DNA of 64,000 nucleotides, taken from Marasmius tenuissimus. Lineage: Eukaryota; Basidiomycota; Agaricomycetes; Agaricales; Marasmiaceae. The translations under genes and the position numbers were made by a program. The stretch lies in contig JAQOTA010000053.1 of assembly GCA_029532415.1 (NCBI GenBank), positions 4,836,001 to 4,900,000 of the forward strand, given 5' to 3'. The notes below the pieces were generated by a model. That model worked only from the letters and a program-made list of their open reading frames with translations. It had not been told where the DNA came from and made no database searches. This document shows, in pieces, positions 1 through 64,000 of this stretch; position 1 is the first letter of the stretch, and each line of letters starts with the position of its first letter.

Positions 1-323
1 AAAATCCACGGTTCGTAGCAGTGTAAGAGGAAGAGAAAGTCAAACGGCCGGGTTGAACAAACGGAATGATAGACTGCAGCCTTCACCTTTGGGAGAGGAA
101 GAGAAAATAATGGATATCACAGTAGGCTGTGGCACGAAGTAAAGAGAGTGGGGCTGGCTGTGGTATCAGAGAAGTTCGGCCAATTGCCGGCACCCAATCT
201 ACCGGCGTTTCAGGGGCAGAAAATAAACTTTGTGGGCATTGCGATATGGCAAGTGGGTATGCCCTAACTCCTCTTACACTCTGTGTGTAATTCTCAGCGG
301 CCAGCCTGCCCAGAATCGGTAGT
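1..323. other. No gene seen
   Basis: I find no coding exon, RNA gene or repeat here. It lies downstream of the broken tRNA and of the membrane protein gene, which both read leftward into it. Confidence 0.5.
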
Positions 324-419
324 ATCAAGTGATCTCAGGGTTCCATGGAGATGACGGTTACTACTGCAATAATGATATGGGCCCCGCGCGCTACCACTGC
401 GCCACTGCGCCATGCTGCT
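324..419 (-). pseudogene. Broken initiator tRNA-Met gene
   Basis: On the minus strand the first 37 positions match the four intact initiator tRNA genes of this window: acceptor AGCAGCA and anticodon CAT in a CCCATA loop. The D-arm contains an 8-base tandem duplication (GCGCAGTG twice). A 34-base intron-like stretch follows. The 3' half reads ACCCTGAGATCACTTGAT, with a changed anticodon stem, and then diverges, so half the T-arm and the 3' acceptor strand are missing. It cannot fold into a tRNA. The flank before it (CTT then AGCAGC) matches that of the intact copies at 17606 and 33756. It lies about 260 bases past the stop of the membrane protein gene on the same strand. Confidence 0.85.
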
Positions 420-676
420 AAGTGGCGAAGCATCTGGGTTGAGGCACTATATTGAGCAGCTTTGGCGCGCCTTTCCTGTAAGTACGTCGTTAGATTCGTA
501 AGTAAGAGACAGAGGATGATAAGTATGTGTGTAATGACAGCGATAGATGATAGCAACAACGATTCGATAGTCCATTGAGGGATAAAAAGAGGAGGAAAGA
601 ACGGTAATAAGTATACGTGATATGCAATCCATCCAGATTCCGAAAGCCCAGAAAAACATGACGACCAACAAATATC

Positions 677-2432
677 TTAGTCCCTGGTATAATCCGGCGG
701 CAAATCCTCCACATGCGCACCGGACCCTTGCCCATACCGAACCCCACTATCCTCATGCCTCCGATACGTGGTATTAACGACTTGCCGCTGCTCGCCTTTC
801 ATGGATCGGTAATTGTCGTTACTACTCGACCCAGCAGACGCGTCGGCATACGGGTCGAAGTAGGAGTGATGGGATGTAGATTCGACATCAGGTGGGGAGA
901 GTGTAACGACGGAGCCTGACTGGGATTGGTTATGTCGAGAGTGTTGTGGTCTGCTCCCAGATCCTGACCCCGACCCAGATGCACCACCAAGGAGAGGAGC
1001 GGATGAAGAAGTGGACATGTTCGAGTATCGTTGTTTCTCTGGTGGATACGACGTGCTTGTTCTTCCTCCTGCTACTCCAGCCCCAGCCCCAGCCGCGGCA
1101 GTCTCCCAAGGCGCCACAGGATTCACATACGGCCTGTGCTCGTCTTCCGGAACGAAAGGTGTCACAGCCGCATACGTATGACCACCACCCATATACATCC
1201 CCGGCCCTCCAGCACCACCATACCAAGGCGAATCCATAACACCTTCCCTCTGATTCCTCTTCCACCGCTTCATGAAAAACCATACTCCCAATCCAAGCAG
1301 AACGAGCCCGACAACTCCACCAAACGCAGCTCCCAATATCATCCCCATCGCCGGTTTGCTTTTCCCCGATGGCGTCGAAACCATACCCACTGGTGTGACG
1401 AGAAAGTAGTCTATGACCAACCACTGAATCGGTGGTTTATCCGAGTCGTAGACACCCTCGTATGTTATGGCCAGTTCGTGTTCTTTGTCTCCGGACAGAT
1501 CCGACGCGTTAAATAAAAGTTGGTTTTGGAAATCTGCGGCTTGGCCGTTTGACATCTTTTTGGATGCGGGAATTGTAAATGATGTATCTTGGGCGTCGTC
1601 GATGTGGTAGCGTGCTGGGGAGGAAGACCAGGGTTGGGTAGCGTTGGAGCCTTCGAGGAAGGAGAAGAATGATATTGAGGTACCTGTACGGGGTGTTAGG
1701 CGAGAAAATACGAAGCAGAGGGAGACGCACCGTTGAACTTGACCTGGACTGTCCCACTCGTCTTCCCAGTCCCGTTGAATCCTCCCCCGATATCTTTCCA
1801 CTGCGAGCTTCCGTTGAGGTAGTTGACGCTTGTATCGCTACTATCAATTTTAATCCACCCTCCATGACGTACCCCACCCTCCCCATCAACTCCATCTAAA
1901 CTAAGCCCCTTCTCCCCATCTAGAGGCGCATACTCGAGGTAATCCAACCAGAATTCTGTATCGTTCGGTTCCGTCACCGTCACGTTCACACTCAACTTGT
2001 GTGCTTTACGAGACATGTGTCCCAGCTCGCAGAGGTTGTTGTGTGTCGCTTCGTCGTCGTCGTCGAATGGGAATGAAGGAATGGGGGAACCGTCGATGTA
2101 ACATGTCCATGTGGGGGCTGTTTTATTGTTTTGGATGTCTCGTGCGCCTCGGACGAGGATGTAGTCGCCTAAGAGTCGAGGGGGTCAGTGTGTATAGAAG
2201 ATAAAAAAGATGAGATGTGCGCACCTTCAAAGTCAAACTCGAACCAAGCACCCTCCTTCTTCTTCGTCCCATGCATCGTACGGTTCAGTGGAGGCCCATA
2301 TCGACCCTGGTCTTCGAATGCTTTCGTTCCAACGTCGAGAGCCCAATCGTTATAGTCAGAGTACCGAATCCGTGGGTGCGTATCGTCAATGACGACTCGA
2401 CGAGGGTAGTCTATATAGGATGCTTCCGACAT
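677..2432 (-). CDS. Single-pass membrane protein with beta-sandwich-like ectodomain
   Basis: Three exons (2432-2225, 2168-1731, 1683-677) join in frame to 550 residues, starting MSEAS. The first ~310 residues form a Thr/Ser/Gly/Asp-rich ectodomain with several N-glycosylation motifs (NVT, NDT, NGT, NAS). Repeated modules such as [22 protein letters not shown] and [10 protein letters not shown] are typical of paired galactose-binding-like sandwiches in Agaricomycete surface proteins. One hydrophobic helix follows (about residue 355, [12 protein letters not shown]), then a basic stop-transfer KRWKR and a ~170-residue Ser/Gly/Pro-rich cytoplasmic tail. No classical signal peptide is visible, as I recall for this family. 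The role is unknown; sensing or cell-wall contact is only a guess. It is the sole intact member among many relics here, and a broken initiator tRNA lies just downstream. Confidence 0.82.
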
Positions 2433-2470
2433 TCTAGTTGAAGAAAAGGGGAGGGTCGAGGGTTATTCGT

Positions 2471-2515
2471 CGCTGGGTTGAAGAAAAACGAGGCCACTGC
2501 CCACTATGCCCAGCG
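2471..2515 (-). promoter_or_regulatory. Conserved upstream block of the membrane protein family
   Basis: A block beginning CGCTGGGTTGAAGA and continuing through ACGAGGCC and TGCCCA lies 39-83 bases upstream of the ATG at 2432. A clear match occurs at 39016-39061, upstream of the decayed copy starting at 38938, and a weaker one near 32462-32500, upstream of the relic start at 32375. Retention in decayed copies shows common descent. A promoter function is inferred from position only. Confidence 0.5.
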
Positions 2516-2982
2516 GAGCGGTCTTGGGCACCGAGACAACCGAGGAGTGCGCCTGAGACAACAATGGCCAATGGCTGTGTTCGAGGTCGAGGGGAGTGCG
2601 TGCTCCTCAGGGTCTTCCAATTCTGTCATATGAGTTTATAAGTGGGTAACCAGGTAATGTGTCAACTGCACGCAGGCAACCACACCTGTTGATTAAAAAC
2701 AGATAAAGCCAAAGTGCTATTTCCGTCCTCTATGCTCCATATTCCAGGTTGAATAATTGTTCCAAGGTGACGACTGTTTTGAAGTGGAGAGAAAGAAAGG
2801 TACCAGAGTCATGGCCGGATGATGGATTACGGAGGAAGAACGAAGCGAAGCGAGAAGGAAATTTCTGAAACTTGAAAACGGACATGGGCGCTGAAACTCG
2901 GACATCGCCCAGCTTATTTCCGTCACACCAAACAATCTCACGCCAAGGCACTCTTGGTCCCCGAGTGCCACCTCGTATTGAA

Positions 2983-3075
2983 AGCAGCATGGCGCAGTGG
3001 TAGCGCGCGGGGCCCATATCAACTAGATGTTTGGAAGAAACCCCGAGGTCACTTGATCGAAACAAGTTGCTGCTA
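2983..3075 (+). tRNA. tRNA-iMet(CAU): Initiator tRNA-Met (CAT), with 21-base intron
   Basis: A perfect 7-bp acceptor stem (AGCAGCA/TGCTGCT) with A1:T72 is followed by a GCGC/GCGC D-stem, an anticodon stem CGGGG/CCCCG giving three consecutive G:C pairs, anticodon CAT at 3015-3017, and T-arm ACTTG-ATCGAAA-CAAGT. The A54/A60 loop and the three G:C pairs are hallmarks of eukaryotic initiator tRNA. The intron 3019-3039 sits at the canonical 37/38 position. A run of T at 3099-3103 fits a Pol III terminator. Confidence 0.95.
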
Positions 3076-5985
3076 TGACATACATATCTTCTCTCAAGTT
3101 TTTCTCTGTCGGTGGTAGGTGACGCAGACGGCTGGCCCCAACCCTTGATCCCAACTGTTTTATGCGGCAAGAGCTCGAACAATCACGTTCGGAACATCCA
3201 GGGTAAGGAACATGCGGCCGATAAACGATGAAAGTCTTTACGTTATCATATTGCCGCCCACAAGTCTTTGGACTTGACCACCACCTTCAGCATCGGCGAG
3301 TTACTGGCTCGAGGGAGAAGACTGTCTAGCATGGATCTGGTGGAGAGCTGGAGGGCGACATCACGGTTCACGGGAACAAAACAGCGGGCTAGGTGAGCAT
3401 TTGTACACTTTTTCGAGCTCGCGCTCCGCTGACATTGATATCACTACATTACTTGTTTCGTATATACCTCCTTCACATACTGAACGAACGAGGAGGTTCA
3501 GATGTTCAAAATCAACCATTTCTTGAAGTTCAACCGCGTTATCGGGGAGTTGAATCGTTACTAGACACGATCGTTGCCAACCAAAACTCGGTCACTCGTT
3601 TGACGTCAAGCATCCACTTTCTCAAACGACCTTCAACCGAACCATCATTCCGGAGAAAATCCGACCAGACTCGATCGCTGTGCACATCGGTAGATATCCC
3701 CAGGTTTCTTTCTCTATGTCGACACCCCTTACCCTCCATCTCGCGTGTTCCGCAAGAGAAAATCTTGAATCTGGGACTCACTGGTGCCAAAGAACTCTAT
3801 GCTGGTCCCTGGATAGGATATGTTCTCTTCGTCGACAAGTGGGGTGGAATCTGGTATCGAGGATAATCAATACTACCATTCAAGAAGCCCGACGTGAGAA
3901 AAACCAGATCAAAGCAGATCAAAGCCCACCTTCATTTGCTCTTCTGTGTCAAACATTGGCAGCTTTCTGCCAGTTTCTGCCCTTACACACACCTCACTTT
4001 TGACGTGATCGGTGGAATGGAAGCCAAATTTAAGAATCCCGTGCGTATCAGGCGCCGGGCTCAAATTTATCACAACCGGGAGAATCAACTCTCAACCAAT
4101 CATTGAGGGTAGTTACAATGGAAGTGACCGGGCTCAACAAATTACTCAAAACCGTTCCTTTTGACGTTTTCTAGCCTTTCATCTGATTCGAGCCACTAAG
4201 ATGGCGGTGACGATATTGATGGGGAGGGCGGGATCAAGGCAGGACTCAGCGCATGACTTGATTCTCAATCCCCAACACGGAGGGATGCAAGCTGCGACTC
4301 AGGTAAATATTCAGGGATTCTATGCTTCGCCAAGTCTAGTCTCAAAACTAATATCCCTTTGCTGAAGAGATACATGTCTTTTGAGGCCGGTGGTATCTAT
4401 GCAATGGAATCTCAATGATGCCTGGTGATCAAGGTACATTGGCGCCCATGTGCATGATAGCTTTCCGGACTTCAAGCTTCACGATCAGGCGTCATTGGAG
4501 CAGGCGCCTGGAGATAGTGGACCAGCAAAGGGTATGTCTGACCCTACAATACAAAGGAAGAAGTGTCTTCTCGGTATTGTCGAGGAATGGCGAGCGAGAC
4601 TAGTTAGACCCTGTTGAATAGTTTTAGCGGGCGCTCATAGTAGGGCACATCATTTATACCACAGCAATAGTACATTCTTGTGCGTCACCCTAGAGTTGAA
4701 TTCTTGAAAGGGATATATACTTCTACTACACCGGCCCACTGATACCGCGGCAGTTGAATTTGAGTGTAAGTAGCTTGGAGCTGAAGCTCCGACACAATGC
4801 ACTTCCAAGTTGTTTCGCTCATGCGTCCGTCCAGCCAGTGTTGTCGGACTCAAGCAGAGGTTTTTGAAGTTGAATTGAAGCCCGAGCCTGGCCTTCAACT
4901 TTCAAGGCACCGAGTCTGCCCTTCATGCTCCGCGGAGATCTAGTTTTCTCCAAAAGGAAAGGATCATAGGGGACTGATAGAGAGCGAGTCGCCCTGGACC
5001 TGAACCCATCTATCAACAGCCATTATGGTACTTATTATGATTATCCCTACCGTAACTGGTCACACGGGTCTATGTTCTCTAACTATTATCCCGAAGTTAC
5101 CGTACATTTATAGTATACACGCCCCGTTGGGCCTTTAGGCTCTCCATTTGCTGCTTGTATCAGTGCCGTCGTCTCCGTCTGCTACATAGTTGAGTTGAGA
5201 CTATACTTTTGATGTACTATCTGAGGAGGGTGCACAACGAGAAGATTGTCAGAGGGTGAGGAACGGAGGCAACGGTGGAACACAATCCTTCGTTGGAACT
5301 TGGAGCAGGTTGGAGCAGTCCGAGCGGGGTAATTGAGCACGAGATATCCAGGTCCCGGGGCATTAATTGCCATATTTGACGCCAACATTCACTCGGTGAG
5401 TCGCACCAATGTCCATAACAATTCACATTCAGAGGTAGTGTACTTAATTACTCTGAATCAGTACGATGATGTGGCCTGGGGCACTATCGAATTCTGTGCT
5501 CTCTTGGACCCGCCTTAGTTATCCCAAACCAGTTCAATAACACTCGATAGTCTGTCCGATGTAGTGATGCATTCTAGTAGACTCTAATTCACTATCAATT
5601 TCCTCGCTCTGTTACAAAGGCCCGTCACCCACGGTCCACCTAGCTGTCCCGAACCAGTTCGATAGCGCTCGGGTTCATATCCACCCGCCCTCACCACTAC
5701 CAAAAAGGGTTTTCGGATATGAAGCGTCTGTTTACAAGAGACTGGCGCTCGGGCGGCATTCTATGGTTGTTCTGGGGTAGTAGTGATGCGCAGTCCCATC
5801 AAACCGAAAAGTACGAACATCCCAAGGCTTCTAGGTTAAAACATTTTGCCACTGTTCACGTTACAATCGTTTTGCTAATGTATAAGAGGCCTCGGGCTCA
5901 GCAAACCCTTTATTGCTGTGACCTTGAACCACTCTGCTAATACCCTCATCCCAACTGGGTCTTCTCGAAGAACAGGAAGAAAGAA
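3076..5985. other. No gene recognised
   Basis: Open frames here are short and overlap on both strands. None shows a recognisable motif, an exon chain or similarity to anything else in the window. I see no inverted or tandem repeat that stands out. Confidence 0.5.
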
Positions 5986-6883
5986 ATGGGACACACAATA
6001 TCAAGACTTCCATGCGCATGCATTGAGACGATTTTGGCACTGGCGAACCTGGCTCTCACTCCGAACCAGGCCTGTAGGACTAGAGATACTCATGATAATG
6101 ATGAGATAATGCCGCCACCGCTGGAGGAAGAGAGAGGGTCGTCCCGTTGTGATTTGGAGTCGGAGGCGGCAGAGAGGGAAGGTTCAGTGCAGGTCAGCCC
6201 TCATTCTTGTTCTCAGAGTGCGAGCCGGGAGAATTCATATCTGTTTCACCCTTCATGAAGCGCGGGAGCAATGCGCTGTCCCACGACGCTGAGGGGAGCG
6301 AGGCAAGGACAAGAACTCATGATCATCAGGTTGCCGGTGGCACCAGTGAACTCCGAGTCAATTACGGAAGTGGTCGCCATGTAAATCATTTTTATGGACC
6401 GACTATCATTCTGCACAACCGTAATCACAACGGGGATAACTTCAACCAAAGTTCTGTGGGGCAAACCTCAAGAGACGTATTTAACTATGGTCAGGGGATT
6501 CTGGGTCAGTACTCAGTCAGTACCAAGATAATTGTTCTGGTCCCATGCTCACTGTGACTTTTACCAGGCTCTTCTCAAACTCGTCTTGACCCTCCAGTGG
6601 TGGTACGGGATACGTCGATCGACGCCTCAACTGTTTCACCGATGCATGTTCGCACGGAAGAACCTAACGAATCTGGTAAGCTACCAATATAGCGCCAAAT
6701 ACTGGCAGTCAATGACAGAGGATCCCTTACGCGAGACGTTCTTCCTCAGGCGCAGGTGAAGTCGAAGAGACGTCCACCCAAGCTCGACCATCAGCGGAAA
6801 GCAATTACTCAATTGCATGGGTCTCACACTCGCCTTCGTGGGAAAATCACGGTGACCCCAGCGAAAACGTACAATTTGGATAG
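5986..6883 (+). CDS. Small protein with myristoylation/palmitoylation-type N terminus (copy A)
   Basis: Four exons (5986-6192, 6261-6504, 6568-6675, 6750-6883) with good splice sites join to 230 residues. The start MGHTIS fits the N-myristoylation pattern (Gly2, Ser6), and cysteines follow closely (LPCAC), as in doubly lipidated, membrane-tethered proteins. A polar, acidic middle leads to a Gly/Asn-rich core containing NRNHNGDNF, SSVGQT and FNYGQG. The paralog at 29511-30159 conserves the start motif, the cysteines, the first two intron positions and this core, which argues that the gene is real. No enzyme domain is visible. The core resembles short Asn/Gln/Gly-rich motifs of fungal amyloid signalling proteins, but that is speculation. 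The function is unknown. Confidence 0.68.
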
Positions 6884-8237
6884 ACGCCGGCAAGCGGCAG
6901 AGCCCGCTACTGCCTTTTCCAGCACAGCGACCACGACCAGACAACATTTCTCCAGGTTGTACTAGCTTCGTGCTCAGATTAAACAAAATTGATCCCATTT
7001 TCAACGACACTTGTCACCAACTTATCACGTTCAGTGCTCCCAGCGTCTAGATCACTCAACAATCCGCACGTAAAGCATGATATACACACATTGATACACA
7101 ACAAGTTACCGTCACTACCAAGCTGATATACCTGAGTACGACATGAAGGGCCGCTGAATAGTAAGGGGTATAGCAGGAACCGTTGTGATGGTATCATTCG
7201 GGCCTCCTTGCTGGTCGTCGCTCGACCTTCGGCCAGCTCCTCTCAGCAAGGAGGGGGGAGACCCCCCCAACCCCCCGTCCAGTAGTAGATTCGACACACC
7301 TTACCGTTACGCCCATGTACTTAGCATACCAACAGCCAAGGTGTGGGTGACCAGAGATGGAAGGAAACGTGAGACTGGCGCTGCGAGGAGCTGATAGCTA
7401 CTGGTTGATAACGAAAAGACAGGGGCGCCGTTGAGAGTGAAGGGCAAGATGAGAATTTGAGCAACGTTGCCAGGAGGCAGAAGGCTGTTTTATAGGAGGA
7501 AATGTGGGAAAAATATCATGGGACCTTGAGAAAAAAACCACATGATCTGAAGGGCCTTCCGCGAAATCGGTTTTTTTGCACTTTCGGTAAAACCCACTAT
7601 CTTTCAGTAGCGGGAATATCAAGATCCATCAATAGGCTACCGGCCACGGTATATGTTGAATCCTCTTGATAGGATTTCGTTTCCGGTAGGCACTGCGTTA
7701 TAGTGTGTGCCCCTCTGTACTTAGTGAATCTGACATTCCCATCTCCATAATTATGTCTTACTTCTCGCGACGGCGACTCAACAAGAGCTGACTACTTTCT
7801 CGAAAGTCGCCCTCAGCTTTAGTATCGACGACGTAATTTTGTAGTACTTAGTTGCCTTTAGTGGCCCGTTGGATACAGGGTCGCCGAGGTTCCTTCGAGT
7901 CACTACTTTCTGAGTGACCTCATCCCGCGAGCCTCGAGTGCTCAATCTTTCTGATTTCACCTTCAACGTCCATTCGTCCTTCTCCCGATGTCAACTGCCA
8001 CCTATTCCCGTAACACACACTCACTATTACACCCAGTACCGTATTAAGTTTTATAATTGTCACTCTATTTGAGGTTCTCTATAGATGGGGAAATAGATTC
8101 AATCTCATCGTCTAAGTGTATTCGCATCCTCTAGTAGCGAATCTCTCCGAACGTTACACCGCATTCTTCACTTTTTGATCACGACTGGGCATTTCTCGTA
8201 CTACGTATCTGGAATTACATATACTGTACTTGAATGA
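6884..8237. other. Intergenic; contains a block shared with the end of gene copy B
   Basis: No gene is evident. Positions about 7883-8150 (from GCCGAGGTTCCTTC onward) match the last exon and 3' flank of the paralog at 29511-30159 (about 30130-30420). The paralogs therefore share a 3' block, but in this copy it lies about 1 kb beyond the predicted stop. Confidence 0.5.
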
Positions 8238-8430
8238 CACTGGGGGCATTTTTCTGTCAAGTAGGACATGTCGTGGTGGTGTCAAGTGGGCCAGGTCCAA
8301 GCCAAGTCCAAACAATGGTTGTTGCACCTTGGGGGGACTTAGAGAATCTTTGTTTAATGGTCCATTCCAGGGTCAGACACACTTGACACCAACACATCAT
8401 GCCCTAATTGACAGAAAAATGCCCCCAGTG
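8238..8430. mobile_element. Short CACTA-like non-autonomous element (MITE), 193 bp
   Basis: The ends are inverted copies starting CACTGGGGGCATTTTTC, 23 bases identical and then one mismatch. Each side is flanked by the 3-bp direct repeat TGA (8235-8237 and 8431-8433). Ends beginning CACT plus a 3-bp target duplication are the signature of the CACTA (CMC) superfamily. No coding capacity remains. Confidence 0.82.
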
Positions 8431-9029
8431 TGACTATATCCATTGTTTGTTATAGAGTCAATAACTGTATATAGGTCTGCAGTGCACTAAAAGGAGGTTG
8501 CTTATCGAGATTTCACGCGGCAGCGGGAACGTCGAAGTCCAATAGAATCAGACATGGAAGACCTATTCCAGTTTGGGCTTTGTCGGAGCTTATTGCTGGG
8601 GGAAACTAAAGAGCCGGGGAAGAGAACTGGTGTGGAAACAACCTGACCTAGCTTTGTCAACTAGGTAATCCCTGAACGAGGTGTGATAGACACGGAGTTC
8701 ATCCGTCGACCCACGAATATCCAGTATCGAGTGCATTGCCCGCAAGGTCAAAGGTACTTGTCCCGCGAGGATGGAAGATTACATCGTTAGGTGCTTGTCA
8801 TGAGTAGCTAGACAACCATATGGTGATTCTGAGCCTTGCTTTGTTTCTAGAAGGGGAGCGATATGATGCAACATGTATGGTGTCGATTAGCGACTCGAAA
8901 AAGTGTGTATATGTACGGTGCCAGTGATAAGGAAGGCAGGGAACCTGAAGTTGCAGTGTGTTGATTGACCATCATCCCTCAGTCCGGCCAACTGCCAGAG
9001 TGACACAGTTAGCTGCATCTAAACTAAAC
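8431..9029. other. No gene recognised
   Basis: This stretch follows the short CACTA-like element. I see no coding exons, tRNA or repeat in it. Confidence 0.45.
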
Positions 9030-9400
9030 CTTTTCACTCCCATAGTCCCGACGTTGATGCTTACCTTGCGAGACATATGCTCTGATGCACGAGAATTGAA
9101 GTCGTCTGGTTAATATTGAAATATGGGAGCCGTCAATGGCGCTCGGTGAAGGGGATGTATGTAGTCTTGAATATCCCGGACGAGGATGTAGTCTCCTGTG
9201 AAGTTTAGCGTGCATGGGAAAAAGGCAGCGACGAGGACGCACCTCCGGAGGTACGCTCAAACCCGAGATCCATCCCTCTTCATGAATTGAGTAGATAACC
9301 CAATGATGCCTTGGTCCTCGGAGTTCAGACAATTCTTTTCCCAACGTCGAGGGGCCCGTTATCGGGGCGTGATCGTCGACTCGACGGGAGAGCATCAACC
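9030..9400 (-). pseudogene. Relic of the membrane protein family (exon 1/2 fragment)
   Basis: Read on the minus strand, VDDHAPI and GPRHHW lie where the intact gene has IDDTHPRI and QGRYGP. After an intron with GTGCGT and CACAG ends comes GDYILVRDIQDY, matching [13 protein letters not shown] of the intact gene, and then SEHMSRK, matching LGHMSRK. The frames are broken by shifts and stops, and the rest of the gene is absent. Confidence 0.65.
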
Positions 9401-11266
9401 GAAACGTGGCGGTTCGGCCAACAATTAACCTTAAAACTTACTATCACTGGGCCAAATTGCACGTCACTGCACAGGCACCGGTGAAAGCCAAACTGCTATC
9501 ACCGTCCGTCTCCTCCATACGGTATACCGTAACTTGTGATTGTTCCAAGGTGCAGCGCGAGTGGGAGGCTGTATTGTGGTGGGCGAACTTAGAAGAGTCA
9601 CGATGATGATCGCAGCAGCGGGTCTCCCTGAATTATCTATACCATTCCTCTCCTTCCCACACTGACAGCTCGTACGGTTTGAAGTTTCACGATAAACACT
9701 TGTGGAGCAAGATCTACCGTGAGGCCTACACATCACCCATTGAGGAAGAGGCCAGTGTTGGCTGTGTCATCGGCAGCGACGAATGGGAGAACGAGCAATT
9801 CATAATAAAGGCTTCTCTCCAGGCGATCGTCGGATGGGATGCAACACCGCGAAGCCACACAGTACACGGGAGAGAACCGTTGCAATAAATCTCGATGGTA
9901 GATGGCCGAATGATTTAAGGCTTAAGCACAGGCGCAGAGTGCGGAAGAGGACGAGCCATGAGTATTTGAATGTTGAACCTTGTGCCGCGTCGGTTCAATC
10001 AGGAGACCAAAGGGAGAAAAGGCACCGAGACTGGCCCCATGTACAATCTAGCACCATATTGCGACCTCCAATCTTTTCCTGTCAGGCTTGTAACCGCCAG
10101 CATAGGGCACAGAGTCTGCTTATGAGCCGATACACAAATGACTAGGCTGTGATGTAGCTTCAGGTATGCGAGCCGGCAAGTAGGAGTATTTGGAGAGCAG
10201 AAGAGAGCGGTACGATCCAGGATTGACTCGATGTCAGAGATGGCTTCCCCGATGCACTCTTCCACAGTCGGGGTTGAACGTTAACTCCCAAAGTGTTACC
10301 AAGCTTGAATTATGATATGGATCACCCGCTAGAAACATTCACAGTGCCGGACACGACGAACTCGGTCATTGAATTAAAAGATGATTTGGAGCGTAACTTG
10401 GCTGAGTAGAGACCTGGATTGCTGAGCATTTAGCCGTCTGTGTCGGGCCAGATTTGAGTAATGAATTCGAGGGTGAGGTATCGTCGATGTACATAGGTAT
10501 TCTCTGTTGTATGCTTTGGAATAATCCCTCAATCGAGTGGATGTGTGCGCATCATGAATAGGGTCTAGAAGAACGAACGAGCACGCTGAGTGGACGACAG
10601 ACAAGACCGCTGCCCATACAAATAGATGCGACGTCTGTGTCGAGGGGCTTTCGCTGACCTTCTGTGAGTGTCAGGTAGATCAGTGGGTAGTGGTGGTGGG
10701 AGAGCAAGGAGGAGTACAGTGTTGAGCGGCAAATTTTCACCGTCGGCGAATTGTCGGTGAAAACATCCAATCACGTTGTTGGATTGGCGTTCAGTCTCTC
10801 CTCCGAATCAACGTGTCATGGCTATGATTCATTGAGACTGCCTCCGAATACTCTGTGGTCGCTTCGGTGGTGATCGACCCCTGGATATTGGTTAAACACC
10901 TCGTTTTTCCACCCACTGTCCACCTTTTTCTTCTCAACGTCTCTTCTCGAGCCTCACGTAGACTCACAACCACCAGGTGGTTTCTCGTTCAAGGATAGTA
11001 CAGGTATGGGTGTTCAAGCTGTCGTGGATGTCGGTCACCATCGAAGTCTCTCGTTCTCCCTCTACTGAGGACATGAAACAATTAAAAGACTAATTGAAAT
11101 AGCATCATTCAGTGCGCGTAAACCTCCCCCATACCCCCTCACAGCCGAATGACCGACGGGGAGTGAAGAGAACAGACACAGGGTAGATTCTACAGGATTT
11201 GAGCTGTGAAGTTTAAGCTAGAGCAACAGAGTTACGGATGGAATAGACTTTTTACCTTTCAAATTC
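9401..11266. other. No intact gene recognised
   Basis: Only short frames are present. Positions 10630-10680 share a stretch (GTCGAGGGGCT, then CCTTCTGTGA) with 32511-32540, so another old repeat may be present. I cannot say what it was. Confidence 0.4.
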
Positions 11267-13666
11267 TCAATCGACATCCATGTCGAGCGTCCGACTCTGT
11301 GTCCGTGTCACATCACTTGGGATTGCCGAGGGTAGTGGCAAAAACGCAGGCGACCAAAAGCTAGTAGTAGGCCCCCGCCGGGTTGTACAAGTCGTGGGTC
11401 TTTGAGGGGGATCTTTCGTCGCTGAAACATCGCAAGTCGATATCAAGGGACTTGTTTTCCGGGGCGGACTCGATTCTTCGGGAGAAAGATCAATTCCACA
11501 TCGAGGATATGTCCGAGAGTGACCAAGCACTCACCTTGGTGTACCTGCTCGACCTTCGGAGTTTTGGTTCTAACGTTATCGCCGCGGCGGCGTGTATATC
11601 GGTCGAAGCACGACGCAAGCGGAACAAATTCATGCGAGCCTTGGGAGCTCGTAGGTTGTCGAGCTCTAGAGGTTGAAGATCTCGGTGACGTTCTATTAAG
11701 GTGAGCTTGGCTGGGACGATCGCCTTCGTTTACCGGGACTTCGGATGTTTGGGTCAAAGGTCTACTCTTGGAGTTTGGTAGGGGGTCTGCAAACAAAAAT
11801 CAGTGGGGAAAAGAATCAGATCCCATTGTACAGGAAAGAGTGATGATATGCCTAGCCTGGTTGAGCCAGTTCAAAGCGATCCGAGTCGTCTAAAGGGCGG
11901 AAAATATTATCATAACTGAGTAACGAAGCGAAATCGGCGGTGGTACTGGGGTCGAAGCCCCGGAGAACTTGATATTGGTGGAGGTTTTTGTAGACTTTAT
12001 TGGACCAAGCGGAGGACTCGCGGGTAATGTTGAAGTCAAGCTTGACGGGAAGACCAAGCTTATTGCAGACATCTTGAGAGAGAGGCAACTGGCCGTGTTT
12101 ATCAAAAGACCAGTAGTGGACAGGAGAGGCGTAGCCTTCGCGGAGGTCCGGAAGAGGAGGGCAGACAAACAGGTAGATCAATTGTTGGGACCGTTGTTTA
12201 CGCTGGGCCGTAGAGTATGAAAGATTGCCTTTCAGCACGGCACTAGTAAAAACAAGTTCTGGAAAGTATGAACAGACGAAAAGGGGGTGAAAAAATGATG
12301 ACAACACACTGTACATGCTCAAGTCCTCAGAAGAGATTCCACAGGCGTGAAAGACACTTGATGCTTGCCAAAGCCATGCCTTACTGGCATGCCAATTCCA
12401 CCCCAGGAGAAGGAAGAATTCATCAGCAAGTGTGAGCCTACACAACGTGTGAGGTAGAGAGTTAGGGGGGAAAGTTTCAACCTTGCCTGGTTAGCCCATC
12501 TCTCAACAACTTTAGATCTGAAAGACCAAAGGCCTGGTTCCAGACATTAACCTGGCTCCAGACATTATCTGATATAGAAATGGGCGTGTTCGTCGCCATT
12601 GAGATGACTGTCGGTTGAGAGACTTGTTCGAGCGCCTCAATTCTGGCACCCGAATGAAGAATACCCGTGACGACGGCATGATCGACTTCCTTCGATTTGA
12701 GGCTTGCCAAGAAGCGTAGTAGAACATCTTCCTTGACAAGTTCCGCGGTCGGAGGCAAGTCCTTGATGCCCAACTCACCGACATTGAGATATGTGTCCGG
12801 TCCGGGTGGACCACGACAGAATATTCCTCTCCCAGCATCCATCCACAATTCTTCTGCCTCGCATCCCAGCTGTTTCTGTAACTAGTTGATTGAGACATAT
12901 TCTGAGTGATACACCGGATACTTGCATGCAAGTCGCAGAGATACATCCGACCCAGTTCCCCCATATTCCCTTGTAAGTGTGCGACCGGGACCAGCTCTAC
13001 AGTGAAAAATGAGTGAGATTCAACTGGGAATACGCAACCACGTACCGTTATATGATATGAGCGAGGGGATTTCTGAATCGTTGTAGCCGTACATTTGCCA
13101 CACATCCGAAGTCCTAGCGGGATTTGAGGTTGACCATAACAATGATTATACGAAGGGCTAAACGCACAATGCCCTTGAAAACATCCGAAAGTCATTTTCG
13201 AAAGCCTGGGGGGGAAAAGAGAAGACATTGGCTGGAATGAAGATCTCTGATCTGAAATCCACAGGTACCTTCCGTGCCTCTGGTCCACTATACTGGGCCA
13301 CCGTGAACACCATTCCCGGGCGCTCCAGTACCCTCGCTGCACAAATCGTCCTGTCAGCCCGGTACTTTCCCTCTTCCCAACCCATTCGATTTCCATCGTC
13401 CCATCGTCGTGGATAGTGATCGATGTAGATGGTCTCCAGTCTGCAGATCGCACCGCGCTTCACGTAGTAGAACTATGAATAGAATTAGCCCCTTGCACTC
13501 GAAAAAAGGGATGCTCCCGGCTCACCTCGTCAAACTCCGTCCGCTTCTCGTTATGTTTCTGAATGATGGTGACTGGGCCCATGTAGTTGTGCTGATCTCC
13601 CTCGACGTGGCTGAAGCTGCCACCAGCAACTGTGAAGTCCCGTGCATTTGGGAAAAAGCTGGACAT
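11267..13666 (-). CDS. 633-residue protein of a basidiomycete family with NACHT-type lead motif
   Basis: Ten exons on the minus strand (13666-13526, 13472-13269, 13205-13168, 13113-13046, 12996-12926, 12875-12487, 12437-12310, 12258-11857, 11786-11535, 11475-11267) close to 633 residues. Residues 4-32 (FFPNARDFTVAGG, then GDQHNYMGPVTII) resemble the lead motif found before NACHT domains and kinases in Agaricomycete proteins. The remainder (MYGYNDSEIPSLI, NELVPVAHL, ELWMDAGRG, RFLASLKSK, YWSFDKHGQ, YQVLRGFDP) matches, from memory, a large unnamed basidiomycete family. The last ~150 residues are Ser/Thr/Arg/Pro-rich and probably disordered. There is no transmembrane segment, NTPase or catalytic motif. 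Three of the nine introns need GC donors (after 12926, 12487 and 11857). Function unknown. Confidence 0.78.
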
Positions 13667-13817
13667 TGAAGTTCCCAGAGGGCTGTATGTCAAGTGAGAG
13701 GATCGTAGAGGGCGAGAAGGTGACGGTCGAGATAAAAGGTGACTCGCCTCCCCACACATTCAATGCCGTGTTTGACACATGATGCGCAACAGCGGCGCCC
13801 ACTTTCAATTTGGATGT

Positions 13818-14760
13818 TCACTTCACCATACAACCCGTAGAACCGTGACGTCGCCAATTCAATACGAGTTCCCGCGTATGCTGTAGACCGCCATCAGCGG
13901 GTAGAGTGGAGTCTAACAATAGGCTGCGATGTGAGGGTTCTTGCAATATAATTGAACAGTAGATGGTCGGACGAATCGAGTATACTGATTGGGTGAAAGA
14001 GGACATGATATAAGCGGGGTATGCCGGCTGACAAGAAATACAATGTAGCCTTGGTGCGAGCTGGCTGAAGCCTTCAAGAATCATGTAGACGGATATGTAT
14101 GTGCCTAGAGAAAGAGATGTTAGCAAGAAGAGAGCGAGAGAAGGACCGACGAGCGCACCGTTAAATTTGACCTTGACCATGATTGTAGCCCCCGATATCT
14201 AGTACCACCCCGCACCCCCGTTGAGGTAAATAGCTGACGCTGGGGTTGTAGAACCAAATTTGATCCACCAACCATGTAGTTCAGCCGCACCAAAACCAGA
14301 CCATCGACTACATTTAAAGTAAACCCCTCAGTCCCATCCTCAGCGCCAAAAGGCATTGCATGGTCCAATTGATCCAACCAAAAGCCTGACGTCAACGCTC
14401 AGAGTGTACACCTATGCTCCAATCCACAGAGCTCGTTACGACTCTTCCGGTTGATGTCGTCATATGGAAATGGGGGGAGTTAGGAAACCATTCAAAGCAC
14501 ACGTCGTCCATGTTTACTCTTTTGGATGACCAATATGCCATGAACGAGGATTGAGTCGCCCAAAGACGTGTTTCGTGAGAGCAGAAAGTCAATCAAAGAA
14601 CAAAACAGACGAGGCTAGCCACGACGCACCTACAAAATCAAACTCAAACAACGTTCCTCTCTTCCTCCTTGTAGAGCGCATCGTGCGATGGCATAAAAGA
14701 CCGAATTGGTCTTGAGATTCGAGCAACTTTGTGCCAATATCGTTTTGTGGGTGGGGTGGC
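13818..14760 (-). pseudogene. Relic of the membrane protein family, nearly full ectodomain
   Basis: Exon 1 remains as DIGTKLLESQDQFG and RTMRSTRRKRGTLFEFDF (about 14760-14635), against [14 protein letters not shown] and [18 protein letters not shown] of the intact gene. Further down come LSVDV, WIKFGS, IYLNGG and KVKFNG, and then GTYISVYMILEGF, against [12 protein letters not shown]. Stops and frameshifts interrupt all frames. The membrane helix and tail are absent. A CACTA-like element (15003-16000) sits in its upstream region. Confidence 0.7.
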
Positions 14761-15002
14761 ATGAGAGTCGAGAGGAGAAATGGAGCCTAGATAAGGTTAT
14801 TTGTAGCTGGGTGGAGATAAACAAAGCCAGCGCGTGAAGGGAAGCTACCGATACAGCCGATAGTGCACCTGCAATCTGTGTAGCATGTGCCGCATTCAAA
14901 GAAAGAAGTGACGATTGCGGGTCGTGTGGGTGGTTGTAGGTGCCCAACAAAAAACTTGCCGGCGGCATAGAGACCGAATCATTTGACAATGACACGCCCA
15001 CA

Positions 15003-16000
15003 CACGGCGGGATTTTGGATGTCCACTCGTGCTTTGTGTGGTGATGTCCAGTCAGTTGTCCAGTCAGTTGTCCAGTCGGTTGTCCAGTAGGATGTCCACT
15101 CACAGTCTGTGACCAAAATCAAACAAAAACTGTTTATTCATACGAGCATTGCTGCATTCCAGCCTTGATTATTCTCATGAAAGGGATCACCACCCAGCAA
15201 GACTGGCTTACAGTACCCGAGCCCCGGGTCTGGCCTCTGGTCAATGGTTCTTGCACCTCCCTTTTGAGCCTGGACCTCCCTGGGGCTGATACCTATCTTT
15301 CTCTTTGAAGTGACAAGGGGGACCTTTGAAAGAACCGTGGTTTTTGAATGCCGTGCAGCATTGGCCCTCCTACAAGACCTCCTGTACCTTCGGCACACCC
15401 ATTTGTAGTTGCCCAGTATGGTGATCAGTACTTGAAGCACAAAGAAGCACAACGATGCGGATAAGTGAATGGAGAATTGACGATAAGCTATATCGGGATA
15501 ATCACGTGATGTGATTATCCTTTTATAGTTTATCAGCCCCTTTCCTTACACTTAGACCCTCGCGTCTTTCCGGCATAACATCTTCCCATCTGCTCTTTCC
15601 ACTTCCCTGGATCCGGCGTTTCATGGCCTCTACAAACTGTTGAACCCTGAATTAGAACAACTGTATTACAGTGCAATAAACGTGGTGGCTTCTGAAAGTA
15701 CATAAGGGGACACAAAGTCCTTACCCTTCGCAGGCTGCGTCTGTGTGCCTGATCCAAGCACCGAGCACCAAGACTTTGGATCTGGTATGAGCACAAGTAG
15801 CTCGCAGTCCACTCTTCGGCAGTTTAATTATGCTTGCTGGGCAAAAAAGGTCAAACCTGTGACGATTTCCTGCCTATTAACAGCACATCTGTGACTGTAT
15901 CGTGACTGACAAGCAGTGGACATCCTACTGGACAACTGACTGGACAACTGACTGGACATCACCACACAAAGCACGAGTGGACATCGAAAATCCCGCCGTG
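15003..16000. mobile_element. CACTA-like non-autonomous element, 998 bp
   Basis: The inverted ends start CACGGCGGGATTTT. They extend 98 bases on the left (15003-15100) and 86 on the right (15915-16000). The difference is one copy of a 12-base subterminal repeat (CAGTCAGTTGTC type), present three times on the left and twice on the right. A 3-bp direct repeat ACA flanks the element (15000-15002, 16001-16003). CAC-starting ends, a 3-bp duplication and subterminal repeats fit the CACTA (CMC) superfamily. The interior shows no transposase. The flanks on both sides match the uninterrupted sequence at 39183-39300, so an empty site is visible inside this window. Confidence 0.82.
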
Positions 16001-16254
16001 ACACCAGCGAACTCAAACGTTCCTTCTTACCGTCATCATGGTCCACACCCCTCGTCTCGTCTCTCAGACCTCTTACCCGTGCATCTCCCTTTCTCTGTCA
16101 ACGTCAATGATTAGCCGTAGCTCGACGAGCTCAAACCACAACATCCTCTGCCTACCTAAGGAATGTCCAACAATCGAGTCGTCGTGACTCGTCAACGACA
16201 CCCACACGAGTTCGTTATTCCGATTCAAACCATTGGACACTTGACGTTGGGTGA

Positions 16255-17345
16255 ACGTGATGGTGACGGAGCCGAATGATACGGAATTCTGGTTGGATTA
16301 TCTCGAGTATGCACCGCTGGATGAGGAGAAGCCTGAAGGGGCTTAGTTTGGATGATGTCGATGGGGAGGGCGAGATACGTCGTGGAGGGTGGATTAAAAT
16401 CGATAGTAGCGATACAAGCGTCAACTACCTCAACGGAAGCTTGCAGTGGCAAGACATTGGAGGTGGATTTAATGGGACTGGGAAGACGAGTGGGACGGTT
16501 CAGATCAAACTCAACGGTGCGTCCGTCCACATTCTACTCTCCTTCTACTCTCCTTTCTCGCCGACTAACGGTCACCATTCTTTTTCAGGCACATCAATAT
16601 CTTTCTTCTCCTTCCTCGAAGGCTCGAACGCAACGCAGCCCTGGTCATCCTCTCCAGCCCGTTACCACATCGACGACGCCCAAGACACATCCTTCACCAT
16701 CCCCGCCTCAAAGAAAATGTCAAACGGCCAAGTCGCAAATTTCCAAAACCAACTTTTATTCAACGCGTCGGATCTGTCGGGAGACAAGAAACACGAATTG
16801 GCCATAACGTACGAAGGTGTCTACGACTCGGATGAACCGCCGATTCAGTGGTTGTTCGAAGACTATTTCCTCGTCACACCAGTGGGGATGGTTTCGACGT
16901 CTTCGGGAAAAAGCAAACCGGCAATGAGGATGATATTGGGGGCTGCGTTTGGTGGGGCTGGGGTAGTGGGAGGAAGAACGAGTATGACGTCGTATCCACC
17001 GGAAAAACAACGATACTCGAATATGTCCACTTGTTCTTCCGCTCCTTTCCTCGGTGGGGTCGGGGAGCAGACCACAACACTCACGACATAACCAATCCCA
17101 ATCAGGTTCCGTCGGTACACTCTCCCCACCCGATGTCGATTCTACATCCCATCACTCGTATTTCGACCCCTACGCAGACTCCGCTGCTGGGTCGAGCAGT
17201 AACGACAACTACAGATCCACGGAAGGCGAACAGCGGCAAGTTGTTAATATCACCTATCGGAGGCACGAGGATAGCGGGGTTCGGTATGGGCAAGGGTCGG
17301 GAACGCATGTGGAGGCTTTGCCGCCGAATTATACGAGGGACTTTG
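16255..17345 (+). pseudogene. Membrane protein family copy, frameshifted and lacking its membrane helix
   Basis: The nucleotide match to the gene at 677-2432 is very close from [11 protein letters not shown] to the end of the tail. Relative to that gene there is a 7-base insertion near 16335 that shifts the frame. A clean deletion near 16950 fuses AAFGG to AGVVGGRTS, removing the whole transmembrane helix, the basic stop-transfer and about 60 tail residues. A second small deletion near 17055 shifts the frame again, and the terminal stop is changed. Exon 1 is unrecognisable. The 3' untranslated region is still alignable, and an intact initiator tRNA follows at 17606. Confidence 0.85.
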
Positions 17346-17605
17346 AAGGTATCGTTTGTTGGTTGTCATATTTTTCTGGGCTTTCGGGATCTGGATGGAC
17401 CGCATATCATCTATACTTATTATTACTCTTTTTTCTTTTCATCACTCAACGGACTATCAGATCGTTATTGCTATCATCTATCGCTGTCATTACCCACATA
17501 CTCATCATCCGCCGTCGGAATCTTTTACTTACGAAACTAACGACATAAAGGCGTCTCAAGACCCCTTGATCAATATAATGCCTCAGACCAGTATCTCTGC
17601 TACTT

Positions 17606-17696
17606 AGCAGCATGGCGCAGTGGTAGCGCGCGGGGCCCATATTATAGTTTATGATTGTCCACCCCGAGGTCACTTGATCGAAACAAGTTGCTGCTA
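17606..17696 (+). tRNA. tRNA-iMet(CAU): Initiator tRNA-Met (CAT), with 19-base intron
   Basis: The mature part is identical to the copy at 2983. The intron is 17642-17660, between positions 37 and 38. A T6 run at 17720-17725 is a likely Pol III terminator. It lies about 260 bases past the 3' end of the membrane protein pseudogene on the same strand. The preceding bases CTACTT are shared with the copy at 33756. Confidence 0.95.
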
Positions 17697-19318
17697 ATAG
17701 GTTTGACTTTGCTGCCGTCTTTTTTATCATTCAAATCCTGCGGTCCAGGCAGGTTGAGCATCACAAATAGAGTGTAAAGAAGGCCGTGGGCTGTCGTGCA
17801 AAGAGCACTTGCAGATATCGTAGCAGCCCCGTTCTCTGAGAGGTACCCATGCCGCGTTGGTAAGATCGGCACCGGTAATTGCCATTGGCTGGCAGTGGAT
17901 CCGAAATCACAGATTCTTGAAGCTCTCTCATCGCCCCGTTGCTTCAAGTGTTATAACTCACTATAACGTACAAAGTCGTCCTGAAATCCAACATTTTCGT
18001 TTCCTCGCTCAAGAATCACTGCACCATCCCGTTCATTCAAATTTGTCAGCTTGAAATTCTTGGCCCCCAGTTCAACTTCTCTTTCTCTTACACTACCATG
18101 AATTGCGAGCTCCAGAAGGCGTTGTTGGTTGCTTGCTGAGAGGAATCACAAGCTCCAAGACTCGCCAGTTGGGGAAGGGAAGAAAAGGAAAATGTAACCG
18201 TTTTTGGGATATATCTTGAAGGTATGTCTCCACTTCAGAGATTCGACCCTTACTCATTTTGGAGGAAAGAAAAGAGGTGGCTGTCGGATACAACATTGAT
18301 CAAGGCACCTGACACGCACGTTCGAAAGTGATGTCTCCGAGTCAGCTCACAGCGCCAGATCGATAGCTCGATGGCATTATTCACATTCCTTCCACATTCC
18401 TAGCATTTTCAACTTACGAATGCCCAACAGATTTGAAAGCAACGCGTCTAGCCTAACGGAGCGACGGCTGAACGGGTGTCGCGTTCGTTATAGTCTGCCT
18501 TTGGGAGGCTAAAAGGCGCCTACAAGTTCAATGCATTGCAAACGATATGCAAAAGTCTCTTTCGTGAATTTCCTGATAGACCTGTTACTACGGGTCCCGG
18601 GGCTCAGGCTTGGGAGTTGGGGCCTAAGCCAGAGTCTTGAGGTACGTTTGAAATATGCATATCACGGGCTTAAATTTTTAAACAAAACACTTTTTTTAGC
18701 TGTTAGACTACTTCTGGATCAGGACGCCAGTCTGTTACTTGGTCGTGAGCTTTCACCTCAGATAGGGTATGAAAAAGGTGCGAAGTTTCGGTGAGTGCAG
18801 CACTCACCTGATAGAATTGTACTCGTTTGTGGCTTGATAGAGTGGCTGACTTTTTGGACTTCAAGTTATGGGTCTCCTCGCGCGTGATATACAACTCGGA
18901 TGTTGGAGGCATCTCTATTATTTAACCGGGGACTTTCTGGACCCTAACGTATAACGTACTTTTCCCCTTGAAGTAGTGAGTCTAAAGCGGTCGTCCGATT
19001 TGGAATACCGGTAACAGGTATGCTAATCTTAGAGCTCGCGATAAAGTCCAGGAACTAGGTTCATGACTCACCGATGGTGTGTGGGCGATATTATTGTGGT
19101 TCAGCGACGGGAATTCTGGACGTGCCTTGGACTCAACTCACTCAGGAGTCCAAAGCCAGGACTGTCGTCGGAGCCTTTTATCCGAATCCAAACTCATTGG
19201 GTGTCGAGAGTCGATTCAAATCTGTTGCAAGGGTCGGCACAAATCCTTTGACGTCGTAGCCGGAGGATTATTAGAGATCGGTCTCTGAGTGTGTGGTAAA
19301 GCATGAAGTTCAGGTGAG
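17697..19318. other. No gene recognised
   Basis: This is the interval between the tRNA and the left end of the KDZ transposon. Frames are short and carry no motifs. I see no clear repeat. Confidence 0.45.
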
Positions 19319-19326
19319 CGCTAGCG

Positions 19327-19490
19327 AGAACACCTGGTCCACTGTCAAGTAGGTTTGTCAAACCTCGTCTGCGAACCTTGGACCTCAAACCTCAGACCTG
19401 CTCGGGAATAACGGGCGAGGTACACAGGTTCGTGCCAGGTTTGTCAATTTTTCACACGCCTGTCGATCTCAAACCTCCATCGCGGCTATT
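19327..19490 (+). repeat. Left terminal region of the KDZ element with subterminal repeats
   Basis: AGAACACC is followed by several copies of an AAACCT/AACCTC motif (for example around 19359, 19386 and 19470). The right end has the same motifs in inverted orientation. Such arrays usually bind the transposase; that role is inferred. Confidence 0.7.
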
Positions 19491-19550
19491 CATCCGCTTT
19501 GTTTCTTTATGCATTCTCGTCCCTTTCGTATTGCCATTGTTCTCGACGTG

Positions 19551-19559
19551 TATAAATAG
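19551..19559 (+). promoter_or_regulatory. TATA box of the KDZ transposase gene
   Basis: TATAAATAG lies 64 bases before the ATG at 19615, a suitable distance for a core promoter with a short leader. Confidence 0.55.
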
Positions 19560-19614
19560 TGTAGCCCAGCAATACCAGCAACCTTTCCTCCCCATTCCCC
19601 CGCCACTGTGAAAC

Positions 19615-21880
19615 ATGCCCGCCATACCTCTCTCTGCGCTACAAGCCTTATACAGTAATCCTTTCCTCCAGGATGATCTTTCGTTCGACAAACTCATCAA
19701 ATACATTGAGATAATCCGCCTCTTACGCCCTTCGCTATCCTTCCTGTGCTCTGTTGGCCCCCCACCACTGCTACCTGCAAATATCCACGATCTTTTGACC
19801 AGTTCTCTTCAAATTTCGCACGAGGCGGGCAAGGTGGCATGGGAGACCTGTAGGGATTTTATATGGGCAATGGGTACGCTTTCTGAGAGAGAGGAAAGGG
19901 GATTAAGATTGAAGCACGCGAGGCTATTTGTTGAGCATGGGATTGGAAATGGAATCGGTACGTGGAGTATGGACTGGTCGTCTACAGAATAGCACTGACC
20001 ACGAGTTGTAGGAGTGTTCAACCTGGAGCCCCCCTTCAGGACGTGCATTAACAATGCTTGTACACATACCCGACGTGGAGAATCCAGTATTCTCGTCGAG
20101 CGCACCTTGGATATTCCCATCAGACATGAAATCACGGTCTTCACAAAGGATATCGGTGCGGTTCCCGGATTCGCCACCTCACGCTACTGTCGGAGTAAGC
20201 CAATAGTTGTGATACCAGTGCTTGCCTCTTTTGATCGTGATATCCCCATCATCAGCTTGTCATACTCGTTACCATCATAACTACTACGTCCATTCCAATG
20301 CTCAACTCCGAACGTATTACAAGGCATTACCCACCATCATTCAAACCTCACAGCACTACTATGTCAGTGAAGATATGTTGCAGCTATTCCGGACAATGAT
20401 GGTGACTGCCTGGTACGTTCCAATTGTCCTGTCATATACTGAAGCTCATCAACATTACTTAGGACCTCATTCACTAACTGCGCACGTATCTATAACGAAG
20501 GGCTCGCTCGTAATATTCCCGACCTTGTGTCCCTACTTCCGCTCAACTGGCCTATTGCCCTGAAGATCACCCTCGAGATTGTTTCCGATGGGTTCTATAT
20601 CTATGCACTCATCCTTGATCAGCACGAGCGCGGCGAGACACTTCTTCTTGACCATGGTGACCAGCATAAACTCCGATTGAATAAAGCTCTCCAAGAACGA
20701 AATCTTCGAACCGCCGGGACAGGTCAGGAGGCTTGGAATCATGCATGCGACGGATGCTGTTGGGTCGAGAACCGAAATGAGACCTACTGTATGTGTATCA
20801 GCCCCTTTCTACAGACACCTGACTAAAGTTACGACAGATGCTCTTAGATCGACGGTCACTGATGGTATAACTATTGGTCATCCCTGCTGTGCTGCTGCAT
20901 TAGACTGCAAGAACCCCCTTCCCACCACGAAACATCGATTCTGTCATGAGCACGCTGACTATGCCCAGAAGTGTGCCGTTACGACGTGTAATGAAAAGGT
21001 TCGGACTGGTTTTCGTACTTGCAGCATTCCAGATCACAAGAAAGTTGAAGATTATCTGAAATTGCGGGGGAAAGCCATGTTTCAACTAAAGCACCGACTT
21101 GAACGCCTTCATACTACCCAGACACACAGCTCCTTCACCGAAGATTCTCTACGCAATGATAGTGAGGGAATCGAGGGGACTGGTGCCGACGAGGATGAGG
21201 ATGTTGAACTCGATGAAGACGGCATCTGCGATGAGAAGTCTGCAAAAGGAAATACTCAGGTAAAGGCAAGGTTTGGGCGAAAATGGACCCATAATGAACA
21301 ACTCTGTGTCGCTTCATGTGGAGTCATACTCGGGCGGGCAACTTTCTTTGGGTCGGAAGCGCCAAATGGTGTCCGGGTATGTCCTTCTCCTGTGTTTTTG
21401 TGGTCATCTTCTTATTCATGTCGTGTTCGCTAGTCGTTTTGGATGAAGCTATTCCCTACCCGGAAGTCACTACCACATGTGATGTGGTACGATAATAATT
21501 GTCGGGTAATGGCGATGTTGGGGAATGATCCGGAGCCTGATTTGCGCCACTACTTTAGCAATTGTGCTATGCCCGTCGACATTTTTCACTTCAAGTCGAA
21601 GCACAAAGGCGACCGGTGCAATATGGATTGCAATGCAGCGAATTGGCCTGAGTTGGAGTCGGCGCCGGGTGTTTGGAGGTTCAACTCTTCTGCTGCAGAA
21701 CAGACAAACGTCTGGATGGGAGGGTATCAGTCTATTGTTCGCGAGATGAGCTCTGTACGTTACAATTTTTTTTTGGACGAGATGATTAAGTGGAGAAACC
21801 GTATGATGATCGAAGAGTTGAAAGTGAACGGAAAGGCACCATATAGTATTCTGAGGCATGTACTACTAGAAACAAATTGA
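19615..21880 (+). CDS. KDZ transposase with CxC-type cysteine clusters
   Basis: Six exons (19615-19957, 20012-20194, 20256-20412, 20463-20788, 20838-21376, 21434-21880) join exactly to 664 residues. The N-terminal third is helical. It is followed by a cysteine cluster (PPFRTCINNAC to YCRTCH) and a second one with CDGCCW, HPCCAAALDC, HRFCHEH and CAVTTC, which match the CxC5/CxC6-like zinc clusters associated with KDZ transposases. The C-terminal part has the KDZ core: SFWMKLFP, an Asp in MWYDNNC, FHFKSKHKGD, CNMDCNAANWPEL, and FNSSAAEQTNVWMGGYQ with its Glu. It would cut and paste the surrounding element. The last exon could instead splice through a GC donor near 21856 to a slightly longer end. 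No frame damage is seen, so it may be active. Confidence 0.88.
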
Positions 21881-22315
21881 CGATAGATTGCAGGCTTTAC
21901 GAACCTAATCTTAGCTCAGCTCTAAAACTTTGTAAAACTGCGTTGATTTGTCTGCAGAAACGGTAAACCTGCCAAAGGGAACACTGAGTTTTGATGTATA
22001 CTTGTTGGCCACCCGGGGATTTGAACTATAGATTTTCGGGGGCAAACTCGAGACACTAAAAACATACGAGGCATGAAGATCTAAAGTAATTACAGGATAC
22101 AATCATGCATATACCGGGTTGTTTGTTCATATCGCGCTCAGAAACTGAGTTGGGAAAGCTTGTTACTCATAACAAGGGACTGGTGCTCCTCAAAGGACCC
22201 TAGAATACCTTTGTTACAATTCGTACGACAAGCACACAGGTCCCAGATTACTTGCAGGAAAATACAGTCATGGATTATAACTACATACTACATAGTACAG
22301 AATATACCGACCAAT

Positions 22316-24499
22316 CTAATCACAGAGCATGATTGGTGCTTCAATTGAGCCCATCCCACTATATTGGGGTGTTGGAGATGATGGAACCCACAGCTCAGAC
22401 TCGCCTAAATCTTCCCTTTTGACTATGGTCGTGGCGTCGTTGCTGTCGACCCCAGAATCGTAGTCCACGTACATGGGGTCCTTGTACGTATTCCCTGTAC
22501 CGCGCCGCTTAGAGGGGGAAACCACAAAGTCCGGATCCATCTCGCCCTCTCCATCGTCATCCTCTTTCTTCACTATGCTCAAGTCTTCACGGCCAGCAAG
22601 CCATTCTAATAAGGTTTTGTCGTTGTTGTTGAGAGGAAGCCAGTCGTTGTAGTCAACAGTGGTGCCCTGGGAAAGTGCACCAGCACCAACGAGACTGAGA
22701 ACCTGCTGATAACTTACATCATCATCACATAACTGGTGCTCTTGCGTCCCAAAGAATTCGCTCTGCTGGAGTAGTTCAATAGCTCCTTGGCGGGATAGTG
22801 AGAAGTCGTTTTGGATGAGACGAGTGAAAATTTCAGGAACAAGAACTTCGTCCATGAAATCGTCGTAGGTAAGCGGGCTGAAGGTCTCTGTATACAGGAC
22901 ACTCAAAGGGAACATATATCTGGTGACTAGTCGTCCAACTGAGAACCCGATCTGCCCATAACTTCGAATGTAGTATCAGTAACAATTCAGCGAAAATACG
23001 AGCTAAACTTTGACTACTCACTAGCCGGTACCGTTGCACAGAGGCTTTCCGCCGTTCATTCGCTTCACGGGAGAGATACGACCGTGCTCATGGATGTATA
23101 AGTATGTTTGCTTGAAAAATGGACTACCCTCGGGCTTATGAATAAGCTTCAAGATGACTTGTCGTATGGCGAGAACTCGTTGGAACACGGTGAGTGAATC
23201 AATGTTTCGGGGCCAAAGCAATGATTGGGGGTGCTGTGCTAGTTCTGACTCATAGCGATGGCGTGAGCAGAATGCAATAGTAACAGTGAACGACGCGGCT
23301 TTGCGATGGTCTGCATTCCAGGGGAGGGGGTCTGGTTCGGTGACGAGCAACAACTTGGAGAGCATGTCCGATAAGATTTTGCTTGGAGGCAGGATCTTCT
23401 CATCGCAGAAGGGGCACAGGTCTCGCCCTGCTGCTTCCTCTTGCAAGATATCACTGGCAAAGAAGCTTGCGGTATCATTGAAAGCTGAGCTATAGTCACT
23501 CAGACTCTCTCTATTGCCGCAGCGACCAGGATTTGACACTTCCACAAGCTCGCATGGAGAAAGAAGGGGAGAAATGGAACCGATTGGACTGCGGGCAATA
23601 TTCCGAGTACGAGCGGTCGCAGCATCTTGAACAAGAAGCAAGCTGGATTGACAAGACACAACCAATGTGGGCAGGGGTGAAATAGATTGTTGAGCTTGCG
23701 ATTGGGCATTGGGATGGGTTCCACTGGATGGAGTAGGGCGATCTGGGATAGTTGGTTGAATGGGGACGGTGGTAGTAGTGCGACAGGGAGTTATATTTGG
23801 CTGTGTTTGTAACTCGAGATCGATCCGGCGGCGGAATTCAGCCCATGCACCTGCATCACCAAGGGCAATGAACTCGTCTTGAAGAGCTTCAGAGGCTTCG
23901 TTCCACTTTTTCTTGTAAGTGACGGCAGAGGACTTACGGTACCCTATACCAAAATGCTTGGGATAGAGATTAACCTCAGTAGCCTTTGGATCGTCTGCCT
24001 TCTCATCCATAATCTTCCTAATCCCTATACCAAAAAAAGCGACGGAATAGTCTAACGGGAATCTTTTTTCTGTCTTAGAAACATTGGCTGTGCTGTGAGC
24101 AACGTCTCTGGTTCGAGAAGATGACGGTCCCCTTACGGGAGGTAGGGGTATATCGGATTTAGACAAAGGCAGAAGGGTCGAAGTCGAGGATGGAGCAAAG
24201 AGATTACTAGCGGATGGGCTTACTGACAGCGAGGGGCATGGAAGTGAAGGTAACTGAGCTCTCGGCAATACAGCCGATGCTGGAGGTAGATTTGGGATAC
24301 TACTCGAGTCAATTCCCATGTCCACCGGCTCTATACGCAGTCGCTTCACAGGTGACGCCAATTGCTCTGCCACACGCTTTGTGCCGCGCCGATAATGGGG
24401 CTGGAGGTCTAGCTGAAGCTGGAGTCCCTCGCAATCAGCAGGATCGAGGATGGTGCGGAGAGATAATCCAACCCGAATCAAGGTCGTTCTCTCTTTCAT
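22316..24499 (-). CDS. RTC4-like domain protein carried by the KDZ element
   Basis: Two exons (24499-23022, 22961-22316) give 707 residues. The first in-frame ATG is at 24499. The N-terminal ~370 residues are Ser/Pro-rich and low in complexity. The RTC4-like domain follows: DLCPFCDEKILPPS, FCSRHRYESE, WPRNIDSLTVFQRV, then GYYGQIGF across the 60-base intron, and FPLSVLYTETFSPLTYDDFM with AIELLQQSEFFG. The acidic C terminus has KKEDDDGEGE and IVKRED, resembling sumoylation-type sites. In yeast, Rtc4 was named from a telomere-capping screen; its biochemical role is unclear. This copy sits tail-to-tail with the transposase inside the element, so a mobile-element function is likely. Confidence 0.82.
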
Positions 24500-25029
24500 C
24501 GGCAAAACCTCTTAGACGGGTCCCAGGTATTTAAGGCATGGCCACCCGCAACTAGGTTGGTAGGCATTGTACAGTAGCTTGCCATGTTGTTACCAGGGTT
24601 GTACACACTGGACAAAGATGGAAGAGTATGTAAACTGAATAAAAACTGTTAACAAAGTGTACAAACACAGTAAGGTTGTAGGAAGATGTGCACTCACTGC
24701 AAAGATGGACAGTAAGATGTACATAATGTAGAACAGGTTGGGAAGGCTGGAACACTCTCGGGCATTGGGCAAGGTCATTGTACAATGAAAAACAACATTT
24801 TATATAGGTACCGATGTGAGCATGAGTGTGAAATACAGTATACAAGTGAGCATATCCCCAGTGTGTCAAATGCCCGTTGCATTGTCTACAGACTCGTCCT
24901 CCACAGCAATCTCAGGCTGCGGATAGAGATAAAAATAGCTGTAGAATATGTTAGTAGATAAAAATAAATGAAAAAGCGAAAAAACTCACCGGGAATGTTA
25001 TAGCTGGGTGTTGTGATTCTGAAGTAGCC

Positions 25030-25235
25030 AATGGTGGTGGTCAAGATGCAAGACACGCCGGAATTTCCACGGGCTAACCGGCGCGGGCTGTATCCAGAGC
25101 CGAACAGAGATTCTGGCGCAAGCACCCAGGGTTAGGTCAAGCGCTTGCGCCAGAATCCTTGTTTGGCTCTGGATACAACCCGCGCTCGCGTGTGCCGCAC
25201 AGCCTCATGCCTGGCTTGACTTAGTACCACCACCA
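25030..25235. repeat. Imperfect inverted repeat of about 95 bp arms
   Basis: The left arm (25030-25123) runs from ATGGTGGTGGT through GTATCCAGAGCC to TTCTGGCGCAAGC. The right arm (25144-25235) is its inverted copy, with a ~20-base centre. The match is best over the inner 50 bases. It lies in the gene-free middle of the KDZ element and could be the fused ends of a nested element or a hairpin. Confidence 0.75.
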
Positions 25236-26469
25236 TCGAGTTTGCGTCCGTCAACAAAAGTGAGTTTTCATCAAATTTATTATATAGAATGTACATAGAA
25301 CTATAAAGTCAAGCTTTGAACTACATACTGAGTGTCTAAGAGGGCAAAACAACCCATTTCAATCAATTTCTGACTGTTATGACTGAGAACCGCGGCATTG
25401 ATGCTGACGGTTCATTTTAACTTTTTCTCCCATAGACCAGGCATCACCCGCTCAGCTCAGAGCTCTCCAATTGTTTCTATACCCAGCTATCAAAATGGTG
25501 AGTGCATGGACAATGTGAAATGTCTCATACTTATTCTTTCACTACAGCCAAAACTACCACGCGAAGACAAGGACAGGAACTCAAGGTTGTATCGGTATCG
25601 CGAAGCTGACAAAGAGAGCAACGGTCGAGATGATGAAGCGGTCGAACGAGAATGAGAACAACCAGATGAACGAGAAAGAGAGATGCAATCTGTCACAGAA
25701 GGTGAATTGTAGGCATATCATTGCACCTGGTCCCCGGATATCTACTTGGCTGCTTGGCAGGCTGTGAGAGTCATTGGCGACGTTGTCGCCGTGAGCTTGC
25801 TGAAGGTTCATCCTAGGGTTCTTATCATCATGCTAAAATAGTACAAGATGGACCTGTGATGTAAGTGTGTCTGATTCTTACTTACTGAAGTAATTCCTGA
25901 CCCCCGTCTTCATGCTTTTTCTATAGGATGCCATCTGTTCTGCCGCCGACATTGTCTGTTTCTTCATGTTCTGCCATGTCCTACTATCAGGGCGCATATA
26001 TGTGCCCATAAATGTGCGGGTACCCTTTCATTCATCAGAGTCATACCCAAACTCATCATACCTTTTTCAAAAGGCATATAATGTTCACCGTGACAAGAAG
26101 GAGGGTGGGCAGGAAGAAGAACCATCTTTACAGTCTCCTTGGCTCTTTGGTAGCATGCTTGCTTGCTTGTTCACTGTATCTACGGCACCAATTCCGCACT
26201 GGGCTGTGATCTTCTACACTAGATTTCCCCACCTGCACTTCTCGTTCCCTGTTGCTATTGCTCTTGTTGTCATCCTCGTTTTGTGTTTTTGCAATCTCTT
26301 ACCCATGAATGTGTCCCGACGTGTTACCTCCTGTATTCTGAAGTACATAGAAATTGATTTGTGTTTGTGTCCATTCATTTGCTCACGAGTCGCACTCCCC
26401 ATGAGTGTATCTACTCCAAACAGTGTGAAATGAAATGTACTGAACATTCCACCCTGCGTACATCCCCCG

Positions 26470-26559
26470 AAAGATGTACACCTTCCGCAAGATGGAGCCA
26501 AAGATGTAAATCTTCTCCAAGATGGAGGGAAAGATGTACAACGTCTCTCAAGATGGGTA
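26470..26559 (+). repeat. Three tandem 30-bp units
   Basis: Units start at 26470, 26500 and 26530 and share AAAGATGTA near the start and CAAGATGG near position 20. Related AAGATGTACA and AAAGATGGA motifs occur at 24618, 24702-24725 and 26591, on both sides of the gene-free segment. Confidence 0.75.
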
Positions 26560-26647
26560 GGTTGCTCATTTTCTCATACAACCTGTAGCTAATGTACATC
26601 TTTAGCTACACTATGGAGGTTTATGTACATGAAAAGGCGATGGCTCC

Positions 26648-27926
26648 CTAGGTAGGGTACCCTTTCTGCGGAATCCCAACATGTGAGGGGTGTTCCCGAG
26701 TTACGAGGGGTGGTACCCACTGGGGACCTGCCTTAGAGGTTTCGCCGATGTTATCAACATCAAACTCAGAGTCTAATGTGACGTTTGTCCAACTTCGAGT
26801 AAGAAAATCCCAAAGCTCGATGTACGACTTGTCAGAGAGCTCGAGATTTGAGATGAGGGGCAGGATGGCAGAAAGAGAGGCACGTGGATAGTGTTGAATA
26901 ATATAAGTAATTCGATAAGGCTGTTTCTGTGGCTGAAATCCAAGTCAACGTCTATTATGAATGGGAAGATCGAGATTTGCTTACATCATACCACACGATG
27001 AACTTGACCTCACATTTTTGTCTTTCCAGCATTTCCTGACGCTCCTGCCTCCGTTTCTCATCCTCTGAACGTCGATCGGCAGCAGCAGTGTAGGTTTGAA
27101 GCCAGTCAGTTGACATCGGCTGTGAGAGTGTACGCGAGCCTTTCGATTTAGTACTCAGAGCTCCGACTGACTTTCCCTTTGTGTTCGTAGTGGTAGCTGC
27201 GGATCAGGGGGTAAGCTCAGGTTGAGCTACAGCAGAGGGAGCCGGTGTGTGTTGTGGCGCTGGTTGAGGAGGGATTGGTGGAGGGGGAAGTAGTCGTAGT
27301 TGAGGATGAATGAGTGGTCTATTGACCCGGGGAGGATCATCAAGCACCTCGGCGTTGTTGTGGGCTTTACATGCATCTCGAGGGATCTTTGTTGTTGTAG
27401 CATGCTGGAATGTAGTCTCACAACAGCGGGAACACAAATAGCCAATGCAATTCCGATTGCCACGAACAGATTCACCGCGAGAATTCTTGCATTGATTCAA
27501 GCAAATGATGTGACCAGTATCCTGAGGAGGAGCAGGACGAGGAACCGTGCGGAGAGCACCAAAGCGCACTGCATCAGGAAGGCTTTCCAAGGACTGTTCG
27601 GACGAGTACAATTCGAGCCGCTGTATCAAGAGCCTCGCGTCTGCGAATAGGTAACATATGTCGGAGTGATGAACGGTATAGTAACATCCAGTTCGGTGAC
27701 CAGTGCACTGTTGTGAATTAAAGGTTAGATAGATCCAAGATCAATGAAACTATGCTCGTACTGTCTGTACCACATGTCCCCTTTTGTATGCCTTTGAATC
27801 CGACGTTCCTTCAAATACCCGGAAACCCGACATCTCTTTGTAGCATTTTGGACATTTCTCGACTTTGGTATAGAATGGATCGTCGACGTGAGTTATTGCG
27901 AGAGGAAGGTTATTTGAAGTTGCCAT
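26648..27926 (-). pseudogene. Zinc-cluster protein gene of the KDZ element, with in-frame stop
   Basis: Three exons (27926-27762, 27707-26985, 26932-26648) keep one frame for 390 codons, except for a TGA at 27206-27204. The N-terminal half has paired cysteines (EKCPKCYKEM, CTGHRTGCYYTVHH, ICLNQCKNSRG, YLCSRCCETTFQHA, DACKAH), suggesting two or three zinc-binding clusters. After a proline-rich linker comes the stop, then a charged helix (RRSEDEKRRQERQEMLERQ) and a C-terminal module (KFIVWYD, TYIIQHYPRASLSAILP, ELSDKSYIELWDF). The sequence after the stop clearly continues the protein, so this is a nonsense mutation, a programmed readthrough or an unrecognised intron. Its function is unknown, but KDZ cargo is the natural reading. 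Confidence 0.65.
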
Positions 27927-28429
27927 TAAGGAGAGAAATAACAGGAGGAGTGGATGTATAGGTATATGGGACGGTACAGGGGGTGCGAGTCGGGGACAGC
28001 TACAATTCCTACAACCAGCCTTATATATGCTGCCACAAATTATGCTTTGACCGACAAACGTGGCCTTTGTCGTGCTTTTAAGACCGAGAGGAAGCCATTG
28101 TTGGCACTCTAATGTGGGCGACAATGGAGACATCAGTGCTATCGTTGTTTCCGGGTCAAGAAGGAGACACACCACTAACCAATAGATCTGGGGCTCAAGT
28201 TTGGCTCAGCACTGACTTCAGCATGAAATTCTAAGAAGAGGATGTGCTGAATCAGTGAAGTGGAATTGAGGGGGGCTTGATGCCCTAGTTGCAACGATAA
28301 TATGTTTCGGCCGGCTATTTTGAGTCTATCAAGACGATTGACGCTTTGCCAGGCAGATTGGATACAAAAAATGGGTCTGGACTTACTCTTTACGGAAGAA
28401 ATAGCTTATTGTTATCTCCGGAAGAGAAA

Positions 28430-28624
28430 GCAATGGGCCTTGGTGACAAGTTTGAGGTTCGAGCAAGGTTTGAGTCAGGTTTGAGGTAGAGGTTTGTGGC
28501 GGTGGTTTGACGAGGAGCAGGTTCGTGGGAACTGGCCGGAGAAATTAGGTAAAGTTTGAGGAAGGTTCGAGGTTTGAGGTTCGAGGGTTCGCGCGCACTA
28601 ATCCGTTAGTGGACTGGGTGTTCT
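28430..28624 (-). repeat. Right terminal region of the KDZ element with subterminal repeats
   Basis: The plus strand shows repeated GAGGTTCGAG, AGGTTTGAG and related units between 28450 and 28595, then AGTGGACTGGGTGTTCT. This is the inverted counterpart of the left end. Confidence 0.7.
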
Positions 28625-28634
28625 GGCGCTAGCG

Positions 28635-29510
28635 GAATATCCATGGTCCGTGGTTGAGCAATGGCTGACTACAGCCTGGCATGATTGTGTCGTCTTTCAA
28701 CTTGGACGTCCCGTCGCTTACTGAAAGATATGTAAGCATTGCTGGAAGAGGCTAGCACGTTATTAGGCGGTACCGGTGCTTGGCCAGACGTTTATGGTTG
28801 GTTCCATCATTCATGGTTTGAGTTACTCAAGTCTCAAACCATGGACCAACCATAAATGAGTATGAATTTTCAGATTCACGCTCTGATCGGCAACAGATAA
28901 TGAGTATCTCAATCTTTTGCCACAGTAATCGCTCCCCTAGACGAACAAGCTCTTCTTGCTCGACTCTCGATCCCAGGTCGAACTCAGGCTGAAGGTGCAT
29001 TTACAGAGTACGTCAGTGTGCGGTATACCTTCACAGCGAGCTTTCTGGTCCCATTCATACCTTGACCGATCCACCGATTATCCGAGATTGCACGTGGCGC
29101 GCACCATCCTTCACCCATCCGCGATTTAAGTGTCTTCGACACTCGGCTATATCTGGCTAGTATGTAGTATATTTTTCTCGAGCGTCGCATACCCACCACA
29201 TCTCTACAATGCTGAAGGTTTTGGATTATATATGACCGGGGCGTCGTCTCCCCCTTTCTGTCACTGGGTCCGACTCAGAACCAAATTCCCCTTGTCCTCA
29301 GTCCGATAAATTATTCTATTTTATGGCACTACCTCGAGTGTATGGATATAGGAATCCCGCTTTCGCTCTCAATCCCCCACAATCTCCGTTTGCCCAGTCT
29401 GCTCATTATGACTGTTAAAAACCCCAAGGGGTTCATTACCTTGATCACTAATTCCCCAACACTCCATACTTCAGCTGGCTGCCTCGGGAGGGAGAAAAAA
29501 AGAAAAAGAA
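28635..29510. other. No gene recognised
   Basis: This stretch lies right of the KDZ element. It contains only the hairpin at 28790-28857. Confidence 0.45.
28790..28857. repeat. Imperfect palindrome
   Basis: GTTTATGGTTGGT and CATGGTTTGAG are followed by CTCAAACCATG and ACCAACCATAAA in inverted order, forming a hairpin with a loop of about 8 bases. It could be the footprint of a small element or just a chance structure. Confidence 0.6.
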
Positions 29511-30159
29511 ATGGGCAATACGATATCCTGTATGCAATGCTCCTGCTGCATACAGACAGGATCGGCGCTGGCGTCGGACCCGACTCGTGAAAGTGGAACA
29601 GAAAACCCAAGCGATCTCCTTGCCCCTGGACCTCGTTCTTCTTATCCGGCAGGATGCTCAGCATTTCGCGCCCAAATGACCAGGGATTCTCAAGACGATG
29701 TTGATTCGACGGTGCCTGCACCGCTACTACCACTGGGAGAAAAGAAATTGACAGGGCCATCTGAACGTGATGAACGTGAGCCAGAGTCGATGTCGGAGCC
29801 GGGGACGGAAGCTCCAGTACAGGTGAGCCCTCAGATTACGGGCCTGAAATATTCACATTTGTTTCACTCACTACTTATGGCAAGATCGACACGCCATCCC
29901 ATGGCACTGAAGGAAACTCGAAGATAACTCCTCAGGTCGCCGTCACCATCACGGAGAACCGCAACCATAACGGGGATAACTTCAGCGCCAGCTCTGTGGG
30001 GCAGACAACGAGAGATACGTTCAACTACGGTCAGGGTACTATGCCAGGTCGGTACCAAAATGATTTTGCTCGTGAAACCATGCTGACTCGACTTTGACCT
30101 TCGTAGCAGTCGCCTTCAGTGGGCTGGGGCGCCGAGGTTCCTTCTCGTCGCTTCCTTAG
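29511..30159 (+). CDS. Small protein with myristoylation/palmitoylation-type N terminus (copy B)
   Basis: Three exons (29511-29822, 29885-30047, 30107-30159) join to 175 residues. It starts MGNTIS with Gly2 and Ser6, followed by cysteines in CMQCSCC, the pattern of proteins anchored by myristate plus palmitate. The middle is Pro/Glu/Ser-rich. The second exon has NRNHNGDNF, SSVGQT and FNYGQG in the same order as copy A at 5986, and both introns fall at the same places. The third exon differs from copy A. No enzymatic domain is seen. The two genes are clear paralogs, so selection on the tether and core is plausible. The function is unknown. Confidence 0.68.
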
Positions 30160-30344
30160 TGACCACGATCTACGAACCTCGAGTGCTCAACCTTTCTGAT
30201 TTTGCCTCCAATGACCATTCTCCAGGTACCAGCTCTCACCTCTTCCCGTATTTCTACACTCACTATCGGTCACTCCATTCCCAGTTCCGTGTTTTGTATA
30301 TTCGTCACTCTTTTCGAGGCTCTCCATCGACGGGGGAGTGAGCT

Positions 30345-30950
30345 CAAACCACCGATCATTATCTTCGCGTTCTCCAGTGGAACTATAACGCCACATTCTT
30401 TACTTCTTAATCACAACCGGTCATTTTCCCACGACGTTCGTTCATTGGAATCACTCGTTACACTAAGACAGCATTCGCATTCCTCTTGTTTGTTTGATAT
30501 AGGGTCAACTACCATCGGATACATAGATACATCGTGTTTTGGAGTCTGTCGTTATTGCTATTATACTTGTCATGCTCCGAACACCGCGTTTGAACTCGCA
30601 GTTCTAGTATGTAAGGACCACGGCCAAACTTGTCGAGCCCTGCCAGCCGCTCCAACTTTCTTTCCTTGTAGACACTCTCCTTTGATAGCGAAGCCTTGGT
30701 CTGTCATGCTTTCAGGGTTTTGGCTTCGTCGCACATATTAAAAAACATGGTTTCGGAGTGGAGAGAGGAGTCGGACCATCAATACTCTAATCATACCAAA
30801 GTCGACGTCCGGGACATTCCCGAGGATCAACTAGCTTCCGCAGCATCTCAAACCACCGATCATTATCTTCGCGTTCTCCAGTGGAACTAAAACGCCACAT
30901 TCCTTACTTCTTAATCATAACCGGTCATTTTCCCCACCAGGTTCGTTTAT
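30345..30950 (+). repeat. Direct repeats downstream of copy B
   Basis: About 85 bases starting CAAACCACCGATCATTATC occur at about 30345 and again at about 30853, nearly identical. A second block (TTTCAGxGTTTTG, TCGGAGTGGAG, then CTCTAATCATACC and GACGTCCGGGACATTCCCGA) recurs from 30708 at 30950-31015 and 31170-31225. This is an old tandem duplication. It explains the long but unconvincing open frame across 30202-30741. Confidence 0.7.
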
Positions 30951-31229
30951 TTCAGAGTTTTGCCTTCGTCGCGCGTATGGGAAAAAAAAAAAAACATGGT
31001 CTCGGAGTGGAGGGAGGACTAGAGAGAAAAACAAACCTCAGTCAGTAGAAAACAGGCGAGGATATGAGTTGGTTTCTACTGTACGATGTAGCTAGAATAT
31101 CGTAAAGACGCAGAAGCTACACGGCCTACATACGAAAGGAATCAGACACGTGCAATATACAGAGCCGGCCATCGATACTCTAATCATACCAAGGTCGACG
31201 TCCGGGACATTCCCGAGGGTATTAACTAG

Positions 31230-32284
31230 CTTCCGCAGCTGCACCACAGGATAGTGCATAATGTTTCGGGAAGGTCTACTTATGAAGGAGGGGGACTAAT
31301 GACAGTCTCGCGTATCGTCAAGGGAAAAGCATCATCGGCCTCGATCCACTCACTCTTCTCTCTCCTTAGGTCTCATAACCGGAGGGGAGCAAAAGATATC
31401 TAATATATAGATCAAAAGGAGTAGACCATCGACGCCGCACAGGAGCTGGTCCTAAGTATATTCGTCGACTAGCAGCATCTTGATATTGGTAATATTCATT
31501 CGGATAAATGGGATTGAAGACCAAGCAGTAGGGAAAAGTGAAGAGCGTCTAGGTGCGTGAACGAATTCGACCCGAGCGTCGATGAAATTACTCGCCTGCA
31601 CGTATGGGGTCGGAGACAAGGTTTTCTTCCAGCAGCCTCTTTGATGTCAAAGTCCAGAAACTCCAGCTCGACTTGACTCCTTCCGGGGTGGTTGGGACGA
31701 ACGCTTGTCGACGCGACGACAGGTGACCGTCACGATAAAATGAAACCACAGGGATTTTGACTTTGAGAGATGAACGATTGTTTGAAGGCGTGGAACTGGG
31801 GACAAAGACCTCAAGATGATGTTTGTTACTGGTTGTGCTCGAGGAACGCTTATGATCCGTCTATCATGATACTCGAAGGTTCCTACTGTTGGCCGCTAGA
31901 AGAAACTGGTGTTGAGTATTTCGGCGTTTGGCAGATACTCAGAACAATCACCGATGCGAGCTTACCTATGTACTTCATCATGAAACAGAGGTCCTTTCAT
32001 TAGCGATATGCAACGAGCATTGAGAAGAGAACTGGTGTTAATCGAGGTCTTGTCGGCGACGAGCAGAAGAACGAGCGAAATACTAGTATATAATGGAAGC
32101 TTTCACTCCGATCAACTCGTCACTGGGAAGCGCAGAGGGGTAGTGCCATAGGCCTCCAACGAATAGACTACTTTGCCCGAGGAAATGCCTTGAATGTTGA
32201 GCATTGAAGTTGGGTTTGCTCTCCTAAGCCTAGATGCGATTGAGTACCAGCTAGATACATCCCCAATTCGACCGCGACAAACTC
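31230..32284. other. No gene recognised
   Basis: Only short frames are present and none has a motif. It is flanked by tandem repeats on the left and a membrane protein relic on the right. Confidence 0.4.
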
Positions 32285-32375
32285 AATCACTCAGTCGAGT
32301 GTTCAATTGTTTAGTGTCCGTTCGAGAGTGAGTGTCGTCGATGGAGGTTTTGGGCCTGTTGGATGCTTCAGACAT
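32285..32375 (-). pseudogene. Start fragment of a membrane protein family copy
   Basis: From the ATG at 32375 the minus strand reads MSEAS, and ten residues later SIDDTHSRTD, matching MSEAS and VIDDTHPRI of the intact gene. It then ends in stops. It lies head to head with the pseudogene at 32796. Confidence 0.6.
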
Positions 32376-32795
32376 TTCTCGAATAGATGTATGTATGTTG
32401 TGGATAGACTCGGAGAGTACGAGGTTTGAGGGAAGAGACAAGTACGCCAGTTTTCAAAAAAAGCGAGGCCGTTGGCAATAGGTCGGTGGGATAAACGGCT
32501 AATATGTGGTCGAGGGGCTCTCAGTGCCCTTCTGTGACTGTCGGGCAAACAAATCAAGTTTGTCAGTTACACGACGAGCCGCATCTTTTACCAACTATAT
32601 TGGGAGGTCGTTGCGTTAGAGAAGTGATGCAGGGGAGGAGAGGACAAGATCCGTCGAGTTTGTTTTGTCTGGCAGTGGGAGAGCAAAGAAGCACTGGCAG
32701 GCGGCGAGCTGTCAGCGAGATTTGATGACGTTATCCAGTTGGCTCCCACCGCCTTGTGTTCCTCTCCAACCACAACACGCCCTCTCCCCACGGTC

Positions 32796-33691
32796 ACTTC
32801 GTCTTCGACAATACGCACCCACAGATCTGTCACTCTGACAATAACGATCGGGCTCTCGACGTTGGTACGAAAGCATTCGAAGACCAGTCGACCAAGGTCG
32901 ATGCGCACAAGACACTCAAAACAACAAAACAGCCCCCACGTAGACATGTTCCAACGACGGTTCTCCCATCCCTTCATTCCCATTCACCGATATCAACCAA
33001 ACGACACATAACCTCTGTGAGCTAGGGCATGTGTCCAGTAAAGCACCCAAGTCAATGTCGAATGGCCAAGCCGCAGATTTCCAAAGTCGACTCTTGTTCG
33101 ACGTGTTGGGGATTGCGTTAGGTGGGGTCATTGGGCTCGTTTTGCTTGGGCTGGGGGTATGGTTTTTTATGAAGCGGTGGAAGAGGAATCGGAGGGAAGG
33201 TGTTATGGATTCCCCTTGGTATGGTGGTGCTGGGCATACGTACGCGGCTGTGACGCCTTTCGTTCCAGAAGACGAGCACAGACCATATGTGAATCCTGGA
33301 CTACAACAGCTACGGGGGCCGGGGCTGGGGTAGTAGGAGGGAGAACAAGCACGTTGTATCCGCCGGAGAAACAACGATACTCGAACATGTCCACTTCCTC
33401 ATCCGCTCCTCTTCTCGGCGGTGCATCTGGGTCGGGATCTGGGAGTAGACCACAACACTCACGACACAATCAATCCCAATCAGGTTCCGTCGTTACCCTC
33501 TCCCCACCCGATGTCGAATCTGCATCCCATTACTCGTATTTCGACCCGTATGCCGACCCCTCTTCGAGCAGTAACGACGATTACAGATCCATGAAAGTTG
33601 AACAGCGGTAAATCGTCAACACTACGTATCGGAAGGACGAGGATAGTAGGGTTCAGTATGGGTAGGGTTGGGGAGCATGTCGAGGATAGGA
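32796..33691 (+). pseudogene. Membrane protein family copy with ectodomain deleted
   Basis: Segments align to the gene at 677-2432 in order: DNTHPQI and [12 protein letters not shown] of exon 1, then IQNNKTAPT to LCELGH of exon 2, with intron 1 and the end of exon 1 missing. A deletion joins KAPK to [11 protein letters not shown], removing most of the beta-sandwich. A second deletion joins LLFDV to the membrane helix [15 protein letters not shown], which is intact here. A frameshift near 33300 splits off the tail, still readable as [20 protein letters not shown]. It is complementary to the 16.3-kb copy, which keeps the sandwich and lost the helix. Confidence 0.85.
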
Positions 33692-33755
33692 TTGTATTGG
33701 CCTACGTGATTTACTATGCCCTATGTAGCTACCTCCAACTCTCTCTATCCTACTT

Positions 33756-33860
33756 AGCAGCATGGCGCAGTGGTAGCGCGCGGGGCCCATATTGACCATT
33801 CATAATGAGGCAAATATAGCTGGAACCCCGAGGTCACTTGATCGAAACAAGTTGCTGCTA
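33756..33860 (+). tRNA. tRNA-iMet(CAU): Initiator tRNA-Met (CAT), with 33-base intron
   Basis: The mature sequence is identical to the other three copies. The intron is 33792-33824, the longest of the four. A T5 run at 33886-33890 may end transcription. It follows the membrane protein pseudogene on the same strand. Confidence 0.95.
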
Positions 33861-33911
33861 CTGGTGTCTCAGTATACGACTTGAATTTTTACCCTCATCG
33901 GGCATTAGGTA

Positions 33912-34418
33912 GTTTGCGTGACACGGGTAGCGTGCGAAAAGCATTGCGTCACACGAACCGTTCGATATTTTTCATGATTTTGCGTTGCGTGCGGCCACCA
34001 CGACCTAAAAAATTCATGTTCATCTTCCATTGAAAATCATGATGACCCAACAGTATACAGTGCAGAGAGATATAAAATTGCTCGTACCACACCGAAATCC
34101 TTTTCTTTCTCGCTAACTTCACCATAGATGCCCGCTCAACACAACCTCGGCACGAACGATACGCTGGCTGATGACGTCAAGGTCAAAGTCTTGTCAGTCT
34201 GCAGCCCCTCCTGGTCGGTCTAGCGACAAATCGTTGTATATTTGATGGCTGAGAGCCTAAAATACTTTGCTTTGAGGGCATTTGAATCAGGAGTATTGCT
34301 GCAGGATTAGAGGAACTGAGTGAGTTTCAAGATGGTCTCACGCAACGCAAAATCATGCAAAATATCGAACGGTTCGTGTGACGCAATGCTTTTCGCACGC
34401 TACCCGTGTCACGCAAAC
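33912..34418. mobile_element. TA-flanked inverted-repeat element, 507 bp
   Basis: The ends starting GTTTGCGTGACACGGG are inverted copies over about 80 bases with one mismatch (33912-33991 and its counterpart ending 34418). TA dinucleotides flank both sides (33910-33911 and 34419-34420), as expected for Tc1/mariner-type insertion. The interior has a TATA box (34071) and an ATG at 34128 opening a 25-codon frame (MPAQHNLGTND) that runs into GTCAGT, like a captured promoter and first exon. Confidence 0.8.
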
Positions 34419-34420
34419 TA

Positions 34421-35569
34421 CACGGCCAGGAATGAATTAGGCGTTCCGTATAAGCCCTGTAAAATATGCCGAGCATATTGCTGAGATATGTGGGCGACGT
34501 ATCCACGATATGGTGGCCATATCTTGGTTCCTGGGTCACGTCACGCATGAGAATGTCACTTGTGACCTATGAAGGTCGTTGTCGTCGTTGTCGTTGTCAC
34601 CGCCGCCGCTGCTGGACCACTGGTCGACCTGAATTTTGAGCTGCTTGTATTTTTGATCAAAGACTATATTCAGACTATTTGGGTACATGCGTGGTGGTAG
34701 GGTACTTGTAAATTAAGAAAATATGTTTAGCCAAATTCCAATCCTCCCCCAGCTCGCCGGCGACCTGACCCTTCATCAATCCACCGACAACTGTCCTTGA
34801 TGTTGCATGCAACTTGGGCTTGGCTGTGGTTAGGTATTATCAGCAGGAACCATGATATGAGAGTGCAGAGTAGGAACTTACCTTGATGAACCAGAAAGGG
34901 CCTTATAGAATTTTCACCGAGTCCGAGCGGCGAACATGAGAGTTGGAAGGAAAGTGGGCAAACAGCCGTGACACGTATCGAGGCTTCGCAATGTTTGTGT
35001 CTCTTTGTTCCATGTTGAACTTCGCTTGCCTGTCAGGCGCAGCCGCTTCTGACTTGTCCTTTGCCTCTGACCCGCATGTTCATTCTCTATCTCTCAACGC
35101 TCTTCTCACTCTCTTGAGTAAGTTTCCGCTGTATGCCATACTACATCCCCGAATTGCTGACAAGCTCCTTAATAGTGCTGCATACCAAATCGGGGACAGT
35201 TGTCGGTGGATTGATGAAGGGTCAGGTCGCCGGCGAGCTGGGGGAGGATTGGAATTTGGCTAAACATATTTTCTTAATTTACAAGTACCCTACCACCGTG
35301 CATGTACCCAAATAGTCTGAACATAGTCTTTGATCAAAAATACAAGCAGCTCAAAATTCAGGTCGACCAGTGGTCCAGCAGCGGCGGTGGTGACAACGAC
35401 AACGACGACAACGACCTTCATAGGTCACAAGTGACATTCTCATGCGTGACGTGACCCAGGAACCAAGATATGGCCACCATATCGTGGATACGTCGCCCAC
35501 ATATCTCGGCAATATGCTCGGCATATTTTACAGGGCTTATACGGAACGCCTAATTCATTCCTGGCCGTG
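34421..35569. mobile_element. TA-flanked element with 376-bp inverted arms, 1149 bp
   Basis: The left arm 34421-34796 and right arm 35194-35569 are near-perfect inverted copies of equal length beginning CACGGCCAGGAATG, with a 397-bp spacer. TA lies on each side (34419-34420 and 35570-35571). It abuts the 507-bp element and shares its TA. No transposase frame is present, so it is non-autonomous. The single strand would fold into a long hairpin. Confidence 0.85.
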
Positions 35570-35571
35570 TA

Positions 35572-36437
35572 CCTATTGATACTTAGCACGCTTCATCATC
35601 ATGTGCCGACTTATACGGAACTAGTCCTGCGACAGTTTTTTTATGGCGATGATCGCCACAGCCATGTTCAGTCAGACTCACCAGTCATTCGCCAGTGGCA
35701 TAGCGACCCACCGAATTCTACCATGCAGACCAAGAAATTTCTTACCAATTATCATCATCAACTTCAATCATTACATGTCTCTTTGTCGGAACTTTCGCTT
35801 TCCTCAGAATTCTGGCACTGAAAGTAGGCAAACCCTTTCCCAGATCTAGGACATCGCGACCCATCTGAAACGGAGCCGCGTTTTGGAGGAGAATGGCGGT
35901 GGACTTGATGGAGTATGGGACAGACTCAGGACGTTTCGAACGCTAAAAGGGCAGGTTTCCGTGTTTACAAACAGTATTGGGGCCCAGGGGATCGTGATTA
36001 GAAGGCTGTGGTCAACGAGGCTGAGGCCAGGGAAGTTGGGATGCCTTGTGATGCTGACTTGGTGAAAACAATGAGCGTTTTTTTCTCTCTTCTTTTCGTT
36101 CAAGGGAATGGGTTTGGATCCCCGACGCCCTCGCAATGGTCGCGGAAGCCAAGGTCCCTCCAAATTTAACGATTCTTTCCAAGACACGCATTGCATTGGA
36201 CTTTCTTCGTCGATTGGGGAGCACTAACCGCTCGTGTGAAACTATTTCGCTACAGCATCGTTACAGGTTCACTGTGCATCACCATCAGTACGATCAGGTA
36301 TGATCTTGTAAAAATAGGCTTCTTGTACCTTTCTATATTCTTGGATGCCGGTGAGTAGTTATAAATGACCTGGTCAGCGACCTTGGATTGTCATCCAGAC
36401 CTTCCGTTACCTATCTACTCGTCCTTCGGGTTTCTCG
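35572..36437. other. No gene recognised
   Basis: This is the interval between the inverted-repeat element and the seven-helix protein gene. It probably includes that gene's promoter. No motif-bearing frame is seen. Confidence 0.4.
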
Positions 36438-38246
36438 ATGTCCTCCAATGACGAATTCGATCTGGCACCTTACCTCAAAGTCGATCAAATCGTCACTCGA
36501 CCGGTTTCTACCCTCACGGTGAGTTTCTTTGATCCGGCAAACGTTTTGACCATACCTGATCCTCACATGCGCATCGCATACTAAGGTACTGTTTTTCCTA
36601 TATGGTTCGTGGGGGCCCTCTTCTTCTCGGGAGACTCACTTGTTGAGCTGCGACTCCGCAGGCATTCACGTTGTGATATCTGGGTTGGCCATTCACGTTC
36701 TGCTAGTACGCCGTGATGGTCGTGGTGCCAGTGCATCCAAACTGTATCTGCCGTGCACCATAGCTCTCCTTGTGCTCATAACTGTCTACGCCGGCTTGAA
36801 TGCTTGGGAATACTCCCGTGAAGCAAGTATCCAGTTTGGTGCTGCGTCAACCAAGGATTACGGCCCATTCCGAACGTTTCTGTTCGGAGATTTTGGGAAG
36901 ATTGCTTGGAGGTGAGTACACCATGATTGGTCCAGCCGATACCTGACCGCTCGTCACCATTGTAATGCCATTTCTTAAACAGTACGACGGTCTCTATGAT
37001 TTCGAACTTTATGAAGTACATATGCACTCTTGAACCCCTCGAATCACCGCTCACTAACCTCCCGCTCCCACAGTGTAATTGCCGATACGATGCTGGTTTG
37101 TCGTCGACTTTGGGGTCTTGCTTCTAGGGAGACTTAATGTTTCCTCCAGATCCACCGTTGCTATGTCATTTGGAACTCCAACAAACTCGTCCTTTGTCCA
37201 CTTGTCTTTATTGCCTTTGTTTTGAACGGTAGCCCCTCTTCGAATATTCTACACCCTTCAAAACTCTGGTGCTGATACCATCCCTAGGTATAGATCTGGC
37301 ATGCATCGTCGCAGATGCTGTTGGACTTAGTAACCCTTCAGGGGGAATCATCACGGCGAAAGCCTTTTCAATCGACCACGCAACATTGGTAGCCATCGCC
37401 TTTTTCCAGCTGGTGTTGGCGTTCATGACAGGTACGTACAACTAAGAATACCCGTTGAATCAGTTCAGAACGGTGTATCGGAAATCATCACATCTAGGGG
37501 GCCGAATTTGGTGGATTACCCGTCGAGCACAAAAGTTAACGGGCCAGTCAGCGAATACGACGTACACGACTATCGTGTCTATCATGTGTGCTTTGTTTCA
37601 CGACACAACCTCAATATCTTCTGTACTCACCCAGAGAACGTTAGACTCGAGTCTGGATTTCTATACGCAGCCACCCTGATCGGCTATGCGATTTACGAAT
37701 TCTTATCGCAAGGTGCTACAAATGGACTGGTACCCTTCGATCCCACCATTGCGGTGGTTCCAATGTCTGTAAGTTACCTTCACAAAGCTTCCCAGCCAGA
37801 ACCCGACCTTCTCATTCCGTTCCAATGTTCAGGGCCTCGCTCCTACGTTGGTTATCGTCCGAGTGGCGTACCACAAATCTGTGGACAGTGTCCAGCAGAT
37901 GATGACGACGTTACAGTTCGCTGAAGGACGGGAGGACGAGCAACAGTCTGAGTCAACTGCCGCCGGACAGACTCCCGTTGATATACGAGGTGGTATTCGT
38001 GTCAGGGTAGATCACGATTCTTCTCCGTCGTCGCGGAAGAGAAGCCAGTGGAAGTTTGATACAACGATCCATGTTGTATTCGAGGTGCCCGGATTCGTGC
38101 TACAAATTTTGGTGTACGCCCTTCAACCCCACGACCGGCTTTATGGTCTCTGTTTCTTCCATACCCGTTCTCACTCTCATCCTCGTAATCGTATGGCATT
38201 GGGTGGCTCGGCTCGTTTGCCTATTTTCGCGTGTAGGGTGATCTAG
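36438..38246 (+). CDS. Seven-helix membrane protein, Agaricomycete family
   Basis: Exons run from MSSNDEFDLAPYL (36438-36518) through many small exons with good GT-AG sites. Hydrophobic segments include VLFFLYGIHVVISGLAIHVLL, LYLPCTIALLVLITVYAGL, NVIADTMLIHRCYVIWNS, LVLCPLVFIAFVL, DLACIVADAVG, ATLVAIAFFQLVLAFMT and FLYAATLIGYAIYEFL. A hydrophilic tail follows (from ESTAAGQTP). The pattern IHRCYVIWNS and GGRIWWITRRA is typical of a large unnamed family of seven-helix proteins in mushrooms. No ligand or G-protein evidence is available. I see no break in the frame. The exact 3' end is uncertain, because a further intron after 38090 is possible. Confidence 0.72.
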
Positions 38247-38399
38247 AATCATTGAATTTGTTCCCACTGGGTTCGGCTCAGGAGTCAGCGCTCAGACTGC
38301 CAGAACCTGACCATACCACTCACCCGCATCTACTGTATACATCATCTTCTGATAGAGCTCCATTCATGTGCGAGACGTGTCGAGTATGAACTCCGTGTC

Positions 38400-38938
38400 A
38401 GCGTTCTGAGTTTGGAGGAAAATGTGCTGAAACGACTATGAATCCGGTGTCCTGGTGCATCAAGAAGGGAGCCGGTGTCGATCCGAGTCGCGAGCTACGG
38501 CCCCTGAGATACAAGACCGCGAGAGTACGATGTACGGGAGAGTTGTTGGAGTAGAGCTCGATTTCACATCCCGTTCGGACGAAAGATGATCTTCCATTGA
38601 ATACACTCGTGATCAGTGTTCGATTTCGGGTTTCTCTTGCCGAGGTTAATGGGAAAACGTCGACGGAGCTAGTTCTTGTTACGGGAATTTTGCTGTTTCG
38701 GAGTGGATGTAGCTGGATGTAATCGCCTGTACATGTAGGCCCGTTCGTCGAATCAGTAAAACTCGCGAAAATCCCTCTAATCTCAACGCACCTTCGACCT
38801 CGAACCCGAATCACGCCTCTTTCTCCATCCTTTGACCTGAATTGAGACCCAGATTGCCCTTGTTATTCGAGTGATTATGTACCAACCATCGTCGAATTCT
38901 CCGTTTGAGCAGTGGGGACGTGGGGATGCTTCTGACAT
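38400..38938 (-). pseudogene. Relic of the membrane protein family
   Basis: The minus strand starts MSEAS at 38938. In a neighbouring frame it reads VGT, SLE and QGQSG, where the intact gene has [13 protein letters not shown]. After an intron-like gap, CTGDYIQLHPLRNSK stands in place of the GDYILVRG module. Several stops and frame changes are present. The conserved upstream block is at 39016-39061. Confidence 0.6.
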
Positions 38939-39015
38939 TCCTTGAATGGGTATGTGCAAAATATTGACAGAGGCTCTGAAATAGCTGGGTCTGGGGACAT
39001 TTGGCTCCGTGGCCG

Positions 39016-39061
39016 ACGCTGGGTGGAAGAGACGAGGTCGTTGCCCAATGCCGCCCAACGG
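39016..39061 (-). promoter_or_regulatory. Conserved upstream block (second copy)
   Basis: CGCTGGGTGGAAGA, then ACGAGG and TTGCCCA, matches 2471-2515 in sequence and orientation and lies upstream of the relic start at 38938. Confidence 0.5.
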
Positions 39062-39182
39062 TTGACTACTAAATCAACCGAAATGACCTTCGTGTGCATC
39101 GGTTCAGAGTTCGGGAAGGAAATTTCATGTCCACGGTTTCCAGAGTAAGAAGGCAAAAATTGACGGTTGCCTGGAGACCGTG

Positions 39183-39300
39183 TAGGTGGTTGTAGGTGTA
39201 CAACTCAAGACCGGCCACACAAAGCTTGCCGGCGGCCGTGCCCAAAAGTTGACATGTGACACGCCGAGAGATACAAACGTTCAAATTCTCACCGTCATCT
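39183..39300. repeat. Sequence matching both flanks of the CACTA-like element
   Basis: TAGGTGGTTGTAGGTG and CTTGCCGGCGGC match 14920-14970, and ACAAACGTTC with CACCGTCATC matches 16012-16040. It therefore represents the related site without the 998-bp insertion. Confidence 0.65.
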
Positions 39301-39477
39301 CTTGTTGAACGTAACTCTCACAGCTTCAAAAAGCGGGCCAATCTCTCCTTTGATTCTGGACGGTGTGACTATCCGATACATGCGCCTCAAATGACCGTTT
39401 TGAACCAGGCAACCCATGCTCAAAAGTCGGCTTTCGGTCGTCTGGGGACAGAGACTGGCGATAAATATGATGATAGG

Positions 39478-40440
39478 TCGATGAAGATACACTGCAGATG
39501 ATATCGATGGGCTCAATGTGCGAGCTTGTACGAAGGAGAACCGCGATGACGATCCAGGCTTGACGGAGTACTATGCTGACTGGGCATCGTCATACTGGAC
39601 AACAACTCGCTCACGAAGCGAACTTGCAACCCTCGAGGCTTGCTGCGAAATCTTGCACTTGTCCTTGGTGGTGTAGATTCTGAAGCCAACGATGTTGTCA
39701 ATCAACGTTGTGCTGCTGCTGGGAGCTGGACTGTGGGTTTTTGGATATTTGGCGCCGTATACGTATACAGATCTTGGATATTTCCTCGCTTCGGGGGATA
39801 CAGCCTCAACTATTTCTCTTCGCTTTCTCTCATCAGTACCGTCGAACTCCCACAACAACCGTTTCCGAAGCCCTCTCGGGGCCGCGTCCCGAAAATCTCA
39901 ATAGTGGGTCTCAGTATCTCCAAGTCGGAGGTCAAGGTGAGCAAATTTTTCGAACGAGGGCCTTATTCCGATTCTTTCACTAAGATACGGAGAACAGGAT
40001 ATCGATCAAGCTACGGACGACGGATTGGACCGTCAAGAACCGACATTTCATTCTTATTGAGGAGGAGGGGGCAGGGAGGGTGAGATGGGTCTGGGTAAAG
40101 CTGTGGTATTCTTCTACGAACAGGATGTATGTGGATGGGCTGAGATTGACATGTCCAGGTCGTATACATAAGATGCCGGTATGACACCCCTCGCATCGAG
40201 CGAGAAGCACTCATCGGACTCAGGAGAGGGGGTAAGAGGAGGTGAGCATGAAAATTCTGTGGCGTATGGGGGAGTTACGGAAGCAGGAGCAATTGAGACA
40301 GGGTAGCGGAGGGTAGTGGAGGCAGGGACAGGAAACGTCGTGCACACCGGAGGAACAGCAATACGCCGATACACCAACATCTCCATTTCATCTTATCCTC
40401 TCCGAATCAATGCTTCCGCAATATGGCGTTGACCAGAATG
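39478..40440 (+). pseudogene. Plus-strand relic of a related beta-sandwich membrane protein
   Basis: Fragments DDDPGLTEYYADWAS and GAGLWVFGYLAPYTYTDLG resemble the sandwich modules of this class. EHENSVAYGGV and a stretch aligning with [16 protein letters not shown] of the intact gene's tail occur near 40250-40380. All frames contain stops. The membrane helix is not recognisable. Confidence 0.45.
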
Positions 40441-41666
40441 GAGCGCTCGAGCCCCTGATTGGCGAGCCAAAGCCAAAGTCGGCATCGTCAGAATTTTAAT
40501 CCATGGTTCATGAAGGGTCCGGCGATTGTCGAATTGGTGCCTACAAGATACAACAAGCTCTTACAGGTCTAGATCTGTCTCCCGTCTTTGTTTCGTCTCT
40601 ACTTCAGCTTTGGACTCACGATACCTCCGGTCTGCTCACCATAATGCCATGGTCATGCGTTGCGGATCGGAATAATCAGTTTTTCGACACCGTATCAACC
40701 GGAGTCTCAGTCTCAGATTGGGATACACCCTGATACACCACGCTACCCATGGTGCATGGCTGTTGGTCGGCGAGAAGACCGAGACGATAGGAGAACAAGC
40801 GAGGGTGGACCTATGATAGGCCCGCCCGCCAATGAGCGCTTAAGTAACCGTCACTTGACGACGTTTCTTTGTGATTGGATCGGTTACAGGCTCACTCGAA
40901 GGGATGTTTTAAGCTGAATGCCTAAGTGGGAGCTGCAAGTTCGTCTCGCTCACCCTCGAGGTCCCTTCAGACCAACGATTAACTTTTTTTCCCAGCTCGC
41001 CCACCCACAAGTTACCGGTTATAACCCGAGGTGTCGGCTTGACAGACTTATCAGATTTAGGAGTTGTACACACGCTCCGCATGGAATGGATAAGGCAGAG
41101 TAGCGTGCTCCTGTATGAAAGCCCCTGAGCTGAGCTCGAGGCCTAAGTCTAACCATCCTGATTTTCGTAGGTCTGGTGTCGAACGGCTAGATATGCTGAG
41201 TGAGTGGCGAATCATATAGAATCTGGAGACGATGTATAACTTTCTTTGACCTTCATAGAAATGAAGACACAGCAGTCACGACTCGCAGGCGGACGCGATC
41301 TGTCAGATCGAGGTGATAATCAAGCTGACCGGGACGTCGGCCTTCAACGTCTGGTACCGGCGTGTTTCAGTTGGAAATTGTGAGGATTCGCGCGTAAGGA
41401 GTCTCTCCGGGTCGGAAGGTGACAGTGCGAAGAGCATCTCACTCAAACTTTCACGGGATAATTTGCAGTCGGAAGCACCGCAACAACCTGGCGGTGGTGT
41501 CAAGGGGGTGCCAATGGTTCGGACCCTTTGACAGCTCCGAGTCTCATTAAGTCCTTAACGGGCGGTATTCAGAAGTATGGAGATGCAACTCCTGATCGAG
41601 CTCACTAACTTATATACCTCGCAGATCGGTTCTAGCTTCTCATCGGCCTACCGACCTTTCCCCAAT
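40441..41666. other. Intergenic, upstream of the seven-helix gene
   Basis: No gene is recognised. Positions about 41440-41580 (TCAAACTTTCACG to GTCTCATTAAG) resemble the upstream region of the second seven-helix gene (45590-45965), so the promoter was duplicated with the gene. Confidence 0.5.
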
Positions 41667-43458
41667 ATGACTATCGACACTGGGTTCCCAACTGAATCTC
41701 CGTTCGTAGAGCTCGCTGTGTCCACCGGTGACATCGTCCTTGGAAGCATTGTCTTCGGATTTTTCGTGCGTATCCCTTTTCCTAATACCTATTCGTAATA
41801 CCACACTCATATAACTCCTTCGTAGTTTGGATTCCTGATCCATGTTTTCTGGACGGCCGTTTTGGAGACAAAGAGGGCCGGAAGGGTAAGCGACCCTCGC
41901 ATAGACCTCTACGGCGCAGACCACTTTGAACTCACCATCACGATTACGTTATTTTTTCCGTCTCCTCATAGATTACTGGATATGTCTTCATGATTTGGTT
42001 CGAGATGTTCGGGTAAGTGACAGTTACTGCCTGAGTCCAAGCCCGTGCTGACGAAGTTTTCCCGCAACCAGGAATCTTGGATTTGCGGTTCGTAGTATCA
42101 GTGGCTCAAAATTAGTGCTTGCGCGTTGATTCTAATGGCATATTCAAAGGTTTTGTCCTGGCTTTATCTGTACAAAGTCATCCCCCCACACCTCGCCGTC
42201 TACGCCTCCATTATCATCTGCTGGATCATTCAGGTATGTTATCACTCGTGTCCAGCAGCCAAAGTCGTTCGATACTGAACTACATCCCTTCTGGATTAGG
42301 TTCAATGCTTGATGCTCATCATTGTCAACCGATTGTGCATCCTCCTCACGACCGATCGACAGCGGGTACGTCAATCTCATCGTCTCTCAGCGCTGTGCAC
42401 TGAGACTCAAACTTCGACTTCCATTAGTTCATGTTGAAATCCATCGTCACGCTCATTGTCTTTCTCATATCTGTCTCCTCGGCCTGCATTTGTGCGCCAT
42501 TTCGTACCGGTGCTAGTGTGGGAATTGACTGACCGTGAATTTGTAGGGATCCCTGCTCAATTGCAGATCAATCATGCGTACATCGCGGTGAGCTTCTCCT
42601 TCCTAAATCCCAACTTAGAATTTACCTAAACCGTTCTGCAGCTCAACCACTGGTGGGACAAATTCGAAAAATCGGTCTACCTTTGTGAGTTTTGCTCGAC
42701 GGACGCGTGTTCATTGCTGCCAGTCTAATCTCTGCTCTCGTGCTCTCAGGTTTGGATCTTGCCTTGAACATTATGTTCATCGTCATGGTGAAGAAACGAC
42801 TGGTGAATCACCGTTTGACCAAGTATGCCAAAGTCATGAGGTGAGTACGGTAACGGAGCATGAATCCGGGTCGTCGTCGATCTGATTGTTCCTTCCCTAT
42901 AGATTCAACGAGTATATGATCGTCATCTCGATGGGAATGGATGTCTTACTTATGGGCACGACAACTCTCAAGAACGGCTTCGTTTATTGCCAGTTCCATC
43001 CTGTCGTTTACATGGTCAAACTCTCGATTGAGATGTCCATGTCTCGTACGTCTTTCCTACTTGGAGGTCACTCCATCACTCACAGCTGACAAATGGGCGT
43101 TTTTAGGTCTCCTTATCAAGGTTGCACGTTCATCTGGAATCACCGTGTACGAGGGGGACAAGCAATGGAGTTCCGGTACTAAAGGTGTTGCTACGGCCGG
43201 GGGGACGATGTGAGTTACTTGCCCCTCCTCCCCTCTCCCCTCACTGACGCTTTTTGCAGCTCCGTGCGCGTACAAAATCATGTCATCACGGATCGGGGTA
43301 GCATAGGTTCGGATTTTCTTGTTTATGTGCGTTTCCATAGCTCACACTCCTTCCCGACAGAATTGGCCCCAGAGATCACGCGCACCGCGCGCAAGATGGA
43401 CGACAGTGCGTCCATTGCATCTCAGGATCAATCGGTGACGAAGGTGCAGCAGGTCTGA
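41667..43458 (+). CDS. Seven-helix membrane protein, tandem copy 1
   Basis: About a dozen short exons are separated by 50-70 base introns. The start MTIDTGFP is the family N terminus; an upstream in-frame ATG at 41577 exists but is not conserved. The order of hydrophobic segments is GDIVLGSIVFGFFFGFLIHVFW, ITGYVFMIWFEMFGNLGFA, WLYLYKVIPP to IIICWIIQ, VQCLMLIIVNRLCIL, FMLKSIVTLIVFLISVSSACI, then WIPAQLQINH, LNHWWDKFEKSVYL, CLDLALNIMFIVMV and MIVISMGMDVLLMG, then FVYCQFHPVVYMVKLSIEMSM. The ~90-residue cytosolic tail is polar. This is a widespread Agaricomycete family of unknown role. The copy at 46070 is closely similar exon by exon. Confidence 0.78.
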
Positions 43459-43857
43459 GCTTTGGGAACGGGTTGGCAAATGTGCGGAGTGGACTGCGAT
43501 CGGGATAGAAAAGGCTCGGGGCAGCAGAGATTGGAAGGGTGTTGGCTGCTTATCATGCTCAAGGAGCAAAGTCCGTCATTATCCGTTTGGTTTAGTCTTC
43601 AATAGTTCGAATAAACTACTGGTACACCAGATGCTAGTTTAGCGTTTATATCTTCATAACAATGTCATTCATTCACATACATCACCATGAAGCAGAGCTC
43701 CCTTCCTTCACAATGTACGATGAGTGTGAGTTTGAACACCGTTCAGTTATGCTAGCTGTTCAAGAAGACCATAATCGTCATACGAGAGAAACTGATCAAT
43801 CGAGTCGCTTAAAAGCACTGCTATAGCAAAAGTGCTTTATTATTTGAAAGTTTTATA

Positions 43858-44145
43858 TTATATCCCTGAGTCGCTGGGTACATTGGTGTACTGGGTGAGC
43901 AAGAAATCCATGATGACAACACCGCGTTGGACTTCTGTCAGCCGTTGAATCATGCAATACCGCGAAGCTGCGAAACAAACAGGAGATAGCTGAGAGCTGG
44001 GCAGTACTGAGTAGATAGACGAATCACTGGGGTGGAAGAGGACATGCCATGAGCGTTGAATGACGCAACGTAGTGTTTTGATTGGGAGACTAGAGAGCTC
44101 TAAAGAGAACTCGTAAACATGTCGCCCATTTAACCTGGCGGGCAT
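43858..44145 (-). pseudogene. Possible relic related to the 14-kb membrane protein relic
   Basis: The nucleotide pattern GACGAATC, TGGGTGAAAGAGGACATG (with changes) and a following TGTAG-like end resemble 13970-14045. The protein frames are broken. The assignment is weak. Confidence 0.3.
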
Positions 44146-45585
44146 ATGTCAAGGGATTGCACTACACAACGAGTCGAGAAAAGTCAACGGCAGTCGGCGA
44201 TATCAAGAAAGTAGCATTTTTTGGTGACTTATGAATATTGGATACCTGAGGGAACGACTGTCTTCCCGTATCGTTGAGGAAGGCGAGCGAGACTGACGGA
44301 CACCTGGTGGTCATCAATGGCAGCAGATAACCTTGAACCGAGTCATGCTCAGCCACTGAGTCTCTCAGTCTGAGTCGAAAGTGCATATGTGGCAGTGTAA
44401 ATACCTGAGGTAATCAAGTCACCACGTGCGATCTGCACCGGCATTGGCCGACTGAAGCTCTGAGTCTTACCCTCACCGACTGATACCGCCATCCATTCCG
44501 TTACTTCGAGTTCGCGAGCTCAAGTGCCAGGGCTCGTCAAAACGTTATAGAGCTCAATGGGGTTTCTTTCCTCCAGCGTAGGCTGTAAGTTGCATGTTCC
44601 GTGAAGCTCCATTCGATGCGTTCCAACTTGAAGATCAAGAATTCAGCCCTTGGACCTCCGATTCTTCCTAATTGTCAGGCTGTTGTTCAAATTCCTCTTG
44701 CACGGCTACCGCCGTGAGCTCTCAAGCTCAAGAGCGAGCCTTTTAGTACTCTACCAAGGAGAAACAACTAGGCATTGAGGGTAGTGCTTGTCGCAAGTTG
44801 AGCTCGAGGGGCCCATCAATCAAGTTTCAAGACTCCTGAGTGGGGAAGCTAGAAGGAAAAGGATGACCAACTGTTTCGCATGACTTAGCTCAGGTAATAG
44901 GTGCGGCGTCGCTACGGGCCGCGTTCGTGTACTCAGAACTTAGAAATCGCTCCCAGAAGGTTCCCTGCCGTTTCAAGTTGAATGAAGAAAAGGAAACGAG
45001 CTGCCCATAACACCGTCCGTATATGTTCCAATAGAAAATGCAAATGCCTCTGAGTCTCTCAGTTCGGAACCGGCGTCTGCCAGTGGATCAGGGTTGTATC
45101 GGCGATGCACGCCAGTCGGCGGTTAATTCGAGATATGAAGGTTGTTGATCAATACCCCTGAGCCCGAAGGAAAAGGATTCAAAGGACCTCTGAAAGGGAA
45201 TGCGCAAAATTCAAATCTGTTGGACGCCTTGATTGGAGCTGCAGGTATGTGGCAGTCCGTGTACAGGAATCTCTACCCCACGATTCGTTGCCACCTGGAA
45301 GAAGGAAAGAGAAGATGTTGGACCTGCCAGTCGCCCACAATGCCGCAGTACGCATGCGCGGACTCGATTACCGGAGCCGTCGTTTGCTGGCAGGTACTTG
45401 CGTCGTCGTCGGTTATTTTTATGTACGACATGATCGAGCTCCTCTCACCCAGCTCCAACTTATCGCATCGTACGGTCGGTAAACCCGTAGCAACCTCCAA
45501 AAGGTTCCTGTCGAAATTCGAACTGAGGCCTTCGGTCTGCTGACCTACGTTTGCCCTGACAGTGACCGGCAACTTATCAAAACAT
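44146..45585. other. No gene recognised
   Basis: A 133-codon frame at 45142-45543 is present, but it lacks motifs and conservation with the region upstream of the other seven-helix gene. I do not call it. Confidence 0.4.
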
Positions 45586-45589
45586 CGTG

Positions 45590-45965
45590 CTCAAACTTTC
45601 GCAAATTATTCGCAGTCTCCGGCCGCAACTGTCTGCTCACCCGCAAACATCGGACCACCTGAGGGGATGTCAGACCCTTCGCCGTGTCTGAGTCTCATTT
45701 AGAAATGGATCGCGGGTAGGGAGACTTCCCAACACGGCAGGAAGGAAGGCGAGAGTGGAGACATCATGCTCAAAATTTCACGAGATATTCGCATTCGCAA
45801 ATACTTGTACGAGTACACCCGATGACAACCTTCCAGACCACACCAGAGGGGTGTCTAACGATTGGAACCTTCGACAGCTTTCAACGTGTCTGAGTCCCAT
45901 TTATAAATAGACGCAAGTAGGTCTCTAGGTCTCGAGTTTCCGAGACGGAAGGGAGAAAGTCATCA
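45590..45965 (+). repeat. Tandemly duplicated promoter block of the second seven-helix gene
   Basis: Two similar units run from GCTCAAACTTTCGC (45591) and GCTCAAAATTTCAC (45769), each through GAGGGG to GTGTCTGAGTCxCATTTA. The second ends in TATAAATA (45902-45909). In the first the same place reads TTTAGAAATGG, so its TATA is lost. One related block precedes the first gene. Confidence 0.65.
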
Positions 45966-46069
45966 ACGGAGAACCATGGGGGCTGTAACTCCTGATCATG
46001 GTCGCCGATTTACATAAATACTTCGCAGGACCGTCCCAACTTCTATCATCCTACGGCCTTTCCCCGAAG

Positions 46070-47933
46070 ATGGCTATCGACGTTGGATTCCACACTGAAG
46101 CGCCGTTCGAAGAGCTCGATGTGACCCGAGGTGATATTGTCCTCGGGAGCGTCGTCTTTGGATTTTTCGTGCGTATCTGGTCTTACAACGTATACCTCCG
46201 TACAGACGCTGATCCGTAACCTCATTCAGTTTGGATTCTTCGTTCATGTCTTCTGGACAGCCGTCTTGGAAACGAAGAGGGCAGGAAGGGTGAGTGCTCG
46301 TCGAACCCGTGGAGGTGTACACTGAACTCACTCATCGTCATGGTTATATCTTCTCATTCTCCTAGATCACCGCGTATGTGGGCATGATCTGGCTTGAAAT
46401 CATCGGGTAAGTTACGGTTTCTCCCTTCGAGTCCGAGCCCGTCCTTACGCGTTCACGTGCTTAGGAATACTGGGTTTGCGGTTAGTACCAGTTGCTCAAA
46501 AGCTGTCCTTGCGCGTTGACACCCAGCCACATTCGAAGATCACCTCGTTCTGCTACTTGTACAAAGTCTTCCCTCCAAACCTCGGAACTTTCACTACTAT
46601 CATCGTCTGCTGGATTATTCAGGTATGTCCACTGTCACTCGTAGCCGGTGTCACCGAATACTGAAATTCAATTTAACCTGGATTCCTGAATTAGGTCCAA
46701 TGCTTGATGCTCATTATTGTTAATCGATTGTGTATCCTCCTACAGACTGATAGAGAACGGGTTCGTCGAGATTCAATCATCGAGAGTCCGTGCAGCGTAA
46801 ACTGAACATGTTCAAATTTAGATGATGATGAAGGCTATCGTCGCCGGTATCGTCACTGTCGTGTCTCTCTCGACGGCTTGCATCTGTATGCTACCACTTC
46901 GCACTGGTACTGAGCTGGATTTACTGACTGACGTTGTGACTCGCAGGGATCCCTGCGCAATTGCAGATCAATCATACATACATCGGGGTGAGTAGGGATG
47001 AGAGCCCCGCGCTTTATACATGACTGAACGTCAACCGGTTTCTACAGCTCAACCACTGGTGGGACAAGTTCGAAAAGTCAATTTATCTTTGTGAGTCCCC
47101 CGACGGACGCCGCCAAAATTTCCTACTCATGGTTCTATCTTTCTTTTCCCAGGCTTGGATCTTGCCTTGAACATCATCTTTATTGTTATGGTGAAGAGAC
47201 GGCTGGTAAATCACCGTCTGACTAAGTATGCTAAAGTCATGAGGTGAGCGAATCCGGGCCTGCGTCGAAGATCACGATTGAATCTTTCCTTCCCTTACAG
47301 GTTTAACGAGTATATGATTTTCATCTCGATCGGGATGGATATCTTGCTTATGGGTATGACGACCCTCAAGAATGGCTTCGTTTATTGCCAGGTAAGCTGT
47401 CTCTATGTTCTCCGAGCTCAAAAGCTAATACATAATTCTGGAATAGTTCCATCCTGTCGTTTACATGGTCAAACTCGCCATTGAGATGTCTATGTCTCGT
47501 GCGTCCCCCTCTCTTCCCGCTGAGGCAAATATTCGATCACTGGTACTCATGTATCGGACACTTTCTAGGTCTCCTGATTAAGGTTGCTCGGTCGGCTGGC
47601 ATTAATGTGTACGAGGGGGACAGAAACTATTGGACCGAGCAAAAGGGTGTCACTACGACTGGAACTATGTGAGTCACTCTTCCCCTCCCTCTTTTTACCC
47701 TTTCCTTTACTGACGCTTTTGCAGTTCTGTGCGCGTACAAAACCACGTCGTCACGGATCGAGACAACATAGGTTCGGATTTTTTTGTTTGCTGTGTTATC
47801 ATGGCTCACCATCGTGATCTTTCGTTCCTTGACAGAACTGACCCCGGAAATCACACGCACCACGCGCAAGGGGGACGACAACGTGTCCGTTGCATCCCAG
47901 GACCAATCTATGACGAAGGTACAGGAGGTTTGA
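46070..47933 (+). CDS. Seven-helix membrane protein, tandem copy 2
   Basis: It starts MAIDVGFHTEAPFEEL; an in-frame ATG also lies at 45998. The exon order equals copy 1: GDIVLGSVVFGFFFGFFVHVFW, ITAYVGMIWLEIIG, FCY-LYKVFPPNLGTFTTIIVCWIIQ, VQCLMLIIVNRLCILL, WIPAQLQINH, LNHWWDKFEKSIYL, LDLALNIIFIVMV and MIFISIGMDILLMG, then FHPVVYMVKLAIEMSM and LLIKVARSAGINVYEGD, ending in a polar tail (TRKGDDNVSVASQD). The frame is intact. Unlike copy 1, an intron splits the FVYCQ-FHPVV junction. It arose by tandem duplication with a doubled promoter. The role is unknown. Confidence 0.78.
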
Positions 47934-50881
47934 GCTCGAAGGATGGGGGCAGGAAACGCGAGGGAGGGGTGGACGGCGATTAGGATAAAGAACGCTCAAT
48001 GATTCCTGCAGCGAGCCCTGCGATAAGTCAGTGACTCTGGAGTGAGCTTTCAACTCGGCGCAAAATGAATCTGTCTCTACATGTAAAACTGGATATAAGT
48101 TTCGGTATATTGTATACACTCTCTTTGCTGTTTATCAGTGAGATCAGGAGAGTGGCAGGAGATTTTAACGTTCATCAGCACTCGGCACAAATTCGGCACG
48201 CAGTCCTCCGAACCTACTCTGGCGAGTCGCCTCCACCCGAAGCTTCGGGGAGCAAAGAATGGATTTCCGCGGGTAAGATCACAAAACAGACACAATGAGT
48301 TGAATCCCAGAGCCGTTCAAAATGAGTTGACTTTTTTGAGTTGCGAATCATACATATGATGATGGTAAGAATCTGGAAGTTGAGCGTGGTAGCGTAAGTA
48401 CTCGACAATTTGGCCGGTAGGTGGCCGGCAGGCATCATCAAGTTTATACACCAACTATTTGCTCAGTGTACCAGACGAGTTGCAGCTGCCTTCAAACCAC
48501 CGAACTCACAATCTCGAACCGCTCAAACTTAGCGCCATAATTGCTTCGTATGATAGCGTTGCAAGAAAGTCCTCAGGCTTCCTCTTTCGATCAACGCGGG
48601 CGGATGGTCGGGTCATCGGATGGTTTGGAATGATGGTGCTATCACGAAGTCGGGCTTTTCGTGCGTCGAAATAAGTCAGAGTATGTCGCATAGTGCTGGG
48701 AATGACGATAGTAGTCTGGACGTTTGTGTATCGGCCGGGACCGGGGGGGATTAACCAGCTGTATGCTGGTTGTCTGTGAGGAATCAATCATCCGCAGTGA
48801 GGAACCCAGAGGGTGTCACTACTTCGGAGGCCTGAGATGGAGTTACAGGCACGTCTTTTCCTAATCGCAGCGAAAATGTCTGCTCCAGTTCAAAAATCAA
48901 TCAAGGCTCCTTCAAAACAAATGAATCTTCACAGTGGCCTGGGCCCTGAGGCCTGATGCCCCGCCTCACGATTGCAAGCAGATTGCCTCCGCGCGTGATC
49001 TACGCATCTGTGATCGATGGTTGACCTCAGTCTGGAAAAAGTGGGACACAATCGAACTTCTCTCACAATCAACGACGTCCGGAAAGAACCCTCCCGAAGG
49101 GTCCTGTCGACAGATCCTAGATTAAGGGGTGATTAATCGGGAACGTCGCCCTCAAGATAATTGCAGACGCGAATATCTTTAATAGTACTATCGCATCGGC
49201 AACGACCGTCGACCAGCGCTAGAGGGTGACGCTAAACGAAAATGAACCCTCTAGAGTCGCGCCCGAGCTTCAATCGTCAATGAAAAGCTCCCAGTAGTAG
49301 ATCGGGTTCTGAAAGTTCAACGTTCCACGCTCCGTACCGAGTGCCATTACTAGTGCTCTGGAGTTCCCACCCTTGAAGTCCTTGGGGGAAAAGAGTGCAT
49401 TTTCCGATGAATCATCAATGCATCATGGCTCTCATGATAACATGAACTAGACAATGTACACACACCTCCGGCATCACGCAGAATAAAGCGATCACGGTGT
49501 CCTTGCAACGAAAGAAAGACAGGTGGCGTGTGAAATCTGGATGGAAGACGTTGTGGGCGCCAATTCGACGTGAGACTGCTCTCGCACTTACCGCCATCAT
49601 CAAATGTCGTTTGCTTGCCTTCGTCCTGGATTATGGAGAAACCAACAAGTCCTTTCTGACACTGTACTATACAACTATGCCTCTCCAATCATCAGTTGTC
49701 ATCCCTCTTCAGACTCCTTATCACATACTCCATCGACCAGCAATTACGTTCTCTCAAGACTAATTCATCTCAAAGCATCGTCACCAACAACAAGCTTTTT
49801 GCTCGAGTCTTGACTATCTCGCTCATGACTTTGCCGACAAATGGCATTGCCAATGGCTCGCAAGAAACTTCCGCCCCTCCATCAGCCTGTCAATTAGACC
49901 CCTTGTTAGTGTACCAACACGCCGCTAGCTGCGAGTGGAATATCGATTTATAATCTAACCGGGGTTCAAGGATCATGCTGCTCCACCCTCTGTCTTTGAC
50001 CTTCGATCAGATAGGATGTGATCGTCGGATTGGGGTCTATAATTTCTTGCCCTGATTCTGCAACCGAGCAAACCAAGAGCGTGAGGGTGGCCGGGCATGG
50101 ACTGAAGCTGAAACTTCGATCTTAAAATCACTAAAACTCGTCCTTCGCGCACCAAAAGTCGATCCTGTCACACCGGAATCACTCACTATGTGAACAGTGG
50201 GCTGCGAATAGGGTGTGAACAGATCGTGTGCCTTACCAAGTGAACCAAGAATGTTGTTTGTCCTTTGGCTTTGTGAAAGAAAACCTCGCCGAATTCCCTT
50301 TTCCCTCTGTCCATCGTCAGGTTACTCGGCTTGACACACGATCTATTCACATGGTGGGTGCCTCTGGTGTCAGGATCATGGCCGGCAAACTCGAATATAG
50401 ACATGATCGCGGTATCGGGTCATCGAGTACCAATACCAATACCCGCCAACATCGCCGCTGACTTTGGTATCAGGACGTGTAATACGACTTAGCCCGCACA
50501 GTACTACCTGTTCTGTGTCATTTCCCGAGAGTCAAAAAGCTCAGTCCTCAACCAAACTTCGTGCGCCATTGAGGGCCACTGGCAAGTAGTGGTGCGAAGG
50601 TCTAGCGCACTGAGGCGGAGGATCCTAGGGATGGCAGAGACGATATACTCTATGCGTGGAAGGAAGAAGTTAAGTTTGCATATTTGAGATTACCCGCATG
50701 ACAGCCGTTTGACGTGTGCTAGTAGGCCATCCGCCCTCGGATGATGTATCTAAGCCGCGAGACTCTACAGAAATCATGATCGAAGTCGCTGATCAGATTC
50801 AGACTTAACGGTCGGTACTTAAGAAACGGAACGATCTTTCAGGCTGTTCCTTCATCACCTCAATCTCCAATTCGATCAACC
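47934..50881. other. No gene recognised
   Basis: Nearly 3 kb contains only short overlapping frames. None shows family motifs or splice chains. I see no obvious transposon ends. Confidence 0.4.
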
Positions 50882-51646
50882 ATGATGCTTTTCAAGGCCA
50901 CAATCCTCGTCTTTCTAAGTACCAGTGCCATGGTTGTACACGCACAGGGTGGTTTCCGCGGTCAGTACTAATCAAAACAAGAACTCAGAGAAAGTGGCCT
51001 CACTCACGCTCCTTCATTTCCGTAGCTTCTTGCAATAGTGCATCTCAATGCCTCTCTGGAGTCTGTGTGTGGTGTACGTCTATGTCAATCGTTCGCAACG
51101 TTTGGATGGAGCATTGACTGATTTTTTGTCCCCAATGCTAGCCTCTAGAAAATGCGGTCGAGGAAGCATCGATGGTATGTTTCGTGTCTGATATTAAACG
51201 GTACAACAACCCCGAGAATTGTTGATGATCATTCACTCTCAGCTCGGTGTGGCGACAACCGCGACTGCGCGTCGAACAGATGTAGTGGTAGGTCGTTTCC
51301 CTGATTCTGAGGTACATTATAAATGCTTACGGACCGCTATTCAGGGGGGAGATGCGTCTCGTGTCAAAATGGACGTGGGGTCGGGTTGCCACCAGGAAGT
51401 GAGTATTGGCCTCTCCGCTTTCATTTATCGAGGAACACGGTAACTAGCGAAGCATGGTTGGCGATCAGGTTCATGCCCAGGCATTGCAGACTCGGATGCA
51501 TGCTGTAGCAGTCAATGCACTCGTGAGTTCATCGCTCGTCGTGCACTCATATCAGATTGCTGTAACCTTGTCATTCTTCTTGCTTTCCTTCAGTGGAGTC
51601 CGCGGGTACGGGCGGATTTCGATGTATCTCTAATATCCCTCCTTAG
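50882..51646 (+). CDS. Small secreted cysteine-rich protein
   Basis: Seven small exons (50882-50960, 51026-51073, 51142-51174, 51243-51287, 51345-51398, 51469-51522, 51594-51646), all in phase 1, join to 121 residues. The first ~22 residues form a signal peptide (MMLFKATILVFLSTSAMVVHA, cut before QGG). The mature part has about 14 cysteines in repeated short modules: CNSASQCLSGVC, CGDNRDCASNRC, CVSC and CPGIADSDACCSSQC. The spacing recalls dickkopf- or toxin-like disulfide folds. A secreted, disulfide-stabilised protein acting outside the cell is likely, such as an effector-like or defence peptide. The target is unknown. Single modules lie on single exons, which suggests growth by exon duplication. 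Confidence 0.8.
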
Positions 51647-52904
51647 AGGAATCCGGGGAGATATCATACGCCTCGTGATTGCAATGGAGATGAAGAGTGT
51701 TTTTCTTGTCGAGTTCTTGATTATTTGCCGGTGTGTTAGGTAGGTATGATACTGTATCGACTATGGATTTGCCGGCCTAATTGTGAAGATAATCTGTGTG
51801 TGTCTGTAACAGCCGAAAGGCTAGTGGGTCGTAGGATTTTAATGGCTCTTTGGCGAGTGGAGAGTAGTTTCGCGACGACATCCTTAGCCATCCGTTTTGT
51901 GAAGCGAAAGGGGTGCAATGTTCAATGAAGGCCGTGGGCTCGAGAGTTACGGTGAAGTTGTTTCGTTGAGTAGCGCACGATCTAACAGTCTAGTAGCCTT
52001 GCTAGTAGTGGCCCCCGATCGTGATTAGATCGCATCGTCATCATAAACTCAATGACAATCGTGCCCTTCCTTCATAGACTGCAAGTTCTGGATCAGAATG
52101 AAGTTGTATTCGCTGGGACTCTAAAGACACCAAATAGGCCACCAGTCCAGAAGTACCAAGATCGAGTTGGGGCTGTTTTCGCCAGGAACTTCAAGACGCA
52201 CATTCGCCTTTCAGCATCGAAAACGCCTTCACAGAGACCGTGTCTTTCTAAAATTGGCATCGAACATTCTGATGACTCGGCATTTGGAGCACACGACCAA
52301 AAATGAATTCTGGCTGTGGTTCGTTGGCAGTGGCACAAGAGACTAGTAGGGCAACATGTACGTAAGGCTATAAACAACATGACGCGCTGTATCATTAATT
52401 CATTTCCCACGTTCCGCGTCTTGCTCATCGACCACGACGACGATAAGGACGTCTTGAACGATGTCCTCAGAGTTCTCTGTTCAATTGAGCTACATATAGG
52501 CGAGCACGGGCTCTCTGACTCTTCTCTCCTTGTTCTCGTTCACCGCCTCTAAGCCTGCCTCGTGTAAACCGCCCGCAATCGTTCCATTAACCGACGCAGT
52601 GTTCAAACAGCCATAGCACAACGTGTTTCCTCATTCCCTTGTTCGATTACACTTCAACGGCATCACATTAGGCCTCGTTTCCAAATGACAGCAATTCCTA
52701 TGTCTTCGCCGCGAGGCCCAGGCATGTATCAGCTCTATATGTACGCCAATTCTGCTTATCCGTTGGCCTATCCTCTTCTTGTCCTCTATCTACCCTCGCT
52801 TCGCCATTGAAGCTTCATTATCCTCCGTTACTCTGATATCTGAATTCAGTACTTTAGTGCTCACTGCTTCATTGATATCTAGGAGTCACCTCCGGCCCAT
52901 ACGC
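51647..52904. other. No gene recognised
   Basis: This is the interval before the ATPase gene. No motif-bearing frame or repeat is seen. Confidence 0.4.
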
Positions 52905-55900
52905 ATGCCTGAGCTCTCTGCCACGAGTACAACAGGAACACCCATCCCTAGGCCGACTCCCAGACTGCGGAAGGCCCAAACAGTAGGCGGTCGACACGCG
53001 GGATACCCAGCTATAGGCTCTGTACACTGGCTATTCCGAACCAACATCCCCCAGAGAAGATCTTCGTATTACCAGCCTGACGTCCGGAAGAGAAATTTCT
53101 TTGGGATGGGAGATATTATTGGAGTTCTGACGAATGTAAGTTCCTCTGTCTATTTCCTCTGACCAGCTCGACTAAAGGGTCCCATTTCGCTCCATCCGAC
53201 ACATAATACCGCATGCACGCCCTCCTGCCAACGCACTTACCATCACTTGCTCAAAAATCAGCCTGCTGAAACAGTCCGCTCTCTAACAGAATCTAAACGT
53301 TTGCTTGAGGAAGCCCGTCGCGAAATCAACGAGACTCGGGAACGCGCCCAATTACGCCCCAAACACACGTTTTCCCGACTGCCCGGATTCTTCGCTCGCG
53401 ATGCCGAACTGCGGGCTATTGAGAGGGCCTTAGAGGGCGACCCGGCGTTCACGGTGCTATTCGGTGCTAGTTCAGTGGGGAAGGTACGCCAAGTTCTGCG
53501 CTTTTCTGTCTCTGGCTTTCGTGTGCTCAGTCTCCGTGCACAGACGGCCCTACTTCGACAAGTCCTCACCGATGAAAAGTATCACGTTCTCCATTTTGAC
53601 CTGCGGATCTCGGGTTTCGCGGATCTGGCGAGTCTGTACATGAGTCTGAGTGAACAGATGGAGCAATATTTCGACGGGATCTCGAAGCAGATGGAGGGCT
53701 ATGAAGAGTTCGAAAAGGAATCGTGGAGTTTCAAGGTAAGTTTTCGTGCCTTTGTTCCTGTCATCCAATGTCTGATGGTAGAAACAGCACGATAGGCTCA
53801 ACGTTGAGCGGAGATTACAAGAATCTCCTCCCGATAGCGGGATACAGAAGGTGAAAACGAGTGATATCGCGAGGTTGATGGAGTTGTTCCAGGTGAGCGG
53901 CTGCTTTTTGTCTCTGCGTCTCCCTTATTCTGACCCTCAATCAGAGCTCCCTCCTCAAGTACTGGAGGTTTGACCCCTTTGCCAATGAGGAAGATGGGAA
54001 GGGAAAGCGAGGGCATAAAGAAGAATACAGCAGTTCCAGTGCGACGACTGATCGCACGCATGTCAATCCCAACGGCAATCACCAGCAATCGAGCGATCAC
54101 GGACAGGGCCAGGGAAAGAAGAAATGGAAGTTGCGGAACTTGTTGAGAGACCGAAACAAGGAGAAGAAACGGACGGATGAGAATCCTCAGCGTAGACACG
54201 AGGTGGAGGAACAGGAGCCACCGCGAGAGGAGAGGGAGAGGCCGGCGAAAAAGATGCCCGTAAGTACGAAGTCCTTGCGTCCGATCGAAACTTACGAACG
54301 ACTTGACAGGTCATATTCTTCGATGAGGCCCACAAACTGTAGGTTTTTGGATTGCCAGTTCCTATCCCGTAATGCTCACTTCAAATCTCTAGACCCGCTC
54401 TCATCCAGTCGTCGGAGGCGATGAACTGCTTGCTGTCTACGTTCCTTGTTTTGACGAAGCAAGATAGACTGTGCCATGTCATCCACGCTACAAGTGATCC
54501 GTTCTATCATACATGGCTGAGACAGTTGAATATTATGCAGCACTGCAAGGTGAGTTTCTCTTTTCCTACGATGCACTTTCATGATACTGATCCCAAGCTC
54601 CGGAATAGATCATTACCATTGGCGACTGCTCCAAAACCGAAACTCGGAACTTTTTCCGTGAAAAGCTCCTACCTGATGTCCCGGAGCATTTGAGAGGCGG
54701 GCTCGAGTTTGAGAGGTTGTGGGAGGCGTTCGGGGGAAAGTTGGTACATTGGCAGGACTACCTCGGGGATTACGGTGGGATCCCTTCTCTTTCCCCAGCT
54801 ACTTTTTGACTGATTTTTCGTGGCGTAGTGAACTCGAATGGGATGCTAGATCCCAAGTCGAGCTCGCATTTCCTTCAGGCGCACGCGCTGTTGAATCTAC
54901 ACATCATACACTCTTCGCAGGCGCCGCACGCTAGTGGATCTGATTCCCACAATCAAAATCAGGATGGTCAAGCCCCTCCACCTGCACCTACGGGGTTCCG
55001 GATCTACTCGCCTATTTCGCACCCTTATCCACTCCCTTCGCAGCAAGCACAAGAGCATGTCGAGCCGGAGGCAACCAGCAATGATTTCACGGCGATTCAG
55101 CTCCTGAAGGTGATGGCGAGGATCACGCAGCCTGGTGTTGAATGGCTGCCGTATTTTATGCTTTGCAGGGAGTTCGGGGTGAGGGCTGTGGATGGTATGG
55201 TCAAGGGAAGAGTTTTGGAGCTGAGATGGACTGAAGCCGTTGCTTCTGAAACCAAGGAGGATGAAGGGGAGGAAGAGGAAGAGAGGATTCCAGAGGTCAT
55301 TCCTAATGGTGGTGGAGGTGGCTTCGATTCGAGACCAGGAAGTGTACCGGGGTACATGCAAGACCCGTCCAGCCCGACGACGATGTTGAACACTGATGAG
55401 TTGTTCGCGATAAGAGGCCCGCCTCCTCCACCACCACCCGCGGGAGGGCCGACTAATGATAGCGAGGAGGAAATGGTGATGGTACCTGTTTCGGAGACAG
55501 AGGCTATGGAGATACCACCTCCTCGACAACGACCACCACCGCCCCCGAGGTATGCCTCGCAGGTACCACAACCCCAGCCGACCAGAAGGAGAAGGTCAAC
55601 GAGGTATCAGTCGAGGTATACGACGTACACCACAAGGACAAATGACATGTACCCGTTCCCTGTGGAGGTGATTGGGCCTAAGGTTGTGCCGATCACGCCT
55701 GTTATGCGGTACGCGATGAGGGAGGTTGTGAAGGAGTACCAGGAGGACGATCCTGAAGAGTTTGACGGCGATGAAGAGGGACTGGGACTTGAGGGCGATG
55801 AGTTCGATATTGGGTCGAGGAGACCCAGTAGGAGTAGGAGGGGAACCGGGACGGGGACGGATGGAGCGTCAGAGTACGCTAGTCTCTCGGATGTTGATGA

Positions 55901-55907
55901 GTATTGA
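52905..55907 (+). CDS. Large P-loop ATPase (archaeal-type ATPase domain)
   Basis: Nine exons (52905-53135, 53262-53483, 53544-53735, 53788-53892, 53945-54259, 54310-54338, 54393-54549, 54609-54774, 54829-55907) close to 831 residues. A short N-terminal region ends in FFGMGDIIGVLTN. The NTPase domain then follows, with Walker A GASSVGKT split by an intron and Walker B VIFFDEAHKLP, preceded by LPGFFARDAEL as in fungal ATPases of the archaeal-ATPase class. A charged insert (KGKRGHKEE to REERERPAKK) separates the two motifs. A winged-helix-like segment follows (FTAIQLLKVMARITQPGVEWLPYF). The last ~230 residues are acidic and polyproline-rich (PPPPPPP near 55428). This is probably a STAND-like or chaperone-type ATPase conserved in fungi. 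The role is unknown. Confidence 0.85.
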
Positions 55908-56139
55908 TTGGATTACACTAATCTCGGTTTGACGGCTACTAATGTACCATTTGTTATGCTTCTTCCATGCCATGGGATGGTCACTCTGCTTATACTTGGC
56001 TTCTTTTGTGTCTGGTATACACGTCTGCATCTTTTGTACTCGATATCTGCTGGTCGCGTTCATACTGTATTTTTATGTGGAGGCCATCCAAGGTAAATAC
56101 GTGCTAGTTATATACGCCTTGATGAGGGTGTAGGACATG

Positions 56140-56224
56140 AGCAGCATGGCGCAGTGGTAGCGCGCGGGGCCCATATATCTTCTCTGGTACCCCGAGGTCA
56201 CTTGATCGAAACAAGTTGCTGCTA
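56140..56224 (+). tRNA. tRNA-iMet(CAU): Initiator tRNA-Met (CAT), with 13-base intron
   Basis: The mature sequence equals the other copies. The intron is 56176-56188, the shortest. A T5 run at 56245-56249 may serve as terminator. It lies 233 bases after the ATPase gene stop, without a membrane protein copy beside it, so it may be the ancestral locus or an independent insertion. Confidence 0.95.
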
Positions 56225-56625
56225 CTATCAAAAGACACGCTGACTTTTTGGGAGGTCTCGGAGGCACTGCAGCGTTATATAACGCAACAATTGAAGCAAA
56301 TGCGACAGTGAAACACCGGCTGGACAACCAGCGTTCCTTGTCAATCCTGGATGACACTATCCTTTCTGGGTGGGTAGTGGACGACACTCGCACTGAGTGG
56401 GAGGATCGTTGGATTTGGAAGTAGAGAATGATACGAATCTATACATACGGTCATGACAGAGCTTCAGTGACTTGTGTGAGCAGGGATGTCCGATGATAAA
56501 CAAGCGCTCGATACACTAGCACAACGGTCACAACCGTGCTAGAGCGCTTATTTGAGTTCTCCCAGCTCGGTCTGCTACCACCACTCAATCGAGATGACCC
56601 CTCGCCTCTTGATTCCTTGCCGCTC
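56225..56625. other. Promoter region of the potassium channel gene
   Basis: No gene is seen. An open frame upstream from 56536 lacks an ATG until 56626. Confidence 0.5.
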
Positions 56626-58530
56626 ATGAATGATCCAGGTCTAGACGAACCTATACAAGCCACAGCCAATGAAATCAGTCACGGTCTGGAGAATGGAGGT
56701 GACCGTCAGGCAGTCAAACGACGGAGAAAGTCGACTCAAGAGGAATCCCAGGGAGAACATGTAGGAGAGAGGAAAACCTTGGATTCCTTACATCCTACGT
56801 ACGTCTTGCATTTGCACTCAAAGCTCAACGTTGACTTCTTTGCTGCAGGCGGTGGTGGTTTGTTTCAACGGTGTTTCCTCTGGCTGCGGGCACGTTGGGT
56901 CCTCTCGCCAACCTGTTTTCTGTTTGCGCTCTAGTTCAGACGTGGAGAATAGGTGAAAACGGAGAAAGAATAAAGGATCCAGGATGGCTGATTGCAGTGA
57001 ACACTGTTTCGCTGGGATTTGCCTTGGCTGCGAATCTCTTACTACTCTTCACTTTCGCACGTCGGATCCGCTATCTCGTTGCGTTACCTCTGATTGTGAT
57101 TCTGTGGTATGTCTTCTTCAAATTTCGATGCCAGGTCCTTCTCACCATATGTCCAGGTATCTTTCGTCAATCACTCTCATCGTTATCTTGATCCTTGGCC
57201 GTCGACTGGCCCACTCCAGTAGTGCCTCCCATCGCGTCTCTCAAAGTTACTTTTATGGACTCCTTTCAGCAATAATCTATGTCATCATCTCGACTCTCCT
57301 CACGGTGAACTACGCTTGTGCTCATCCTGGACTCCCACTTCGCGTGTACAAGCCCACGTTTGAGGTACTCACCATGCCACAACGTACTCTCATGCTTCAG
57401 ACAACATCTTTTACTCTCTACCTTGCCCTTGGTGCGGGAATTTTTGCACGAGTCGAACACTGGGACTTTGTGGATGCAGTTTATTGGGCAGATTATACCC
57501 TGCTGACTATTGGATTGGGATCAGACTTTCCGTTACAAACAGCTACTGGTCGCGGTTTGCTAATTCCGTGGGCCGTGGGTGGAATCATCATCATTGGTCT
57601 CGTCGTCGGTAGCGTTCGGGGACTGGTACTAGAGCGCGGGAAGAGAAAGGTCGGGAAACGGGCTGTAGCTAGGGCGGTAGCGAAATGGCGAGATGGCCGA
57701 AAGGGATCAGCGAACTCCAACTCGTGGTCGAGAGAGGAATTTGACACGATGAGGGCTATCCAAGAGCGCGCCTCTGTCACGAGAAGGTACACTTCTCTTG
57801 GAGTATCAGCTCTGGTTTTTGTTGTGGTGTGGTTATGCGGTGCGCTTGTTTTTTGGTACGCGGAGGTGAGTTCTCTCGATTCTGAAAACGAAGGCTTGAA
57901 CGCGATACTCATGCCGATTGATCACAGGATGCTCAAGGGTGGTCTTATCCAACAGCCCTCTTCTTCACATACACGTCGCTTCTCACAATCGGTTACGGTG
58001 ACTTCATCCCTCAATCCACTTCTGGAAAACCTTTCTTCGTTCTCTGGTCGCTTCTCGCTGTACCTGCCGTAACGATTCTCATCTCTAACATGGGTGATAC
58101 CGTGGTTAGCTGGGTGCGAAATGGGACGCTTTGGCTTGGACGTTGGACGCTCCTCCCCGAACGAAAGGGAAAAGACGGAACAGCGACACAGTTGGGTGGT
58201 GACCTTGGGAAACTCGGTGGTGCGATTGAGATGGCTGAAGGTAGTCGCGGAACCAAACAGGGCAGCCTAGCGGCAAAAATTGCCAAAGAAATCAGGATTG
58301 TTTCTGTCGATATCGGGAAGAAGCCCCCGAGAAGATACCAATGGGATGATTGGCAGAGATGGATGGGCCTGCTAAGTGGAGGTGATGCTGCCAATCCCGG
58401 AGAATTCTTGGACGACAACGGACCTTTGTTTAGTGACGCTAGCGAGACGGAGTGGGTACTCGAGAGGCTCTGCAGAAGGTTAGAGGAGGTTTTGGAGGCG
58501 GAACCCGAGGATAGAGGGGCGTCCGCTTAG
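56626..58530 (+). CDS. TOK1: TOK-type outward-rectifier potassium channel
   Basis: Four exons (56626-56798, 56849-57106, 57157-57865, 57928-58530) join to 580 residues. The first in-frame ATG gives MNDPGLDEP. Eight membrane segments are visible: WWFVSTVFPLAAG, WLIAVNTVSLGFALAANLLLLF, YLSSITLIVILIL, YFYGLLSAIIYVIISTLL and LYLALGAGIF, then GIIIIGLVVG, YTSLGVSALVFVVVWLCGALVFW and PFFVLWSLLAVPAVTI. The two pore filters are TIGLGSDFP after TM5 and TIGYGDFIP after TM7, the defining 8-TM/2-pore layout of fungal TOK channels at the plasma membrane, where they release K+ on depolarisation. The C-terminal ~150 residues are cytosolic. The frame is intact. Confidence 0.92.
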
Positions 58531-58688
58531 AATTGGTATACCGAACTGGACACGAGAGCAACATTCGGCACCTTCTCATTTCCGAGCCGGCTCTTCGATT
58601 ATTCTCACCATTCCGTGTCAGGTGTGGAAGGAGCTCCATATTTATACCTGTCCCATGTCGTACTTGCTCTCCCCCCTCAATATTACTC

Positions 58689-60410
58689 ATGACCATCACT
58701 ACAAAGATGAACGGGAACCATGTCTCAGCTCAGTTGCCTCCAGTCCCCCGTTATATCCCAGCGCAGCCTACGAAGGAGCCATGTGCGTGTACTTGCCATT
58801 CTATACACCCCTTGGAAGGCTCACTATGCACGGCAGTGGACTTTGCTGACCTCCCAATCATTGACCTCGCACAGGCTCGTACAAACCCTACAGCAGCCGC
58901 AGAACAAGTTCGCGATGCAATGACAACTCAGGGGTTCTTGTACATTGTCAATCATGGTTTAAGCACATCCGAGGTAAGCTTCGATGAGCAGAATGAGGGC
59001 TCGACTGATTTCATTCTGGTTGTTCGTGTTAAAGATGGAACGTATGTTTGATATAGCGAACGTACCGTTTGAACAAGTTCCAGAGGAAGAGAAGAAGAAA
59101 TTTGATTCGAAGCCCCATGAAACGGGATCTTTCCAGGGTTACAAGTTGCGCCAGTATTGGGTGAGTGCACAGACGTTGATGTCGCAACGGCGTGATGTGG
59201 ATTGCTGAAAATGCACCTCGCCAGCACATTCAAGGAGGAGTGAGGGATCAAATCGAATCCTATAACAGTGCGTTCGCTCTCGAGTGTCATCCTATTATTT
59301 TGGAATTCTGACTCCCCATACAACAGTCAACAGAGACGTTACCAGGCGCACCCACCCGGAAGTGCTACAGCCACTCATTCCTGAGATTGACGCGTTTGCG
59401 AAACATAACCACTTCGACGTCGCCAACCAGATTCTACGGCACGTTCCTTGCCTCTTGGGGGTATAAGTTTTACTCATCTACTAGAGGATAGACTTCTTGC
59501 AACCGGTTTGGAGATACCGGAGGAAACGTTCGTTGACATGCACGACCTCTCAAAGGTTTCGGAGTCGTTTGGTACGCTTTATTCTTTGTCTCTCTTCCAG
59601 TCTATGATGAAACCGTCGTCTCAATCAAGTGAGATTCATGAAATAGTGAGCGCGGTCGTATCTTTTTATAGATTCGCTGCCTAACTGTCTCGTCCAGCTA
59701 TCCTAGACCGGAAGAAGACGAGGAGAAGACAGACCGCGTGTGGTTCAAAGGACATACAGGTGAGGAAGTCTTCTACGTAGTGCCAGGAATACGGGGTTTT
59801 GAAGACTAAAGCTCGCTTCGTACGATATAGATTTCGGTTCCATTACATTGCTGTACAGTCAGCCTGTGTCTGCACTTCAGATACTTGGGTCGGATGGAAA
59901 ATGGAGGTGGGTGAAGCATGTTGAGAATGCGATTGTAAGTACTGGTGGGCTGTTGTCTCGGTCCTTGGGGTTTGAAAATGTCAAATTCTACAGATCATCA
60001 ATGGTGGCGATGCACTCGAGTTTCTTTCTGGCGGTTTTTACAAGGCTACGATCCACAGGTCGGCTTTCGATCTTACAGCGTATACTTTCCGTTGTTCACT
60101 TACGTGACCCACTAGAGTTGTTCAACCCCCACCGGACCAACACAACGTGACCCGCCTTGGTGTGTATTACTTCAACCTCCTCAACGACGATGTCAAACTG
60201 GTGCCACTTGCCTCGAGTCCCGTTCTGCAACGAAACGGAATCAAGCGACGATTTGAGGATGAGCAGGCGCCGACTATGAAGGAGTGGAGGTTGGGCAGAA
60301 CTTCGGCGTACGGAAGTACGAAAACGAAATTCAAGGAAGGAGAGGCCCACGGGGAGTCGAAAGTACAAGAAGAGGTCATTGAAGGAGTTGTTGTAAAGCA
60401 CTACAACTGA
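58689..60410 (+). CDS. 2-oxoglutarate/Fe(II) dioxygenase, isopenicillin N synthase-like
   Basis: Ten exons (58689-58973, 59035-59160, 59225-59267, 59327-59438, 59492-59571, 59630-59645, 59698-59759, 59831-59934, 59994-60058, 60116-60410) close to 395 residues. The N-terminal DIOX_N-type part has LPIIDLAQAR and GFLYIVNHGLS. The catalytic half has the iron ligands HTD in KGHTDFGSITLL and a distal His in YKATIHRV. Arg in TRLGVYYF stands where 2-oxoglutarate is normally bound. The product would be a soluble oxidase or hydroxylase acting on a small metabolite. The intron after 59438 has a GC donor, and exon 6 is only 16 bases. A TATA-like TTTATA lies near 58640. The substrate cannot be deduced. 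Confidence 0.88.
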
Positions 60411-60798
60411 GTACGAGTAGGGATCGTCTGGATTCCCGGGCCGGAAAAAGCCGATCTTCTGAACAGTAACTATTCCAATCTGAGTTTGTTTTTCCTCCAA
60501 GTTCAAGCTGCGCCTATGCTGAAGAATGCTACACACAAACAGTATGATGATCCATGTCTTGAGAATACTGTGTATGAACTTTACGAGCTTGAGATGATAA
60601 CAGTCGACGTAACGGCAAGCTCAGGGTTATCTAGTATCGCTGCCGCCAGGCGCCTCGTCTACCTTATCACTTGACCACCATCATCCCTCTATCGTATTCG
60701 TCTCGTGCGGAGCAAATGACAATCTATTCCGACCCCATCATCGACTTTCGTCACACATCGGGGTCCCGAAATTCTATAAAGACCGTTTGTCCACATGA
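60411..60798. other. Intergenic, with TATA box before the transporter gene
   Basis: CTATAAAG at about 60774-60781 lies only about 20 bases before the ATG at 60799. The true start may therefore be the next in-frame ATG, at 60811. No gene is present. Confidence 0.45.
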
Positions 60799-62835
60799 AT
60801 GACATCCTCGATGCCATCCTCCATCACCAAGTCGGAAAAGCGAAGTTCAGAAGCCTCTGAGACTGAGTATAGAGACACGGATGACTACACTCAGGAAGAG
60901 CTCTTGGACTATCAGATAGACCCGGCAGAGAGGAAGCGGCTGCTGAGAAAGTTGGATTCGTTTATCGCGCCAGTGTTGATTGTTCTATAGTACGCGTTTC
61001 ATCGTTTTTTGTTGGCCGAGTTTCGTGGAGATGACCTCGAATCACAGCCTTATTGCCTTCTTGGATCGCTCGAACATTGGAAATGCAGCTGTTGGAGGAA
61101 TGACAACGGCTTTGAACCTACCACCAGAGGGCCTTTCGGTTGCGACTTCCATTTTCTACGCCAGTGCGTTCCAGTCGCCTCGACTCCATAGCGAAAGCTA
61201 ACTTGCATTGCAGCCTATGTCTCCTTCGAAGTGCCCATGACGACTTTCCTGAAATCTCTACGCGCCTCCCGACTCATTCCAGCAGTTGTTATCCTATGGG
61301 GTGTTTCTGTAATGGCCTCTGCTTGGATGAAGAACTATGCAGGTCTCATCGCTACCAGACTTGTACTAGGAATGCTTGAGGCCGCTTTGACACCGTGTCT
61401 TTTCCTCTGGATTACGGCTTTCTATCAACGAGACGAACTGGCAAGGAGGCAATGTTTCCTTTTCATTTCTGCTGCCTTGTCAGGCGTCGTTGGCGGTTTG
61501 ATCGTATGTACTCGTGGTCATAAAATCCTATCGAATGCTAAAGACGATTTTGTTCAGGCTGCAGGGCTTCTGGAGATGGATGGTTTGGCTGGTATGCAGG
61601 GATGGCAAGTGAGTTCCCGAACACATCTTAGTGTGTCCACGCATTTAGCTTGTTTCATAGTGGCTCTACCTGATTGAAGGGATCGTAACAATTGTTATCG
61701 GTTTCATTTGCATAGTGAGGCAGCTTCGCATATCGACCGTTGGAGACAAGCTCACGTTTGCACCTAGCCGTTCGTCCCGGACTCCTATGAAGAAGCTTGG
61801 TATCTCAGCAAACGCGAGAAATTCTTGATGCGTGTGAGAGAGATTCAGTCGCGTGAATATATGGGCGATACCTCGTTCTCGTGGGGAGAGGTCCGTAAAG
61901 CGTTCACGGATCCAGTCATTTACCTTTCCGGTTTTGTTCAGATGGCACGTCTCTTGTGGCTCGCTCCCTCGGTCCTAGGCTAATGTTTTTTGCCCATAGG
62001 GCCTTGATACCTGCCTGTACGGATTCGTGAGTGCTCACTGGTGCCTTTTCCGAGATTAGAGCTCAACCCTTCCCTAGTCCACCTTTCTGGTTGTGATCAT
62101 CAACGAGCTTGGATACAACAAGATCCACTCGCAGCTTCTTACTGCTCCGATATATTTCTGTGAGTTCATTCGTCTCGGGCGGTCATGTTGCACGACTGAC
62201 TCATCTCTAGGGGCTGCCTTTGTCTACTTTGTCGGAGCTCTCATCTCGGACAAATACAACGTTCGATTCTGGCTCATTTTCCCTCTGTCCGGAGTCTCGG
62301 TCATCGGGTACGCAATCTTAGTTGCAGTACGCGCCCCTGTTGGTGTCCTGCTCTTCGCCTGTTTCCTGGCGGGTACCGGAATATACATCTCTGTCGGACT
62401 CTCAGTGACCTGGATTTCGGTGTGGGTATCGATCTGATTGTGCTATTGGATGATTGATCTGATTCGCTCGCAGAAATATTGCTGGTTACCGAAAGCGTTC
62501 GACTGCCGTTGGACTTCAACAGATGTTGGGTAATACGGGCGGAATGTGAGTTCCTATAGATATTACCCTCTTGCTCGGGGTCTGGCCTGCTGACTGTGCC
62601 GTAACGTTAGCATCGCGGGCCAGATTTATCGCAGCGTTGACAAACCTCACTATCGCTTGGGTCATTCTGTATCGCTTGGCGCCATGGTCCTTGCTATGAT
62701 AGGAATGGTGGGCGAGGTTCTTATCTACAAGTCTCGCAATGCCGTGAAGGACAGAATGTCGGAGGAAGAGAAAAGACAGCAGGATATTGACGGGGTAACA
62801 GGAGACAGACACCATTCCTTCAAACAGGTTTGGTG
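60799..62835 (+). CDS. Major facilitator transporter, anion:cation symporter (allantoate permease-like)
   Basis: Multiple exons with GT-AG introns begin MTSSMPSSITKSEKRSS, and the stop is at 62833-62835. The cytosolic N terminus has DPAERKRLLRKLDSFIAP, then LIAFLDRSNIGNA at the first loop, the typical lead of the ACS family (Dal5, Tna1 and relatives). Further hydrophobic segments include IPAVVILWGVSVMASAW, ATRLVLGMLEAALTPCLFLWI, CFLFISAALSGVVGGLI, WLYLIEGIVTIVIGFI and FSTFLVVIINELGY, then AAFVYFVGALISDKYNVRFWLIFPLSGVSVIGYAILV, GVLLFACFLAGTGIYI, NIAGYRKRSTAVGLQQMLGNTGGIIAGQIYR and LGAMVLAMIGMVGEVLIY. This predicts 12 helices in the plasma membrane. The substrate is probably a small carboxylate such as a ureide, nicotinate or vitamin. 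A Zn2Cys6 factor follows directly. Confidence 0.85.
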
Positions 62836-63075
62836 AGATCCCTACCCTGGATCGATGAATCACAAAGGGTCTAGTTCCTGGGACTCCATTCACTGTACGA
62901 TAGTGCCTGTACATAAGCTTTTGCGTCGTTCTCAGGCTATAATTGCATACGCAGTTCGTATCTATTGAACTTTTGTGAGCACCACCTATGTCATCATGGC
63001 CATGCACCCAGATCCAAGAATAATCACTGCCCTGAGAAAACCATTGTCTGGAGCGCGTTCACGTCACATTCTCTT

Positions 63076-64000
63076 TATGTCTACTACTACCACCAATCCC
63101 AAGAAACGGCCAACCTCGACAGAAAATGGGGCATCGGAGGCACGAACGAAAGCACGGAAGAAGACGACCCGCGCGTGTAACGGTTGCCGAGAAAGGTAAT
63201 TTACCCCTCTCTCATCATCATTACACGAACTTGAACCGTTGCTCAGAAAGATCAAATGCGATGGCAAGCAACCAGCTTGTGGAAGCTGCGTGACTTATGG
63301 TATCGCGTCGGATTGCTCGTACAATCCTGATCAAGACCATCGTAAGATAGCACCCAAACACTACGTGAAGGCGTTGGAGGAACGAGTGAAGTTTTTGGAA
63401 TCTATCTGTGCTGAACGAGGTATCGCATTAGATGGATTTGCGGGAATGATTGGTGGAGAGACTACCGACGATGGAGCTTCTACAGATGGTGAAACAGATG
63501 GATCAGGAACTGACCCAGGTGTTAACAGGTTGAAGGTATGTCGATACTCAGAAGGACTGTTTCAATATTCTCATCCACCTCTTAATGAGATTGATGACGA
63601 CACTGGGGAACCGCGTCAATATGGACCTCAATCGGTTTTCGTGCACCTACCCGAACCTTCGGGACCATACTTATCAACCACGCCTCTTAATCAGAATGGA
63701 GGAGGAAACGTAGAGAGTTATTCCTATATTTACACAATCCTTCAACGCGCGTCTACTCCAGATTCCGAAGGCGGGCAGCCGAACATCCCCGATTTTCAGT
63801 GGTCCAAGAACTTACCGTACATCGAGGGAATGAACCAGTCGCTTCATGATGAATTGCTCGCGCTGTTTTTCACACATTTCAACGAGTGAGTACCTTGCGT
63901 ATACTTTGAACAGTCTAGTCTTACATACCTTTGTAGTTGGTGTTGTTGGGTCAATCCCGCATTATTCCTTCGTGACATGTTTTCGTGTCTTTCTTGCGAA
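63076..64000 (+). CDS. Zn2Cys6 transcription factor, 3' end cut by window edge
   Basis: The ATG at 63076 gives MSTTTTNPKKRPT; an in-frame ATG at 62996 is the alternative. A basic stretch (KARKKTTRA) leads into the binuclear zinc cluster CNGCRERKIKC, CGSC and DC, split by a 49-base intron (63196-63244) inside RERKIK. A coiled-coil-like VKALEERVKFLESI follows, as in Gal4-type dimerisation segments. Then come an acidic linker, a probable 54-base intron near 63537, and the start of a fungal-specific factor domain (LHDELLALFFTHFND, WCCWVNPALFLRDMF). The window ends inside this domain. It lies 240 bases after the transporter gene and could control it. Confidence 0.88.

Follow-up and report, generated by a model that had tools for sequence, protein, structure and literature searches.

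A CxC5/CxC6 protein as the probable transposase of a two-gene DNA transposon in Marasmius tenuissimus

An earlier note on a 64-kb stretch of Marasmius tenuissimus DNA (the window) described a complete KDZ transposon with three genes. The locus raises the questions of where this element begins and ends, which of its genes moves it, and whether it belongs to the KDZ (Kyakuja-Dileera-Zisupton) superfamily.

Borders, target-site duplication and related copies

The inverted termini and the AACCTC-type subterminal arrays claimed for both ends were borne out: AGAACACC is present in inverted orientation at 19327 and 28624, and the AACCT/AGGTT density peaks of the whole 64 kb, counted in 200-bp intervals, are the two element ends (8 and 7 motifs). 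The note had also placed the octamer CGCTAGCG on both sides and had rightly said that the exact boundary needed checking. An 8-bp duplication does exist, but sister copies place the border one base further out at both ends, so the octamer is GCGCTAGC and the corrected element spans 19326–28625. By coincidence the two sides share the 9-mer GCGCTAGCG, which displaces CGCTAGCG by one base at either border, and its two-base offset is a register artefact, since the element has one base outside AGAACACC per end.

19326..28625, no strand: whole transposon, 9,300 bp, 5'-GAGAACACC...GGTGTTCTG-3'
19318..19325, no strand: left target-site duplication GCGCTAGC, read directly, register set by sister copies
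28626..28633, no strand: right target-site duplication GCGCTAGC, read directly, register set by sister copies
19326..19343, + strand: left terminal inverted repeat (TIR) GAGAACACCTGGTCCACT
28608..28625, - strand: right TIR, the - strand reading CAGAACACCCAGTCCACT
19326..19485, no strand: left subterminal AACCT/AGGTT repeats, 160 bp, 4 forward and 3 reverse
28466..28625, no strand: right subterminal AACCT/AGGTT repeats, 160 bp, 0 forward and 7 reverse

The element has GAGA..TCTG ends and an 8/8 duplication. Within 12 kb around it, an exact 8-mer beside ends matching in at least 12 of 16 bases occurred once, and none of 30 first-order Markov resamplings produced such a case.

Matches to the TIR pattern (<=2 mismatches) were rejected as stand-alone evidence; single ends are mostly chance (39 matches vs 50 for a reversed control), and therefore only pairs were used. 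The search that the note had proposed, for other copies sharing both ends together with their octamers, recovered 14 pairs across two lineages, picked by their ends alone, and 8/8 duplications flanked 10 of them. The pair count excludes 9 unpaired matches among the 31 end matches of one search, and a pair on C11 with both ends of the same type and a 2/8 duplication. Candidates from the exact 8-mer search were also left uncounted, namely C30:1700k and a AAGATGGA pair within the window element (ends matching 11/16 in each) and C64 (14/16, but with different ends). In both lineages a bounded element encloses a CxC5/CxC6 gene, and gene and end sequence alike are specific to the lineage. The genome search found one long and three short copies of the window lineage, the short copies having ends ~70–80% identical. 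We conclude that the element is a genuine TIR DNA transposon.

Recent movement and possible present mobility, which the note had proposed, are weakly supported. The 8/8 duplication and the open transposase gene fit a recent insertion, but the genome search yielded no second long copy, the ends of the short relatives are diverged, and a search of the assembly for an empty site found only the element's own two flanks. The note's picture of large families does not suit the window lineage, given these few copies and 8 CxC6 matches in the genome vs 165 KDZ matching stretches.

The CxC5/CxC6 gene and its predicted active site

The putative transposase is encoded as follows.

19615..21880, + strand: CxC5/CxC6 transposase gene, 664 aa, stop included
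19615-19957, 20012-20194, 20256-20412, 20463-20788, 20838-21376 and 21434-21880, + strand: its six exons
20861-20863 (D345), 21491-21493 (D536) and 21698-21700 (E605), + strand: candidate catalytic codons

This gene had been read as an undamaged 664-residue CxC/KDZ transposase. It is open, with no stop and no frameshift across the six exons, and Pfam matched CxC5 (1.3e-35) and CxC6 (4.7e-24), but the KDZ domain PF18758 was not found in any of the three gene models, even at E values up to 1. AlphaFold models of two relatives (pTM 0.81 and 0.85) contain a predicted DDE-type RNase-H core, whose acidic residues correspond to D345, D536 and E605 of the window protein, with the CxC6 zinc cluster modelled directly after the first Asp. 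For each model, 50/50 of the re-aligned structures listed were integrases or transposases; Foldseek searches with both returned nothing at E <= 0.001, and a sequence search for solved structures yielded six weak zinc-finger hits, all with E of at least 0.25. Counting rows with a letter at the position, the triad was conserved in 75/76 (D), 69/70 (D) and 68/72 (E).

We put at roughly 0.8 the probability that this is a two-gene cut-and-paste DNA transposon whose CxC5/CxC6 protein would serve as its own DDE transposase. We assign the protein this role because of the 10 pairs with full duplications, the open gene, the models and the conserved triad, and because no KDZ match is listed within 176 kb of the window CxC6 match, the gene recurs in two lineages, and the C25 element also has a convergent transposase-partner pair. 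The protein would bind both the TIRs and the subterminal repeats and then bring the element ends together. Cutting would fall to the DDE site on the RNase-H fold, as predicted from the relatives' models and conservation, and insertion would follow at an 8-bp staggered target cut, the step recorded in the duplications. Short relatives sharing these ends may have been moved in trans. The second gene encodes a Cys-rich partner with an RTC4-like C-terminus in the window copy, and a Plavaka-like insertion has since split it.

An unlikely alternative makes the CxC5/CxC6 protein a DNA-binding accessory, the element being moved in trans by a canonical KDZ transposase or a Copia retrotransposon. Pfam labels CxC5/CxC6 merely as clusters associated with KDZ transposases, KDZ genes are abundant in this genome, and Copia was put forward by the authors of the Pleurotus study discussed below (accessible text of PMC7641404). 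However, the elements carry TIRs and 8-bp duplications rather than LTRs, the DDE-like triad is conserved on a predicted RNase-H core, and CxC6 lies apart from KDZ, the nearest KDZ among the matches listed being 8.7 kb away once and >30 kb away for the other seven CxC6 matches.

A hAT origin is disfavoured and very improbable. Short TIRs and 8-bp duplications would suit it, the latter being usual in hAT elements according to the literature. Against it, CxC5 and CxC6 were the only domains that Pfam matched in the transposase at E up to 1, hAT being absent. The Pfam library includes hAT models, and hAT elements are not known to carry a zinc cluster between the first two residues of the catalytic triad. 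hAT structures are absent among the 50 rows listed per model, which carries no weight either way.

The partner gene and its nested insert

Extra coding capacity had been claimed for the element and is present, in the form of one further gene.

22316..27926, - strand: one partner gene interrupted by a nested insert, formerly counted as genes 2 and 3
24497..26750, no strand: nested insert, 2,254 bp, ends CATCGGC/GCCGATG, Plavaka-like by its ends
24495-24496 and 26751-26752: 2-bp duplication TT around the nested insert

Read from sequence, genes 2 and 3 are a single partner gene broken by a younger nested element. The insert is a repeat with near-complete copies elsewhere in the genome at 95–97%, and TIRs with 2-bp duplications were present in 5/5 copies with both flanks read. 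The coding pieces on either side map adjacent to one another on single proteins of relatives, P0118 and P0119 spanning the junction. The deposited annotation does treat gene 2 as standing alone, with a 707-aa product (P0117), yet the junction-crossing relatives and the structure of the insert leave three separate intact genes with a CGCTAGCG duplication, a register that the sister copies contradict, scarcely credible. The case illustrates how a nested element can lead annotation to cut one transposon gene in two.

The first part of the partner gene is Cys-rich and the last part is RTC4-like in the window copy; a literature search joining RTC4, transposons and mushrooms found nothing. An in-frame TGA lies at 27204-27206 unless it is spliced out. 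Six GT-AG introns of 54–156 nt would remove it while leaving a long frame, and a lesion at the TGA is unproven. Like Plavaka-B as described in the source text available, the nested insert has ends starting CATC and a short duplication (2 bp vs 2–3 bp), with CATCG..CGATG vs CATCA..TGATG termini; unlike Plavaka-B, no transposase was identified within the insert, where the longest stop-to-stop frame is 168 codons.

The KDZ question and comparison with known systems

KDZ membership of the element is unproven, because the protein lacks PF18758 and its profile gave no significant result when compared with 33 KDZ proteins. We give roughly even odds that the element belongs to the KDZ superfamily as a highly diverged member, a matter of classification only that is compatible with the CxC5/CxC6 protein as transposase. 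In favour are the CxC-type zinc clusters, the 8-bp duplication as in the Zisupton and Dileera types, a motif order shared by eye (D-G, later D-x-x-C, F-H-x(3-4)-H, E), a Cys-rich stretch that by eye separates the first two Asp, and weak profile matches in the expected register. Against this, hhalign gave probabilities of 0.6–1.3% and 1/20 column-shuffled controls scored higher, in addition to the missing PF18758.

Among known systems, 8-bp duplications are described for Zisupton, Dileera and Cryptococcus KDZ1, and Cryptococcus KDZ1-3 are of similar size (~9–11 kb) but have TIRs of 139–241 bp vs ~18 bp here (available portions of PMC12730594 and PMC12810828). Kyakuja differs in its 7-bp duplications, CA..TG ends and lack of TIRs, as given in the same portions.

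A close parallel is found in sporeless Pleurotus ostreatus, in which poMSH4 is disrupted by a 6,792-bp insert with a 739-aa CxC5/CxC6 ORF (2020; PMC7641404). In the accessible text of that paper the insert is mobile-looking and present in several copies, no KDZ transposase was found nearby, Copia was suspected, and the mover could not be named; the Copia association is repeated in the part available of a 2025 paper. The insert thus resembles the window element as mobile-looking DNA with a CxC5/CxC6 ORF and no KDZ nearby, and differs in that neither TIR nor duplication is described in that text. Earlier work has treated CxC5/CxC6 as zinc clusters that accompany KDZ or even Copia elements; a gene of this kind can now be tied to a bounded element with defined ends, to a rule for target sites, to small relatives and to a predicted active site. 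We tentatively suggest, at somewhat less than even odds, that mushroom CxC5/CxC6 proteins are transposases of their own 8-bp-duplication superfamily, with CxC6 set into the RNase-H fold immediately following the first catalytic Asp, and that an element of this class caused the MSH4 mutation of commercial sporeless oyster mushrooms. Since the CxC5/CxC6 protein is a likely transposase, the Pleurotus case becomes testable: if the suggestion is true, the 6,792-bp insert would be expected to end in short TIRs beside an 8-bp duplication.

Element ends and their duplications

The genome (71 Mb, 70 contigs) was searched with the terminal inverted repeat (TIR) pattern AGAACACCYRGTCCACT at up to 2 mismatches, which returned 39 matches vs 50 in a reversed control, so single matches carry little weight. 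The top five matches (0–1 mismatch) each lay in a head-to-head pair, giving four pairs in total.

Table. Head-to-head pairs of the window lineage: place, length, and target site duplication (left/right).
Window element, 19326-28625; 9,300 bp; GCGCTAGC/GCGCTAGC
C10:887k; 717 bp; CTTGTTTT/CTTGTTTT
C36:235k; 2,279 bp; TATCCTCC/GATCCTCT (6/8)
C37:121k; 613 bp; GGAATGGC/GGAATGGC

By eye, the flanks of these pairs were consistent only with one extra element base per end (GAGAACACC...GGTGTTCTG). The earlier note had taken the octamer CGCTAGCG as the duplication, but the sister copies give GCGCTAGC and an element one base longer per end. The two-base offset it reported is explained by one element base missed per side plus a chance ninth shared base, and a 9-base overlap was seen. 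Within the 12 kb surrounding the element there was a single case of an exact 8-mer adjoining ends matched at ≥12/16 positions; none of 30 first-order Markov resamplings produced one.

AACCT/AGGTT counts per 200 bp reached the window maximum at the element's two ends (8 and 7), and the outer 160 bp of the three short copies contained 4 and 6, 4 and 1, and 3 and 5. Since short-copy ends were only ~70–80% identical to those of the window element (85–88% in shorter sub-matches), the short copies are not recent deletions of it. The 2,279-bp relative (extracted locus L038, 1040-3318) consists of the 613-bp C37 copy plus ~1.6 kb of extra DNA, with matched parts 90–100% identical.

A second CxC5/CxC6 lineage in the same genome, on contig C25, confirms the 8-bp duplication rule. 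Its transposase relative shared 49% identity with residues 338-655 of the window transposase, and the 5,290-bp element has ends GAGAGCTTCGACAC... and CAGAAGTTCGACACC... and the duplication GCATTCCA. A search found exact 8-mers adjoining matched ends at C25, C32, C10:5361k, and the window. The C25 end pattern had 31 matches vs 4 in the reversed control, comprising 11 pairs and 9 unpaired ends (paired by eye). Comparison of 46 bases per end in the remaining 8 pairs gave four at 8/8, C41 at 7/8, C54 at 5/8, C23:561k at 1/8, and C11 at 2/8; the C11 pair, with both ends of the same type, was left out of the count. Adjacent registers scored equally for C5, C23:2325k, and C41, so these three alone do not fix the register, which is fixed by C10:6575k and C27. 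Perfect 8-bp duplications were present in 10 of 14 pairs across both lineages, with pairs defined solely by their ends.

The C23:561k pair bounds a 14-kb element of the C25 type (G000:C23:561369-575456) with both ends but no target duplication, whose transposase is in two halves ~8.9 kb apart; it may be recombinant or reflect a large nested insert. Within a CxC5/CxC6 relic, G000:C64:103655-104504 is an element with ends CAAGGGGTGTCACC and the 8-bp duplication CTAGGACT, which we take to be perhaps a hAT-type short element.

Gene content, nested insert, and age

19615..21880, + strand, 664-residue CxC5/CxC6 transposase (predicted triad D345, D536, E605)
22316..27926, − strand, partner gene
24497-26750, nested Plavaka-like insert splitting the partner gene

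Three genes had been proposed and we found two: 24497-26750 is a nested repeat, and the coding pieces beside it, aligned to deposited relatives, are parts of one gene. These pieces matched residues 6-184, 218-352, and 353-833 of P0119 (Marasmius sp. AFHP31) and, with no gap, 2-128 and 129-619 of P0118 (a second M. tenuissimus assembly). A deposited M. tenuissimus protein is identical to the 'gene 2' of the earlier note, and the annotated ATG of that gene (24499) is at the end of the insert. The partner gene also has a TGA (27204-27206), possibly a second lesion, that six GT-AG introns would bypass. Since P0118 and a 96% identical transposase have consecutive locus tags, on contigs both of 13,421 bp, an insert-free pair seems to exist in the second assembly.

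Near-complete copies of the repeat occurred on C13, C28, and C44 (95–97% identity), with split copies at C10:1862k (94–96%) and C10:5590k (88–89%) and many partial ones (at least 57 matches; 40 of 88 candidates scored). It starts with CATCGGC, ends with GCCGATG, and had 2-bp duplications in 5/5 copies with both flanks read by eye (TT, AT, AA, GT, CT). Kojima's paper gives Plavaka-B 2–3-bp duplications and CATCA..TGATG ends, so the insert is alike in its 2-bp duplication but differs in its ends. Inside the 2,254-bp insert, 25081-25123 and 25143-25185 form an imperfect inverted repeat of 43 nt.

The proposal of a recent, possibly still mobile insertion is weakly supported. The perfect duplication and open transposase are consistent with an insertion that is not very old. 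Several results speak against recent activity: the genome search found one long copy, the short copies are diverged, no empty site was found within the element's own assembly, and the nested insert is 3–5% diverged from its closest relatives. No frame of ≥95 codons reaches the insertion site in the 2.5–2.8 kb scanned on each side.

In the C25 element, too, a single partner gene lies convergent to the transposase; it is 27% identical to 'gene 2' over 141 columns (E 7e-8), and their Cys clusters resemble each other by eye. The C-terminus of the window partner model had an RTC4-like domain (PF14474, 1.5e-8) that was absent from P0118 and P0119, whose deposited models both end one exon earlier, and from the C25 partner's 719-codon frame. 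The genome's two RTC4 matches were the window partner and C12:1243k (locus L074, G000:C12:1241381-1244653), the latter apparently an RTC4-type gene of the host itself. This host family is probably the source of the partner's C-terminus, a module that the window element lineage would have captured.

Predicted enzyme core and known systems

The window element works like a TIR transposon with a predicted DDE enzyme. The Pfam CxC6 match (20855-21052) starts two residues ahead of the predicted first catalytic Asp, so some of the enzyme core seems to fall within what is classed as the CxC6 'zinc cluster'. The earlier note had called the element KDZ, and we put even odds on it being a deeply diverged member of that superfamily. 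The motif order common to KDZ and CxC5/CxC6 (by eye only) and weak KDZ profile matches in the expected register argue for membership, but the profile probabilities were 0.6–1.3%, not above column-shuffled controls (1/20 scored higher). The genome had 165 KDZ matching stretches, several of which may share one gene, vs 8 CxC6 matches in separate places; among the matches listed, the closest KDZ match was 8.7 kb from a CxC6 match once and >30 kb away seven times.

Iyer 2014, the founding KDZ paper, may already treat CxC5/CxC6 proteins as transposases, and this assignment would then be less novel. Among the top 40 of 64 papers matching CxC5 or CxC6, ranked by terms matched, CxC5 and CxC6 occur together only in PMC7641404 and PMC12568894. 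In PMC7641404, poMSH4 carries a 6,792-bp CxC5/CxC6 insert for which the authors suspected Copia, no KDZ transposase is placed near CxC5/CxC6 ORFs, and intact KDZ elements all have CxC2. The poMSH4 insert protein may belong to the same family as the window transposase. Cryptococcus KDZ1 has 241-bp TIRs and 8-bp duplications.
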